DNA from: Accumulibacter sp.
GTDB lineage: Bacteria; Pseudomonadota; Gammaproteobacteria; Burkholderiales; Rhodocyclaceae
Direction of reading: 5' to 3'
NCBI GenBank assembly: GCA_017302455.1
Contig: JAFLDO010000032.1
Location: forward strand, 1 to 57,646
DNA: 57,646 bases
Positions 1-57,646 of this stretch are shown piece after piece (position 1 is the first letter of the stretch; every line of letters begins with the position of its first letter). A program made the translations under genes and the position numbers. The notes beneath the pieces are model-generated. The model was not told the origin of the DNA. It did no database searches and saw nothing but the letters and a program-made list of their open reading frames with translations.

Positions 1-59
1 GAGGACGGCCGGACCCGGGATATTCACTCCGCCACCTCGCTCGCCGCTGACAGATGCTC

Positions 60-109
60 CGCGCGCCCGACGGCGCCGGCCAGGTCGTCGGTTTCCGCTT
101 TGCCCTGAG
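60..109 (+). repeat. DGR variable repeat VR0 (recently homed tract)
   Basis: These 50 bases align without gaps to TR 2811-2860. I count seven mismatches: AAC to CGC, AAC to GGC twice, and GAC to GTC. All seven are at adenines of the TR (7 of 10 A changed, 0 of 40 other bases). This is the signature of adenine-directed mutagenic retrohoming. Left of position 60 the match to the TR collapses, so the freshly copied tract appears to cover only the 3-prime part of the repeat. Confidence 0.88.
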
Positions 110-121
110 GTCCACGAGCCC
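110..121 (+). other. Candidate IMH (initiation of mutagenic homing) sequence after VR0
   Basis: Directly after the shared CTGAG that ends the repeats, VR0 reads gtccacgagccc and VR1 (3840-3851) reads gtccacgggccc, 11 of 12 identical, whereas the TR continues ctcgatcggcag. A short element shared by the VRs but divergent in the TR is what is expected of an IMH versus its inactive copy beside the TR. Confidence 0.5.
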
Positions 122-127
122 AGCCGG

Positions 128-234
128 GGCCACGGAGTGGCCGGCGCCGCGGAGCGGCGCTGACGGTGCCGCGGGACGCGGCACCGTTGCCGCCCCCGGG
201 ACGGGGGCGGCAACGAAAAAGCGCAGGAAGCGCT
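128..234 (+). other. Array of five consecutive GGA-loop hairpins between VR0 and the DGR accessory gene
   Basis: Five inverted repeats follow one another almost without spacers. H1 is 128-142 (GGCCAC/GTGGCC, loop GGA); H2 is 144-160 (GCGCCGC/GCGGCGC, loop GGA); H3 is 163-187 (11-bp perfect stem, loop GGA); H4 is 186-214 (13-bp perfect stem, loop GGA); H5 is 220-234 (AGCGC/GCGCT, loop AGGAA). H3 and H4 share two bases. Every loop holds GGA although the stems differ completely. No T-tract follows, so a terminator is unlikely. Stem-loops just downstream of a VR assist DGR homing in the Bordetella phage system; alternatively GGA in hairpin loops is the recognition element of CsrA/RsmA. The inverted repeats are seen directly; their function is inference. 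Confidence 0.8.
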
Positions 235-307
235 GAGGGACGAAGCGCGCCGGGCCGCCAATGACCCCTCGATTTCTCGAACCCACACCGCGAAGGGAGA
301 ACGCCGC

Positions 308-799
308 ATGAGCTGCGAGTTGCATTTTTTCGCCATCCCCGCCCTCGACAGCCGCGCGGCACAGGACGCGCTCAACGGCTTCCTGGCGCAGCACCGCGTG
401 CTGAGCGTCGAGAAGCAGTGGCTGGAGGCCGGCGTCAATTCGCACTGGGCGCTGTGCATCGGCGTCGACACCGGCGTCGGTCCGCTGCCGGACGCACTGA
501 AAGTGGGCCAAGGCAAGGCCGGGCGGCCTGGCAGGGTCGATTACCGCGAGGTGTTGTCGCCGGAAGATTTTGCCGTTTTCGCCGCCTTGCGCAGCCTGCG
601 CAAGGAGTTGAGCGAGCGCGACGGCGTGCCGCCCTATACGCTGTTCACCAACGAGCAGTTGGCGTCGATGGCACGCGATCGACCGGCCAGCGAACAGGCG
701 CTGCGCGCCATCGACGGCGTCGGCGAAGCGCGCTCGCGCCGGTACGCGCCGCCGTTCCTCGCCGCCATCGCCGCCGCCTGCGGCGGGCCGGCGGCGTGA
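308..799 (+). CDS. HRDC-domain DGR accessory protein
   Basis: A 163-residue protein whose C-terminal half (about residues 85-160) is an HRDC domain: a helix with FAALRSLRKELSERDGVPPY, then LFTNEQLASMARDRPASEQAL and the closing IDGVGEARSRRYAPPFLAAI. The N-terminal half (MSCELHFFAIPA) is a separate small domain I cannot name. HRDC domains bind nucleic acid in RecQ/RNase D proteins, and HRDC proteins are a known alternative to Avd as DGR accessory factors, where they probably deliver or shape the TR RNA for the RT. A purine-rich GAAGGGAG lies about 9 bases before the ATG. The stop codon overlaps the RT start as GTGA, implying translational coupling and a stoichiometric partnership with the RT. 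Confidence 0.75.
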   Translation: MSCELHFFAIPALDSRAAQDALNGFLAQHRVLSVEKQWLEAGVNSHWALCIGVDTGVGPLPDALKVGQGKAGRPGRVDYREVLSPEDFAVFAALRSLRKELSERDGVPPYTLFTNEQLASMARDRPASEQALRAIDGVGEARSRRYAPPFLAAIAAACGGPAA

Positions 800-1827
800 A
801 GCGACTGGCGATTCGCCTCGAGGAGGTGGCCGAGCGCAGCAACCTCATGCTCGCCACCTGGAAAGCGGCGCGCGGCAAGCGCCAGCGACCGGCCGTGGCG
901 CGTTTCCTCGCCGACCTCGACGGCCAGCTCGATCATCTGGCAGCCTGCATCCTCAACGGCCAGGCACCGCAGGGGCAGTACACGAGCTTCACGATCCACG
1001 ACCCGAAGCGACGCCTGATCCACGCCGCGTGTTTCGCCGACCGTGTTCTGCAGCACGCGATACTGAATCTCGCCGAGCCGCGCTTCGAAGCGATGCTCGT
1101 CGATTCGACGTACGCCTGCCGGCCGGGCAAGGGCGTGCACGCCGCGGCCCGGCAGGTGCAGCGCAATCTGCAACGCTTCGCCTGGCGCGTACAGGTCGAC
1201 GTCGACAGCTACTTTCCGAGTATCGACCACGCCTGCCTCAAGGCGTTGCTGGCCACACGCTTCAAGGGTGCCGGCTTCCTGGCGCTGCTTGGGCGAATCA
1301 TCGACACCGCCGGCGATGCCGGCCGCGGCCTGCCGATCGGCTCGCTCACTTCGCAGCACTTCGCCAATGCCTACCTCGACACCGCCGATCGTCGCCTGCT
1401 CGAAGATCGCCGGGTGCGCGCCCACGTACGCTACATGGACGACATCCTCTGGTGGTGCGACAGCCGCGCCGACGCGCTGGCGACGCTTGCCGAGTTGAAC
1501 GATTTTCTCCGGCGCGAGCGCGGCCTGCAACTCAAGCCCAAGGTCAGCATCGCGCCGAGCCGCACCGTCGTCGCCTGGTGCGGCTTCCGCATCGACCAGG
1601 CAGTGATCCTGCCGAGCCGGCGCAAGCTCGCGCGCTATCGCCGGCACGCGCGCCAGATCGAGTGCGCGTGGGCCAGCGGTCAGGTCAGCGAGGCCGAAGT
1701 ACAGCGTGCCAGCGCCAACTCGCTCGCCACGCTCGCGCACAGTCGCAGCCTCGGATTTCGCCGGCGCTTCTGGCAGCAGCACCCGAGCCTTGACGATCTG
1801 GCAGCCGGTCAACCCGATCACCCGTAG
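796..1827 (+). CDS. DGR reverse transcriptase
   Basis: A 343-residue reverse transcriptase. The start is taken as GTG 796, overlapping the HRDC stop, and gives VKRLAIRLEEVAERSNL, a plausible helical N-terminus; the reading frame stays open upstream but without RT homology. RT motifs seen are DVDSYFPSID (about 135-144), GLPIGSLTSQHFANAYLD (about 178-195) and the catalytic YMDD (213-216). The LTSQ form of motif 4, where group II intron RTs have QG, is typical of DGR RTs. No maturase, endonuclease or integrase domain follows. It should copy the TR RNA into adenine-mutated cDNA that replaces VRs. Its TAG stop (1825-1827) lies inside a REP element, so the extreme C-terminus may have been remodelled by insertion. 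Confidence 0.92.
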   Translation: MKRLAIRLEEVAERSNLMLATWKAARGKRQRPAVARFLADLDGQLDHLAACILNGQAPQGQYTSFTIHDPKRRLIHAACFADRVLQHAILNLAEPRFEAMLVDSTYACRPGKGVHAAARQVQRNLQRFAWRVQVDVDSYFPSIDHACLKALLATRFKGAGFLALLGRIIDTAGDAGRGLPIGSLTSQHFANAYLDTADRRLLEDRRVRAHVRYMDDILWWCDSRADALATLAELNDFLRRERGLQLKPKVSIAPSRTVVAWCGFRIDQAVILPSRRKLARYRRHARQIECAWASGQVSEAEVQRASANSLATLAHSRSLGFRRRFWQQHPSLDDLAAGQPDHP

Positions 1828-1852
1828 GTTGGGGTGAGCCCGCGAACCCCAA
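1824..1852 (+). repeat. REP element, copy 1 (overlaps RT stop codon)
   Basis: A 29-base sequence starting GTAGGTTGGGGTGAGCCCGC, with stem arms TTGGGGT and ACCCCAA. It recurs identically at 2555-2583 and in inverse orientation at 2416-2444. These flank and follow the RAYT gene, the usual arrangement of REP sequences around their cognate transposase. Confidence 0.85.
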
Positions 1853-1880
1853 GACCCAGGCGATCCACTATCATGCCGCC

Positions 1881-2405
1881 ATGCGCTATCGTCGGGCCAA
1901 TGTCGCCGGGGCGACGTACTTCTTCACGGTCAACCTCGCCGACCGCCAATCGAGCCTGCTCGTCGACCACATCGATGCCTTGCGCGAAGCGCTGCGACGG
2001 GTGCGCCAGGTGCATCCCTTCGGTATCGACGCCATGGTCGTTCTCCCCGATCACCTGCACGCCCTGTGGACGCTGCCGCTCGGCGACGCGGACTTCGCCA
2101 CTCGCTGGATGCTCATCAAGGCCGGCTTTTCGCGGCAGATTCCGGCGACCGAGTTCCGTTCGCCAAGCCGTGTGGCGAAGGGGGAACGCGGGATCTGGCA
2201 GCGCCGCTATTGGGAGCATGTGATTCGTGACGAGGAGGACTTCGCACGGCATGTCGAATACATCCATTTCAATCCCGTCAAGCATGGGCTGGTGCGGCAG
2301 CCGGTGGAGTGGCCCTATTCGTCGCTGCACCGGTATGTTCGGCTTGGCTTGGTGGGGGCTGAGTGGGCGTCGGATGGCCGTGGCGAGGGGCGGTTCGGTG
2401 GGTGA
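1881..2405 (+). CDS. REP-associated tyrosine transposase (RAYT, TnpA_REP family)
   Basis: A 174-residue single-domain Y1 transposase of the IS200-like HUH class. The metal-binding HLH is at residues 58-60 in VLPDHLHALWTLP, and the nucleophilic tyrosine is Y127 in VEYIHFNPVKHGLV; both are intact. The length is normal for RAYTs (about 165-180). RAYTs bind and process REP hairpins, and three copies of a 29-base REP surround this gene, two in inverted orientation directly flanking it. It sits between the DGR reverse transcriptase and its template repeat, where DGRs normally have only a short spacer, so it looks like a passenger that entered the cassette. It starts at ATG 1881; no strong Shine-Dalgarno is visible. 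Confidence 0.88.
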   Translation: MRYRRANVAGATYFFTVNLADRQSSLLVDHIDALREALRRVRQVHPFGIDAMVVLPDHLHALWTLPLGDADFATRWMLIKAGFSRQIPATEFRSPSRVAKGERGIWQRRYWEHVIRDEEDFARHVEYIHFNPVKHGLVRQPVEWPYSSLHRYVRLGLVGAEWASDGRGEGRFGG

Positions 2406-2415
2406 TGGCGAGGTG

Positions 2416-2444
2416 TTGGGGTTCGCGGGCTCACCCCAACCTAC
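2416..2444 (-). repeat. REP element, copy 2 (inverted)
   Basis: Exact reverse complement of the 29-base REP at 1824-1852, placed 10 bases after the RAYT stop codon. Copies 1 and 2 therefore bracket the transposase gene as an inverted pair, a BIME-like unit. Confidence 0.85.
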
Positions 2445-2491
2445 GACGTTTTCCGGACCGGGAGCCATGGCTGGCGCGATGGGCAGGCGAT

Positions 2492-2541
2492 ATTCACCTA
2501 TTGATGCCGGCCGAGTCGCGGATGATGGATGCCGTGATCAG
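2492..2541 (+). repeat. Diverged duplicate of the TR leader (matches 2660-2709)
   Basis: Fifty bases beginning ATTCACC align ungapped with 2660-2709 at about 37 of 50 identities, including ATGGATG followed by CGTGA. The 2660-2709 copy leads into the template repeat, while this copy leads into REP copy 3. It may be the leader of a lost TR or a duplication accompanying REP insertion. Confidence 0.5.
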
Positions 2542-2554
2542 CAGCCTGCAACCC

Positions 2555-2583
2555 GTAGGTTGGGGTGAGCCCGCGAACCCCAA
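2555..2583 (+). repeat. REP element, copy 3
   Basis: Identical to the 29-base REP at 1824-1852 and in the same orientation, 110 bases beyond the inverted copy. Bases 2584-2659 after it hold no gene I recognise. Confidence 0.85.
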
Positions 2584-2732
2584 CACCCGATCGTCACACG
2601 ACCGCTCCGCCATCGTTTCGCCATGCGTGCGCCGGCGCGGCGAGCGGTGGAGTGGCTGGATTCACCCATTCGTGCTTCCCGGATCGGCGATAATGGATGT
2701 CGTGAACAGTGCCGATTGCCAGCAGAGCAAGA

Positions 2733-2860
2733 AGTGTGTCCGAGCGCGCGCTACGCGGCGGCTCCTGGAACAACGACGCCAGGAACGTCCGCTCGGCGAA
2801 CCGCAACGCGAACGCGCCCGACAACGCCAACCAGGACGTCGGTTTCCGCTTTGCCCTGAG
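2733..2860 (+). repeat. DGR template repeat (TR)
   Basis: About 128 bases that align ungapped to VR1 (3712-3839, offset 979), and over their last 50 bases to VR0. Read in the VR frame it gives LRGGSWNNDARNVRSANRN followed by ANAPDNANQDVGFRFALSS, with eight AAC codons at the ligand-contact positions of the lectin fold. AAC-rich codons are the hallmark of TRs because adenines are randomised during copying. The open frame through it (from 2709) continues into unrelated sequence and is not a gene. The leader 2660-2732 is probably part of the TR RNA. A small hairpin (2874-2889, GGGTGT-CGAA-ACACCC) follows 13 bases downstream. Confidence 0.92.
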
Positions 2861-2873
2861 CTCGATCGGCAGC

Positions 2874-2889
2874 GGGTGTCGAAACACCC
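2874..2889 (+). other. Hairpin downstream of TR
   Basis: Six-base-pair stem GGGTGT/ACACCC with a CGAA loop, 13 bases after the TR end. It could help to bound or fold the TR RNA. The remaining bases up to the target gene at 3049 show nothing else I can support. Confidence 0.4.
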
Positions 2890-3048
2890 CGGCATGGACT
2901 TGCCGTTGCCGATGGACCAGGCGCTGTTTCCGGTGGTGGGTGCCGCGGGGCGCCTGCCCAAACTCGAAGGCTCCCGGGGTGTGGGTAGTGGCGGCGCCGC
3001 AGCGCCGTCGCGACAGCTCCCCGGGAAGCCGCTTTCCGGTAACGGGCA

Positions 3049-3867
3049 ATGAACGCCGTCCTCGATGCGGAAACCTGGCGCCGGCGTGGGCCGGCGGCCT
3101 TCCCGCCGCCCTGGGCGAGCGCCTGGGGTGGCGATCGCTTCGGCCTGTGGGCCGATCTGGCGGTTGCCGGCGTCGTGCAGCGCCTGCGCTGGATCGAGCC
3201 CGGCAGTTTTCTGATGGGCGACGAGACGCAGCCGGAGAGCCAGGTGCTGACGACGATCGACGCCGGTTTCTGGCTGGCCGATACGGCCTGCACGCAGGCG
3301 CTGTGGCTGGCGGTGATGGGCGAGAATCCGAGCTATTTCAGCGAGGCGAATGAACGTCAGCGAGGCAGTCCGCAACATCCGGTCGAGTGCGTGAGCTGGA
3401 ACGATGTGGTGTTGCCGCCGGACGGTTTCCTTGCCCGCCTGCGGCCCTTTACTGCCGGCGTTGCGCCCGAACTACCGACCGACGCCGAGTGGGAATACGC
3501 GTGCCGCGCCGGCACCCGGACGGCCTACAGTTTCGGCGACCGGATCACCTCGGAGCAGGTGAACTGCTTCGGGCGGTTTGGTGAGGGCATGACCGTGGCG
3601 GTGAGAAGCTTGCCGGCGAACCTGTGGGGACTTTACGAGATGCATGGCAACGTGTGGGAGTGGTGTGCCCATGCCATTGATCGGGAGTGGCGAAGCACCC
3701 AAGGCGATGGCAGTGTGGCCGCGCGCACGCTGCGCGGCGGCTCTTGGCTCTACGATCCCATGGGCGCCGGCTCGGCGTTCCGCCGCGGGTTCGCGTCCGA
3801 CGGCTCTCTCCAGCACGACGGTTTCCGCTTTGCACTGAGGTCCACGGGCCCGGCAGCGGCCCGCTAA
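3049..3867 (+). CDS. DGR target protein B, FGE-sulfatase/C-type-lectin fold
   Basis: A 272-residue protein of the formylglycine-generating-enzyme-like superfamily used as scaffold in many DGR targets. Landmarks in order: WADLAVAGVVQRLRWIEPG and FLMGDE (about 35-60), WLADTACTQALWLAVMG, HPVECVSWNDV, LPTDAEWEYACRAGT (about 142-156), NLWGLYEMHGNVWEW, then the C-terminal LRGGSW (228-233) and GFRFALRS (258-265). Residues 234-257 between W and GFR form the variable loop. The eight positions encoded by AAC in the TR here read L234, Y235, G239, F244, R246, F248, G252 and L254. No signal peptide or membrane segment is evident, so it is probably cytoplasmic. It is a ligand-binding protein rather than a sulfatase activator. 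The Shine-Dalgarno is weak. Confidence 0.88.
   Translation: MNAVLDAETWRRRGPAAFPPPWASAWGGDRFGLWADLAVAGVVQRLRWIEPGSFLMGDETQPESQVLTTIDAGFWLADTACTQALWLAVMGENPSYFSEANERQRGSPQHPVECVSWNDVVLPPDGFLARLRPFTAGVAPELPTDAEWEYACRAGTRTAYSFGDRITSEQVNCFGRFGEGMTVAVRSLPANLWGLYEMHGNVWEWCAHAIDREWRSTQGDGSVAARTLRGGSWLYDPMGAGSAFRRGFASDGSLQHDGFRFALRSTGPAAAR
3712..3839 (+). repeat. DGR variable repeat VR1 (C-terminus of target B)
   Basis: Ungapped alignment with TR 2733-2860 gives about 32 mismatches by hand count: about 17 of 25 TR adenines differ, against about 15 of 103 other bases. All eight AAC codons are substituted and each keeps its third-position C, as expected when only adenines are randomised. The residual non-adenine changes mean VR1 has not been overwritten from this TR for a long time, or was templated by an earlier TR version. 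Confidence 0.9.
3840..3851 (+). other. Candidate IMH sequence after VR1
   Basis: gtccacgggccc matches the 12 bases after VR0 (110-121) at 11 positions and differs from the TR continuation. The stop codon of target B follows 13 bases later. The GGA hairpin run found after VR0 is not repeated here; only a weak six-base-pair stem with a 7-base loop is visible. Confidence 0.45.
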
Positions 3868-3983
3868 GGCGGCAAAACGGCACCCCCTGCGGGACGTTTC
3901 GCCAACATCCTGCCAGCCCGTCGAGGCATCCTGGAGAACTTCCGAAAGCGTCGCCTGTTCTATACATCCGCCTGCTTTTCCCG

Positions 3984-3989
3984 TAGAAT
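3984..3989 (+). promoter_or_regulatory. Candidate -10 box for argDFG, with a GNRA hairpin in the leader
   Basis: TAGAAT resembles a sigma-70 -10 element about 135 bases before argD; no good -35 is visible. The leader contains CGGCGGC-GCAA-GCCGCCG at 4074-4091, a 7-bp stem closed by a GNRA tetraloop, 33 bases before the start codon. Nothing else is recognisable between 3868 and 4124. Confidence 0.35.
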
Positions 3990-4124
3990 CTGGTCCTTGA
4001 CTTGCGGCCCGCGGACCGTTGCGCGGCGGGTCGGAGTCTGGTGGTCTGGGGTCCGAGTGGTTGTCTCGTTATCCGGCGGCGCAAGCCGCCGTTTCAGTTT
4101 CAAAGCCTCCGCAATGGGTGGTCC

Positions 4125-5300
4125 ATGTCGCACCTGATGAATACCTACGCTCGCTTGCCGATCGCCTTCAGTCATGGCGACGGGAGTTGGCTGACCGATA
4201 CCGAGGGCAAGTGCTATCTCGACGCCTTGTCGGGTATCGCCGTCAATACATTGGGGCACAACCATCCGGATCTGGTCGCGGCGATCGCCGCGCAGGCCGG
4301 GCGCCTGCTGCACACCTCGAACCTCTACCGCATCCCGCAGCAGGAGCAACTCGCCGACAAGCTGGCGGCGCTGGCCGGCATGGACGAGGTCTTCTTCTGC
4401 AACTCGGGTTGCGAGGCCAACGAGGCGGCGATCAAGCTGGCGCGTTTCTACGGCCACCAGCAGGGCATCGACAGCCCGGCGATCGTCGTCATGGAGAAGG
4501 CGTTCCACGGCCGCACGATGGCGACGCTGTCGGCGACCGGCAATCGCAAGGCGCAGGCCGGTTTCGAGCCGCTGGTTTCGGGTTTTGCGCGCGTTCGCTA
4601 CAACGATCTGGAGGCGATCAAGGCGGTTGCCCGCAACAACAAGAACGTCGTTGCGGTGATGCTCGAAATCGTCCAGGGGGAGGGCGGCGTCAACATCGCC
4701 GATGTCGGCTTCCAGCGCAGCCTGCGCGCGCTCTGTGACGACCGCGGCTGGCTGCTGATCTGCGACGAGGTGCAGTGCGGCACCGGCCGCACCGGCACCT
4801 GGTTCGCCTTCCAGCACGCCGGCATTCGCCCGGACGTGGTGACGCTGGCCAAGGGGCTTGGCGGCGGCGTGCCGATCGGCGCCTGTCTGACGGCGGGCAA
4901 GGCGAGTCGCCTGTTCAAGCCGGGCAATCACGGGTCGACCTTCGGCGGCAATCAACTGGCCACGACGGCGGCGCTGACGACCCTGGCCGTGATCGAGAAG
5001 GATGGCTTGCTCGCCAACGCCGTTGCCGTCGGGCAACTGATCCGCGATGGCCTGGCGCAGGCGCTGGCCGGCACGCAAGGCCTGGTCGACATCCGCGGCC
5101 AGGGACTGATGATCGGCATCGAACTCGATCGCGCCTGCGGCGAACTGGTGACGCGCGGCCTCGAGGCGGGCGTGCTGATCAATGTCACCGCCGACAAGGT
5201 GGTCCGCCTGCTGCCGCCGTTGACCTTCAGCGCCGACGAAGCGCGCGAGCTGGTGGCGCGCCTGGCGAAGCTGATCGGCGATTTCCTCGCCGCCCGATAG
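4125..5300 (+). CDS. argD: Acetylornithine aminotransferase
   Basis: A 391-residue class III PLP-dependent aminotransferase converting N-acetylglutamate semialdehyde to N-acetylornithine in arginine synthesis (it may also serve succinyldiaminopimelate). Seen: the glycine-rich cofactor region NSGCEANEAAIKLARFYG (93-110), FHGRT (127-131), the PLP-ring aspartate D214 in ICDEVQCGTGRTG, and the Schiff-base lysine K243 in TLAKGLGGGVPIG. The start at ATG 4125 gives MSHLMNTYARLPIAFSHGDG, the normal family N-terminus; the frame is open further upstream without homology. It is first in a tight argD-argF-argG operon, 9 bases before argF. Confidence 0.95.
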   Translation: MSHLMNTYARLPIAFSHGDGSWLTDTEGKCYLDALSGIAVNTLGHNHPDLVAAIAAQAGRLLHTSNLYRIPQQEQLADKLAALAGMDEVFFCNSGCEANEAAIKLARFYGHQQGIDSPAIVVMEKAFHGRTMATLSATGNRKAQAGFEPLVSGFARVRYNDLEAIKAVARNNKNVVAVMLEIVQGEGGVNIADVGFQRSLRALCDDRGWLLICDEVQCGTGRTGTWFAFQHAGIRPDVVTLAKGLGGGVPIGACLTAGKASRLFKPGNHGSTFGGNQLATTAALTTLAVIEKDGLLANAVAVGQLIRDGLAQALAGTQGLVDIRGQGLMIGIELDRACGELVTRGLEAGVLINVTADKVVRLLPPLTFSADEARELVARLAKLIGDFLAAR

Positions 5301-5309
5301 AGAACCGCC

Positions 5310-6284
5310 ATGGACAGCGTCAAACATTTTCTCCAGTTCCGGGATTGCACGCGTGCCGAGTACGCGCATCTGTTCGAGCGGGCGCGCTGGATCAAGGCCG
5401 AGTTCAAGGCCTACCGCAAGTACTGGCCGCTCTGCGATCGTACGCTGGTGATGATCTTCGAGAAGGCGAGTACGCGCACGCGCCTGTCGTTTGAAGCCGG
5501 CATGCAGCAGCTCGGCGGTTCGGCGATCTACCTGAACAGCCGCGACTCGCAACTGCAGCGCGGCGAGTCGGTGGAGGACGCCGCGCAGGTGATCTCGCGG
5601 ATGAGCGACGTGGTGATGATCCGGACTTTCGAGCAGGCGATGATCGAGCGCTTCGCCGCCAATTCGCGCGTGCCGGTGATCAATGGCCTGACCAACGAGT
5701 ATCACCCGTGCCAGATCCTGGCCGACATCTTCACCTTCATGGAACATCGCGGCTCGATCCAGGGCAAGACGGTCGCCTGGATCGGCGATTCGAACAACGT
5801 CTGCAATACCTGGCTGCAGGCCGCCGAGGTGCTCGATTTCCGCGTCCATGTGTCCACGCCGCCGGGCTATGAGGTCGAGCCGGCGCGTGCGGGCCTGCAT
5901 GGCACGGCGCATTTCGAGCAGTTTGCCGATCCGATGGACGCGGCACGCGCGGCCGATCTGGTAACCACCGACGTGTGGACCTCGATGGGTTTCGAAGCCG
6001 AGAACGACGAGCGCCGGCGCGACTTTGCCGACTGGCAGGTTGATGTCGAGATGATGCGGGCGGCACGGCCGCAGGCGCTGTTCATGCACTGCCTGCCCGT
6101 GCATCGCGGCGAGGAGGTCGCTGCAGCCGTGATCGACGGCCCGCAGAGCGTCGTCTGGGACGAGGCCGAGAACCGCATGCACACGCAGAAGGCCTTGCTC
6201 GAATACCTGCTCCTCGGCCGTGTCGATGCCGCCGGGCCTGGCACCAGTGCCAGTGCAGACTCCAACACCAAGACGCGGCCCTGA
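5310..6284 (+). CDS. argF: Ornithine carbamoyltransferase
   Basis: A 324-residue cytoplasmic enzyme joining carbamoyl phosphate and ornithine to make citrulline. Carbamoyl-phosphate loop STRTR at 54-58 (within FEKASTRTRLSFE), HPCQ at 132-135, the ornithine-side DVWTSMG (221-227) and the HCLPVHRGEEV loop from 260. Length is typical, with a short Ser/Thr-rich tail (ASADSNTKTRP) beyond the usual end. It lies 9 bases after argD and 23 before argG, so product flows along the operon in pathway order. Confidence 0.96.
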   Translation: MDSVKHFLQFRDCTRAEYAHLFERARWIKAEFKAYRKYWPLCDRTLVMIFEKASTRTRLSFEAGMQQLGGSAIYLNSRDSQLQRGESVEDAAQVISRMSDVVMIRTFEQAMIERFAANSRVPVINGLTNEYHPCQILADIFTFMEHRGSIQGKTVAWIGDSNNVCNTWLQAAEVLDFRVHVSTPPGYEVEPARAGLHGTAHFEQFADPMDAARAADLVTTDVWTSMGFEAENDERRRDFADWQVDVEMMRAARPQALFMHCLPVHRGEEVAAAVIDGPQSVVWDEAENRMHTQKALLEYLLLGRVDAAGPGTSASADSNTKTRP

Positions 6285-6307
6285 GCGGCCCGATGCAGGA
6301 ATAAATC

Positions 6308-7537
6308 ATGAGTGACATCAAGAAAGCCGTACTCGCCTATTCGGGCGGTCTCGACACTTCAGTGATCCTGAAGTGGCTGCAGGATACCTATGGCTGCGAA
6401 GTGGTGACCTTCACCGCCGACCTCGGCCAGGGCGACGAACTCGAGGCGGCGCGTCCGAAAGCGCTGCAGTTCGGGATCGCGCCGGAGAACATCTACATCG
6501 AGGACTTGCGCGAGGAGTTCGTGCGCGATTACGTCTTTCCGATGTTCCGTGCCAACACCGTGTACGAGGGCGAATATCTGCTCGGCACCTCGATCGCCCG
6601 GCCGCTGATCGCCAAGCGGATGATCGAGATCGCCAACCTGACCGGCGCCGAGGCGATCGCGCATGGCGCGACCGGCAAAGGCAACGATCAGGTTCGCTTC
6701 GAACTCGGCGCCTACGCGTTGCGCCCGGACATCAGGATCATCGCGCCGTGGCGCGAGTGGGACCTGCTGTCACGCGAGAAACTGCTCGCCTACGCCGAGC
6801 GCCACGGCATCCCGGTCGAAATGAAGCACCGGCAGGGCGGCTCGCCGTATTCGATGGATGCCAACCTGTTGCACATCAGCTACGAAGGCCGCCACCTCGA
6901 GGATCCAGCGGCCGAAGCCGAGGAGTCGATGTGGCGCTGGACGGTGTCGCCGGAAGCGGCGCCGGATGCCGCCGAGTACCTCGACCTCGAGTTCGCCAGG
7001 GGCGACCTGGTGGCGATCAACGGCAAGCGCCTGCCGGCCGACGCGCTGCTGGCGCTGCTCAACCAGCTCGGCGGCAAGCACGGTGTCGGCCGCATCGACC
7101 TGGTCGAGAACCGCTACGTCGGCATGAAGTCGCGCGGCTGCTACGAGACGCCGGGCGGCACCATCCTGCTGCCGGCGCACCGCGCGATCGAGTCGATCAC
7201 CCTCGACCGCGAAGTCGCGCACCTGAAGGACGACCTGATGCCGCGCTACGCCAGCCTGATCTACAACGGCTACTGGTGGAGCCCGGAGCGCCTGGCGCTG
7301 CAGACGCTGATCGACCACACGCAGCAAGCGGTGAACGGTTGGGTGCGGGTCAAGCTCTACAAGGGCAACGTCATCGTCGTCGGCCGCGATTCGAAGACCG
7401 ATTCGCTGTTCGACTCGACGATCGCCACCTTCGAGGACGATGCCGGCGCCTACGACCATAAGGACGCCGGTGGCTTCATCAAGCTGAACGCGTTGCGCAT
7501 GCGTATCGCGGCCAATCTGGCGAGCCGCAGGAGCTGA
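6308..7537 (+). CDS. argG: Argininosuccinate synthase
   Basis: A 409-residue enzyme that adenylates citrulline and condenses it with aspartate. The ATP-binding SGGLDTS is at residues 12-18 ([15 protein letters not shown]). [13 protein letters not shown] and the [16 protein letters not shown] substrate region are intact. Length is normal for the ~400-residue class. RBS-like AGGAATAA precedes the ATG. It closes the arginine operon; argH is not in the window. Confidence 0.97.
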
Positions 7538-7555
7538 TCCGGGGAGGATCCGTCG

Positions 7556-7765
7556 ATGTTCGGGCTGACGGAAGAGCAGATTTCGGACTTTGGCATGACC
7601 TTCGGGATCGGTGCCTTCATGCTCTTCATGCTGTTCATCATCGGCGAGATCGCCTGGAAGTCGAAAGCCGGCAGGACCGGGACGATCGTGCTGTTCTTCG
7701 TGCTGTCCTTCGGCATGATCGGTTTCATTACCAAGACGATCCTCGAGAAATTCTGGAGAATGTGA
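7556..7765 (+). CDS. DUF2788 small inner-membrane protein
   Basis: A 69-residue protein with two predicted membrane helices (about 13-31, [21 protein letters not shown], and 42-61, [20 protein letters not shown]) joined by a basic loop WKSKAGRTG, which places the loop in the cytoplasm. This matches the DUF2788 family of betaproteobacteria, whose function is unknown. GGGGAGGATCC gives a strong RBS. Its stop overlaps the region just before ppnP, so the two are probably co-transcribed, perhaps with argG. Confidence 0.8.
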
Positions 7766-7767
7766 AG

Positions 7768-8079
7768 ATGTCGCAATTCGACAATGTCAGCGTCGTCAAG
7801 CAGGCCAATGTCTACTTCGACGGCAAGTGTGTCAGCCATACGGTTTTCCTTGCCGACGGTACGCGCAAGACTGTCGGCGTCATCCTGCCATCGACGCTGA
7901 CCTTCAACACCGGCGCTCCCGAAGTCATGGAAGGGGTCGGCGGCGCCTGCCGTGTTCGTCTTCAGGGCGAGGGCCAGTGGCGGGACTACGCGGCCGGCGA
8001 GTCCTTTGCCGTGCCGGGCGATTCGGCGTTCGAAATCGCCTGCGACGAGCCCTATCACTACGTCTGCCACTTCGCCTAG
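7768..8079 (+). CDS. ppnP: Pyrimidine/purine nucleoside phosphorylase (PpnP/YaiE, cupin fold)
   Basis: A 103-residue single-domain cupin of the former DUF1255 family, which phosphorolyses a range of nucleosides to base and ribose-1-phosphate. Recognised by [41 protein letters not shown], the [19 protein letters not shown] turn and the terminal [11 protein letters not shown] 7768 is preferred over an in-frame GTG at 7762 because family N-termini are short; GGAG lies upstream. It begins 3 bases after the DUF2788 gene. Confidence 0.85.
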
Positions 8080-8154
8080 GGCGAGCGGCGGGGCGCCCGC
8101 CGCTGCCGCCTGAAACCGCCCATTGACCATCAGAAACCACCGAACGGACGCCGC

Positions 8155-8649
8155 ATGCCTTCATTCGATTTTTCTTCAGAAGCCGACATGGCTGCACTGA
8201 CCAATGCGATCGACGTCACGCGTCGGGCCATCGACAATCGCTACGACTTCAAGGCAACCAGTGCCAAGGTCGAGTTGAACGAAAAGGACAAGCTGATCAC
8301 GCTGCACGGGGACTCCGACTTCCAGCTCGACCAGATCAAGGATCTGCTGTTTCCGGCGATGGAGAAGAAGGAGAAGGAGAGCACCAAGCGGCTCGACAGC
8401 CAGCCGGTGCAGCGGGTCTCGGGCAACAAGGTCAAGCAGGATCTGAAGATCAAGGTCGGCATCGAGTCGGAACTGGCGAAGAAGATCGTCAAGCTGATCA
8501 AGGATTCGAAACTCAAGGTGCAGGCGTCGATCCAGGGCGATGCGGTGCGCGTCAGCGGTGCCAAGCGCGATGAGCTGCAGGCCTGCATCGCACTGGTCAC
8601 CAAGGAGATTACGGACTTTCCGATCAAGTACGGAAACTTCCGCGATTGA
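8155..8649 (+). CDS. yajQ: YajQ family nucleotide-binding protein
   Basis: A 164-residue protein of the normal family length. It starts MPSFDFSSEADMAALTNAID and contains NRYDFKATSA, the VKQDLKIKVGIESELAKKIVKLIKDSKLKVQASIQGD core and the ending TDFPIKYGNFRD. The fold is two ferredoxin-like domains. Xanthomonas and Pseudomonas members bind cyclic di-GMP and act with a transcription factor; whether this one does is not visible from sequence. Monocistronic spacing on both sides. Confidence 0.93.
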   Translation: MPSFDFSSEADMAALTNAIDVTRRAIDNRYDFKATSAKVELNEKDKLITLHGDSDFQLDQIKDLLFPAMEKKEKESTKRLDSQPVQRVSGNKVKQDLKIKVGIESELAKKIVKLIKDSKLKVQASIQGDAVRVSGAKRDELQACIALVTKEITDFPIKYGNFRD

Positions 8650-8877
8650 TCGACGGGGCGGGCGAGACCCTGTGCCAACGCGCCTTTCCCTTGCTGCAGT
8701 GCGAGATGCTGTGCTAGCGTATGCGGTTGATGTTTACGAGGAGCACCCTGTGCCGCGTCGAGAAAAGTGGCCAGCCGTTGATTGCCTGGCGGCGATTGCC
8801 GGTCCTGCGAATGCGGGTCGTTCGCTCGCCGCCGGTACTTCGCGAGTACGGCAGCGATTGCTGCCGACGAGCGCCTG

Positions 8878-11800
8878 ATGCTCGATAAGCCTGCCAAGCA
8901 TTCCCCAGCCGAGGACAAGGCCGACCTCGGCGTCCTATCCTGGACTGAGGAACTGCGCCGGGTGGCCGTGGCGGTCAGCAAGAAGGACCGTCGCCCCGCC
9001 GCTTCCCGCCAACAGCTTTTCTACCTGCTGCACTGGACTCCCGATGCCCGGGGTTTCGGGATCAGCGTGCACAAGGGCCGTGACCCGGAGAGCGCCGATG
9101 CCTTGTGGGCCATCGATCGCGCGCTGAGCAAGCCGCCGCGCTTTGTCGGCGACGAGGATCGGCCGATCCTCCGCCTGCTGTGGGCGGAACGTTCCTTCGA
9201 CAGCGGGTTGCGCGCTTTCGGGCTCGGGCCCCGGCACGGCGGCGAGGTACTCGATCTGATGGCGCAGACCGGTCGGCTGTGCCGCAAGGACGACTTTTCG
9301 GTGCTGACGCTCGCCGAGGCGCGCCCGGCGACGCTCGGCTGGCAGCTCAATGCCGACGGACGACGCATCCCCTTGCTCAAGCCCGAGCCTCCCGCGAAGC
9401 TGATCATTCCTCTGCTGGCGCCGTGGTACCTCGATCTCGACAAGCGCCAGATCGGTCCACTACTGGTGCGCGGCAATCAGGCAGTCGTCGCGCGACTGTT
9501 CTCCCTGCCGCCGCTGTCGGCGACGGCGGCGGCGCTGGTTGGTGAAGCACTCGCGGAACCATCGGGAGAACTGCCCGGCGACCCGGAAAATGCCAGCGCC
9601 AGTATGCGCAGCCTGGAGGCCGATCTGGTGCCGGCGCTTCGCCTGGAGACGCTGAGTACGCACGGCAACCGTGCCTGGCGCGACTACTTGGCGAGCTACG
9701 GCGGCGGGCCTTTCGATATCGCCTTGCCGGTTTTCCGCTACGCGGACGTCGAATTGCGGCCCGACGACACGCACGATGTCGCAACTCTGACGACTGGCGA
9801 AATGGTTCGCATCGTCCGCGACAGCCAGCGGGAAGAGCGGTTGATGGACGAACTGGCCGCTGCCGGTATCGAGAAGATCCCGGGTTATGTGCTGCAGACC
9901 TTCGGCAAGCCGCCGGACAACGCCTACGGGCTGGCTTTCGAAGGCTGTTGGCCGGTGTTGATGCGCGAGTGTCTGGCGCGCCTGCGCGGCGCTGGCTGGC
10001 AGGTCGAGTTCTCCGCCGATTTTCGCCATCGCGTGCTCGAGGTGGAGTCGTGGGACGCTGACCTGGTCGAATCGGACGACGGCTGGTTCAGTCTCGACAT
10101 GGGCGTCATCGTCGAAGGCGAGCGCTTGCCGCTGGCGCCGCTGCTGGCAACGCTGTTCCGGCGTGACGGGCGGTGGCTGGATGCCGCCTTGCTGGCGCAG
10201 ATCGACGATGCCGAAACGATCGAGCTGGTGACTCCCTCGTGCCACCGTATTCGTGCGCCGGCGTGGCGTCTGAAGCCACTGGCAGGAACGCTGATCGATC
10301 TTTTCGATGGCTTCTCCGGCGGCACAGCCTTGCGTCTGTCGCGTTTCGATGCGCCCCGTCTGGCCGAGTTCAACGACAGCAGTCGCTGGCGCTTCCGGGG
10401 ACAAAGCGATGTCCAGGCGCTCGCCGAGCAGCTGACGGCGGCGCAGGGAATCAGCCACATCGCGCCCCCGCTTGGCCTCGGGCTCGAACTGCGCCACTAC
10501 CAGACCGAGGGGCTGGCCTGGCTGCAGTTCCTGCGCGAACAGAACCTGGCAGGGATTCTCGCCGACGACATGGGCCTCGGCAAGACGGCGCAGACGCTGG
10601 CGCATCTGCTGCTGGAGAAGGAAGCCGGGCGGCTCGATCGCCCGGCGTTGATCGTCTTGCCGACCTCGCTGATCTTCAACTGGAAGAACGAGGCGGCCCG
10701 CTTTGCCCCCGGCTTGTCGATCCTTTCGCTGCATGGTCCGGAGCGCAAGCGCCGTTTTGCCGAGATCGCCGGGCATGACGTGGTGCTGACCACCTACCCG
10801 CTGCTGTGGCGCGATGCCGCCGAGTTGACCCGGCACAGTTACCACCTGCTGATCCTCGACGAAGCGCAGACGGTCAAGAACGCGCGCAGCCAGGGTGCTG
10901 AAGTGGTGCGCAAGATTACCGCCCGGCATCGCCTCTGCCTGACCGGTACGCCGCTGGAGAATCACCTCGGCGAGCTGTGGAGTCAGTTCGATTTCCTGCT
11001 GCCCGGCTTTCTCGGCAGCAACCAGAGCTTCACCAAGCACTGGCGGACGCCGATCGAGAAACAGGGCGATGCGCAACGTCGTGACTTGCTCGCCCGCCGG
11101 GTTCGCCCGTTCATCCTGCGCCGCAAGAAGGAAGAGGTGGCACGCGAGTTGCCGCCGAAGACGATCATCGTGCGCAAGGTCGAACTCGCCGGGAGCCAGC
11201 GCGACCTGTACGAAACGGTGCGCGTGGCAATGGACGAGAAAGTCCGTGAGGAGATCGCCAACAAGGGCTTCAACCGCAGCCAGATCGTCATTCTCGATGC
11301 CCTTCTGAAGCTGCGCCAGGTGTGCTGCGACCCGCGCCTGGTCAAGGCCAGGTCCGCCCAGAAGGTCAAGGAGCGGGCCAAGCTCGATCTGTTGATGACG
11401 ATGTTGCCGGAGCAGGTGGAGGAGGGCCGGCGCATTCTCCTGTTTTCGCAGTTCACCAGCATGCTGGCGCTGATCGAGAAGGAGCTGAAGCTTGCCGGCA
11501 TCGACTACGTCATCCTCACCGGCGACACCCGCGATCGCGAAGCGCAGGTTCGCCGCTTTCAGGCGTGCGAAGTGCCGGTCTTCCTGATCAGCCTGAAAAC
11601 TGGCGGCGTCGGCCTGAATCTGACCGCCGCCGATACGGTGATCCACTACGACCCGTGGTGGAACCCGGCTGCCGAAAACCAGGCTACCGATCGTGCGCAT
11701 CGTCTCGGCCAGGACAAGCCCGTCTTCGTCTACAAGCTGATCGTCGCCGGCAGCATCGAGGAAAAGATCCTGGCTCTGCAGGAGCGCAAGGCTGAACTGG

Positions 11801-11889
11801 CCGCACACATTCTCTCGGAAGACCGTGGCGTCGATGCCAAGTTCGGTCGTGACGACATCGCGGCACTTTTCGCGCCGCTTCCCGACTGA
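8878..11889 (+). CDS. SNF2-family DEAD/DEAH helicase-like ATPase
   Basis: About 1003 residues from ATG 8878 (MLDKPAKHSPAEDKADLG); the frame is open back to 8782 but without family resemblance. The C-terminal half is a complete SNF2 motor: Walker A DDMGLGKTAQTLAHL, DEAQ box LILDEAQTVKNARSQ, LTGTPLENHLGELWSQFDFL, LFSQFTSMLALIEKEL, then GGVGLNLTAADTVIHYDPW and the arginine-finger region ATDRAHRLGQ. The N-terminal ~500 residues are the poorly characterised domain seen in bacterial SNF2 proteins. Many relatives begin with a CxC...CxH SWIM zinc finger, which I do not see. Probably a DNA translocase in transcription or repair; substrate unknown. Bases 8650-8877 before it hold no recognisable gene. 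Confidence 0.9.
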   Translation: MLDKPAKHSPAEDKADLGVLSWTEELRRVAVAVSKKDRRPAASRQQLFYLLHWTPDARGFGISVHKGRDPESADALWAIDRALSKPPRFVGDEDRPILRLLWAERSFDSGLRAFGLGPRHGGEVLDLMAQTGRLCRKDDFSVLTLAEARPATLGWQLNADGRRIPLLKPEPPAKLIIPLLAPWYLDLDKRQIGPLLVRGNQAVVARLFSLPPLSATAAALVGEALAEPSGELPGDPENASASMRSLEADLVPALRLETLSTHGNRAWRDYLASYGGGPFDIALPVFRYADVELRPDDTHDVATLTTGEMVRIVRDSQREERLMDELAAAGIEKIPGYVLQTFGKPPDNAYGLAFEGCWPVLMRECLARLRGAGWQVEFSADFRHRVLEVESWDADLVESDDGWFSLDMGVIVEGERLPLAPLLATLFRRDGRWLDAALLAQIDDAETIELVTPSCHRIRAPAWRLKPLAGTLIDLFDGFSGGTALRLSRFDAPRLAEFNDSSRWRFRGQSDVQALAEQLTAAQGISHIAPPLGLGLELRHYQTEGLAWLQFLREQNLAGILADDMGLGKTAQTLAHLLLEKEAGRLDRPALIVLPTSLIFNWKNEAARFAPGLSILSLHGPERKRRFAEIAGHDVVLTTYPLLWRDAAELTRHSYHLLILDEAQTVKNARSQGAEVVRKITARHRLCLTGTPLENHLGELWSQFDFLLPGFLGSNQSFTKHWRTPIEKQGDAQRRDLLARRVRPFILRRKKEEVARELPPKTIIVRKVELAGSQRDLYETVRVAMDEKVREEIANKGFNRSQIVILDALLKLRQVCCDPRLVKARSAQKVKERAKLDLLMTMLPEQVEEGRRILLFSQFTSMLALIEKELKLAGIDYVILTGDTRDREAQVRRFQACEVPVFLISLKTGGVGLNLTAADTVIHYDPWWNPAAENQATDRAHRLGQDKPVFVYKLIVAGSIEEKILALQERKAELAAHILSEDRGVDAKFGRDDIAALFAPLPD

Positions 11890-12064
11890 ATCGCTCGGCC
11901 GTCGGCGATTCGTTGGCAGCGGTTGTCGCGGCTTGGTGACGGTCAGCCGAAGTGACGCCTTAAGCCTGGTTTAACCGGGCAGGCGCACGATCAAATGTCA
12001 TGCCATCGAGAAGCGATGGGCGACGAGCCCGCGCCGGCGCTGCCCAGGGCAGCCGCGGCCACGA

Positions 12065-12070
12065 TAGAAT
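12065..12070 (+). promoter_or_regulatory. Candidate -10 box for the CDF transporter
   Basis: TAGAAT (in GATAGAATATTG) lies 30 bases before ATG 12101. The same GATAGAAT occurs before rlmD (13423-13428). No convincing -35 is visible. Confidence 0.4.
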
Positions 12071-12100
12071 ATTGCCCCCTGCGGAAAATGACGAACGACC

Positions 12101-13291
12101 ATGAGCGCTTACAAGGATGTCCCCGCCGTCTCTTTCGACGACCCGGCACGGCACGGCATGACCCAGCGGTGTACCTGGATCAGCGTGGTAGTCAATGTCT
12201 TCCTGACCGCTGCGCAGGTGGTCGCCGGCATCCTTGCGCATTCGCAGGGCCTGATCGCCGACGGACTGCATTCGCTTTCCGATCTCGTCTGTGACTTCCT
12301 GGTTCTTTTCGCCGCCCATCACAGCAAGGATCCGGCCGACGAGAGGCATCCCTACGGCCACGCCCGCGTCGAGACGGCGGCATCGTTTGCCCTCGGAGCG
12401 ATTCTCGCGGCGACCGGTACCGCCATCATCTGGGGTGCCGGGATGAAACTGCACAGTCTCGACGAGTTGCCGCCGGTGGCGCCGCTGGCCCTGTGGACGG
12501 CGATCCTGGCGCTGGCCGCGAAAGAGGGGCTGTTCCGCTACATGCTGCGGGTCGGCGAGCGCCTGCGCTCGCCGATGCTGATCGCCAACGCCTGGCATGC
12601 GCGCTCCGACGCCGCTTCCTCGCTCGTCGTTGCCGTGGGTATCGTCGGCAACCTGATGGGCTTCAATTTTGCGGACTCCGTCGCCGCGATCATCGTCGGC
12701 TTCATGATCGTCCGCATGGGCGTGGTTTTCTCGTGGGAGGCGATTCTCGAGTTGATCGATACGGGCTTGTCGGTCGAGGAAGTCGATGGTATCCGTCAGG
12801 TGATCATCGACACCCCCGGGGTGGGCAGCCTGCATGAATTGCGTACCCGTCGTATGGCACATCGCTCGCTGGTCGATGCGCACGTCTGCGTTGACCCGCG
12901 GATCAGCGTTTCCGAAGGGCACCGCATTGCCGAGATGACCCGCAAGCGGGTGCTCGACAGCCATCCGACGGTATCCGACGTGCTGGTGCACGTTGACGTC
13001 GAGGACGATCTGGACCATGACAGCAGCAGTCAGAGCATGCCCGATCGCGCCGAGCTGATGGGCGATCTGGCGCCGGTGCTCGCCGGACTGCCGGAGCCGC
13101 AGCGTGTGGTCCTGCACTACCTCAACGGCCGGGTCGAGGCCGAGGTGTATCTGCCGCACGAGGCACTCGCCGACCGCGCCGCGCTCGGCAAGGCCGAGCG
13201 CGAGTTTGCCAGGCGCCTGGCGACGCATCCGCAGCTTGCGGCGCTGTCGATCAATTTCCGCCGGCGGGTTGTTCCTGCCGAGGGCGGCTGA
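12101..13291 (+). CDS. Cation diffusion facilitator family metal exporter
   Basis: A 396-residue inner-membrane protein. About six membrane helices in the first 215 residues include the paired metal-site motifs DGLHSLSD (54-61, H57 and D61) and HARSDAASS in TM5, the His/Asp arrangement typical of Zn/Cd/Mn/Fe exporting CDFs. The usual cytoplasmic ferredoxin-like domain follows (LRTRRMAHRSLVDAHVCVDP). Beyond the normal end (about 300) there is a further ~95-residue segment (DRAELMGDLAPVLAGLPEPQ onward) that looks like a second small alpha/beta domain. Specificity cannot be read from sequence. It stands alone, with -10-like TAGAAT 30 bases upstream. Confidence 0.9.
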   Translation: MSAYKDVPAVSFDDPARHGMTQRCTWISVVVNVFLTAAQVVAGILAHSQGLIADGLHSLSDLVCDFLVLFAAHHSKDPADERHPYGHARVETAASFALGAILAATGTAIIWGAGMKLHSLDELPPVAPLALWTAILALAAKEGLFRYMLRVGERLRSPMLIANAWHARSDAASSLVVAVGIVGNLMGFNFADSVAAIIVGFMIVRMGVVFSWEAILELIDTGLSVEEVDGIRQVIIDTPGVGSLHELRTRRMAHRSLVDAHVCVDPRISVSEGHRIAEMTRKRVLDSHPTVSDVLVHVDVEDDLDHDSSSQSMPDRAELMGDLAPVLAGLPEPQRVVLHYLNGRVEAEVYLPHEALADRAALGKAEREFARRLATHPQLAALSINFRRRVVPAEGG

Positions 13292-13422
13292 CGCTCGACG
13301 ACGGCCTGCCGAGCGGCCGCCTGCCAGCGGGATCGCGCGCGCAAGAATCCGGCTGTGCCGCTGCGACCGGCGCGCTCGTGGACGGTCGCGCTTCGTTTGG
13401 TGAGCGGAGCCGGCATTCAGGA

Positions 13423-13428
13423 TAGAAT
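13423..13428 (+). promoter_or_regulatory. Candidate -10 box for rlmD
   Basis: TAGAAT, 27 bases before the rlmD ATG; the -35 is not evident. Between 13292 and 13455 nothing else is seen. Confidence 0.4.
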
Positions 13429-13455
13429 CATGCGCTTTTTGGGCGGACGCCGCGC

Positions 13456-14769
13456 ATGCCAACTGGAATCATTGAGTCGCTGGACCACGAGGCGCGGGGA
13501 ATCACCCGCCTCGACGGCAAGACTGTCTTCGTTGAGGGTGCCTTGCCCGGCGAAACGGTCGAGTACGCCAGCTTTCGCCGCAAGCCGAGCTACGAACTGG
13601 CGCGAACGCTGCACGTTCTGAAACCCTCGGCGGAGCGTGTGGCGCCGCGCTGCCCGCATTTTGGCGTCTGCGGCGGTTGCAGCATGCAGCATCTCGATCC
13701 CCTGGCGCAGGTGGCCGCCAAACAACGTTTGCTCGAAGACAATCTGCGGCATATCGGCCGGATCACTGCCGAGCAATTGTATGCACCGATCTACGGTCAA
13801 CCGTGGGCCTACCGGTTTCGTGCCCGCCTGTCGGTCCGCTTCGTGGCAAAAAAGGGTGGCGTGCTCGTCGGCTTCCACGAAAAGAAGAGCAGCTACGTGG
13901 CCGACATGCGCCAGTGCGAGATTTTGCCAGCGCACTTGTCGGCGATGCTGCTGCCCTTGCGCGAGCTGATCGGCCGGATGAGCATCCGCGATCGTCTGCC
14001 GCAGATCGAGGTCGCCGTCGGTGAGCGGATGACGGCGCTGGTCCTGCGCATCCTGGAGTCGCTCGATGCCGCCGACGAGGTCTTGCTGCGCGATTTCGCC
14101 GACCGCCATCAGGTCGTCTTCTACCTGCAGCCGCAGGGACCGGCGACCGCCTACCGCTTTTGTCCGGTCGACGGGCCGCGCCTGTCGTACCTGCTGCCGG
14201 ATTTCGCCGTCGAGCATTTCTTTTCGCCGACGGAGTTCACGCAGGTGAATCACGCGATCAACCGCGTTCTGGTGCGCCGGGCGCTCAGCCTGCTCGACCC
14301 CCGGCCGGGTGAGCGCATCGCCGACATGTTCTGCGGGCTGGGCAACTTCACGCTACCGATTGCCCGCGCGGGGGCCAGTGTCGTCGGCATCGAGGGCAGC
14401 GCCGAACTGGTTGGCCGTGCTGCCGAGAATGCGACGGCGAATGGCCTGCACGACCGCGTCGAGTATCGTGTGGCGAACCTGTTCACGGCGACGACGGAGA
14501 GCATCGGCGCTCTCGGGCGCTTCGACAAGATGCTCATCGACCCGCCGCGCGAAGGCGCCCTGGAACTTGTCAAGTCGCTTGGTGCCGACGGTCCGGGCCG
14601 CATCGTCTACATCTCGTGCAGCCCGGCGACACTGGCGCGCGACGCGGCCATTCTGGTCAGTCAGAAGGGCTATCGCCTGCGCGGTGCCGGCGTGGTCAAC
14701 ATGTTCCCGAACACCTCGCACGTCGAGTCGATCGCCCTGTTCGAGCAGGACAACTGCTCAGGCCTGTGA
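13456..14769 (+). CDS. rlmD: 23S rRNA (uracil-1939-C5)-methyltransferase
   Basis: A 437-residue RumA/RlmD enzyme making m5U1939 in 23S rRNA. An N-terminal TRAM domain ([29 protein letters not shown]) is followed by an iron-sulfur cluster site C66, C72, C75 in [17 protein letters not shown] plus C154 in MRQCEIL. The C-terminal Rossmann methyltransferase has [15 protein letters not shown] (SAM), DPPREGALE and the catalytic cysteine in [12 protein letters not shown]. All expected residues are present and the length is typical. Confidence 0.95.
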
Positions 14770-14820
14770 CAGAATGCCGGCGAGGGTTCTCGTTACGGTT
14801 GAAACACAGGGAGGTGTGCG

Positions 14821-15879
14821 ATGCATATGGCGGATGCACTACTGTCGCCGGCGGTGGGCGGCACATTGTGGGCGGTGTCGGCGGCTGGCATCGCCTATTG
14901 CGCGAGAAAGGTAAGGGACGATCTCGACGAGCGCAAGGTGCCGCTGATGGGTGTTCTCGGTGCCTTTCTCTTCGCCGCGCAGATGATCAACTTCAGCATT
15001 CCCGGCACCGGCTCGAGCGGTCATCTCGGGGGTGGGCTGTTGCTGGCGATTCTCCTCGGCCCGCACGCGGCCTTCCTGACGGTCGCCTCGGTTCTCGTCG
15101 TGCAGGCGCTGTTCTTTGCCGACGGCGGGCTGCTGGCGCTCGGCTGCAACATCTTCAATCTGGGCTTTCTCCCGGCCTTCGTCGCCTACCCGCTGGTCTA
15201 CCGCAGAATCGCCGGCGCGCGACCGGGCCCGCTGCGCCTGAGCGTGGCGACGATCGTCGCCGCCGTCGTCGGGCTGCAGCTCGGCGCCTTCGGCGTCGTT
15301 GTCGAGACGGTGGCGTCGGGAATCTCGTCGCTGCCGTTTTCCACATTCGTTCTCTTCATGCAGCCCGTTCATCTGGCGATCGGCATCGTCGAAGGTTTCG
15401 TCACGGCAGCGATCGTTGCGTTCGTCCATCGTGCCCGGCCCGAGCTGCTCGACGCTCTGCCGGCTAGCGCGGGCGCCCGGCCGCTGCGCGCGCTGCTGCT
15501 CGCCTTCCTGGCCGCCGCGGCAGTCACCGGTGGGGTGCTCTCATGGTTTGCGTCGAAAAACCCGGACGGTCTCGAATGGTCGATTGCCCGGGTCACCGGC
15601 GCCGACGCGTTGCCCGCGCCGGAGCAGGGTGTCCACGCGGCCCTCGCCGCTCTCCAGGAGAGGATCGCGGTGCTGCCGGATTACGCCTTCCGGAAGTCGG
15701 CAGAGGCAGCCAGTATCGCCACGGGCGACGAGGCCGGCGACGATCAGGAAAGCCGACTCGGCAGCAGTGTCTCGGGAATTGTCGGCGGTTCCGTCGCGCT
15801 GGTGCTTGCCTTCCTGATCGGCTTCTTGCTCAAGTGGCGGGTCCGAGCAGCAAGCGGGGGCGGCGGATCGCGACGATGA
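14821..15879 (+). CDS. cbiM: Cobalt/nickel ECF transporter substrate-binding subunit, CbiM-CbiN type fusion
   Basis: A 352-residue membrane protein. MHMADALLSPAVGG is the metal-coordinating N-terminus of CbiM/NikM S-components, followed by multiple helices, NFSIPGTGSSGHLGGG and GCNIFNLGFLPAFVAYPL. The C-terminus after about 235 has a membrane helix, the PDGLEWSI motif of CbiN/NikN and a final helix ending in KWRVR, so the accessory subunit is fused. It heads a three-gene transporter with cbiQ and cbiO. No complete cobalamin riboswitch is visible in the 51 bases before it, so cobalt versus nickel is undecided; cobS and cobC at 31.9-33.2 kb show that cobalamin is handled. Confidence 0.9.
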   Translation: MHMADALLSPAVGGTLWAVSAAGIAYCARKVRDDLDERKVPLMGVLGAFLFAAQMINFSIPGTGSSGHLGGGLLLAILLGPHAAFLTVASVLVVQALFFADGGLLALGCNIFNLGFLPAFVAYPLVYRRIAGARPGPLRLSVATIVAAVVGLQLGAFGVVVETVASGISSLPFSTFVLFMQPVHLAIGIVEGFVTAAIVAFVHRARPELLDALPASAGARPLRALLLAFLAAAAVTGGVLSWFASKNPDGLEWSIARVTGADALPAPEQGVHAALAALQERIAVLPDYAFRKSAEAASIATGDEAGDDQESRLGSSVSGIVGGSVALVLAFLIGFLLKWRVRAASGGGGSRR

Positions 15880-15935
15880 GCGGCCGGCAGGTGCCGCGCA
15901 GCGACGGTTCGCCGTCCCTGCCCTGAGCCCGACGC

Positions 15936-16745
15936 ATGGCGTCGATCGATTCGATTGCCGAGAATCTCCGTCACCTCGACGAGTTCGCGCGGGCCGATAC
16001 CGTCGTCCATCGCCTCGACCCGCGCGCCAAGGTGGTGGTGACGCTGGCCTTCGTCGTGATCGTCGCGTCTTTCGACAGGTATACGGTGGCGGCGCTGATG
16101 CCGTTTGCTGTCTTCCCGATCGCCCTCGCCGTACTCGGCGGGCTGCCCGCAGGCTATCTGGCGAAGAACGTCGCGCTGGCCATCCCCTTCGCTTTGCTGA
16201 TCGGTCTGTTCAACCCGTTTTTCGACCGCGAGGTGGTCTTCCACCTGGGCTCGCTGCCCGTGACCGCGGGCTGGATATCCTGTGCGTCGATTGCCGTCCG
16301 TGCCGTGTTGACGCTCGGCGCGGCGCTTGTTCTGGTCGCCCTGACCGGATTCCCGGCCGTTTGCGCGGCCCTCGAAGGGCTCGGCATGCCGCGCGTTTTC
16401 GCGGCACAAATGCAGTTCCTTCATCGCTATCTGTTTGTCCTGGTTGATGATGCGGCGCGCAGCACACGCGCCCTGGCGCTTCGCTCGGGTGGCAACGCTC
16501 CCCGGCCGACAACTGTCGCCTCGCTGCTCGGTCTTCTCCTGCTGCGAACCTGGCAGCGGGCAGAGCGGATCCACCTGGCGATGCTGGCCAGGGCCTATCA
16601 GGGCGAGTTGCACAGCCGGGAAACTTGGCGTTTCGCTGCTGCCGAGGTCGCCTTCGTCATCGGCTGGGTCAGCCTTTTCTGCATCTTGCGCTATTACGAC
16701 CTTACGCGGCTACTGGGTACGCTAGTCGCACGGGTGTTGCCGTGA
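15936..16745 (+). CDS. cbiQ: ECF transporter transmembrane (T) component CbiQ
   Basis: A 269-residue integral membrane subunit. HRLDPRAKVVVTLAFVVIVA is the standard CbiQ N-terminal coupling segment. Five to six helices follow, and two arginine-containing coupling helices are seen as LGMPRVFAAQMQFLHRYLFVL and LARAYQGE. It links the S-component to the CbiO ATPase. The stop codon overlaps the cbiO start (GTGA). Confidence 0.9.
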   Translation: MASIDSIAENLRHLDEFARADTVVHRLDPRAKVVVTLAFVVIVASFDRYTVAALMPFAVFPIALAVLGGLPAGYLAKNVALAIPFALLIGLFNPFFDREVVFHLGSLPVTAGWISCASIAVRAVLTLGAALVLVALTGFPAVCAALEGLGMPRVFAAQMQFLHRYLFVLVDDAARSTRALALRSGGNAPRPTTVASLLGLLLLRTWQRAERIHLAMLARAYQGELHSRETWRFAAAEVAFVIGWVSLFCILRYYDLTRLLGTLVARVLP

Positions 16746-17521
16746 GTCACCATCTGGTTGAGTTGCGGAGCGTTAGCCATGTCTATCCCGATGGCAGCGT
16801 GGCGCTGCGCGATGTGTCTATCCGCGTCACGCACGGCGAGTGCGTGGCGATCATCGGCGCCAATGGCGCCGGCAAGTCGACACTGCTGCTGCACTTGAAC
16901 GGTTGTCTTGCCGCCAGTTCGGGCGAGGTGCGCGTTGGCGACTTCCCGCTGACGCGCAAGACCCTGACGCAGGTTCGCCGCACGGTCGGCATGGTCTTCC
17001 AGAATCCCGACGACCAACTGTTCATGCCGACCGTTCTCGACGATGTCGCCTTCGGACCGCTCAATCTTGGTCTGCCGCAGGCTGATGCCGAGCAGCGCAG
17101 CCGCGCCGCGCTCGAACGCGTTGGCGCCTGGCATCTGCGCGACAAGCCGCCGTACCTGCTTTCCGGCGGCGAAAAGAAGCGTGTGGCGATTGCCACGGTG
17201 CTTTCGATGGCGCCGGACATCCTCGTCATGGATGAGCCGACGAGTGGGCTCGACCCTGTCGCCCGACGTCAGTTGATGGCGCTGGTGAGCGAGTTTCAGC
17301 ACACCAGGATCCTCGCCAGCCACGACCTGGACATGGTGCTGGCGCTGTGCGAGCGCACCGTCGTCCTCCACGAGGGACGGGTTGCTGCGGACGGGGCCAG
17401 TCGCGACATCTTTCGCGACGATGCGCTGCTCGCGCGGTGTCGCCTGGAAAAGCCCTTGGCCATGCAGGGGTGCCCGGTCTGTGGTGTCGTCCGGCTGTTG
17501 CCGAGGTCAGGCGCCGCCTGA
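16742..17521 (+). CDS. cbiO: ECF transporter ATP-binding subunit CbiO
   Basis: A 259-residue ABC ATPase energising the CbiMQ permease. GTG 16742 overlaps the cbiQ stop and gives VSHHLVELRSVSHVYPDG, the correct family N-terminus. Walker A GANGAGKST, Q-loop VFQNPDDQLF (typical of ECF ATPases), signature LLSGGEKKRVAIA, Walker B ILVMDEPTSGLD and switch histidine ASHDLDM are all intact. A short C-terminal extension contains CPVC. Last gene of the operon. Confidence 0.93.
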   Translation: MSHHLVELRSVSHVYPDGSVALRDVSIRVTHGECVAIIGANGAGKSTLLLHLNGCLAASSGEVRVGDFPLTRKTLTQVRRTVGMVFQNPDDQLFMPTVLDDVAFGPLNLGLPQADAEQRSRAALERVGAWHLRDKPPYLLSGGEKKRVAIATVLSMAPDILVMDEPTSGLDPVARRQLMALVSEFQHTRILASHDLDMVLALCERTVVLHEGRVAADGASRDIFRDDALLARCRLEKPLAMQGCPVCGVVRLLPRSGAA

Positions 17522-17583
17522 ACACGGCGCACTGCAGGTCCGGGCAGAGGCATCTTCCGAAGCCTGGATAAACCGCCGTGGGG

Positions 17584-17600
17584 TGTCGATAAATCTTACA
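17584..17600 (+). promoter_or_regulatory. Candidate enhancer site (TGT-N11-ACA) for the PEP-CTERM gene
   Basis: TGTCGATAAATCTTACA lies about 64 bases upstream of a sigma-54-like promoter. A similar TGT-N11-ACA box occurs at 36380-36396 before the other PEP-CTERM gene. Sigma-54 activators commonly bind such dyads. The 8-mer TCGATAAA also has an inverted partner TTTATCGA at about 17643-17650. Confidence 0.45.
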
Positions 17601-17663
17601 CGGGGGAGCAGATTTCCCGGTTTTCTCCGGCCATCCCCATGTTTTATCGATGTACTTAGTAGA

Positions 17664-17679
17664 TGGCACGTTATGTGCT
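17664..17679 (+). promoter_or_regulatory. Sigma-54 type (-24/-12) promoter for the PEP-CTERM gene
   Basis: TGGCACGTTATGTGCT matches TGGCACG-N4-TTGCW with one mismatch and the correct GG-N10-GC spacing. The predicted start is about 17690, leaving a 65-base leader before ATG 17755. In Zoogloea and related floc formers PEP-CTERM genes are known to depend on RpoN and the PrsK/PrsR system. Confidence 0.7.
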
Positions 17680-17754
17680 TTTCTACAGCTGAGTCGCCTA
17701 GCCAGAATCGACCATAATTCAAACGATCGCTACCTTCCCCCCGAGGAGAAAACA

Positions 17755-18342
17755 ATGTCCGCCGTCCGTTCCCTGTTTAAAAAATCCCCCCTTGTGGCTG
17801 CCGGAGTGCTCGCCATGTCCTTGTTGGCATCGACAGCCGAGGTGTCGGCCGCCCCGGTACTCGGTGGCCAGCTTTTCTGGTCCGGTGGCGACGTCACGAT
17901 CACCGTGCTGCCGGCGACAGCCGGTTACACCAGCCAGCTCAAGCTCTTTTCCGCAGATCCCGATCTGTTCATAGCGCGCAACGTGGACGTCGGCGCCAGC
18001 CTGACGATTGGGGCGAGCTTGATCGACGTCGCTCACAACATCGGCGATGAACTGGTGTTCGGTATTTTTGTCGAAAATACCGGCGATACCTTCCTGATGG
18101 GGCCTGGTTCACGGAACGGCGATGGTCTGTTGCATGCTGGTGTCGACAGCCTCGGCGGTGGGGTGTTCCAGGTCGGCTTCGAGGATATCCGTGGTGGTGG
18201 TGACCGCGACTACGACGACAACGTTTTTCGTTTCGAAGGCGGCGTGATTACCAGCGTTCCCGAGCCCGGATCGCTTGCCCTGCTGGGTCTGGGACTTGGC
18301 CTTGCCGGGTCTTTCCTGGCACGCCGGCGCGTCAAGGTCTGA
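17755..18342 (+). CDS. PEP-CTERM sorting-domain exported protein with DUF4114-like domain
   Basis: A 195-residue exported protein. Signal peptide MSAVRSLFKKSPLVAAGVLA...AEVSA, cleaved near residue 32. The mature part includes FVENTGDTFLMGPGSRNGDG and QVGFEDIRGGGDRDYDDNVF, an acidic Gly/Asp pattern like DUF4114 and possibly calcium-binding. The C-terminus VPEPGSLALLGLGLGLAG, hydrophobic helix and ARRRVKV is a canonical PEP-CTERM signal, cleaved by exosortase (EpsH/XrtA) for release into or attachment to exopolysaccharide. ATG 17755 has CGAGGAG upstream. Monocistronic between a sigma-54 promoter and a strong terminator. Confidence 0.88.
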   Translation: MSAVRSLFKKSPLVAAGVLAMSLLASTAEVSAAPVLGGQLFWSGGDVTITVLPATAGYTSQLKLFSADPDLFIARNVDVGASLTIGASLIDVAHNIGDELVFGIFVENTGDTFLMGPGSRNGDGLLHAGVDSLGGGVFQVGFEDIRGGGDRDYDDNVFRFEGGVITSVPEPGSLALLGLGLGLAGSFLARRRVKV

Positions 18343-18362
18343 CCGACAGGCTGCCGACGAAC

Positions 18363-18395
18363 ATGAAAAAGCGGGGCTCTGCCCCGCTTTTTCAT
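18363..18395. terminator. Bidirectional intrinsic terminator
   Basis: A perfect 15-bp stem, ATGAAAAAGCGGGGC with its complement around a TCT loop. The A-tract on one side and T-tract on the other let it serve both the PEP-CTERM gene (+) and the convergent fbp (-). Confidence 0.9.
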
Positions 18396-18534
18396 TGTCC
18401 GACAGGGGAAGCAACGATCCCTTTCCTGCGACCACAGCGCCAACCACGAGACACGCGACCGGGGGTCGGCGAGCGTCAGCGGCGGCGCGGCGGCATTGAA
18501 CCGATCGTCGTTTCCGCAGCCGGAGGTGCAGGCA

Positions 18535-19554
18535 TCACTCGCCTTCTCGATGGTAGGCGACGATCCTTTCGACCTCGTTCCGCGAACCCATGATCACCGG
18601 GCAGCGCTGATGCAGGCCAGTCGGCTGCAAGTCCATGATCCGCTGGGTTCCGGTACTCGCCAGACCACCTGCCTGTTCGACGATGAAGCTCATCGGATTG
18701 CCTTCGTACATCAGGCGAAGTTTGCCTTCCTGGCTCTTGGTGCGCAGCTTGCGGTCCATCGGATACAGGAAGACGCCCCCGCGGCAGAGGATCCGATGTA
18801 CATCGGCGATCATGGCGCCCGCCCAGCGCATGTTGAAATCCTTGTTGCGCGGGCCTTCCTTGCCGGCGATACACTCGTCGATGTAACGTCGGACAGGGGG
18901 ATCCCAGAATCGCATGTAGGACGCGTTGATCGAGAATTCCTGGGTATCGGCGGGGATCTTCATGTCGGGATTGGTGAGGATGTACTCGCCGATCCGTTGG
19001 TCCAGCGTGAAGCCGTTGACCCCGTGACCGGTGGTCAGCACGATCATCGAGGACGGTCCATAGAGGGCGTAGCCGGCGCAGACCTGACGCGTGCCCGGCT
19101 GCAGGAAATCGTCTTCGGTCGGTTCGCCAGTGGCTCCCTCGGGGCGGCGCATGATCGAGAAGATGGTGCCGACCGCGCCGCAGACGTCCGTGTTCGACGA
19201 ACCGTCCAGCGGGTCGAAGACCAGCAGATACTTGCCGCGCGGATACTGGGCGGGCAAGTGGTACACGTCGGTCATCTCCTCGGATGCCAGGGCGGCGACA
19301 TGCCCGGCCCACTCGTTACGTTTGATGAAGAGGTTGTTGGCGATCACGTCCAGCTTCTTCTGGGTTTCCCCCTGGATGTTCTCGGTGTCGGCCGTTCCGA
19401 GAACGCCCACCAGGCTGCCGTAGCGCACGGCGCTGGAAATGGCTTTGCAAGCGATCACGACGTCGTTGATCAGGGCGGTGAAATCGCCCGAGACGCCCTG
19501 GATTTGTCGTTGTTCCTCGATGATGTATTCAGTGATGGTGGTGCCGATTGGCAT
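18535..19554 (-). CDS. fbp: Fructose-1,6-bisphosphatase class I
   Basis: A 339-residue gluconeogenic/Calvin-type FBPase removing the 1-phosphate. Start ATG (complement of 19552-19554) gives [20 protein letters not shown]. Metal and substrate motifs are [23 protein letters not shown], the [19 protein letters not shown]-terminal active-site loop and [21 protein letters not shown]. Full length. The frame is open upstream but without homology. Confidence 0.96.
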
Positions 19555-19943
19555 GATGGTTACCCCTGGGTTGTCTGGAAGTACATCGGTTGCCGGCCCC
19601 GCCTCTACTTGTGCCAAGCCGACAGAGTAAGATTTTACCCCTACGCACCCAGTGGTTGAAAGGCCGCTGCGCGAATGCCTGGCCGTGGCATCTCCGCTTC
19701 CGGGGTGCCGAGCGCGTCGGCGCTTTGTCGCCGACGGCGCTGATTCGTCGCGACGACGAAGAAACGTGCCGGCATCTTGTCTTCCGTGAACTTGTGCACG
19801 GCGTTGACAGGGTAGCGGTGCTAGTCTGGCATCGGATCGACCGGCAACAGTTCGGCAGCGCAGTTGGTCTCGGGAGCCGTTTGCAGCGATCGCCCCAATG
19901 ACGAAAGTAGATGAAGAACCCAACTTTTTTTACCAGGAGTCGT

Positions 19944-19966
19944 TATAATGATGTTGCACTGCAACA
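19944..19966 (+). promoter_or_regulatory. Promoter -10 with overlapping perfect palindromic operator
   Basis: A consensus TATAAT at 19944-19949 is followed at 19952-19966 by TGTTGCA-C-TGCAACA, a perfect 7-bp-arm palindrome covering the expected transcription start. A bound protein would block initiation. The TGC/GCA half-sites resemble operators reported for the PHA-granule regulator PhaR, but this is a guess. The rest of 19555-20037 (483 bases) shows no gene. Confidence 0.6.
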
Positions 19967-20037
19967 AGACTGAGTTCACGAGACTCCAGCCGGACCATGA
20001 GAGTGTCCAGTGTCACAAGTACCTGAGGAGTAAGCGT

Positions 20038-20385
20038 ATGAAAGCACCGAAAATCCTGCCGTGGATCGCCCACAAGACCGGCATCAGCGAAGCACTGGCG
20101 CTCAAGTTATGGCGTCGGGCTGCCGGAGAAGCCGAAGTGATGACCGGTTGCTGTGACAGTTCCGATTACTATCGCCTGGCCGTCGAGCGTTTCATCGACT
20201 TCGCTGAGGCCGAGGGCGGTCGGGCTGTCGTGCGTGAAACGCGCGGCGCGAAAACGTGCATCTCCTGGCTGTGGCGTCACCAGCACCGCGTCTCGAAACT
20301 GAACCTGATCATGGCTCAGTGCCTCGCCCGGCTATGGCAATCGAACGTGAACTCGTTGTTCGGTGTGCGCCAGCACGCTGCCTGA
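20038..20385 (+). CDS. Conserved small hypothetical protein
   Basis: 115 residues, MKAPKILPWIAHKTGISEAL onward, soluble, basic and rich in Trp/Cys/His at the C-terminus (KTCISWLWRHQHRVSKL). The start is ATG 20038 behind a strong GAGGAG rather than the upstream ATGs at 19948-19951, which sit at the transcription start. I recall similar proteins in other Rhodocyclales but no function. The segment APKILPWIAHKTGISEALAL looks like a short helix-turn-helix-type start. Its own well-formed promoter/operator suggests it is a regulated stand-alone gene. Confidence 0.65.
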   Translation: MKAPKILPWIAHKTGISEALALKLWRRAAGEAEVMTGCCDSSDYYRLAVERFIDFAEAEGGRAVVRETRGAKTCISWLWRHQHRVSKLNLIMAQCLARLWQSNVNSLFGVRQHAA

Positions 20386-20417
20386 AGCTGTGATGCGGCC
20401 CAGGCAGCCGGTCGGGC

Positions 20418-21341
20418 TCAGTGGCGACCAGCGATGGGCAATGGGACTTGTAGAGAAGCCGCCAGTTCTCGGCTCAAGCTTGTCGCGTCCACGCCGGCCG
20501 CCAGTCGGCTGATGCGCACCGAGTAGCGGTAGCCGCCTCCGCCGTTGGCCTGCGGCTTGATGCGTGCATCGTAGCCGGCCTCGCGAGCACGATCGTACAG
20601 GGCCAATGCGTCTGCCTCACTGTCGAGTGTTGCCAGTTCGATGCCCCATCTTCCACGCCGCGCGGCGGCGCGCTCGCTGGTCGGCGCTCGCGCCAGAGCG
20701 TCGCCAGGTATGGCGGTCAGCCCTGTCCAGACTGATACCTGCTGTCCCGTAACGATCTCCAGTGGTAGGGGTGAGGCGTCCTTGGGCGCCACATAACAGC
20801 GTAGTGGTTCGTTGATCTGCTGCGCTTCTTGCTGCGGGTGCACGACGGTGATGCTCCCTTCGAGCAGACAGATTCGGTCGCGTTCGCCGTCGGCGCTGCC
20901 CCACAGATCGGTGCCTCGCAGCCCCGCCGTGATCGTGCCGATGCGCAGGTTGACGGCTCGCCGTTGACGACTCCTGGCATCAGCACCCGTCGTGAGGCGC
21001 AGTGCTCCTTGTGGCACGTCGAGAGCTGCGGTGAATACCTCTCCCTCGCGGACACCGAGTGCGTTCAACTGGAGGATGGTATCGGCACCCAGGGCGACCA
21101 CGCTGCCATCGGCCAGTCGGATCCGTACGCGGGCGGTGGCCCCGGTGATGATGCGGTCGCGATTCTGCAGGACCACTCCCGGGCTGAGTTCCTGCCGCGT
21201 TCCCTGCCGCTCGACCCAGGCGGGTACCTGTACACGTTCGACCACAGCGTCGGCCTGAGCCCCGCCGGTCGACGCCTGCGTCGGCAGGCTCGCCGCCAGC
21301 AGACAGGCGGCAAGAAAGGCGTGCATGCGATGCCTGTTCAT
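20418..21341 (-). CDS. FecR-domain protein with C-terminal SPOR domain, exported
   Basis: 307 residues. Signal peptide MNRHRMHAFLAACLLAASLPTQAS. The FecR domain (about 55-150) has RQELSPGVVLQNRDRIITGATARVRIRLADGSVVALGADT and TAGLRGTDLWGSADGERD with CLLEGSITV. The last ~75 residues (GRWGIELATLDSEADALALYDRAREAGYDARI...YRYSVRISRLA) form a SPOR-like peptidoglycan-binding repeat. This is not a TonB-linked FecR anti-sigma, since no N-terminal cytoplasmic domain or TM exists. It is divergent from an ECF sigma gene 108 bases away. Likely a periplasmic envelope protein. Confidence 0.8.
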   Translation of the reverse strand: MNRHRMHAFLAACLLAASLPTQASTGGAQADAVVERVQVPAWVERQGTRQELSPGVVLQNRDRIITGATARVRIRLADGSVVALGADTILQLNALGVREGEVFTAALDVPQGALRLTTGADARSRQRRAVNLRIGTITAGLRGTDLWGSADGERDRICLLEGSITVVHPQQEAQQINEPLRCYVAPKDASPLPLEIVTGQQVSVWTGLTAIPGDALARAPTSERAAARRGRWGIELATLDSEADALALYDRAREAGYDARIKPQANGGGGYRYSVRISRLAAGVDATSLSRELAASLQVPLPIAGRH

Positions 21342-21449
21342 TGATGCTCCCCAGTGGCGAAGCCGAGAATTCTACACCGTGACTGCGCTGTTCGGCATGC
21401 TGCGTTGGCGGCGACTTGCGTTTGCCCGGGCAGCCGGTAGACTGAATGG

Positions 21450-22040
21450 ATGCGAGGAGAGTGGAGCGATGAGCGACTGATGCTGGCCTACCGTACTGGG
21501 GACGCAGACGCGTTCACGACGCTCTACAGTCGTTATCGGGGTTCCCTTTATCGCTATCTGACCCAACATTGCGGCAATGCGGCGCTTGCCGAGGAGCTGT
21601 ATCAGGATGTCTGGATCAAGGTGGTCAACGCGCGCACCGATTATGAGCCGTTGGCTCGCTTCTCGACGTGGATTTTCCGGATCGCGCATAACCGTCTGAT
21701 CGATCACTACCGAAAACATGCTCCCCAGTTGGCGGCGAGCTTCGCGCCGCAGGCGACGGACGACGATCCTGACGCTCTTGATGACCTGATCGACAGCCTG
21801 CCGGCACCGCTTCACGAGACGCCGCACGCCTTGCTCGAGCGGCGTACGACGGCCGAACGGATCAGCCTCGCGCTGGCCGACCTGCCCCCCGCGCAACGCG
21901 AAGTCTTTCTGCTTGCCGAGGAGGGTGGCCTGACGCTCGAAGAAATCGCTGCCGCCACAGAGACCGGACGCGAAACGACGAAGAGCCGCTTGCGCTACGC
22001 GCTCGGCAAGCTAAGACATTCGCTGCAGGATTTGCTATGA
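21450..22040 (+). CDS. RNA polymerase ECF sigma factor
   Basis: 196 residues with region 2 (DADAFTTLYSRYRGSLYRYLTQHCG...LAEELYQDVWIKVVNARTDYEP, FSTWIFRIAHNRLIDHYRKH) and region 4 (ALADLPPAQREVFLLAEEGGLTLEEIAAATETGRETTKSRLRYALGKLR). No C-terminal extension. ATG 21450 is used; the first Met codon has no perfect RBS. The stop overlaps the next gene by ATGA, marking the downstream membrane protein as its probable regulator. Confidence 0.9.
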   Translation: MRGEWSDERLMLAYRTGDADAFTTLYSRYRGSLYRYLTQHCGNAALAEELYQDVWIKVVNARTDYEPLARFSTWIFRIAHNRLIDHYRKHAPQLAASFAPQATDDDPDALDDLIDSLPAPLHETPHALLERRTTAERISLALADLPPAQREVFLLAEEGGLTLEEIAAATETGRETTKSRLRYALGKLRHSLQDLL

Positions 22041-22906
22041 GCGAACTGCTCCAGGACTCCCCTCGCGATCCGCAAGTCTCGCGGCTGTACCGGGAATTCT
22101 CGACAGCCGAGCCGTCGGCTGCGCTGGACCAGCGCGTCCTCGCGGCCGCGCGCACCGCGCTTGCGGATCGCTCAAAAAGCGTCCGCAGCCAGGGCTGGTG
22201 GCAACGCTGGCGTACGCCGCTGGCCCTGACCACGACGCTGGCGCTGAGCTTGACGCTGGCTTTGCTGCATGAACGGCAGCCCGGCCCCGTGCCTGTCGAG
22301 CGTGCTGTGGACCGGCAACTGCCGGACGTGCGACGCGACGCTCCGGGCACCAAGGCCGTCGAACAGGCGAAGCCGGAGCTGCCCGCGGCACCCGCCGCCG
22401 CACCCGCCGCCGCAACAGTGGCCATACCCGCCGCTGCGCCGGCGAACTCTCAGCCGGAGACGAAGGCGCGGGTAGCTCGCCCTTCGCTCGCGGTCGGTGA
22501 ACACGACGCCCGAGCAGGAAGTCAGGTCGCTGCCGAGCAGGCGTCGCCAGTGGTCGCTGACTACCAGGCCCGGTCTGCCGCACCTGCTGCGGCGCCCGCC
22601 GTGGCGCCTGCGGAAGCGAAGCGCGAGAGCCTGCCGGCAAGCCCGGCCGCCAAGAGCAAAGGCGGCGTTGCCGGCGCGGTTGACGAGGCACGCCTCGACA
22701 ACGCCGTCACGCCGACGCCCGCGATGCGCGAGTCGGCGGCGGCACTGGGCAAGTTGCGCGCCGAGGTACCGCGTTCGCCGGCCGCCTGGCTCGAGGAAAT
22801 CCGCGCGTTGATGCGCGAAGGCAAGGCCGAGGAAGCTGCCCGGCAGCTGCGCGAGTTTCGGCGCACACACCCGGACTACCCGCTGCCTGAAGAATTTCGC
22901 CAGTAA
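22037..22906 (+). CDS. Probable anti-sigma-like single-pass membrane protein
   Basis: 289 residues, translationally coupled to the ECF sigma gene. An N-terminal ~60 residues (MSELLQDSPRDPQVSRLYREFS) precedes one membrane helix (TPLALTTTLALSLTLALLH, about 59-77). A long Ala/Pro-rich periplasmic linker follows, then a C-terminal helical domain (SPAAWLEEIRALMREGKAEEAARQLREFRRTHPDYPLPEEF) resembling a single TPR-like hairpin. No zinc-binding HxxxCxxC motif of classic ZAS anti-sigmas is visible. Role as anti-sigma factor is inferred from coupling and topology. Confidence 0.65.
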   Translation: MSELLQDSPRDPQVSRLYREFSTAEPSAALDQRVLAAARTALADRSKSVRSQGWWQRWRTPLALTTTLALSLTLALLHERQPGPVPVERAVDRQLPDVRRDAPGTKAVEQAKPELPAAPAAAPAAATVAIPAAAPANSQPETKARVARPSLAVGEHDARAGSQVAAEQASPVVADYQARSAAPAAAPAVAPAEAKRESLPASPAAKSKGGVAGAVDEARLDNAVTPTPAMRESAAALGKLRAEVPRSPAAWLEEIRALMREGKAEEAARQLREFRRTHPDYPLPEEFRQ

Positions 22907-22973
22907 TCTGAACCCGTTTGGCGGTCGCCCGCGTTTACACGGTCACCTAGTCACTTCATCCCAGGAGACCCTC

Positions 22974-26529
<3,556 letters not shown>

Positions 26530-26548
26530 AACCGTGAGGAAGACCCCG

Positions 26549-27070
26549 ATGCGTGTCGCCCTGCCGTGCAACACCTTGCTGGCCCTGCTCTTGGCTGTTG
26601 CGTTGCTTGCCGGCTGTGGCTTCCAGCTGCGTGGTTCCTACTCCCTCCCCTACGAAAGCCTCTACGTGGAAATGCCGGACTATTCGGTGATCGGCGCCAC
26701 GCTCAGGCGTGCCATTCGTTCATCGGGCACGACGCGGCTGGCTCTCACGCGCAGCGACGCCGAGGCGACGCTCTTGCCGGGTGCCGAGTATCGTGACCGG
26801 GTGATTCTCTCGGTTTCCAGTGGCGGCCGCGTCAGCGAACTGCGGCTGCGCTATCTCTACAACTACCGGCTGATCGATGCCCGCGGGCGTGACTTGGTGC
26901 CGCCGGGCAGCATCGAGATGGTCCGCGACCTGACCTACGACGACTCCAACATCCTGGCCAAGCAACAGGAGGAAGCGCTGCTCTGGCGCGACATGGAGAA
27001 TGATCTGGTGCAGCAGCTGATGCGCAAGCTGGCGGCCGTCAAGCCGGTGTTTCAGCCGGTGGACGGCTAG
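26549..27070 (+). CDS. lptE: LPS-assembly lipoprotein LptE
   Basis: 173 residues with lipoprotein signal MRVALPCNTLLALLLAVALLAGC (lipobox LAGC, Cys 23). The mature protein begins GFQLRGSYSLPYESLYVEMP, the LptE signature, and includes ILAKQQEEALLWRDMENDLVQQLMRKL. It plugs the LptD barrel at the outer membrane for LPS insertion. 19 bases after leuS and 11 before holA. Confidence 0.92.
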   Translation: MRVALPCNTLLALLLAVALLAGCGFQLRGSYSLPYESLYVEMPDYSVIGATLRRAIRSSGTTRLALTRSDAEATLLPGAEYRDRVILSVSSGGRVSELRLRYLYNYRLIDARGRDLVPPGSIEMVRDLTYDDSNILAKQQEEALLWRDMENDLVQQLMRKLAAVKPVFQPVDG

Positions 27071-27081
27071 CGGCCCCGGCC

Positions 27082-28086
27082 ATGCTGCTCAAGGGCGAGC
27101 AACTCGCGGCGCATCTCGAGCGCGCGTTGAAGCCCGTCTATCTCGTCTACGGTGACGAACCTCTGTTGGTCATCGAAGCCGCCGACGCGATTCGTGCGGC
27201 AGCGCGCCGCAACGGTTTCGACGAACGCGAGGTGCTTACCGCCACCGGTGGCTTCAACTGGAACGACCTGTATCACGCTGCCGGCAGCATGTCCCTGTTT
27301 GGCGGCCGCAAGGTGATCGACCTGCGGATTCCCACCGGCAAGCCCGGGCGCGACGGCAGCGCCGCGCTGCAGGAGTACTGCGCGCGCCCGTCGCCCGATT
27401 CGCTGTTGCTGGTGACCCTGCCTGGCGTCGACTGGCGGGACGAAAAGTCGGCCTGGATGAGCGCCCTGGCGGCGGCCGGAGTCGTGGTGAAACTGATCCC
27501 GCCGCTTGTCGCCGACCTGCCGGCCTGGATCGCCGGCCGCCTGCGTCGCCAGAAGCAAAGTGCCGCTGCCGAAGGGCTGCGTTTCATTGCCGAACGGGTC
27601 GAAGGCAACCTGCTCGCCGCGCATCAGGAGATCCTCAAGCTTGCCGTTCTCTACCCGCGCGGCGCACTGAGCCTCGAGCAGATTCGCGAGGCCGTGCTCA
27701 ATGTCGCGCGTTACGACCTCGACGGACTGCGCGAAGCGATGCTGGCCGGCGACGTGGCGCGGCTGACGCGAACCATCGACGGACTTCAGCAGGAGGGCGA
27801 GGCACCGCTGCTGGTTCTCTGGGCGATGACCGAGGACGTGCGGGTGCTGGCGCAGATCAACGCCGGACTTGCCGGGCGCCAGTCGCTCGATCTGCTACTC
27901 AAAGAGGCGCGTGTCTGGGGGGTGCGTCAGCCCTTGGTCAGGCGCGCCGTGCAGAGGATAGACGGCACGCGGGCGACGGCCGCGCTGGCGCATGCCGCCC
28001 GCATCGACCGGATGATCAAGGGACTCGCCAGCGGTGACGTCTGGGACGAGTTTCGTCAGCTTGGCCTGCACATCGCCGTCGGCTGA
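27082..28086 (+). CDS. holA: DNA polymerase III subunit delta
   Basis: 334 residues. MLLKGEQLAAHLERALKPVYLVYGDEPLL is the standard HolA start. Delta wrench of the clamp loader: an AAA+-like N-domain with a degenerate P-loop, then helical domains (LARYDLDGLREAMLAGDVARLTRTIDGLQQEGEAPLLVLWAMTEDVR). It opens the beta clamp. Co-transcribed with leuS and lptE. Confidence 0.94.
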   Translation: MLLKGEQLAAHLERALKPVYLVYGDEPLLVIEAADAIRAAARRNGFDEREVLTATGGFNWNDLYHAAGSMSLFGGRKVIDLRIPTGKPGRDGSAALQEYCARPSPDSLLLVTLPGVDWRDEKSAWMSALAAAGVVVKLIPPLVADLPAWIAGRLRRQKQSAAAEGLRFIAERVEGNLLAAHQEILKLAVLYPRGALSLEQIREAVLNVARYDLDGLREAMLAGDVARLTRTIDGLQQEGEAPLLVLWAMTEDVRVLAQINAGLAGRQSLDLLLKEARVWGVRQPLVRRAVQRIDGTRATAALAHAARIDRMIKGLASGDVWDEFRQLGLHIAVG

Positions 28087-28117
28087 ACGACGGCCAGCGC
28101 TCCGCTGCGGCGCCCGC

Positions 28118-28369
28118 TCACGAACTGGCGCCGCTTTCCGGGTCGCTTGACGGCGAATCGGGTGCCAGGTGTTCCCAGGCGCAATTCGCGCCTTCGCCAC
28201 GTGCATCGGTGAGACCGTGGCTGTTCGTGGTGCGTACCAGGCACTCGCCCTCGCAATCCTCTCCGACGACAACCAGACGCAGTTCGCTATCGACGGTTCG
28301 CTCCCCGTCCCAATAACTGCAGGTCGCGCAGACCTTGACTTCAGCAGGCAGAATCAGCTTCTTTTTCAT
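28118..28369 (-). CDS. Cysteine-containing small hypothetical protein
   Basis: 83 residues with CATCSYWDGERTVD (Cys 14, 17), GEDCEGECLV (Cys 39, 43) and ANCAWEH (Cys 63). The CxxC / CxxxC pattern suggests a zinc or redox centre. No signal or TM. It is oriented against its neighbours, between holA and proA. Not recognised; moderate confidence that it is real because the cysteines are paired and the basic start MKKKLILP is gene-like. Confidence 0.55.
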   Translation of the reverse strand: MKKKLILPAEVKVCATCSYWDGERTVDSELRLVVVGEDCEGECLVRTTNSHGLTDARGEGANCAWEHLAPDSPSSDPESGASS

Positions 28370-28432
28370 GATCTTGATCGGTACAGGCAGGTAACGATGG
28401 GGTTAAGAGTACGTTTCGTGCAAGTGGTTCCC

Positions 28433-28463
28433 TTGACGCCCATGCGCCGGCGATGGCTATAAT
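28433..28463 (+). promoter_or_regulatory. Sigma-70 promoter of proA
   Basis: TTGACG (28433-28438) and TATAAT (28458-28463) with a 19-base spacer, 28 bases before the proA ATG. The two hexamers are near-consensus; the spacer is slightly long. Confidence 0.65.
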
Positions 28464-28491
28464 CAGCCTGTCTGCAGAAAAGAGAAGGCTC

Positions 28492-29748
28492 ATGGACATC
28501 GAGCAGTACATGCAAACCGTCGGCGAGCAGGCCCGCGCCGCGTCACGGCGCGTCGCACGCGCCGACAGCAATGCCAAGAACAGCGCGCTGCGGGCCATGG
28601 CGGCGGCAATCCGGCGCGAGGCAGACGTCCTCGTCGCGGCGAACCAGGACGATCTTGCGGCCGCGCGCGCGGCTGGCCTCGAACCGGCGCTGCTCGACCG
28701 TCTGACGCTGTCCGCGAAGGGCGTTGTGGCCATGGCCGAAGGTGTCGAGCAAGTCGCTGCGCTGGCCGATCCGGTCGGCGAAATCAGCGAACTGAAATTC
28801 CGGCCCAGTGGTATCCAGGTCGGCAGGATGCGCGTCCCGCTTGGCGTCATCGGCATCATCTACGAGGCGCGTCCCAACGTGACGGCCGACGCTGCTGCCC
28901 TGTGCCTCAAGTCCGGCAATGCCTCGATCCTGCGTGGTGGCTCCGAAGCGATCCGCAGCAACCAGGCGATCGCCGCGCTCGTCCAGGAGGGACTGGCCAG
29001 CGCCGGCCTGCCGGCCACCGCCGTGCAGGTGCTCGAGACCACCGACCGGGCCGCTGTCGGGCATTTGATCCGTATGCGCGAGCATGTCGATGTGATCGTG
29101 CCGCGCGGCGGCAAAGGACTGATCTCGCGTTTGCTCGCCGAGTGTCGCGTCCCGATGATTCAGCACCTTGATGGCAACTGCCACGTCTTCATCGACGCTG
29201 ATGCCGATCCCGAGAAGGCGCTGCACATTGTCGAGAATGCCAAGACGCAGCGTTACGGCACCTGCAACACCGCCGAGTCACTGCTCGTGGCGCGTTCGCT
29301 GGCAGGGCGCTTGCTGCTGCCCCTGGCGACGATGCTGATGCGCCAAGGCGTCGAGATTCGCGGCTGTCCCGAAACACTTGCCATCGTCCCGCAGGCGACG
29401 GCGGCGACCGAGGACGATTACGCTACCGAGTTCCTGGCGCCCATTATTTCCGTCAAGATTGTCGCCGGGCTCGACGAAGCGATCGCGCACATCAATCGCT
29501 ACGGGTCACACCACACCGACGCCATCGTCAGCGAGAACTACACCTCGGCAATGCGCTTCCTGCGTGAAGTCGACTCGGCTTCGGTAATGGTCAATGCCTC
29601 GACGCGCTTTGCCGATGGTTTCGAGTACGGTCTTGGTGCCGAGATCGGCATCTCGACCGACAAGATTCACGCTCGTGGTCCGGTCGGCCTGGAAGGACTG
29701 ACCAGCCAGAAATGGATCGTTCTCGGCAACGGCGAGGTGCGCAGCTAG
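28492..29748 (+). CDS. proA: Gamma-glutamyl phosphate reductase
   Basis: 418 residues. Reduces glutamyl-5-phosphate to the semialdehyde with NADPH in proline synthesis. [46 protein letters not shown], the catalytic cysteine region [16 protein letters not shown] and [37 protein letters not shown] are intact. ATG 28492 ([19 protein letters not shown]) lies behind an AGAGAAGG RBS and a good promoter. proB is not adjacent. Confidence 0.96.
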
Positions 29749-29863
29749 CTGCCTTGCCGGCGGCGGCGCTGCTTGCCGTTTCGTTGCACACCTGCAGCGG
29801 CGGGCGGATGCCGCTGCGGTTTTCCCGGACCCGCCGAATGAAGCACCCCCTAAAGGAGACCGT

Positions 29864-30436
29864 ATGAAACATCTGCTGCTGGCGGCCGTTGCCGCCCTGT
29901 CCTTCAACCTGGCGGCCGCGGTCGAAGTTGCCGGCGTCAAGTTCGACGACAAGACCCGCGTCGGCAACGGCGACCTGGTCGCCAACGGCGCCGGTTTGCG
30001 CAAGAAACTGGTCATAAAGGTCTATGCGATGGCCCTCTACCTGCCCGAGAAGCGAGGCGATGCCGAAGCCGTGCTGGCCGCCAAGGGGGCGAAGCGGATT
30101 TCGATCAGCCTGCTGCGCGACCTTACTGCCAAGCAGTTCGTCGAGGCGCTCGAAGAAGGCATGGCCAACAACCACACGGAGGCCGAGATGGCTGGGCTCA
30201 AGGACCGCCTGAAGCAGTTTTCGGACACCCTGCTGGCGATTGTTGAAGCCAAGTCGGGGACGACCGTCGTCATCGACTGGCTGCCGGAGACTGGCACGCG
30301 CCTGACCGTGAACGGGCAGGTGAAGGGCAAGGACATCGCTGGCGAAGACTTCTACAAGGCGCTGCTGAAGATCTGGCTGGGCAACAAGCCGGTGCAGGAT
30401 GACCTTAAGCAGGCGCTGCTCGGCAAGGCCTCCTGA
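29864..30436 (+). CDS. Chalcone-isomerase-fold periplasmic protein
   Basis: 190 residues. Signal peptide MKHLLLAAVAALSFNLAAA, then VEVAGVKFDDKTRVGNGDLVANGAGLRKKLVIKVYAMALYLPEKR, the characteristic start of the chalcone_isomerase-like family in bacteria, and a conserved TGTRLTVNGQVKGKDIAGEDFYKALLKIWLGNKPVQDDLKQALLG end. These proteins bind fatty-acid-like ligands; the bacterial role is unknown and no chalcone isomerisation is implied. AAAGGAGACC gives a strong RBS. 9 bases before ogt. Confidence 0.85.
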   Translation: MKHLLLAAVAALSFNLAAAVEVAGVKFDDKTRVGNGDLVANGAGLRKKLVIKVYAMALYLPEKRGDAEAVLAAKGAKRISISLLRDLTAKQFVEALEEGMANNHTEAEMAGLKDRLKQFSDTLLAIVEAKSGTTVVIDWLPETGTRLTVNGQVKGKDIAGEDFYKALLKIWLGNKPVQDDLKQALLGKAS

Positions 30437-30445
30437 GCGACGGCG

Positions 30446-30925
30446 GTGAGCACGCACGCCGCGCCCGAGTACCAGGCCGTGGTCGCCGCTCCCGGCTTTT
30501 GCCTCGGCGTGCGCTGCGACGAGTGGGAGATCCACGGCATCAGCTTTCTCCCGGCAGTGGCGGAAGTCGCCCCGGCGAATCCTCTGGCTGCCGAGGCTGC
30601 TCGCCAGCTCACCGCTTACCTGGTCGATGCCGACTACACTTTCCTCTTGCCGCTGCGCGCGGCCGGGACAGTGTTTCAGCGCCGTGTCTGGCAGCAGATC
30701 GCGGCCATCCCGACGCACCAGACGCGCACTTACGGCGAAGTGGCCCGGGCGTTGGACAATGCGCCACGCGCCGTCGGCCAGGCCTGTGGTGCCAATCCGT
30801 ATCCGGTCGTCGTTCCCTGCCATCGCGTGCTGGCAAGTGGTGGCGGCCTTGGCGGCTTTGCCCGCCAGCGCGGCGGTTTCCTGCTCGACATCAAGCGCTG
30901 GCTGCTGACGCATGAAGGCTGCTGA
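30446..30925 (+). CDS. ogt: Methylated-DNA--protein-cysteine methyltransferase (Ogt type)
   Basis: 159 residues from GTG 30446. Suicide repair of O6-alkylguanine. The acceptor Cys125 lies in VVVPCHRVLASGG, and FQRRVWQQIAAIPTHQTRTYGEVAR forms the DNA-binding helix-turn-helix with the NAPRAVGQACGANPYP recognition segment. No AraC/Ada domain, so a constitutive Ogt. The end overlaps xerD by 14 bases. Confidence 0.9.
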   Translation: MSTHAAPEYQAVVAAPGFCLGVRCDEWEIHGISFLPAVAEVAPANPLAAEAARQLTAYLVDADYTFLLPLRAAGTVFQRRVWQQIAAIPTHQTRTYGEVARALDNAPRAVGQACGANPYPVVVPCHRVLASGGGLGGFARQRGGFLLDIKRWLLTHEGC

Positions 30926-31826
30926 GGCGGATCCCGCCGATCTGGCCGAGATCGACGCCTTCTGCGACACGCTCTGGCTCGAGGACGGGCTGGCCAAGGC
31001 GTCACTGAGCAGCTACCGCAGCGACCTCGGGCAACTTGCGGGCTGGCTCGCCGAACAGCGGCTCGGCTCCCTGTGCGGCATCGACGAAGCGACGCTGCTG
31101 CGTTTTGTCGCCACGCTCGCGCAGACACTGCGCGCCTCCTCACAGGCCCGCTACCTGTCGACGCTGCGCCGCTTCTATCGTCATCAAGTGGCGCACGGCC
31201 GGCGGAGCAGCGATCCGACGCTGCGCATCGCCATGCCGGTGAAGCCGTCGCGCTTGCCGAAAGTTCTTTCCGAGTTGCAGGTCGAGCGCCTGCTCGGCGC
31301 GCCGCCGAGCGAGACACCGCTTGGCCAGCGCGATCGGGCGATGCTCGAAACTCTCTATGCGACCGGCCTGCGCGTTTCCGAACTGGTGGGCCTCAAACTG
31401 CACGAGGTCAGTCTCGACATGGGCGTCGTGCGTGTTTTCGGCAAGGGTGCCAAGGAGCGACTTGTCCCGCTGGGCGAGGAGGCGCGCGACTGGCTGCGTC
31501 GCCATCTCGCCGACGGGCGGCTGGCGCTGCTCGCGGGACGCCAGTCCGACGACGTCTTCGTCACCGCGCGCGGCGCGGCGATGACTCGGCAGGCTTTCTG
31601 GCAACTGATCAAGCGTTACGCGCTGCAGGCCGGGATGGATCCGGCCCGCCTGTCACCGCACGTGCTGCGCCACGCCTTCGCCACGCACCTGCTGAACCAC
31701 GGTGCCGATCTGCGCGTCGTGCAACTCCTGCTCGGTCACTCGGACATCTCGACGACGCAGATCTACACGCACGTCGCCCGCGAACGGCTCAAGATTCTGC
31801 ACGCCCAGCACCACCCGCGTGGTTGA
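30912..31826 (+). CDS. xerD: Site-specific tyrosine recombinase XerD
   Basis: 304 residues. N-terminal SAM-like core-binding domain (DAFCDTLWLEDGLAKASLSSYRSDL) and catalytic domain with R154 (ATGLRVSEL), K178 (FGKGAKERLVPL), H250-x2-R253 (SPHVLRHAF), H276 (LLGHSDIS) and nucleophile Y285 (TQIYTHV). It resolves chromosome dimers at dif with XerC. The order ogt-xerD with overlapping ends is typical of related betaproteobacteria; it is not part of an integron or phage here. Confidence 0.94.
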   Translation: MKAAEADPADLAEIDAFCDTLWLEDGLAKASLSSYRSDLGQLAGWLAEQRLGSLCGIDEATLLRFVATLAQTLRASSQARYLSTLRRFYRHQVAHGRRSSDPTLRIAMPVKPSRLPKVLSELQVERLLGAPPSETPLGQRDRAMLETLYATGLRVSELVGLKLHEVSLDMGVVRVFGKGAKERLVPLGEEARDWLRRHLADGRLALLAGRQSDDVFVTARGAAMTRQAFWQLIKRYALQAGMDPARLSPHVLRHAFATHLLNHGADLRVVQLLLGHSDISTTQIYTHVARERLKILHAQHHPRG

Positions 31827-31860
31827 TCGGCGCGCTCGCGGCAGCGCCATCATGGCCGCC

Positions 31861-32418
31861 TCAGCGGTTGATGAAACGCAGCACGGCGGCGGCCCCGGGC
31901 TCGACGTCGATCAACGTCACGCTGCCGAAGTCGAGCGCCAATTGGCTCCACTCGTCGACCGGCAGTTGCAGCCAGTGGCCGAGTGCAGCGCGGATGGCAC
32001 CGGCGTGGCTGACGAGCGCGACGCTGGTCGCGCGCAGCTCGGCGACGCAATCGCTGAAGCAATCGATGACGCGCGCCTGCAGCATCGCCGCCGATTCGCC
32101 GCTCGGCGGCGAGAAGTGCAGCACGTCGGCGGCCCAGGCGTCGAGCAGCGCCCGCTCGACCTGGTCCCAGCCTCTGCCCTCCCATTCACCGAAGTCGATC
32201 TCCATCAGGCGCCGATCGAACAGCGGGTGCGCGTGCAAGGCCTCGGCGAGGCAGCGGCTACGGCGCAGCGGACTGGCAACCACCGGCGTGCCGGCCGGCA
32301 ACAGTGCGCGCAGGCGGTCGGCAGTCGGCTGCGGGTCTTCGGCCTCGACGTCGAGTTGCCCGTAGCAGATGCCCGCGCCGACCAGTGGTCGCGGATGGCG
32401 AATCAGGAAAACCTGCAC
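31861..32418 (-). CDS. cobC: Histidine phosphatase, alpha-ribazole-phosphatase type
   Basis: 185 residues of the phosphoglycerate-mutase fold: MQVFLIRHPRP (catalytic His in RHP), ASPLRRSRCLAEAL, LMEIDFGEWEGRGWDQV and SHAGAIRAAL (second His). It overlaps the cobS end by 16 bases, which supports removal of the phosphate from alpha-ribazole-5-phosphate or adenosylcobalamin phosphate in the nucleotide-loop pathway. The RHP variant in place of RHG is common in CobC-like proteins. Convergent with xerD. Confidence 0.85.
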   Translation of the reverse strand: MQVFLIRHPRPLVGAGICYGQLDVEAEDPQPTADRLRALLPAGTPVVASPLRRSRCLAEALHAHPLFDRRLMEIDFGEWEGRGWDQVERALLDAWAADVLHFSPPSGESAAMLQARVIDCFSDCVAELRATSVALVSHAGAIRAALGHWLQLPVDEWSQLALDFGSVTLIDVEPGAAAVLRFINR

Positions 32419-33155
32419 AGCAACCCGCAGTAGAAGGCAACTTCCGAGAGCTGCTGCGTGGCGCCGAGGCAGTCGCCGGTGTAGCCGCCGATCCGGCGCC
32501 CGAACAGGCGTGCCAGCCAGAGAGTCGCCAGTGCCGCGAACAGGCAGCCGAGCAGCGCTTCGGTTGCCGGCAGCAGAAGCAGCGGCAGAACGGCCGTGAC
32601 CCCGGCGAAGAGGAGTTCGCCCCAGCCGATGCGCGTCGCCAGAGGCTTCGACTTTCCCTCGTCACGCACATAGGCCAGGCCACGCAGCAGCGTGGTTGCG
32701 GCAAAGCGGGAGATGGTGTGGCCGGCAAGCAGGGCGGCAGCGACTACCGCTGGATCGAGTTCGATCAGCGCGCAGAACCTGGCGAGCAGCAGGATGACGA
32801 GCGCGATGGCGCCGAAACTGCCGATGCGTGAATCCTTCATGATCGCCAGGATCTGGGCTTTCTCCCAGCCACCGCCGAAGCCATCGACCATGTCGCTCCA
32901 GCCGTCTTCGTGAAACGCTCCGGTGACGTAGAGGGCGCTGCTCATCGACGCGAGCACCGCCAGCGTCGTCGGCCAGACCTGCGCAGTGAGGACGAAGACC
33001 AGCGCGGCGATGGCGCCGACGAGCAGCCCAACCGCCGGGAAGTAGCGTGCTGCCCGGTTTAGCGCCTCGCTGCTGTGGCCGACCCAGGCCGGTACCGGCA
33101 GCCGCGTGAAGAAGCGAATGGCGCCGAAGAAGTATTCGATCTCGCGCCTAAGCAT
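32403..33155 (-). CDS. cobS: Adenosylcobinamide-GDP ribazoletransferase (cobalamin synthase)
   Basis: 250-residue membrane enzyme. FFGAIRFFTRLPVP start, ALYVTGAFHEDGWSDMVDGFGGGWEKAQILAIMKDSRIGSFGAIAL (metal-binding acidic residues), several membrane helices and GYTGDCLGATQQLSEVAFYC. It joins AdoCbi-GDP with alpha-ribazole phosphate, the last step before cobC. Upstream on its own strand is a 9-bp stem (33178-33222, GGCAGCCCG/CGGGCTGCC), which may be a leader structure. Confidence 0.94.
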   Translation of the reverse strand: MLRREIEYFFGAIRFFTRLPVPAWVGHSSEALNRAARYFPAVGLLVGAIAALVFVLTAQVWPTTLAVLASMSSALYVTGAFHEDGWSDMVDGFGGGWEKAQILAIMKDSRIGSFGAIALVILLLARFCALIELDPAVVAAALLAGHTISRFAATTLLRGLAYVRDEGKSKPLATRIGWGELLFAGVTAVLPLLLLPATEALLGCLFAALATLWLARLFGRRIGGYTGDCLGATQQLSEVAFYCGLLCRFS

Positions 33156-33228
33156 CGGCTGCTGCCTTTCTGGAAGGGGCAGCCCGCAGTGGCCGACGAT
33201 GACTCGAGGGATACGGGCTGCCAGCGGA

Positions 33229-33305
33229 GGTTCCTGTCGGTGCCGTCAACGTTGTCGGGAGGGAACACGTCTCGGGGCGCTGCCCTTTCGCTGCAGGCAT
33301 CTGTT
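33229..33305 (+). ncRNA. Possible truncated cobalamin riboswitch (5-prime half)
   Basis: On the + strand GGTTCC, TGTCGGTGCCGTCAACG, CGGGAGGGAAC and GGGGCGCTGCCC follow in the order expected of the 5-prime half of a cobalamin riboswitch, with GTTCC (33230-33234) able to pair with GGAAC (33262-33266). The downstream conserved parts (GCCACTG and the B12 box) are missing; restriction-modification genes follow instead. The element points away from cobS. Recognition is by eye only. Confidence 0.3.
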
Positions 33306-33438
33306 TGGCTTGTTGATGAGAAGTCGCGATGGTATCGCGATATGTGGGCTGGGAGCCATCGTCGGCCCTGGCCAACAAAGGCTTGGCGATAGCGCTACCG
33401 ACCGGTTAGGATCCCCGGAGTATTCCTCGAAAGCGACG

Positions 33439-34026
33439 ATGGGCATTGATCTGCTCCCCGATTTTCTGCGCCAGAACTACGAAGTTCACGAATGGAAACA
33501 CGCCTGCGCTATCCTCAAGCAGGATTTTCCCAAGGAGTGGGATGAGATCGTGGGGACGCTCACCACATTCCGCTTTCGCCGCAGTTGGATTACGGTGGGC
33601 GGGGGGCGAAAGTCGAAGGTTTCGGAAGCCATAGACAGCGAGCTGTACAGGCTGGGATGGGAGGAGAAGCAGTTCGAAACGGAGATCGTGATCGACAAAT
33701 CCCATACGGCAACGCCGACGCACCAAGTGGACTGTTTCAAGAATCGTGTTGCTCTGGAGATCGAATGGAACAACAAAGACCCATTTTTCGATCGAGATCT
33801 GAACAACTTTCGCCTGCTGTTTGAACTGCGAGCAGTCTCTGTTGGAGTGATAATTACGCGTTGCGACGCCCTTCAGGAGATCTTCAAGGAAATTAAGCGT
33901 GGGTCGAGTTATGGTGCCTCCACGACGCATATGAGCAAATTGCTGCCGCGGATAGCGGGCGGAGGTGGGGGCGGTTGCCCGATCCTCGTTTTTGGGATCA
34001 GCAAGTCCCTTTATCTTGAAGATTAA
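33439..34026 (+). CDS. BglII/BstYI-family type II restriction endonuclease
   Basis: 195 residues starting MGIDLLPDFLRQNYEVHEWKH; the frame is open upstream without homology. The core THQVDCFKNRVALEIEWNNKDPFFDRDLNNFRLLFELRAVSVGVIITR resembles the BglII-type catalytic region (Asp, then ExE) and the following ITRC...IFKEIKRGSSYGASTTHMSKLLPRI segment is typical of that family, which cuts within GATC-cored sites. The codon use and composition are clearly more AT-rich than in the neighbours, indicating transfer. The methyltransferase follows 5 bases later. The exact site is not predictable here. Confidence 0.78.
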   Translation: MGIDLLPDFLRQNYEVHEWKHACAILKQDFPKEWDEIVGTLTTFRFRRSWITVGGGRKSKVSEAIDSELYRLGWEEKQFETEIVIDKSHTATPTHQVDCFKNRVALEIEWNNKDPFFDRDLNNFRLLFELRAVSVGVIITRCDALQEIFKEIKRGSSYGASTTHMSKLLPRIAGGGGGGCPILVFGISKSLYLED

Positions 34027-34031
34027 CAGTG

Positions 34032-34694
34032 ATGACCAAGCACTTCCCCGAAGCGGGCACCGACCTGCTGCAGCGAGTCGGCGAGCGAAAATTCCACACC
34101 GTTCTCGCCGATCCGCCGTGGCAGTTCCAGAACCGCACCGGCAAGATGGCGCCCGAGCACAAGCGCCTGAATCGCTACGCGACGATGACACTCGACGACA
34201 TTCTGGCGCTGCCGGTGGCCGCGATCGTCGAAGATACCGCACACCTCTACCTGTGGGTACCCAACGCGCTCCTGCCCGAAGGCCTGCGGGTGCTGGTGGC
34301 CTGGGGCTTCGAATACAAGAGCAACATCGTCTGGCACAAGATCCGCAAGGATGGCGGTCCGGACGGGCGCGGCGTCGGCTTCTATTTCCGCAACACCACC
34401 GAGTTGATCCTCTTCGGCGTGCGCGGCAGGAACGCGCGCACACTCGCGCCCGGCCGGCGCCAGGTCAATATCATCAAGAGCCGCAAGCGCGAGCACTCGC
34501 GCAAGCCGGACGAAGCCTACGAGCTGATCGAAGCGTGCTCACCCGGCCCCTTCCTGGAAATGTTCGCCCGCGGATCGCGCGCCGGTTGGAGTACCTGGGG
34601 CCAACAGGCCGACGCGTACTCGCCCGACTGGCCAACCTACGCCCATCACTCGCAGGCCGAAGGCGAAGCCGACGGCCTGCCGGCGAAGGGCTGA
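34032..34694 (+). CDS. MT-A70 family DNA N6-adenine methyltransferase
   Basis: 220 residues. DPPW catalytic motif at 27-30 (FHTVLADPPWQFQNRTGKM), then TLDDILALPV, LYLWVPNALLPEGLRVLVAWGFEYKSNIVWHKI and the SAM-side VRGRNARTL...KPDEAYELIEACSPGPFLEMFARG. MT-A70 enzymes make m6A; pairing with the endonuclease 5 bases upstream defines a complete type II R-M module. ATG 34032 is preferred to GTG 34029. The last 156 bases overlap the antisense tail of the FG-GAP gene. Confidence 0.88.
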   Translation: MTKHFPEAGTDLLQRVGERKFHTVLADPPWQFQNRTGKMAPEHKRLNRYATMTLDDILALPVAAIVEDTAHLYLWVPNALLPEGLRVLVAWGFEYKSNIVWHKIRKDGGPDGRGVGFYFRNTTELILFGVRGRNARTLAPGRRQVNIIKSRKREHSRKPDEAYELIEACSPGPFLEMFARGSRAGWSTWGQQADAYSPDWPTYAHHSQAEGEADGLPAKG

Positions 34695-36218
34695 TCGCAG
34701 CCCGTTCGCCGCTCTCCCCGAAGTTTGCTTCCCTGCCCTGGCGCGAACCCAGGCCAGCAGGCCGAGCATGGCCGCGAAGAGGGGTAGGCTGGCGGGTTCC
34801 GGAAGTGGCGCCTCGCCCGGCAGGTACTGGTTCAGGCGGAAGTCGTTGAGGCCGACGACCAGCCAGTTCGGCTGCTCGTCGGTTGGGATCGTGCCGTCCT
34901 GCAGGACATTGGTGATGTGATAGGTGTGCTCGTTCCAAACGTCGCGCGTGTCTACCCAGTTCGCGTCGTCGCCCCAGAGATAGACGCCGCGTTGGCTTCC
35001 GAAGCCGCAGTTGTTGTTGGCGACTCCGAGGATCTCGGCGTGCCCGTCGGCATCGACGTCCGCGACGAGCGGATACTCGTACCAGGTGCACGAACTCTTG
35101 GGGGTCTTGAAGCGCAGGCTGCCGTTGCTACCGTCCAATACCCACAGATAAAGCTCGTCGCCATAGACGACTTCGGCGGCGCCGTCGCGGTCGAAATCGA
35201 AGACCGAGGAGCCGGTGCGATTCGAACTGCTATCCTGGACCACCGTTTGCCACTTCACCGTGCCGTCGGTTTCGAAGACGACATAGCGCGAAGCGCCGGC
35301 GACACCGATCTCCGGCTTGCCGTCACCATCGAAATCGGCAATTGTCGGGGCGCCGCCATAACCTCCGCCCGGGATGGCCACCGGGCCCCACTTGACGGTC
35401 ATGTCGTGGTTCAGGAGCCACACCTTGCCATCGGCGACGAGGACGATCTCGGCCTGCGGCGTGCCGTCAAAGTTGGCCACGGCATTGTAGCCGTTGGGCA
35501 GGCTCACATTCTGGGCCTGGATGGTTCCGTCGGCCTTGTACACGGTGTTTCCGGCCACCACGTCCGGCTTGCCGTCGAGATTGACGTCCGACACCAGCGA
35601 CAGCGGGCCGACGTTGCCGCCGGACGCCGAGCCCGCTGTGCCGGTCCACAGCAGCGTTCCGTCGTTCCTGAGCACCTGCCGCCCAATGATGATCTCGGGC
35701 TTGCCGTCCTTGTTGAGATCCGCGATCGCCGGTGCGCCCCAGTAGATCCCCTCCAGGATGCCGCTGCGCCACTTGAACGAGCCGTCGTTGTTGAAAGCGA
35801 TCAGTCGCTGTCCCGAGCTGTCGACGGCAATGATGTCGGGCTTCTTGTCGCCATCGATGTCGCCAGTGGCGACCGATGCCGCGGTATTGATGCGCAGCGA
35901 CGGATCGGCGACGGTAAACAATTCTGTTCCATTCGTCCCATTCAGGGCACGCAACACGCCCACTTCGACAAGACCGCCACCTGTCGACGCCGTCGAACCG
36001 AACACCACGTCCGGCTTGCCATCCCCGTTCATGTCCATCACCGATGGTGTTCCCATCACGTTCAGCGAACCCGGCTCCACCGCGCTCGAGGTCCAGGACC
36101 ATTCCAGCGTGGGGGACAGCGGACCGGCCCCGACAGGCAGGGCGAGTGTTGCAAACGGGATGGCGAGAAAGAGACTGTGGACTGGGTTGACGCGCCTGGC
36201 AGGCGGTTGCGGCTTCAC
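34539..36218 (-). CDS. FG-GAP/VCBS-repeat PEP-CTERM exported protein
   Basis: 559 residues from GTG (complement of 36216-36218) behind GAGGAG at 36226-36231. Signal peptide with LFLAIPFATLALPVGAGP. At least six FG-GAP-type units carry Asp-rich calcium loops: MDMNGDGKPDVVFG, GDIDGDKKPDIIAVD, ADLNKDGKPEIIIG, SDVNLDGKPDVVAG, ADFDGDGKPEIGVAG, FDFDRDGAAEVVYG and VADVDADGHAEILG. It is thus a likely extracellular beta-propeller. PLPEPASLPLFAAMLGLLAWVRAR is a PEP-CTERM signal, but about 57 residues of Arg/Gly-rich sequence follow it instead of a stop, and the frame ends antisense within the methyltransferase gene. Confidence 0.82.
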   Translation of the reverse strand: MKPQPPARRVNPVHSLFLAIPFATLALPVGAGPLSPTLEWSWTSSAVEPGSLNVMGTPSVMDMNGDGKPDVVFGSTASTGGGLVEVGVLRALNGTNGTELFTVADPSLRINTAASVATGDIDGDKKPDIIAVDSSGQRLIAFNNDGSFKWRSGILEGIYWGAPAIADLNKDGKPEIIIGRQVLRNDGTLLWTGTAGSASGGNVGPLSLVSDVNLDGKPDVVAGNTVYKADGTIQAQNVSLPNGYNAVANFDGTPQAEIVLVADGKVWLLNHDMTVKWGPVAIPGGGYGGAPTIADFDGDGKPEIGVAGASRYVVFETDGTVKWQTVVQDSSSNRTGSSVFDFDRDGAAEVVYGDELYLWVLDGSNGSLRFKTPKSSCTWYEYPLVADVDADGHAEILGVANNNCGFGSQRGVYLWGDDANWVDTRDVWNEHTYHITNVLQDGTIPTDEQPNWLVVGLNDFRLNQYLPGEAPLPEPASLPLFAAMLGLLAWVRARAGKQTSGRAANGLRSALRRQAVGFAFGLRVMGVGWPVGRVRVGLLAPGTPTGARSAGEHFQEGAG

Positions 36219-36286
36219 GGAATATCTCCTCAGGAAGAAGGTTGGAGGACTTGGCGGGCGCAGGAAGTTGCCCCAGCGGGAGGGCA

Positions 36287-36302
36287 AGCATGGAGTATGC
36301 CG
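36287..36302 (-). promoter_or_regulatory. Candidate sigma-54 promoter for the FG-GAP PEP-CTERM gene
   Basis: On the minus strand CGGCATACTCCATGCT keeps GGCA...TGCT with GG-N10-GC spacing but differs from consensus at four of the defined positions. It would place the start about 57 bases before GTG 36218. Confidence 0.4.
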
Positions 36303-36379
36303 GGACCAACGCACCGGCAATTAAATCAGTGCCGTGAGTCAGCAGCGCAGCACTCGCTGCAGGTTCTCCGGCACCCGGC

Positions 36380-36396
36380 TGTCAAATTTTCCGACA
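36380..36396. promoter_or_regulatory. TGT-N11-ACA dyad upstream of the FG-GAP gene
   Basis: TGTCAAATTTTCCGACA, with TGTC/GACA arms, about 85 bases upstream of the candidate sigma-54 promoter. It parallels TGTCGATAAATCTTACA before the PEP-CTERM gene at 17755. Confidence 0.45.
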
Positions 36397-36925
36397 GATC
36401 TCTGGCCGGCCGGGCGGCGGCCCGACGGCGCCCCAGGTCAACCGGCGGGATCGTCACGAGCAGAGCCTCGCCGGCGGCGCTGTACCGGTGCCAATAGACG
36501 TGAATAGCGGCAAACCGGCACGCCACCGCATCGATCCATCCACTCCGAGAGGGGGCAACCGCTGCGGCCGGGGGCTGCCGACCTATTGCATTCGCGTTTC
36601 CTTACACCCCTCGTCCCGAAGAGGGCCAGGTAAGCACATCAATTATTGAAAGATTTGCAGAAGTTGCCTGTCCATGGGTGTCGAGTCTCTTTACACGCGC
36701 CACGTTCCCAGGCACATGAGTGCTTCGCGTGTGAGTGTAAACCGAGGATCGGAAGAAGGGTTTTTGGTGTGGGCGCAAGACTTGCTGAGATTTCCTGGCG
36801 AGGCCCGCGGGAGGACGTCACTAGCGCGGCGGGTGGCTGCAACGAGAGGCAGGTACCCGCTGCAACCATTGCCGTGATGGACCGCGGTCGGCGTCTCTTC
36901 GTGCGCGACAGCCGCCGCCGGTGCC

Positions 36926-37237
36926 TCAGGACGGTTGCGGGCCGTCGTACCCCTCGATGATGACCAGATCGATGCTTGACGCCGCCAGCCTGAGCTGCAG
37001 TGCCGCCTGATACTCGGGAGACTGCCGGCAGTCGAGCGCCGCCTGGTACGAGGGGAACTCGATGACGACGTTGCGGGCACGGCAGGAACCTTCCGGATTC
37101 TCGAAGCGACCGGCGCGGACCAGGAACCTTGCGCCAAACGTCTTGAACGGCCCGGCATTGGCCGCGACATACGCCTTGTATTGCTCCGCATCGGTGACAT
37201 CGACGCGGGCGATCCAGTATCCCTTGGGCATTTTCAT
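36926..37237 (-). CDS. DUF1330 domain protein
   Basis: 103 residues, MKMPKGYWIARVDVTDAEQYKAYVAANAGPFKTFGARFLVRAGRFE then VVIEFPSYQAALDCRQSPEYQAALQLR, the dimeric alpha/beta-barrel (ferredoxin-like) DUF1330 fold. Function is unknown in general; often near oxidative or detoxification genes. RBS AGGAG lies upstream on its strand. It is in the same orientation as the AraC regulator 108 bases upstream of it. Confidence 0.9.
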   Translation of the reverse strand: MKMPKGYWIARVDVTDAEQYKAYVAANAGPFKTFGARFLVRAGRFENPEGSCRARNVVIEFPSYQAALDCRQSPEYQAALQLRLAASSIDLVIIEGYDGPQPS

Positions 37238-37345
37238 CTCCTGTAAGCCGTGGGCTGGCAGAAACGTGCAGGAACTCGCCTCGGGCCGAGTGACGGAATC
37301 GTTCGACTGTCACCCGGGGTCATCGTGGCTCCTGCCGGAAGCCGG

Positions 37346-38386
37346 TCAGGCAAACGGTCCGCACTGTTCATCTCCGCCGCCGTGCTTCGATACTCGTTGT
37401 GCCCGCCGCCAGGCCGCCGGGGGCGTTCCCGCTAGGCGCTTGAACGCGCGCGCGAAGGCGGCCTCCGAGTCGTAGCCGACCTCCTGGGCGATCGTCGCCA
37501 CCGTCGCATCGCCCTCGCGCAGCAGGCAGGCGCCACGCTGCATGCGCCAGTTGGTCAGGTACTGCATCGGCGGCTGCCCGACCAGTTCGACAAAACGCTG
37601 GTGCAGCGCCGAGCGCGACAGCCCGATTTGCCGGCCCAATTCGTCGATCGTCCACGGCTCGGCAGGCCGCGCATGCAGTAGGCCGATAGCCTTGCCGATG
37701 TGGCGGTCGCGCAGACCGGCCAGCCAGCCCGAGGCATCCGCGGGCAGCGACTCGAGATGGCGCCGTGCGGCGTCGACGAAGACCATTTCGCTCACCCGTT
37801 CGAGCACGGCGGCGCTACCTGCCCGGCACTGGCGCGATTCCGACACGGCCTGGTCCAGCACCGGAGCGACCCAGGCGCCGACGCCGCCGGCGCCCAAGTG
37901 CAGCAGCCGCGGCAGGGCGTTGATGAGCGGGTTGAAAGGGCGCAGGTCACAGCCGACGAAGCCGCAGACGACGACGGTGCTGGCCTCGTCGGCGGGCAGT
38001 GGAGCGCCTGGTCGCAGCACCCCGCGGTGGTAGGCCACCGCAATCGGCTTAGGGTCGTTGCGCGTCGTGACGCGCCAGTCGTCGTTGTCCGGCTGCGCGC
38101 GCAGGCCCGGCGCGCTCGACAGAACATGGCTGTCGCCACGTGGAAACATTACGATGTCGCCGCTGTTCAGGCGCACCGGGGGCTCGCTGGCGGTTGCCGC
38201 CCAGCCGCTGCCCCTGGCGATCAGATGGTAGGCGAGTACATGTTCGGCACCCGGCATCAAGGCATCGGCGAGCTGGCGCGACGCCGGCGTTTCGGCGGCC
38301 CAGTCGTCGCCGAAACTGACGTAGTAGAAGACCGCGCCGCGTAGGCGGACGCTGCTCAGCACATCGGACAAGGGGTCGTGGTTCAT
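37346..38386 (-). CDS. AraC-family transcriptional regulator with cupin sensor domain
   Basis: 346 residues. The N-terminal cupin (AraC_binding/cupin_6; DPLSDVLSSVRLRGAVFYYVSFGDDWAAETP, YHLIARGSGWAA, VRLNSGDIVMFPRGDSHVL, STVVVCGFVGCDLRPFNPLINALPRLL) precedes two helix-turn-helix motifs (WTIDELGRQIGLSRSALHQRFVELVG and ATVATIAQEVGYDSEAAFARAFKRLAG). Divergently transcribed from the broken methyltransferase gene, 228 bases apart, which may be its target. Confidence 0.92.
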   Translation of the reverse strand: MNHDPLSDVLSSVRLRGAVFYYVSFGDDWAAETPASRQLADALMPGAEHVLAYHLIARGSGWAATASEPPVRLNSGDIVMFPRGDSHVLSSAPGLRAQPDNDDWRVTTRNDPKPIAVAYHRGVLRPGAPLPADEASTVVVCGFVGCDLRPFNPLINALPRLLHLGAGGVGAWVAPVLDQAVSESRQCRAGSAAVLERVSEMVFVDAARRHLESLPADASGWLAGLRDRHIGKAIGLLHARPAEPWTIDELGRQIGLSRSALHQRFVELVGQPPMQYLTNWRMQRGACLLREGDATVATIAQEVGYDSEAAFARAFKRLAGTPPAAWRRAQRVSKHGGGDEQCGPFA

Positions 38387-38614
38387 GGTCGTCGGATTGC
38401 CGGTGGGTGGCTGGAGCCAGGATCAAGAGCGGCGGACGGTCGATCAAGCGACCCGGAAATCGCGGACGCACGGGCAAATCTGCAGGATGTTCGGGGAAGT
38501 GTCAACGCCGCGAGCGGCGAATAATGGCTTCGTCGACGCCCTGCCGCGACGACCGCCTTTCCGGCGCCGGGCCCGCCCAGCGAGCCATTCGAGAAAACAC
38601 TTGAGGAGACTGCC

Positions 38615-39453
38615 ATGAACCTTGTCGTCGCCCCCCCCTTCGTCACCCCTGACTTCACCGCGATCAAACAGCGCCAGCAGGCCACCTGGGCCAGTGGCGA
38701 CTTTGCGGTCATCGGTACCACCCTGCAGATCGTCGGCGAATCGCTTGCCGAAGCCGCCGACGTCCATGCCGGCAGCGCCGTGCTCGACGTCGCCGCCGGC
38801 AACGGCAACGCCACGCTCGCCGCGGCGCGGCGCGGCGCTTCGCCAATGTGACCGCGGTCGACTACGTGCCGGCGCTGCTCGACAAGGCCCGCCAACGCGC
38901 CATCGCCGAAGGCCTCGAGGTGCGGTTCGAGGTGGCCGACGGCGAGGACCTGCCTTTCGACGACGGTCGGTTCGATGTCGTGCTCTCCACTTTCGGCGCG
39001 ATGTTTACGCCTGACCATGCGCGCTCCGCCGGCGAGATGCTGCGCGTCTTGCGCGCCGGCGGCCGCCTCGGTCTCGCGAACTGGACCCCGGAAGGCTTCA
39101 TCGGCCGCCTGTTCAAGGTGATCGGTCGGTACGTACCGCCGCCGGTCGGGCTGCAGTCGCCGGCGCTGTGGGGTTGCGAGCCGCACGTCGTCGAGCTGTT
39201 TGGCGCCCGCGCCGCGCAGATCCAGTGCCAGCGTCGCATCTTCAACTTCCGCTATCGCTCGCCCGCGCACTGGGTGCAGGTGTTCCGCGATTTCTACGGA
39301 CCGACGCTCAAGGCATTCGCCGCGCTCGATAGCGTTGGCCAACTGGCGCTGGAGCACGACATCACGGGGCTGCTCGAGGAGCTGAACATCGCGGGTACGG
39401 CGTCGCTGGTCGTACCCGGTGAGTACCTCGAGGTCGTCATCACCAAGGCCTGA
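38615..39453 (+). pseudogene. Class I SAM-dependent methyltransferase, frameshifted by a 5-bp repeat unit
   Basis: Two frames make one protein: 38615-38851 (MNLVVAPPFVTPDFTAIKQR...GSAVLDVAAGNGNATLAAARRG) and 38848-39453 (TAVDYVPALLDKARQRAIAEG...FDDGRFDVVLSTFGAMFTPDHARSAGEMLRVLRAGGRLGLANWTPEGFIG). The join lies in GCGGCGCGGCGCGGCGC (about 38820-38838): removing one GCGGC restores LAAARRFANVTAVDYVP, which is what the family has. The break falls just after the SAM-binding glycine loop. The downstream frame begins at GTG overlapping the stop (GTGA), so reinitiation could give an inactive C-terminal fragment. It may be slippage or an assembly error. Confidence 0.8.
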
Positions 39454-39728
39454 GTCGCGTCGTAACGGTGAGTGTCATCGGTGGCCCAGATCCGGCCAGT
39501 CGGCGCTACGCTGGTGGCACCAGCCTGCGCGCCGGCGTGTTTCGCCCAGGCCGGCCGTTCTGACAGGCGACGCGCGTCCTGGGCACGGCCGCGGCTTGGC
39601 GCGTGGACGGCGCCGGCCTGAGCGAGGAGATGCATGTCGCTGCGGCTCCGGCCGGCACATCAGTGACCGACTTGGCCTGCGGCGATCGGCAGGGTCCTGA
39701 TCCCCTATCGTCCCGCGCGGACGTCGTG
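39454..39728. other. Intergenic stretch, no gene recognised
   Basis: 275 GC-rich bases between the broken methyltransferase and the CorA-like gene. Open frames on both strands are shadows without a family resemblance I can support. Confidence 0.5.
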
Positions 39729-41477
39729 TTACTTGGCATCCCCGGCTCGCCTGCTCGTTGAGGCATCTGCCACCGCGTCTTGCGGCGGATCACGCCAGAT
39801 TCGCAGCAGCAATTGCGTTCTGTCCCACCAGGTCAGCCGCTTGTCCGCCAGTGCTTCCAGGAAGTCCGATAGAACCTTCGAATGGGCAACTGCATAGTTG
39901 ACCAGCAGCGTGCTGGGAATGAACACCGCGATCAAGATCAACAGCTTGACCCATAGTGGATTGTTGGCCTCGTCAATGATGTTCATGCCGAGGAAGCCGG
40001 TCGACACGGTGGCGATCAGCCCCAGTGTTGTCACTACCGTCAGGCGCACCACGGTGTTCGCCTGCCGTCGGAGACTGTCGCTATCCAGGTACTGATTCAT
40101 GTCCTTGATCGACGCACTGACGTCCTGATAAATCCGGTCGGTGTCCAGATGGCGAGTGAGCAGCCGGAAAAGGTCGTGCACCTGCGCCTGATTGGAGACA
40201 ACGGGGAACCAGTAGCGCTCGGTGAAGCGCAGAAACGACCCCAGGAGCAGCCGGATTTCCCGCTTGAAGGCCTTGATCGAATCGAGTTCACGGATGTCGA
40301 GCTTGCTGATCGCCACCACCAGCCATTCCGAGAACAGCATCAAGGCCGCTTTCTGAAAATGGGCCATCAGGTTCATCAGGAAGTATTGGTGGCGGAATTG
40401 TCCCAGTATGCCGGTTTCCGAGTCGGCGAAGAAGGCATCGCTGGCTTTGCCGACGACCACGAAGGCGTGATCACAACAGAGGTAGCGACAAGACAACGCA
40501 GGGTTGTCGGGATCCCAGAATCTGTCGTAGCAGTAGCGTTCCTCGAAATCGGCCAGTTGCTTCGTGGAGCACGGCAAGGTGTCTGATGGCCCAGCTTTGG
40601 AGACCAGCGCCAGTCGGGCGCAATCGCCACGTGTCAAGACCTGCGGATCGTCGAAGCTGAGGTAGGCCAGCAAGGGCATTCGGTGATACTCGATCTGCCG
40701 GAAGCGAATTGGACCTTCACTGTCGGAAAGGTAGAGGGACAGCGGTTGCAGGAGGTACTCCCAATGGGCAGCGACGTGGGGCGAACGCTGCTGACAGGTG
40801 AACTCGAGGTACTTCTGCCGGTCCTCGTAGTCGGATACCGCCAGCGTCTCTCCGGTCGCGGACAGCCATTCCACCCGGTACGGACAGTGTGCGCCTTGAC
40901 CACTTGGCTCCCAATAGCCCGGATAGGCCCGACCGACCTTGAACAGTACATCTTCGGCTAACAGCAGGGGCAGGTCGTCGGCGAAAAATTCGACGACCAG
41001 AATGATGATGTCGGTGTCGTAGAAGAAATGCAGATCCACGTGGGCGATCTGGAACAGCAGCGGCGGCAGTTGCCCGTCGAGCATGACTCGTATTTGGGCG
41101 ATATCGCAGCGGCGCAATACTCGCATGGGGGACTTGCCAGAGGCTGTTTGTCCTTCGCGGGGTGTCCCTTCGCCATACAAAAAGCGCTGCACGAAGGGCA
41201 GAAAGGTGATGAATTCCTTGTAATGCCTTTCCTGAAAACGCTTCGGATCGTCGAATTCGTCCTGAACTTCCCGCCACGGACAGTCCTCGCCCGATGTCTC
41301 GAGCAATTCCCAGTGTTTCGAGATGTGGATTCCTTCGAGTTGCCCAGGCATTACCCGCAATGGCCACATCAGGATCTGTCGGAAGTGCCGGACAAGAACC
41401 TCGGTCGAAGCAACCGATGTCATGCCGTTGTCAGGCTCAAACTGCGCCGTTCGCGGGATCTGAGCAATTTCGCTCAT
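39729..41477 (-). CDS. CorA-like divalent-cation transporter family protein
   Basis: 582 residues. The long N-terminal cytoplasmic part contains helices typical of the family (SEWLVVAISKLDIRELDSIKAFKREIRLLLGSFLRFTERYWFP, then QDVSASIKDMNQYLDSDSLRRQANTVVRLTVVTTLGLIATVSTGFLGMN). The GMN pore motif ends TM1 and is followed by acidic IIDEANN and TM2 (LWVKLLILIAVFIPSTLLVNYAVA). This is the two-TM-GxN architecture, but the protein is ~250 residues longer than CorA (about 316), so its extra N-terminal domain may sense something other than Mg2+. The ion is not predictable. Confidence 0.75.
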   Translation of the reverse strand: MSEIAQIPRTAQFEPDNGMTSVASTEVLVRHFRQILMWPLRVMPGQLEGIHISKHWELLETSGEDCPWREVQDEFDDPKRFQERHYKEFITFLPFVQRFLYGEGTPREGQTASGKSPMRVLRRCDIAQIRVMLDGQLPPLLFQIAHVDLHFFYDTDIIILVVEFFADDLPLLLAEDVLFKVGRAYPGYWEPSGQGAHCPYRVEWLSATGETLAVSDYEDRQKYLEFTCQQRSPHVAAHWEYLLQPLSLYLSDSEGPIRFRQIEYHRMPLLAYLSFDDPQVLTRGDCARLALVSKAGPSDTLPCSTKQLADFEERYCYDRFWDPDNPALSCRYLCCDHAFVVVGKASDAFFADSETGILGQFRHQYFLMNLMAHFQKAALMLFSEWLVVAISKLDIRELDSIKAFKREIRLLLGSFLRFTERYWFPVVSNQAQVHDLFRLLTRHLDTDRIYQDVSASIKDMNQYLDSDSLRRQANTVVRLTVVTTLGLIATVSTGFLGMNIIDEANNPLWVKLLILIAVFIPSTLLVNYAVAHSKVLSDFLEALADKRLTWWDRTQLLLRIWRDPPQDAVADASTSRRAGDAK

Positions 41478-41622
41478 GGTCGACTTCCCTTGGTGATGTG
41501 AGATTTCTTCAGGAGATAGTGGCGCAGTCGGGCCGGCGAACCTTCTCGCGACACTCTGTTCTCGGTCGCCTCGAGGCCGAGCATTGCCGCGAATTCGACG
41601 CGAAAGGCCGGGATGCGAAGGG

Positions 41623-41708
41623 CGTAGCCCGGATGGAATGCAATGGAATCCGGGGGGGGGGGGGAGGACTGCGACCCCGGATTCCGCTTTCGCTGCATCC
41701 GGGCTACG
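41623..41708. repeat. REP-like palindromic element with a G13 tract
   Basis: CGTAGCCCGGATG at the left and CATCCGGGCTACG at the right are perfect inverted arms, with inner GGAATCCGGGG and CCCCGGATTCC. Between them lies a run of 13 G (41652-41664). This is a dispersed-REP type palindrome different from the REP family around the RAYT, just after the fabI 3-prime end. Confidence 0.7.
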
Positions 41709-41718
41709 GTGCCTCCGC

Positions 41719-42519
41719 TTACCCGGGCAATGGCTCGGGATTGCCCAATGCTGTGGTGTTCAGCCCGCCATCGACATACATGATCTCGCCGGTGATTGCG
41801 CTCGCCAGATCCGAGAGCATGAAGGCGGCGGCGTTGCCGACTTCGTCGATGGTGATGTTGCGGCGTAGCGGCGCGTTGTGCGCGTTGTAGGCGAGCAGGC
41901 GTGAGAAGTTGCCGATGCCGGAAGCGGCGAGGGTCTTGATCGGACCGGCCGAAATGGCGTTGGCGCGGATGCCCTGCGGGCCGAGGCAGAAGGCGAGGTA
42001 GCGCGTGGCGGCTTCGAGGCTGGCTTTGGCGAGACCCATGGTGTTGTAGTTGGGCAGGGTACGTTCGGCACCCAGGTAGGAGAGGGCCAGCAGGGCGGGA
42101 TTACGGCCTTTCAGCAGCAGCGGCCGGGCGGCCTTGGCGAGCGCCGGGTAGCTGTACGAAGAGACATCGTGCGCGATGCGGAAGGCGTCGCGCGTGATGC
42201 CGTCGAGGAAGTCGCCTTCGATGGCTTCGCCGGGAGCGTAGGCGATCGAGTGCACGAGCCCGTCGAGTCCGTCCCAGTGCTCGGCGAGATCGGCGAACAA
42301 CTTGTCGATCTGGGCGTCTTCGGCGACGTCACACGGAAAGGTCAGCGTGCTGTCGAATTCCTTGGCGAACTTGCCGACGCGATCCTGGAAGCGCTCGTTC
42401 TGGTAGGTGAAAGCCAGTTGCGCGCCTTCCCGGTGGCAGGCCCTGGCGATACCGTAGGCGATCGAGTGTTTGGACAGCACACCGGTGATGAGGATGCGCT
42501 TGTCGGCGAGGAATCCCAT
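41719..42519 (-). CDS. fabI: Enoyl-[acyl-carrier-protein] reductase (NADH), FabI
   Basis: 266 residues from ATG (complement of 42517-42519): [25 protein letters not shown]. Last step of the fatty-acid elongation cycle. NAD-binding [25 protein letters not shown], the catalytic tyrosine pair and lysine in [24 protein letters not shown] and [14 protein letters not shown] are intact. The frame extends upstream without homology. Divergent from the peptide ABC operon. Confidence 0.95.
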
Positions 42520-42692
42520 GGCTTCTCCCGTAACTAAAATTGGCTGGGTTTGGAGGGGTGGTTGGAAGCAGCTTAACCTTCGCATTATAAAGGATTTGCC
42601 CGGGCTGCCGGCGATTGTCGGGCGCCTGACCGCCGCCATGCCGGCGCCCTCGCCGGAGCCACCGCTGCCGAGTTCGCGCTACACTTCGACCC

Positions 42693-44849
42693 ATGCCGCT
42701 TCTTCGCCTCGCCCTCCTGTCATTACTGTCGCTGCTCGCCGCGTGCAGCAGCGAGCAGAACGAGCCGTATCCGACGGCAGAGCGCGGCAAGAACATCCTT
42801 TACTCGGCGTTCACCGATCGTCCGAAACATCTCGACCCGGTGCAGTCGTATACGGAGGACGAAATCACCTTTACGGCGCAGATCTACGAACCGCCGCTGC
42901 AATACCACTACCTGAAGCGGCCCTACACGCTGATTCCGGCGACCAGCGAGGCGGTGCCGGTACCGCGCTATGTCGACGCGCAGGGTGGGGAACTGCCTGC
43001 CGATGCGCCGGTGGCGCAGATTGCGCACAGCGTGTACGAGATCCGCATCCGTCCGGGGATCCGCTACCAGCCGCATCCGGCATTTGCCACCGACTCGGCC
43101 GGCGAGCCGCTCTATCGCGACCTCTCCCGCGAGCAGTTGCGCGCGATCGAGACCCTTGCCGATTTTCCCAAGACGGGAACGCGCGAACTCGTTGCCGACG
43201 ACTACATCTACGAGATCAAGCGTCTCGCGCATCCGCGCCTGCACTCGCCGATTTTCAGCATGATGGCCGAGCGCATCGTGGGACTGCGCGAACTCGGCAC
43301 TGCCCTGCAGGGGGAGGCGAAGGCGCTGCCGGCAGGCGCCTGGCTCGATCTCGATCGCTTTCCGCTGACCGGCGTCACGCGCGTCGATCGCTACACTTAT
43401 CGCATCACGCTGCGCGGCAAGTACCCGCAGTTTGCCTACTGGCTGGCGATGCCTTTCTTCGCGCCGGTGCCGCGCGAGGTTGACCGCTTCTACAGCCAGC
43501 CGGGAATGGCCGAGAAGAACCTGACGCTCGACTGGTATCCGGTCGGTACCGGCCCGTTCATGTTGACGCACAACAATCCGAACAGCCGCATGGTTCTCGA
43601 ACGCAACCCGAACTTCCACGGCGAGACCTATCCCTGCACCGGCGAGCCGGGCGACGAGGCGGCGGGGCTGCTCGCCGACTGCGGCAAGCCCTTGCCGTTC
43701 ATCGACAAGGCGGTCTTCTCGCGCGAGAAGGAGAGCATTCCCTACTGGAACAAGTTCCTGCAGGGCTATTACGATGCTTCCGGGATTTCCTCGGACAGTT
43801 TCGACCAGGCGGTTCGCCTCGGCGTCGGCGGTGACGTGCAGTTGAGTGACGAGATGCGCGAGAAGGGAATCAGCCTGCTGACGAGCGTGCGCGCGTCGAT
43901 CTTCTACATGGGCTTCAACATGCTCGACCCGGTCGTCGGCGGCCTGTCGGAGTCGACGACCAAGCTGCGTCAGGCGCTGTCGATCGTCATCGATCAGGAG
44001 GAGTTCATTTCGATCTTCATGAACGGTCGTGGCATCGCCGCGACGAGCCCGCTGCCGCCGGGGATCTTCGGCTATCTCGAAGGTGAGGCGGGCAGCAACC
44101 CGGTGGTTTACGACTGGGTCGACGGGCGGGCGCAGCGCAAGCCGCTGGCCGTCGCCAAGCAACTGCTCGCCGAGGCGGGCTGGCCGGATGGCCGCAACGC
44201 GACGAGCGGCGAACCGCTGGTGCTCAACCTCGACACGACCAGCGGCGGCATGGGCGACAAGTCGCGGCTCGACTGGTTGACGCGGCAGTTTGCCAAGCTC
44301 GACATTCAGCTCGTCGTCCGTTCGACCGACTTCAACCGTTTTCAGGAGAAGGTGCGCAAGGGCGCGGTGCAGCTTTACTACCTGGGCTGGAATGCCGACT
44401 ATCCCGATCCGGAGAACTTCCTGTTCCTGCTCGCCGGATCCGAAGGCAAGGTCGCCAAGAGCGGCGAGAATGCGTCGAACTACGCCAATCCCGAGTTCGA
44501 CCGCCTTTTCGAGCGCATGAAGAACATGGAGAGCGAGGGGCCACGCGGCGCCGAGCGGCTGGCCATCATCCGCCAGTCGATCGCGCTGCTGCAGCATGAC
44601 GCACCGTGGATCTACGGCTTTCACCCGAAGAGCTATACGCTCGGCCATGTCTGGCTGCACAACCGCAAGCCGACCGACGTCGGCAACAACATCCTGAAGT
44701 ACCAGCGCCTCGACGTGGCGCAGCGGCAGCGCTTGCGCCAGGAATGGAATCGACCGGTGCTCTGGCCGCTGGCGGCGGCGCTCGTTCTCGTCGCCGTGCT
44801 CCTGCCGGCGGTGATCGGTTATCGCCGCCGCGAACGCGGTACGGCCTGA
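42693..44849 (+). CDS. Peptide ABC transporter substrate-binding lipoprotein (SBP_bac_5)
   Basis: 718 residues. Lipoprotein signal MPLLRLALLSLLSLLAAC (lipobox LAAC, Cys 18), then the solute-binding family 5 fold (ILYSAFTDRPKHLDPVQSYTEDEITFTAQIYEPPLQYHY, WYPVGTGPFMLTHNNPNSRMVLERNPNF, YYLGWNADYPDPENFLFLLAGSEG). It is longer than usual (about 530) and ends with a membrane helix (VLWPLAAALVLVAVLLPAVIGYRRRERG), giving two membrane anchors. First gene of a four-gene oligopeptide operon with yejABEF-like order. Confidence 0.88.
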   Translation: MPLLRLALLSLLSLLAACSSEQNEPYPTAERGKNILYSAFTDRPKHLDPVQSYTEDEITFTAQIYEPPLQYHYLKRPYTLIPATSEAVPVPRYVDAQGGELPADAPVAQIAHSVYEIRIRPGIRYQPHPAFATDSAGEPLYRDLSREQLRAIETLADFPKTGTRELVADDYIYEIKRLAHPRLHSPIFSMMAERIVGLRELGTALQGEAKALPAGAWLDLDRFPLTGVTRVDRYTYRITLRGKYPQFAYWLAMPFFAPVPREVDRFYSQPGMAEKNLTLDWYPVGTGPFMLTHNNPNSRMVLERNPNFHGETYPCTGEPGDEAAGLLADCGKPLPFIDKAVFSREKESIPYWNKFLQGYYDASGISSDSFDQAVRLGVGGDVQLSDEMREKGISLLTSVRASIFYMGFNMLDPVVGGLSESTTKLRQALSIVIDQEEFISIFMNGRGIAATSPLPPGIFGYLEGEAGSNPVVYDWVDGRAQRKPLAVAKQLLAEAGWPDGRNATSGEPLVLNLDTTSGGMGDKSRLDWLTRQFAKLDIQLVVRSTDFNRFQEKVRKGAVQLYYLGWNADYPDPENFLFLLAGSEGKVAKSGENASNYANPEFDRLFERMKNMESEGPRGAERLAIIRQSIALLQHDAPWIYGFHPKSYTLGHVWLHNRKPTDVGNNILKYQRLDVAQRQRLRQEWNRPVLWPLAAALVLVAVLLPAVIGYRRRERGTA

Positions 44850-44865
44850 GGCTCAGTCACCGACC

Positions 44866-45843
44866 ATGCTCGCCTACATCGTTCGCCGCCTGCTCTACGC
44901 GCTGCCGATCCTGATCGGTGTGAACCTGATCACTTTCGCGCTGTTCTTCGTTGTGAATACGCCTGACGACATGGCGCGCATGCAACTCGGCGTCAAGCGC
45001 GTGACGCCGGAAGCGATCGCCAAATGGAAAGCCGAACGTGGCTACGACAAGCCGCTGTTCATCAACGGATCGGCCGCCGGCGTCGGCGTGCTGACCGACA
45101 CCATCTTCTTCGACAAGTCGGCGCGCATGTTTGCCGGCGACTTCGGACGCGCCGAGGACGGCCGCGACATCGCCAGGGAGATTCGAACGCGCATGGGCCC
45201 ATCGCTGGCCATCGCGCTGCCGACCTTCGTTCTTGGTCTGCTGGTGACCGTCTCGTTCGCCTTGCTGCTGACCTTCTTCCGCGCCAGCTATCTCGACTTC
45301 TGGGGAGTCGTTCTGTGCGTCGCGATGATGTCGATCTCGGGCCTTTTCTACATCATCGGGGGCCAGTATCTGATCAGCAAAATCTGGAAGCTGGTGCCGA
45401 TCTCGGGCTACGGGGGCGGCCTCGATGCCTGGAAATTCCTCATCCTGCCGATGGCCATCGGCGTCATCTCCGGCATCGGTTCTTCGGCGCGCTGGTACCG
45501 CACGATCTTCATCGAGGAGATTTCCCGCGACTACGTGCGCACGGCGCGCGCCAAGGGGTTGTCGGAAGTGACCGTGTTGTTCCGGCACGTGCTGCGCAAC
45601 GCGATGATTCCGATCCTGACCGGCGTCGTCGTCGTCATTCCCTTGCTGTTCATGGGTTCTCTGCTCACCGAGTCGTTCTTCGGCATTCCCGGGCTGGGCA
45701 GCTACACGATAGACGCGATCAACGCGCAGGACTTTGCCGTGGTGCGCGCGATGGTGTTCATCGGCTCGGTGCTCTACATCGTCGGCCTGATCCTGACCGA
45801 CATCTCCTACACCTTCGTCGACCCGCGGATTCGCTTCAACTGA
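44866..45843 (+). CDS. Peptide ABC transporter permease, YejB/DppB type
   Basis: 325 residues. MLAYIVRRLLYALPILIGVNLITFALFFVV is the typical first helix, and the coupling loop DYVRTARAKGLSEVTVLFRHVLRNAMIPIL (EAA motif) faces the ATPase. Six helices expected. TGATG overlap with the next permease gene. Confidence 0.92.
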   Translation: MLAYIVRRLLYALPILIGVNLITFALFFVVNTPDDMARMQLGVKRVTPEAIAKWKAERGYDKPLFINGSAAGVGVLTDTIFFDKSARMFAGDFGRAEDGRDIAREIRTRMGPSLAIALPTFVLGLLVTVSFALLLTFFRASYLDFWGVVLCVAMMSISGLFYIIGGQYLISKIWKLVPISGYGGGLDAWKFLILPMAIGVISGIGSSARWYRTIFIEEISRDYVRTARAKGLSEVTVLFRHVLRNAMIPILTGVVVVIPLLFMGSLLTESFFGIPGLGSYTIDAINAQDFAVVRAMVFIGSVLYIVGLILTDISYTFVDPRIRFN

Positions 45844-47285
45844 TGACTTTTCTTCCCGTCATTCTCTGGTCCGACCTGCTCATCTGGCTGCTGGTGCTCG
45901 CGGCGATCGTTGTCGGCTGGCTGTCGACAGGCAATCCACTGCTGCGCGCCGCCTGGCAGCGGGTCGGCCGGAGCCGGGCAGGGATGGCCTCGGCGACGGT
46001 GCTGGTCGTCTTCGTCGCGGTCGGTCTGCTCGATTCCATCCACTTCCGGCCGCGCCTGGAAAGCCGCGAAGGGCAGGCGGTTGCCGGCCAGCCGTCGACG
46101 GCTTACGCCATTGAGGTGCTGTCGCTCCTCGATGCGCTTCTGACGCCGCTGCGCACGCGCACCGAGAAGACCTACTCCGAGCCGCTGGCGACGCGCGCCT
46201 ACGCCAAGGAAGCGATCGAGGTGCGCGACACCGATGGGCGGATTCGCCAGACGCGCGATTACCCGCGTCTGAAGCACGGCGGCGCGCACCTCGGTGCCGA
46301 CGAGGGGCGCCGCGATGCCGATGTCGGGCAGCGCTTGCTCGCCGCGCTGGCACTCGGTGTCGTCGCCTGGTGGGCTGTCGCGGCGATGACGGCGGCCGGT
46401 CTGGCGCGCGCCGACGCGTGCTCGCACCGCGAGGCGTGGCGGCGAATCTGGCGCAACGAGTGCGATTTTGCCTGGAACGCCGTGCTCGCGGCGATGGCGG
46501 CGCTGCTGCTGATGCTGCTGCCAATGGCGATGCTCGCCGCCGATTACCACGTTTTCGGAACCGACAAGGTCGGCCAGGACGTGCTCTATCAGATTCTCAA
46601 GAGCGTACGCACGGCACTGGTCATCGGTCTGGTGACGACGCTGGTGATGCTGCCGCTGTCGATCCTGCTCGGCGTCCTCGCCGGTTACTGCCGCGGCTGG
46701 GTCGATGACGTGATTCAGTATCTCTATACGACGCTGAGTTCAATCCCCGGCGTCCTGCTGATCGCCGCCGCGGTGCTCATGATGCAGGTGCTCATCGATA
46801 CGCATCCGCAGTGGTTCGAAACCGCCGCCGAGCGCGCCGACCTGCGTTTGCTGGCGCTCTGTTTCATACTCGGCGTCACCAGTTGGACCGGCCTGTGCCG
46901 GTTGTTGCGCGGCGAGACGCTGAAGCTGCGCGAGCTCGAATACATCCAGGCGGCGCAGGCCTTCGCCGTCTCCGACCTGCGCATCATCGCGCGCCACATC
47001 CTGCCGAACCTGATGCACATCGTGATCATTGCGCTGGTCATGGACTTCTCGAGCCTGGTGCTCGCCGAGGCGGTGCTCTCCTATGTTGGCATCGGTGTCG
47101 ATCCGACGATGATCAGCTTCGGCACGATGATCAACAATGCGCGCATGGAGCTGGCGCGCGAGCCGATGGTCTGGTGGTCGCTGGCCGCCGCTTTCGTCTT
47201 CATGTTCACACTGGTGCTCGCCGCGAACCTGCTCGCCGACGCCGTGCGCGACGCCTTCGATCCGCGCCTTGCGGGGGCGGCATGA
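45843..47285 (+). CDS. Peptide ABC transporter permease, YejE/DppC type (long form)
   Basis: 480 residues from ATG 45843. The second half is the standard permease domain ([42 protein letters not shown] loop [53 protein letters not shown]). The first ~230 residues are an extra region with two more membrane segments ([42 protein letters not shown]) around a ~100-residue hydrophilic, periplasmic-looking insert. Typical DppC is about 300 residues, so this form is unusual. ATGA overlap with the ATPase gene. Confidence 0.88.
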
Positions 47286-49327
47286 ACGAGAAAGTCGACG
47301 TGGGTGGAACGCGCAACGAGATCCTGCTCGCCGTAGACGATCTGCGCCTCGCCTTCGCGAGCGGTCGCTCGCTGCTGACCGCCGTCGATGGCGTGTCGTT
47401 CAGCGTTGCCGCCGGCGAGACGCTGGCCTTGCTCGGGGAATCAGGCTGTGGCAAGTCGGCGACGGCGCTCGGCCTGCTGCGCCTGCTGCCGGCTGCCGGA
47501 CGGATCGTCGGCGGCCAGATGCGTTTCGCCGGGCGTGATCTGCTGCGCTTGCCGGAAGCCGAGATGCGCGGCGTGCGCGGCGGCGGCATGGCGATGATCT
47601 TCCAGGAACCGGCGACAAGCCTCAATCCGGTGCTCACCGTCGGTCACCAGTTGAGCGAGGTACTCGAGCGCCATCTCGGGCTGGCCGGGCAGGCGGCGCG
47701 CGCGCGCGCGCTCGAGCTGCTGATGGCGGTCGGCATTGCCGATCCAGAACGTCGCCTCGGCGAGTACCCCTTCCAGCTCTCCGGCGGCATGAAGCAGCGG
47801 GTGATGATCGCCGTCGCGCTCGCCGGCAATCCGAGCCTGCTGATCGCCGACGAGCCGACGACGGCGCTCGACGTCACCATTCAGGCGCAGATTCTCGAGT
47901 TGCTGCGCCGCCTGCAGGCCGAGCGGGCGATGGGCATGCTGTTGATCACGCACGACCTCGGCGTCGTCGCGCAAATGGCGACGCGTGTCGGCGTCATGTA
48001 CGCGGGCGAGATCGTCGAGGAAGCGCCACGCGCCGCGTTCTTTTCCTCGCCACGTCATCCCTATACGCAGAAGCTGTTTGCCGCCCTGCCGAATCTCGCC
48101 CAGCGTCGCGGTCGGCTGGAGACGATTCCGGGGCAGGTGCCGTCGCTGTCGGAGATGCCCGGCGGCTGTCGCTTCGCGGCGCGCTGTCCGCACGCCTGGG
48201 ATCGCTGTCGGCAGCAGTCGCCGCAATGGCGGCAGGTGGCGGTCGGGCATCGCGTGCGCTGTCATCTCGACGACGGACAGGGTGCCGGGGCAGGAAGCGG
48301 CGGTGTATCCGGAACCGCTGTTGGCGGCGCAGATGCCGTTGCCGTGCAGCCGATGGGCGAGCCGGCGCTGCTCGCTGTCGACGATCTGCGCGTGTACTTC
48401 CCGATCCGCCGCGGGATCCTGCAACGGACCGTCGGGCACGTGCGGGCGGTGGACGGGGTTTCGCTTGAACTGGCGCGTGGCCGGACACTGGCGCTGGTCG
48501 GCGAGTCGGGCTGCGGCAAGACGACGGTCGGCAAGGCGATCCTGCAACTCATCATGGCCAGCGCCGGCAGCGTGCGCCTGCTCGGTCAGGAACTCGGCGG
48601 CCTGTCGCGCAGCGCGCAGCGGCCGCTGCGCCGCCGCATGCAGATGATCTTCCAGGATCCTTTCGCTTCGCTCAACCCGCGCATGTCGGTCGGCGAAATC
48701 ATTGGCGAGGGGATGCAGGCGCTCGGCGTCGATCCCCAAGGCGAGGGCAGGGCGGCAGCAATCGCTGCCGTGCTGCGGCAGGTCGGGCTCGATGTGGCCG
48801 CCGCCGGGCGCTATCCGCACGAATTCTCGGGCGGTCAGCGGCAGCGGATTGCGATTGCGCGCGCCCTGGCGGTGCAACCGGATCTGGTGATCTGCGACGA
48901 ACCGACGTCGGCTCTCGACGTTTCGGTGCAGGCGCAGATACTCAATCTGCTCGCCACGCTGCAGGCCGATCTCGGTCTGGCCTACCTGTTCATCACGCAC
49001 AACTTCGCGGTTGTCGACCACCTGGCACACGCGGTGGCGGTGATGTATCTTGGCCGCATCGTCGAGCGTGGTACGGTCGATGAGGTTCTGCGGTCGCCGA
49101 GTCACCCCTACACGCAGGCGCTGTTGTCGGCCGTACCGAGCCCGCGTCTCGACGCGCGGCCAGACTACATCCGCTTGCCGGGCGAGATTCCTTCACCAGC
49201 CAATCCGCCGGCCGGTTGTCATTTTCATCCGCGTTGCCGGCAAGCCAGCGCGGCATGCCGCGAGCGCTACCCCGAGACGAGCACGCTGACCGCGACGCAT
49301 ACGGTCCGCTGTCATCTCTACCGGTAG
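47282..49327 (+). CDS. Peptide ABC transporter, double ATP-binding protein (YejF-like DppD-DppF fusion)
   Basis: 681 residues with two complete ABC cassettes. The first has Walker [11 protein letters not shown], signature [13 protein letters not shown], Walker [13 protein letters not shown] and the oligopeptide C-terminal domain [16 protein letters not shown]. The second has Walker [35 protein letters not shown] and GCHFHPRC. A Gly/Ala-rich linker ([19 protein letters not shown]) joins them. Coupled by ATGA to the permease gene. Ends the operon. Confidence 0.93.
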
Positions 49328-49455
49328 GCTTGCTGGTCCGCCAATGCGGCGCCGGGGTACCGCCCCACACCTGCGGCGGATGCCATGCGAGGAGGCCCCC
49401 GGCTCCCTGGCGGCGCCAACGCGGCGTGCCGTACTGGCGCCGGCGCTTCGCCGCG

Positions 49456-51759
49456 TCAGAACGTGTTCTGCACCAGCTGGATGGTGAGCGTCTGCCCCGC
49501 CTTGATGTCATTGGGTTGAAGGCGGTTCCAGCGCAGAAGATCGTCTTTTTCGACCTTGAACTGCTTGGCGATCGAGACCAGCGTGTCGCCGCGGCGGATC
49601 GTGTATTGGGCGAGCTTTGCTGGTTTCCTGGCGGCTTGCCGGTTCTGCTCAACCAGGGCTTCGCCCTTCTTTCCAGGCTTTGCCTCGGCCTTCGCGTCGC
49701 TCTTGGCCAGGCTCTGGCGGCTCTCGGTGGCGGCCTTGCCTTGCCTGCTCTCGAGCTCGGCGACGTCGGTGCGATTCCTGGCAGGGGAGGCTGGCTTGCT
49801 GGCAGGCTCGGGCGCCGCGACAGCCAGTCGGGTTCCCGCGTTGATTTGGTCCACACGCAATCTGTTGACCTGCTTCAGTTCGCTCATACTCATGCCATAG
49901 CGCTGGGCGACACTGAACAGAGTCTCGCCCTTCGCCACGGTGTGCATGCGCGTGGCAGAGGCCGGCTCTGCACGGGGTGCGGCAGCTTTGTTGTCGACTT
50001 CAGCCAGCGTCGTGCGTTGGACGGCCGCCGTCGGCTTGCTACCTGCTTCGGGTGCGGCCACGGCCAGCCGCGTTCCCGCGTTGACCTGATCGGCGCGCAG
50101 CTTGTTGATCTGTTTCAGCTCGGCGAGCGTCATGTCATAGCGCTGGGCGATCACGCGCAGGGTTTCGCCCTTGGCGACAGTATGCGTGCGCGTGGTAGCC
50201 ACTGTGGCCGGCTCGGTGCGTGCGGCAGTCTTGCTGTCGACCTCAGCCAGTGCGGTGCGTTGGCTGCTGGCTGGCGCCTTGCCGGCGGGGTCAGCGACCA
50301 CGACGGTCAGCCGCAGGCCCGGGGCAAGACGGTCGGCGCGCAACTTGTTCATTTGTTTCAGTTCGGCGAGGGTCATGCCATAGCGCTGCGCCAGCCCGGG
50401 CAGGGTTTCCCCCTTCGCCACGGTGTGCGTGCGAGTCGTCACGACCGGCGTCGGCTCGACCTTCGGCAGGCGAGGCGCCGTTTCGGCGATGCGCTGCGTT
50501 TCGGCAGCGAGCGGCTGTTCAGGCAGCGCGGCCAGGTCGGCGACTTCCGCGCCTTCCTGTGCGGCAACCAGCAAGGTCTGTCCGGCGGAAACCCTGATCC
50601 GGCCATTGATGCCGTTGACCGCCCTGAGGTTCGCCAGCGTCATGCCGAAGCGCGGCGCGACCTCTTCGAGCTTCTCGCCGGCACGCAGCGTGTAGGGCTG
50701 CCAGGAGGAGAGAGGCTTCTCGCTTCCCTCGTGGGCCTCGAGGTTGCTGATGAAGGTATCCACCCGGTCAGCCGGGATTACCATCGGAGTTTCCGACTTG
50801 ATCACCGGACGGTTGTGCGCCGGGTTCAGCGCCACGAATTCCTTCAACGGCATTCCGGCAAGCTCGGCCGCCAACTTGACGTCGATGTTCGCGGTGTTGG
50901 TAACGGTCGCAAAATACGGGCGGTTGGGGACGCCGCGAAGATTGAGGTTGGCGAGGATGTTCGGATTGCTGAAGATGTTTTTCAACGCCTGCAGCTTGGG
51001 TACGTACTGGCGCGTCTCCTCGGGCATCTTCAGGCTGAGGTAGTCGCACGGCAAGCCCTGGGCGGCGTTCTTGCTGATGGCTCGCCCGACAGCGCCCTCA
51101 CCCCAGTTGTACGAGGCGAGCGCCAGATGCCAGTCGCCGTGCAGTTCATAGATGTACTGCAGGTATTCGAGTGCGGCAGCCGTCGAGGCGACGATGTCGC
51201 GTCGTCCGTCGGCCCACCAGTTCTGCTCGAGTTTGTACTGCTTGCCTGTCGCCGGAACGAACTGCCACAGGCCGGACGCATGACTGCGCGAGTACGCCGT
51301 CGGGTTGTAGGCGCTCTCGACCATCGGTAGCAGGGCCAGCTCCATCGGCATGCCGCGCTTCTCGATTTCTTCGACGATATGGTGCAGGTAGCGGCTGCTG
51401 CGCTCGACCATGCGGCGCAGCGACTCCGGGTGGTTCAGGTACCACTGCTGATGATGGAGGACCAGCGCGTTGTTGATGTTCGGCATCGCGAAGCCCTGGC
51501 GCAGGCGCTGGTACAGTTCCTCGGGTTCGGACGTGAGGTCGATCGGCTCGGGCAGCGCGCTGGGTGCAACGAGTTCGATGACCGGCAGAGCGCCGGCCGT
51601 GCCGATCTGCAGCGCCGGGTCGGCGGCGCTGCCCGACGCGCCGTTGCGACCGGGGGGCGGTTGCAGCAGCGGAGTAAAGCCTTGGCCAGTGGCTTCGTCA
51701 GAAGCAGCGGCACCGCAGGCAAGAGAAAAAGCAATTGCGAACGCGAGTCGTGGCGTCAT
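49456..51759 (-). CDS. mltD: Membrane-bound lytic murein transglycosylase D-like, with five LysM domains
   Basis: 767 residues from ATG (complement of 51757-51759). Signal peptide MTPRLAFAIAFSLACGAAASD. The SLT goose-lysozyme-type domain spans about 120-300 (MPMELALLPMVESAYNPTAYSRSHASGLWQFVPATGKQY with the catalytic Glu in VESAY, and ALASYNWGEGAVGRAI). Then LysM domains: one at YTLRAGEKLEEVAPRFGM, three near-identical tandem copies beginning THTVAKGETL, and a last YTIRRGDTLVSIAKQF. It cleaves glycan strands with 1,6-anhydro ends. Typical MltD has one or two LysM. Confidence 0.9.
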   Translation of the reverse strand: MTPRLAFAIAFSLACGAAASDEATGQGFTPLLQPPPGRNGASGSAADPALQIGTAGALPVIELVAPSALPEPIDLTSEPEELYQRLRQGFAMPNINNALVLHHQQWYLNHPESLRRMVERSSRYLHHIVEEIEKRGMPMELALLPMVESAYNPTAYSRSHASGLWQFVPATGKQYKLEQNWWADGRRDIVASTAAALEYLQYIYELHGDWHLALASYNWGEGAVGRAISKNAAQGLPCDYLSLKMPEETRQYVPKLQALKNIFSNPNILANLNLRGVPNRPYFATVTNTANIDVKLAAELAGMPLKEFVALNPAHNRPVIKSETPMVIPADRVDTFISNLEAHEGSEKPLSSWQPYTLRAGEKLEEVAPRFGMTLANLRAVNGINGRIRVSAGQTLLVAAQEGAEVADLAALPEQPLAAETQRIAETAPRLPKVEPTPVVTTRTHTVAKGETLPGLAQRYGMTLAELKQMNKLRADRLAPGLRLTVVVADPAGKAPASSQRTALAEVDSKTAARTEPATVATTRTHTVAKGETLRVIAQRYDMTLAELKQINKLRADQVNAGTRLAVAAPEAGSKPTAAVQRTTLAEVDNKAAAPRAEPASATRMHTVAKGETLFSVAQRYGMSMSELKQVNRLRVDQINAGTRLAVAAPEPASKPASPARNRTDVAELESRQGKAATESRQSLAKSDAKAEAKPGKKGEALVEQNRQAARKPAKLAQYTIRRGDTLVSIAKQFKVEKDDLLRWNRLQPNDIKAGQTLTIQLVQNTF
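49800..50440 (-). repeat. Tandem ~240-bp LysM-plus-linker repeats within mltD
   Basis: Three copies of HTVAKGETL-x-QRYxM-x-ELKQ-x-N-x-LR plus an Ala/Pro linker containing RTxLAEVD are spaced 240-243 bases apart (starts near 50437, 50194 and 49953 on the minus strand). They are recent internal duplications. Confidence 0.8.
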
Positions 51760-51998
51760 TCGTAGTTCCTGTTCTCGTGGTCGGGCGGGCGCCAGTTCAT
51801 CCCGATAGCGTGGGATCGCCTGGGCAGATGGTGCAGACTGGAAGCCGATGATTATAGAACAAACAGGCGAAGAAGGTGGGGGGCTTTCGCACGGCCAGCC
51901 GACGCCCGGCCAAGTGCGGGCGCGCACCGATGCGTGGAGCGGCTCCACCTTTGTCGCGCGAGGCCTGGCTGAGCCATGCGGAAAGCCGGCCCGGAAAA

Positions 51999-52029
51999 CG
52001 CAAAGCCCAGTCGTTGACTGGGCTTTGCG
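51999..52029 (-). terminator. Intrinsic terminator of tRNA-Asp
   Basis: A perfect 14-bp stem CGCAAAGCCCAGTC with its complement around a 3-base loop. On the minus strand it is followed by four T, directly downstream of the tRNA 3-prime end. Confidence 0.88.
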
Positions 52030-52037
52030 CATGATCC

Positions 52038-52114
52038 TGGCGGAGTGGACGGGACTCGAACCCGCGACCCCCGGCGTGACAGGCCGGTATTCTAACCAAC
52101 TGAACTACCACTCC
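52038..52114 (-). tRNA. tRNA-Asp (anticodon GTC)
   Basis: 77 nucleotides on the minus strand, including an encoded CCA. Acceptor GGAGTGG/CCACTCC, D-loop AGTTCAGTTGGTTAGAAT, anticodon stem CCGGC/GCCGG with GTC at 52078-52080, and T-loop GGTTCGAGTCC. All four arms pair. Confidence 0.97.
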
Positions 52115-52224
52115 TTGCTTCCGGGCCAGCGTGGATGAATCTTCTCGCGGCTGGAAAGGTGCGCATTATAGCGACTTTCGCCGGGCAAGCAAGAGGTATG
52201 TCGTGGCACGTTCGGCGGCGTATG

Positions 52225-53661
52225 TCATTGGATCGCGCCGACGAAGGCTTCGATCGCCGGCCTGGCCTCCTGGAGGTGGTGCAGGCAATCGTCCCATTGC
52301 TGCGGGCCGAGACCGAGCGTGTCGAGCAGGGCGCTCAGTTCGCTGTCGCCTGCCGTTGGCGTGTAATCGACGGCCTGCGCCGCGTAGGCCGCCTGATCGG
52401 CGAGTCCGATCAGGGCACAGAACGTGCGCTCGCTACCAGCGTCAAGCGGGTCGTGATGGTGAGCGATGGCGGCGACATAGCGCGCCGGCAGATCCCAGCG
52501 CTCGGCGACCATTTCGCCAACCTCCGCATGCGTGAACTCGAAGAGAGTGCGCTCGGCGTCGAGGCTGCTCATGGCGGATCCCCGCCGGAGCTCGAGTACG
52601 CGCTGGTAGGCGGGTTCCGCCTGGACGGCGAAGATCAGTTTGCCGATGTCGTGCAGGAGGCCGGCCATGAATGCTTCGTCGGGCAGACAGGGCAGCCGCG
52701 GGGCCAGGAAACGCGCCGCCGTTGCGGTGGCGATCGAGTGCTTCCAGAAGTCGACCAGGCTCAGCCGTTCGGTCCGGAACACGTCGAACGCGGCAACCGA
52801 GATGATCATCCCCTGCACGTTGGTGAAGCCAAGCACGCGTACGGCGTCGGCGATGGTGCTGACGCGGCGCGAGAAACCGAAGAACGCCGAGTTGGCGACA
52901 CGCAGGAGCTTGGCCGAGAGCGCGAGGTCGTTGACGATCACGCGCTCCACTGCCCGGGCGTTGCTGCCGGCGTCCTGCATCACTCGCAGCGCCTGCAGGA
53001 CGACCGCCGGCAGGGTGGGAACCTCGTAGAGGTCGATCGGCCGGAAACGCGCCACCGGCTCTGCCTCCAGCTTGTTGCCGCCGGAGGTGTCGCCCAGTTC
53101 GAGCAGGCCGGAGGACAGGCCGGGATGCATCAACTGAAAGACATGCACCGGATGCGGCAGATCGCGCAGGCGCAGCATACCGGTGTCGCGCAGGCTGGTG
53201 CCGGCGGGCAGGGTGGTGCGAAGCAGCGCCTCGGTGGCCGAACTGAGCAAGGTCTGGCCGCCGCGCGTCACCGCCAGCAGGCGGGCGCAGCGGTTGACCG
53301 TCGTGCCGAAGTAGTCGCCTTCGCAGAGGTACGCGGGGCCGGTATGCAGGGCGGCGCGCACGCGCAACGGCGCACGCGTCGGCCACTTCTCGGCACCCAG
53401 GCTGGTCTGGATCTGGCAGGCGGCACCGAGCGCGTCGGCGGCATCGTCGAAAGTGGCGCAGAACGCATCGCCGACGGTCTTGAAGACGCAGCCGCGGTGA
53501 GCTTCGATCGCGGCGAAGAGCAGTGCATTGTGGCGCTGCAAAGCGGTGCGCATCGCCTCGGACTCGCGCTCCCAAAGGCTGGTCGATCCTTCGATGTCGG
53601 TAAACAGGAAGGTGACCGTGATCAGCGACGCATCGCCCAGCGTCAGTTCCGCCTGTCCCAT
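52225..53661 (-). CDS. Class III nucleotidyl cyclase fused to an HDOD domain
   Basis: 478 residues. N-terminal cyclase homology domain (about 12-185): VTFLFTDIEGSTSLWE supplies metal Asp22, FKTVGDAFCATF supplies Lys61 and Asp66, and GDYFGTTVNRCARLL supplies transition-state Asn123 and Arg127, so it looks catalytically competent. After a linker, an HDOD domain (about 210-400; LYEVPTLPAVVLQALRVM, DLALSAKLLRVANSAFFG, ISTIADAVRVLGFTNVQGM-like) retains LLHDIGKLIF, the HD metal motif most HDOD domains lack. No TM. It probably makes cAMP in response to an HDOD-sensed cue. Divergent from a chemoreceptor gene. Confidence 0.88.
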   Translation of the reverse strand: MGQAELTLGDASLITVTFLFTDIEGSTSLWERESEAMRTALQRHNALLFAAIEAHRGCVFKTVGDAFCATFDDAADALGAACQIQTSLGAEKWPTRAPLRVRAALHTGPAYLCEGDYFGTTVNRCARLLAVTRGGQTLLSSATEALLRTTLPAGTSLRDTGMLRLRDLPHPVHVFQLMHPGLSSGLLELGDTSGGNKLEAEPVARFRPIDLYEVPTLPAVVLQALRVMQDAGSNARAVERVIVNDLALSAKLLRVANSAFFGFSRRVSTIADAVRVLGFTNVQGMIISVAAFDVFRTERLSLVDFWKHSIATATAARFLAPRLPCLPDEAFMAGLLHDIGKLIFAVQAEPAYQRVLELRRGSAMSSLDAERTLFEFTHAEVGEMVAERWDLPARYVAAIAHHHDPLDAGSERTFCALIGLADQAAYAAQAVDYTPTAGDSELSALLDTLGLGPQQWDDCLHHLQEARPAIEAFVGAIQ

Positions 53662-53713
53662 TCTCTCCCTCGCTCCGTGTACCCGGGGTTTCCCCGGCGC
53701 TGCTCGTCGATAG

Positions 53714-53730
53714 CCATGGCGGTGCCATGG
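53714..53730. promoter_or_regulatory. Palindrome in the cyclase/chemoreceptor divergent region
   Basis: CCATGGC-GGT-GCCATGG, 7-bp perfect arms, 53 bases upstream of the cyclase-HDOD start. Could be an operator; function unknown. Otherwise 53662-53935 holds no gene. Confidence 0.35.
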
Positions 53731-53935
53731 TGATAAACTCGGGCGCCGGCCGCGGCAGTATCCGGGCTTCTGGCGCCTGCCGTCAATCGCTGTTCGATGT
53801 CGGTGGTGGGTGTCACGGTCGACGCACCGTTGCCGGGGTGTCGGACCAGAGGCCTCAAGTCTGCCCGGGCTTTGCCGTTATCCCAGATGGCTGCTGCCCG
53901 AGATGCCCTCCAAAAATATCAACAGGAATGCCATC

Positions 53936-55546
53936 ATGCTCAAACTGTCGATCAGGCGACTGGTTGCCCTCTCGGCGTCGATTCTCTGCGCGCTGTTACT
54001 GCTCGGCAATCTCATCGTCTGGAACAGCAACGCCTCGCTCGCTGCCGCCGCGGAGGAAGCGTCGCGCGTCGAACAGAGTATTCGGGCCTTCAAGGACACG
54101 CGCTTCCATGTCGTGCAGATCCAGCAGTTCCTGACCGACGCGGCGGTCGTCGGCGAAGCCGACTTCTCCCAGGCCACGGCGCAACGCGAGAAAGCCTTGT
54201 CGCAGTTGGAGCGCCTGGCCGGGCTGTGGCCCGCCAGGCAGGCTGCCATCAACGAGCTGAACGTGGCGGTCAAGCGCCTCTACGACACCGGCGAGCGCAT
54301 GGTGAAAGCCTATGTCGGGCAGGGCCGCGAGGCCGGCAACGCGATCATGAGGGCTGACGATGGCTTCGACGCTGCCGCCGAGAAGGTGACGAAAGAGCTC
54401 GAGAGCCTCGCCGGCGAACTCGCGATAGTGGGCGAAAGGAGTGACGCCGCGCAGCAGCAGACGCGCACCTGGATGTTGCGCTCCAGCCTTGGCGTCGGCG
54501 CCCTGGCGCTGGTTTTCGTGGTTCTGTCGCATCTGTGGTTGTTGCGGATTCTGATGAAGCTCCTCGGCGGCGAACCGGCCTATGCGGGAGAGATGGCTGC
54601 GCAGATCGCCGCGGGCGACCTGACGCAGGGTTTGCAGGTCAGGCCAAACGACCAGAGCAGCCTGCTTGCCAGTATCGGCGGCATGCAGCAAAGCCTGCGG
54701 GCGACGGTGGCCTCGATTCGCGAGAACTCGCATGCCGTTCTGACTGCTGCCGAGAGCCTGAACAGCCAGGCTCGCGTCGTCGTCGACAGCTCGCAGACCC
54801 AGAGCGACACGGCGACCTCGATGTCGGCGTCGGTCGAAGAGATGGCGGTGAGCATCACCCAGGTGGCGGACTACGCGCGCAAGGTCAGCGCCCACACCAC
54901 CGAGGCGGGCAGGCTGGCGGACAATGGCGGCAGGGAAGTGCATGCGGTCACCGAAGAAATCGGCCGCGTGGCGGCTTCCGTGAATGTGGCGAGCCGGGTC
55001 ATCGGTGCGCTGGGTGAGGAGTCCCGGCGCATCACCGCGATCGTCGACACGATTCGGGAAATCGCCGAACAGACCAATCTCCTGGCGCTCAACGCCGCGA
55101 TCGAGGCGGCGCGAGCCGGCGAGCAGGGGCGCGGCTTCGCGGTGGTTGCCGACGAAGTCCGCAAGCTTGCCGAGCGCACCGCCAACTCCACGCGGGAAAT
55201 CTCGCAGATGATCGAAGCCATCGGCAGTCGCTCGGCGGAGGCGGTGCAGGGTATGGAGCAAAGCCTGACCGCGGTTGGCCAGAGCGTGACGCAAGCCGAG
55301 AAGGCGTATGCGGCCATGTCGCTGGTGCGCGAGAACCTCGGCGGCGTCGCGGGTGAGGTCAGCGAGATCACCCTGGCAGTCGAGGAGCAGCGCGCTGCGA
55401 GCACGACGATCGCCCAGAACGTCGAACAGGTGGCACAAATGGCCGACCAGAACCGCCATGCGCTGGCGGCAATTGCCGCCGACGTGCGCAGCCTGGAGCA
55501 ACTCTCCAGGAGCCTCGACAACGTCACGAGCCGGTTCCGCGTCTGA
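53936..55546 (+). CDS. Methyl-accepting chemotaxis protein
   Basis: 536 residues from ATG 53936 (MLKLSIRRLVALSASILCAL), with AGGA nine bases upstream; ATG 53903 is an alternative. TM1 (about 9-29), a ~150-residue helical periplasmic sensor (ASLAAAAEEASRVEQSIRAFKDTRFHVVQIQQFLTDAAVVGEADF, four-helix-bundle type), TM2 (SSLGVGALALVFVVLSHLWLL), HAMP, then the signalling domain with the conserved tip IREIAEQTNLLALNAAIEAARAGEQGRGFAVVADEVRKLAERT. No C-terminal CheR-binding pentapeptide. DAAVVGEADFSQA may be a small-ligand site. Confidence 0.92.
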   Translation: MLKLSIRRLVALSASILCALLLLGNLIVWNSNASLAAAAEEASRVEQSIRAFKDTRFHVVQIQQFLTDAAVVGEADFSQATAQREKALSQLERLAGLWPARQAAINELNVAVKRLYDTGERMVKAYVGQGREAGNAIMRADDGFDAAAEKVTKELESLAGELAIVGERSDAAQQQTRTWMLRSSLGVGALALVFVVLSHLWLLRILMKLLGGEPAYAGEMAAQIAAGDLTQGLQVRPNDQSSLLASIGGMQQSLRATVASIRENSHAVLTAAESLNSQARVVVDSSQTQSDTATSMSASVEEMAVSITQVADYARKVSAHTTEAGRLADNGGREVHAVTEEIGRVAASVNVASRVIGALGEESRRITAIVDTIREIAEQTNLLALNAAIEAARAGEQGRGFAVVADEVRKLAERTANSTREISQMIEAIGSRSAEAVQGMEQSLTAVGQSVTQAEKAYAAMSLVRENLGGVAGEVSEITLAVEEQRAASTTIAQNVEQVAQMADQNRHALAAIAADVRSLEQLSRSLDNVTSRFRV

Positions 55547-55612
55547 TCTGGTCACCCGGCCTCGCGTCGGCGACATCGGCCAGTGCTGCCAGGCGCTGGC
55601 CGCCAGATCGAC

Positions 55613-55785
55613 TCAGGGATCGATGCGCGTTCCCAGCACCTGCAGGAATTTTGCCAGCCAGGCAGGGTGTGCCGGCCAGGCGGGTGCGGTGACCAGATTG
55701 CCGTCCGTATGTGCCTGGTCGACCCGAATCTCCGCATAGGTGCCGCCGGCTGCCCGGACCTCGGGAGCACACTCTTGGCTGCCAT
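55613..55785 (-). pseudogene. DJ-1/PfpI family protease-like gene, internally deleted
   Basis: On the minus strand an RBS AAGGAG and ATGGCAGCCAAG (MAAK, a usual DJ-1/PfpI start) at 55785 run within a few bases into CAPEVRAAGGTYAEIRVDQA...GNLVTAPAWPAHPAWLAKFLQVLGT, the usual C-terminus of the family, but in another frame. The ~130 codons between, including the nucleophilic Cys elbow, are missing, so one internal deletion with a frameshift explains the locus. It cannot be functional. Confidence 0.65.
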
Positions 55786-55818
55786 GAGGGTCTCCTTGGT
55801 TGGGTGGCGACCGGAGGA

Positions 55819-56667
55819 TCAGGCGAACGCGAGACCCATGGCGCGGCCGATGGCGCGCCAACCGAACACGGGAACGCCCTTGCGCGGCTGGTCAGCGTCC
55901 CCGCCGTAAATGAGCAGGCGACGCGGCGAGCCAGCCAGGGCGGCAAAACGTTCCGGCGGCGCGAACCAGTCTCCCGCGACGGTGCGCCCGGACTTGCATT
56001 CGATGGCAGCGACGACTTCCTCGCCGCGCGTGATCAGCAGATCGACCTCGTTGCCGGCTGAATAGCGCCAGAAGTGAAGCTCCTCCGGGCGCAGCCCGTT
56101 GCGCCGACGCTTGAGGAATGCGCTCACCACCCAGGTTTCGAAGAGCGGCCCGCGCAGGCTGCCGACCACCAACTCCGGGGCGCTGCGCACACCTGCTAGC
56201 CAGGCGGCCAGACCCGGATCGAGGAGGTAAAGTTTTAGCGTCTTGCTCAGACGCTTGCCGAAATTTCGATGAAAGGGTGTGAGCCGCGTCGCGATGTAGC
56301 TCGCTGCCAGCACGCCGATCCAGGCATGGGCGGTGTTGTGCGTGATGCCGCAGTCGGCGGCTAGCGCGGAGAGGTTGAGCAGTTGGCCACTGCGCGCGCC
56401 GCACATGAGCACGACGCGGTGAAAGTGGTCGAGGTCACGCTGGGCTTCGTCAATCACGGCGCCGTCGGGTTACTGGGCGAGAAAGCCACGCGCGTCGGCG
56501 GTGGCGAGTGCGCGCACGTCGGCGTCGTCGAGGCTGGCGTAAGGTTTCTGCGGAAACATCGCACGCGCCAGCGTGGTCCCGCCGGACTGACGCGGCCCGG
56601 TAATGGCGACGATGGGATGGTAGCCGGCCAGTTCGATGAGGCGCCGCGTCGCAGGACGGGGAATCAT
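55819..56667 (-). pseudogene. AAA_14/DUF4143 ATPase, inactivated by nonsense and Walker A mutations
   Basis: Two pieces lie in one frame: 56470-56667 (MIPRPATRRLIELAGYHPIVAITGPRQSGGTTLARAMFPQ...FLAQ) and 55819-56457 (VIDEAQR onward). Between them is TAA followed by PDGA; the family reads QYPDGAVIDEAQR, so a single TAC-to-TAA change breaks the gene just before Walker B. Independently the Walker A lysine is replaced (GPRQSGGTT for GPRQSGKTT). The C-terminal DUF4143 nuclease-like domain (GSLRGPLFETWVVSAFLKRR, FWRYSAGNEVDLLI, VVAAIECKSGRT) is well preserved. Two hits indicate decay rather than a sequencing error. Confidence 0.85.
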
Positions 56668-56688
56668 GCGCTCAGCTTAGATGGGGGT

Positions 56689-56725
56689 GTTTGCAGATTG
56701 TCAAATCAATTGACAATCTGCAAAC
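56689..56725. promoter_or_regulatory. Perfect 16-bp-arm palindrome upstream of the DUF4143 gene
   Basis: GTTTGCAGATTGTCAA, a 5-base ATCAA spacer, then TTGACAATCTGCAAAC. It is AT-rich in GC-rich surroundings and starts 22 bases upstream of the ATPase start. DUF4143 genes often carry such palindromes at their 5-prime end; an operator or mobility signal is possible. CAAACAGGCG recurs at about 56721 and 56766. Confidence 0.8.
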
Positions 56726-56780
56726 AGGCGCGTCTCGCCCAGTCCAAGCCGTGACGCTCACTCTTACAAACAGGCGTACC

Positions 56781-57646
56781 TCACAACGCGTAGATGGGCG
56801 CGATCTTCTGTTTGTCGATCGTCTTGCGGAAACGCTTGAACGGTTCGCCGCCGAGTTGAACGATGAACACGTGCATCGGCCATTCGAGTGCGGCGAGGCG
56901 CTTGACGACGGCCGGCCCCTTGTTGCCGAGCGTGAAACGCGCGGTTTCGATGCAGATCACGTAGTCGTGGCAGGCCGGATTACTCGTCAGGATGCGGCGC
57001 AGCAGGTAGGCGCGACGGATGTGCGTGGCGTTGCCCGCTACGATGTGGCGCACGATGTCGAGCCGATCTTCGGGCAGGTCGTGCGGCGCCAGCGTGGCGT
57101 CGGCCGGCAGTTGCGACAACTCGGCGTTCACCGTGTTCTCGTAGGTCGAACGTTCCATCCAGCGCTTCTGCCAGGCCTCAGCCTGTGCGGCGTCGCCGTC
57201 GGTGCCACGGCGGCGATAGAACTGCCAGGCGATGTCGCAGCCAGGGAGGGTAGCCGAGGGGTCGGCGGCGATTACACGTTCGAGGTCGCCGATGCCGGCT
57301 TCGTCGCCGCGATCGAGGCGCAGGCGGCCGCGCCGGAACAGCGCCGGCAGGTGCGCGGGCGCCGCCGCGAGCAAGCCTTCGAGGAGCGGCATCAAGTCGC
57401 GGTCGGGGTCGGTCTCCTCGACCGCGCAGAGGTAGTCCCAGCGTTCATCGTCGCTGAGTTCAGTCCGTGTCGCCAAATCGGCAACGCGCGCCGCCTGTCG
57501 CCGCAGGTGCTCGTGGCGTTCCTTCCACTGATCGGCGACTTCGTCGCGCCAGCGCCGGTCGAACTCGGCCGACAGCGCCGGCAACTGCGTTCCGAACCAG
57601 GACTCGGCGGCCGAGACGGCGGGCGGCGCCAGGCGCTCGGCGGCCT
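56781..57646 (-). CDS. C-terminal part of a TPR-like protein, possibly an M48-family metallopeptidase; cut by window edge
   Basis: The frame is open to the window edge, so the 5-prime part is missing. Visible sequence (AVSAAESWFGTQLPALSAEFDRRWRDEVADQWKERHEHLRRQAARVADL...PLLEGLLAAAPAHLPALFRRGRLRLDRGDEAGIGDLERVIAADP) is a helical, TPR-like region, followed by a C-terminal domain ending LEWPMHVFIVQLGGEPFKRFRKTIDKQKIAPIYAL. Similar tails occur, as I recall, after M48 peptidase domains in betaproteobacteria, but the HExxH site would be outside the window. TTG at 57584 is an internal codon. Confidence 0.5.
   Translation of the reverse strand, partial: AAERLAPPAVSAAESWFGTQLPALSAEFDRRWRDEVADQWKERHEHLRRQAARVADLATRTELSDDERWDYLCAVEETDPDRDLMPLLEGLLAAAPAHLPALFRRGRLRLDRGDEAGIGDLERVIAADPSATLPGCDIAWQFYRRRGTDGDAAQAEAWQKRWMERSTYENTVNAELSQLPADATLAPHDLPEDRLDIVRHIVAGNATHIRRAYLLRRILTSNPACHDYVICIETARFTLGNKGPAVVKRLAALEWPMHVFIVQLGGEPFKRFRKTIDKQKIAPIYAL

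Follow-up and report, generated by a model that had tools for sequence, protein, structure and literature searches.

An HRDC-type diversity-generating retroelement in Accumulibacter with one apparently freshly written and one apparently drifted target

We analysed a 57,646-nucleotide stretch of an Accumulibacter sp. assembly, hereafter the window (GCA_017302455.1, contig JAFLDO010000032.1, positions 1 to 57,646, forward strand). Its first 3.9 kb carries a diversity-generating retroelement (DGR) with a reverse transcriptase (RT), an HRDC-domain accessory protein whose gene overlaps that of the RT by 4 nt, a template repeat (TR), and two targets, T0 and T1, that contain VR0 and VR1 (Table 1). 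The RT shows the DGR pattern [ILV]GxxxSQ plus YxDD, as IGSLTSQ (residue 181) and YMDD (residue 213). Its best solved-structure match by sequence was 8ub7 (E = 7e-42), an entry titled only "Reverse transcriptase" that we take to be the BPP-1 DGR enzyme, far above the best group II intron RT (2.4e-12). Together with the RT motifs, we found C-terminal VRs with adenine-specific differences and a difference between IMH and IMH*, which identify the element as a DGR, and the HRDC gene beside the RT makes it one of the HRDC type. These results bear out the earlier note, which had called the element a DGR and had pointed to LTSQ and YMDD motifs in the RT and to an overlapping HRDC gene. Both RT and HRDC are full length, with dN/dS values against A. 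vicinus of 0.17 and 0.23, respectively. The RT tree covered close relatives and three other RTs, and a structure of HRDC predicted from the single sequence was discarded (mean pLDDT 44).

Table 1. Positions of the DGR features in the window.
Feature	Position	Strand	Remarks
T0, 3' end	1..236	+	FGE domain with VR0; rest of T0 on contig C107
VR0, 3' part	62..112	+	with IMH
Four perfect hairpins with GGA triloop	128..215	+	128-142, 144-160, 163-187, 185-215; last two overlap by 3 bases
HRDC-domain accessory protein, 163 aa	308..799	+	PF00570 E 8e-19
DGR reverse transcriptase, 343 aa	796..1827	+	RVT_1 E 2.6e-12; stop codon inside left REP
REP palindrome	1823..1852	+	
REP-associated tyrosine transposase (RAYT), 174 aa	1881..2405	+	NF047646 E 5.9e-61, 204.6 bits, cut-off 80
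REP palindrome	2416..2445	-	
REP palindrome	2554..2583	+	
GATAAT, possible -10 box of TR transcript	2689..2694	+	kept in A. vicinus and G004
Template repeat TR	about 2733..2863	+	ends in IMH*
Structured spacer RNA (predicted)	2912..3033	+	main stem 2969-2982 with 3016-3030
Target T1, stand-alone FGE-type protein, 272 aa	3049..3867	+	PF03781 E 2e-30
VR1, drifted	3704..3842	+	no GGA hairpin behind it
argD-like gene	4125..5300	+	right flank of island

The DGR had been described as complete within 3.9 kb, with two FGE-type targets ending in VRs. This holds for RT, HRDC, TR and T1 with VR1, but base 1 of the window is a contig end and only the last part of T0 lies within it. Window bases 61-85 are identical to the terminal 25 bases of contig C107, which encodes a TIR protein, a MoxR-like ATPase and T0. 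We infer that contigs C107 and C53 adjoin, and the order from C107 to the window is supported by synteny with relatives and by the empty site of the island; the TIR-MoxR-T0 order is found on a single contig in A. vicinus and in G004. Window bases 1-60 have no other occurrence in the genome, and an assembly artefact at the contig end may account for them. The island is bounded by a zinc-ribbon gene on one side and, on the other, by a gene that we take to be argD from its context and family knowledge. This site is empty in 8/25 other congeners having argD. We rejected a common insertion site across all species, as the island lies at argD only in the window, G004, G014 and G022, with a T1 remnant in G009.

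Once continued on C107, T0 is a protein of >880 residues encoded behind the TIR protein and the MoxR-like ATPase (AAA_5, E = 2e-15; bpMoxR, E = 3e-6, 27 bits at a cut-off of 27). Its length and its place in the TIR-MoxR operon of C107 give T0 the look of a conflict-system sensor, and the window locus is probably one half, the retroelement part, of a conflict island diversified by a DGR. The effector before MoxR is exchanged among relatives, being TIR here and trypsin-like in two relatives. T0 had no Pfam vWA match. When the N-terminus of the A. vicinus T0 was modelled (pLDDT 73), the top three Foldseek matches were vWA, all weak (E = 0.04-0.12), so that T0 may combine a possibly vWA-like N-terminus with a C-terminal FGE domain that holds VR0. 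Searches for VMAP, iSTAND and FtsH families found none in the TIR protein, MoxR or T0; lacking such a third component, the operon was not classed as a classical MoxR-vWA ternary system. PADLOC returned no match for TIR, T0 or T1. The targets are under purifying selection.

The RT and TR are separated by a RAYT gene and three REP palindromes (1823-2583), which the earlier note had missed. This REP-associated transposase with its flanking palindromes constitutes a RAYT/REP element, and the same palindrome has three more copies in the genome. G004 carries the same RAYT unit at 85% identity, which makes the unit old provided that only one insertion took place. The locus in G004 has lost HRDC, RT and the greater part of TR.

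Pooled over relatives, 699 of 1205 adenines and 123 of 4472 other bases differed between TR and VR. This count omits alignments scoring <120, so that L075, L117, L124, L134, L137 and L140 are left out on both sides, and L063, L116, L127, L130, L138, L139 and L142 on one side; the window's partial VR0 is left out as well. In the window, VR0 (62-112) differs from TR at 5/8 adenines and 1/43 other bases, the single non-adenine change falling at the position where IMH and IMH* differ (GAGGTCCAC in VRs, GAGCTCGA in TRs, with the same difference in the window, A. vicinus and G010). The claim that VR0 differs only at adenines thus stands, this base aside, for the alignable part, and not for bases 1-60, which cannot be aligned to TR. 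The C107 part of VR0 differs from its own TR at 16/22 adenines and 0/80 other bases, whereas 6/78 other bases differ from the A. vicinus TR, which argues that VR0 was copied from the window TR after the split. By these comparisons VR0 looks freshly written. It carries a one-base deletion on C107 that shifts the frame and may be real or an assembly fault.

We observed a different pattern at VR1. Adenine bias is clear on the longer alignment (21/29 adenines against 17/110 other bases, Fisher p = 9e-9) and on a shorter one (17/25 and 16/106), in keeping with an earlier hand count (17/25 and 15/103). The reading frame of VR1 is open, and its IMH carries a single base change. However, its non-adenine change (15%) exceeds that of all 44 comparison VRs, the range being 0-7.8% at the 31 VRs of loci with a full-length RT. 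As VR1 is equally distant from the A. vicinus TR (17/103 other bases) and from its own (16/106), it is VR1, not TR, that moved. VR1 has thus drifted and is probably no longer refreshed in this genome. The earlier proposal that two ligand-binding proteins are diversified overreaches, since recent overwriting is supported by the sequence for VR0 alone.

Two non-coding features appear to mark this DGR lineage. The first is the spacer RNA 3' of TR, in which double changes occur at 10/15 pairs (0/500 shuffles), a covariation that was reproduced on 14 unseen places. The window spacer scored 82.1 bits (E = 9.3e-16) against our model R1, whose training set includes the window sequence itself, and we regarded matches at L128 and L136 (E >0.001) as chance. 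A permissive Rfam search yielded three hits below threshold, none over the spacer. The model also found loci in G026:C2 and in G010 at 1.62 Mb without trace of RT or HRDC, and so detects DGR templates where the RT is gone.

The second feature is an array of one to five GGA-triloop hairpins 3' of VRs, counted at 46 VRs (the 44 comparison VRs and both window VRs). We found 83 such hairpins in 7,360 bases 3' of VRs and 8 in 293,942 background bases of the same loci (the 19 longer loci that had a scored VR, with the window taken in full), while the 37 VRs of those loci had 0 hairpins of the GRNA type. The hairpin expected 3' of a DGR VR is present at VR0 (four copies) and absent at VR1, with a loop that differs from the published GRNA tetraloop and provides a simple target signature. 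Over 45 VRs (the window's partial VR0 omitted), the number of hairpins was uncorrelated with drift (rho = -0.04, p = 0.81), so we do not use it as a predictor of VR freshness and keep it as a possible cause at VR1. It is unlikely that the hairpins are CsrA/RsmA-kind translation-control sites, or an unrelated repeat family, instead of DGR target sites. Their GGA loops, the missing correlation with drift and a weak, sub-threshold Rfam RsmW match at window 160-220 (28 bits against a gathering score of 52, E = 0.098) are compatible with such a role, but such long, perfectly paired stems closed by a triloop are not typical of Csr sites. The hairpins, moreover, are almost absent away from VRs in the same loci, and GC-rich hairpins at the same place are described as needed by BPP-1 and carried by other phage DGRs (PMC3240598).

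In a census of the genus, 15/25 two-target loci had a truncated or absent RT and kept both targets (scored by eye from coordinates, leaving out loci split at contig ends or with a single target). This repeated loss suggests that the targets' sensors are useful without further mutation. VRs at RT-broken loci (median 2.0% non-adenine changes) were not clearly more drifted than those at RT-intact loci (p = 0.19), which leaves a group-wide extra drift unsupported and means that a fresh-looking VR is no proof of present activity. The same low median would fit a DGR that is already dead, in which the RAYT insertion severed TR from the RT transcript and VR0 is simply undrifted so far, as would the RAYT and REPs that part RT from TR, the location of the RT's stop codon in a REP and the losses that accompany the unit in G004. 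We consider this distinctly unlikely, given the full-length RT and HRDC with their low dN/dS, the retained GATAAT-like box upstream of TR and beyond the insertion, and a RAYT unit that would be old if inserted once, with VR0 rewritten after the window TR gained its own bases. That both targets are live and VR1 merely looks drifted, for example through a change in TR after its last rewriting, is very improbable, since for all its adenine bias, open frame and IMH changed at one base, VR1 is no closer to the A. vicinus TR than to its own and exceeds every comparison VR in non-adenine change, while VR0 equals the present TR at 80/80 other bases.

We therefore favor, as the probable reading, a conflict-island DGR in which VR0 was recently overwritten and VR1 is unrefreshed, and whose relatives lose the machinery and keep the sensors. 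Sequence comparison supports its anatomy, adenine bias, VR0 recency, VR1 drift, RNA covariation, hairpin enrichment, contig order and recurrent RT loss. The island would read zinc-ribbon gene, TIR, MoxR, T0, HRDC, RT, REP-RAYT-REP, REP, TR, spacer RNA, T1, argD. TR and spacer would be transcribed, and the folded spacer would recruit RT plus HRDC. The RT would copy TR with errors opposite adenines, and the cDNA would replace VR0, guided by IMH and the GGA hairpins behind VR0. With a rewritten FGE tip, T0 would bind new ligands and signal via MoxR to the TIR effector, and RT loss in relatives would fix a useful sensor.

Earlier publications already report HRDC accessories, Accumulibacter DGRs and MoxR systems linked to DGRs; the parts of this locus are known singly and are here tied together in a testable way. 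Accumulibacter has been named among bacteria with several related DGRs (PMC10907252). The same work describes MoxR-type loci in Thiohalocapsa PB-PSB1; these, and DGR 9 in particular, resemble the window in placing a DGR target beside a MoxR ATPase and an effector (trypsin-like in DGR 9, TIR here) and in being invaded and degraded by mobile elements. Its passages on these loci do not mention a spacer RNA family, GGA arrays or RAYT, and the word "hrdc" is absent from its main text. The chromosomal Treponema denticola DGR, reported as having no phage genes, also has an HRDC gene overlapping the RT gene, but there HRDC lies between TR and RT, whereas the window has the order T0-HRDC-RT-TR-T1, two flanking targets and a MoxR operon (PMC4891356). 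As described for the BPP-1 DGR, we find TR, IMH/IMH*, a structured spacer 3' of TR, a hairpin 3' of VR and adenine-directed differences; the accessory there is Avd instead of HRDC, with one GRNA-tetraloop hairpin instead of one to five with GGA triloops (PMC3240598, PMC12875486). MoxR-vWA ternary conflict systems, as presented in PMC7159879, share the MoxR-like ATPase, exchangeable effectors and an FGE-fold domain diversified by a DGR; for the locus here, our scans matched no VMAP family, and vWA is only suggested by weak fold matches.

A fresh and a drifted VR beneath one RT and TR in one genome provide a natural control for VR substrate choice. That sensors may be useful without further mutation is relevant to the question of DGRs as a source of an adaptive immune repertoire that bacteria inherit. 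We tentatively suggest that the HRDC-type DGRs of sludge Proteobacteria could be a lineage with its own RNA/DNA code, comprising a covarying spacer RNA that seats RT and HRDC and multi-hairpin GGA-triloop arrays that mark targets, and could serve immune-like sensors in a "diversify, then fix" manner. After a sensor has become functional, deletion would remove the RT core, in some cases next to a RAYT, or rewriting of one target would cease, and the sensor would be passed on without change.

The window, which opens at base 1 of contig C53 in a genome of 4.93 Mb, holds a genuine diversity-generating retroelement (DGR) with an HRDC accessory, belonging to a TIR-MoxR island. The positions that an earlier note had assigned to the HRDC gene, the RT, the template repeat (TR) and the FGE-type target were all borne out (see table). 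The RT contains the motifs IGSLTSQ and YMDD, and its closest solved structure is 8ub7 (E 7e-42), which we take to be the DGR enzyme of BPP-1; the best group II intron RT scored only 2.4e-12. The genome also contains another, more remote DGR-like locus (L051, on G000:C9), whose RT is ~33% identical.

Features of the window, of contig C107 and of the second DGR-like locus
Sequence	Feature	Position	Strand	Match
Window	HRDC gene	308-799		
Window	RT gene	796-1827		
Window	REP palindromes around RAYT	1823, 2416, 2554		
Window	TR	about 2733-2863		
Window	T1, FGE-type target	3049-3867		
C107	TIR protein			TIR_2, E 8e-10
C107	MoxR-like ATPase			AAA_5, E 2e-15; bpMoxR, E 3e-6
C107	T0 (>880 residues)			C-terminal FGE domain, E 3e-39
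L051	RT match	3752-2883	minus	
L051	TR-like stretch	4316-4248	minus	
L051	FGE matches	2262-2696 and 5033-4557		

To the left of the window, the locus continues on another contig. A genome search with the TR found a TR-like stretch at the extreme end of contig C107, the final 25 bases of which are identical to window 61-85. C107 carries, in order, PIG-L, zinc-ribbon, TIR protein and MoxR-like ATPase genes and T0, the left target. On single contigs, the related species A. vicinus has the order TIR-MoxR-T0-HRDC-RT-TR-T1 and genome G004 has PIG-L, zinc ribbon, TIR, MoxR, T0, a REP-associated tyrosine transposase (RAYT), T1 and argD. Of the other genomes of the genus, 25 yielded argD, and in 8 of these the zinc-ribbon gene adjoins it with the island absent. 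Based on these two gene orders and the empty zinc-ribbon/argD site, we placed C107 directly left of C53. The contig break falls within VR0, the variable repeat of T0, as would be expected if this repeat differed among cells of the sequenced population. Window 1-60 shows no alignment to the TR and no other match in the genome, and may be either a second VR haplotype or an artefact of assembly at the contig end.

To compare repeats, we used an alignment scoring in which changes at TR adenines are unpenalised. Pooling the 44 VRs of relatives gave changes at 699/1205 adenine sites and 123/4472 other sites. The earlier note had read the element as probably diversifying two target proteins; the sequences support recent overwriting for VR0 only, whereas VR1, the repeat of the right target T1, has drifted. 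The part of VR0 on C107 differs from its own TR at 16/22 adenines and 0/80 other sites, with one base missing within an adenine-rich stretch, and from the A. vicinus TR at 6/78 other sites, so VR0 was copied from the window's TR after the split from A. vicinus. VR1 differs from the TR at 21/29 adenines and 17/110 other sites, the highest non-adenine change of all VRs. As VR1 is equally far at non-adenine sites from the A. vicinus TR (17/103) and its own (16/106), it is VR1, rather than the TR, that has changed. Non-adenine change was 0-7.8% (median 1.9%, 31 VRs) at loci with a full-length RT and 1-9.2% (median 2.0%, 13 VRs) where the RT is truncated or missing, with no significant difference between the two groups (p 0.19). 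A control locus in Accumulibacter Bin228 (L075; RT 8001-8981) has YMDH instead of YMDD, lacks T1, and is changed at 16/69 non-adenine sites in its best TR-VR pair, which lies under the score cut-off and was excluded from the pooled counts; L075 is apparently a dead DGR whose RT is otherwise full-length.

Immediately 3' of the TR, a spacer of ~120 bases is conserved in 20 loci from Accumulibacter, Zoogloea, Defluviicoccus, Contendobacter, Thiothrix and Methylomonas. Its long stem covaries, with 98% of cells paired and double-sided changes in 10 of 15 pairs (shuffles, 0/500; slid controls, 33-51%), and was recovered in seven of eight spacers folded singly (z-scores -0.76 to -3.22), L074 preferring another fold. 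We searched 101 relatives and 369 genomes of the class, two slightly overlapping sets, with a covariance model, which matched 29 places at E below 1e-4. An FGE match lies at most 1.5 kb away at 28 of these places (on the opposite strand at L141), and the 29th has RT and HRDC; two weaker matches have neither FGE nor RT/HRDC. At the 14 places unused in model building, 94% of cells pair and 10/15 pairs are doubly changed, in an alignment that was fitted to the model and is therefore biased in its favour. No Rfam family matched across the spacer, the sole gathering-level match in the whole window being a tRNA gene (52041-52114, minus strand). In BPP-1, a folded spacer recruits the RT complex (PMC12875486), and no spacer family for HRDC-type DGRs was found in the portions of the DGR literature searched.

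Downstream of 46 VRs, within 160 bases on the 3' side, there are 83 perfect hairpins (stem at least 5) with a GGA loop, the runner-up triloop occurring four times, compared with 8 GGA hairpins in the 293,942 remaining bases of the 19 longer loci. At least one is present at 37 of the 46 VRs; the GRNA tetraloop, reported as the consensus loop of phage DGRs (PMC3240598), was found at none of 37 VRs, and a literature search on GGA-triloop arrays found no matching paper. In the window genome VR0 has four and VR1 none, and the T1 genes at the same site in G004, G014 and G022 also lack them. Absence of these hairpins could be the reason for VR1 drift, but neither hairpin number (rho -0.04, p 0.81, 45 VRs) nor presence (9 VRs without vs 36 with, p 0.42) was related to drift, and the VRs lacking GGA hairpins include fresh examples from distant taxa, which a different hairpin type may serve.

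The window's RAYT (NF047646, E 5.9e-61) lies between RT and TR, where the RT match ends 909 bases from the TR, compared with 133 in A. vicinus. Homology with A. vicinus restarts at 2678, immediately 5' of a GATAAT-like box and the TR, and the left REP contains the RT stop codon. The genome has six REP copies (at most 3 mismatches), three of them within this locus. Five of the genus's 28 above-cut-off RAYTs are in or adjoin DGR loci and, judged by position, look like three insertions: before the TR (window and G004), in HRDC after residue 103 (G003 and G024) and downstream of T1 (G025). Their common right flank leads us to infer one shared insertion for the window and G004. As degradation of DGR loci by mobile elements has been reported in Thiohalocapsa (PMC10907252), the Accumulibacter cases add a further example of an established process; a literature search pairing DGR with the RAYT transposase name found no paper.

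Counted from coordinates, with the window locus taken across the contig break, 25 loci of the genus have both targets, 10 with a full-length YMDD RT and 15 with a truncated or absent RT. In G004 the deletion stops at the RAYT-side REP, six bases past the final T0-tail homology, and the TR is reduced to a stub. The order zinc ribbon-TIR-MoxR-T0-T1-argD persists in G014 and G022, where the stretch separating T0 from T1 gave no match to HRDC, RT or RAYT. Purifying selection acts on the targets and on MoxR, also in the comparison of G014 with G022 (dN/dS: T1, 0.22; T0 N-terminus, 0.21; MoxR, 0.19). A 26.6 kb contig (G025:C63) carries two such loci, L062 and L162, each with a truncated HRDC-RT core.

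The cassette seems to be mobile between sludge bacteria, since RTs of Zoogloea and of Defluviicoccus (Rhodospirillaceae; an alphaproteobacterium) nest among those of Accumulibacter in the RT tree, the Defluviicoccus placement being weakly supported (85/84), gene order is conserved, and the Thiothrix fructosivorans plasmid pTfr446 (L082) carries the same cassette, effector-MoxR-T0-HRDC-RT-TR-T1. The gene 5' of MoxR differs between loci: 16 scanned in relatives comprised four TIR, two SEFIR/TIR, three DUF4062, two trypsin-like and one metallophosphatase gene, one with a metallophosphatase match only at E 0.04, and three without a match. A variable effector beside a constant core is common to this island and the conflict systems of Kaur et al., in which effectors are swapped beside a kept core (PMC7159879). 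No VMAP family matched the C107 TIR protein, MoxR or T0, and the T0 N-terminus, with weak vWA-like fold matches, may be vWA-like. By analogy, the island would work like these conflict systems, without being assigned as a classical ternary system. Accumulibacter DGRs were already noted in 2012 (PMC3521204), and the DGR itself is of a known kind; it is set apart as a variant by its spacer RNA, by the GGA arrays and by the way targets have repeatedly been kept after the RT was lost.
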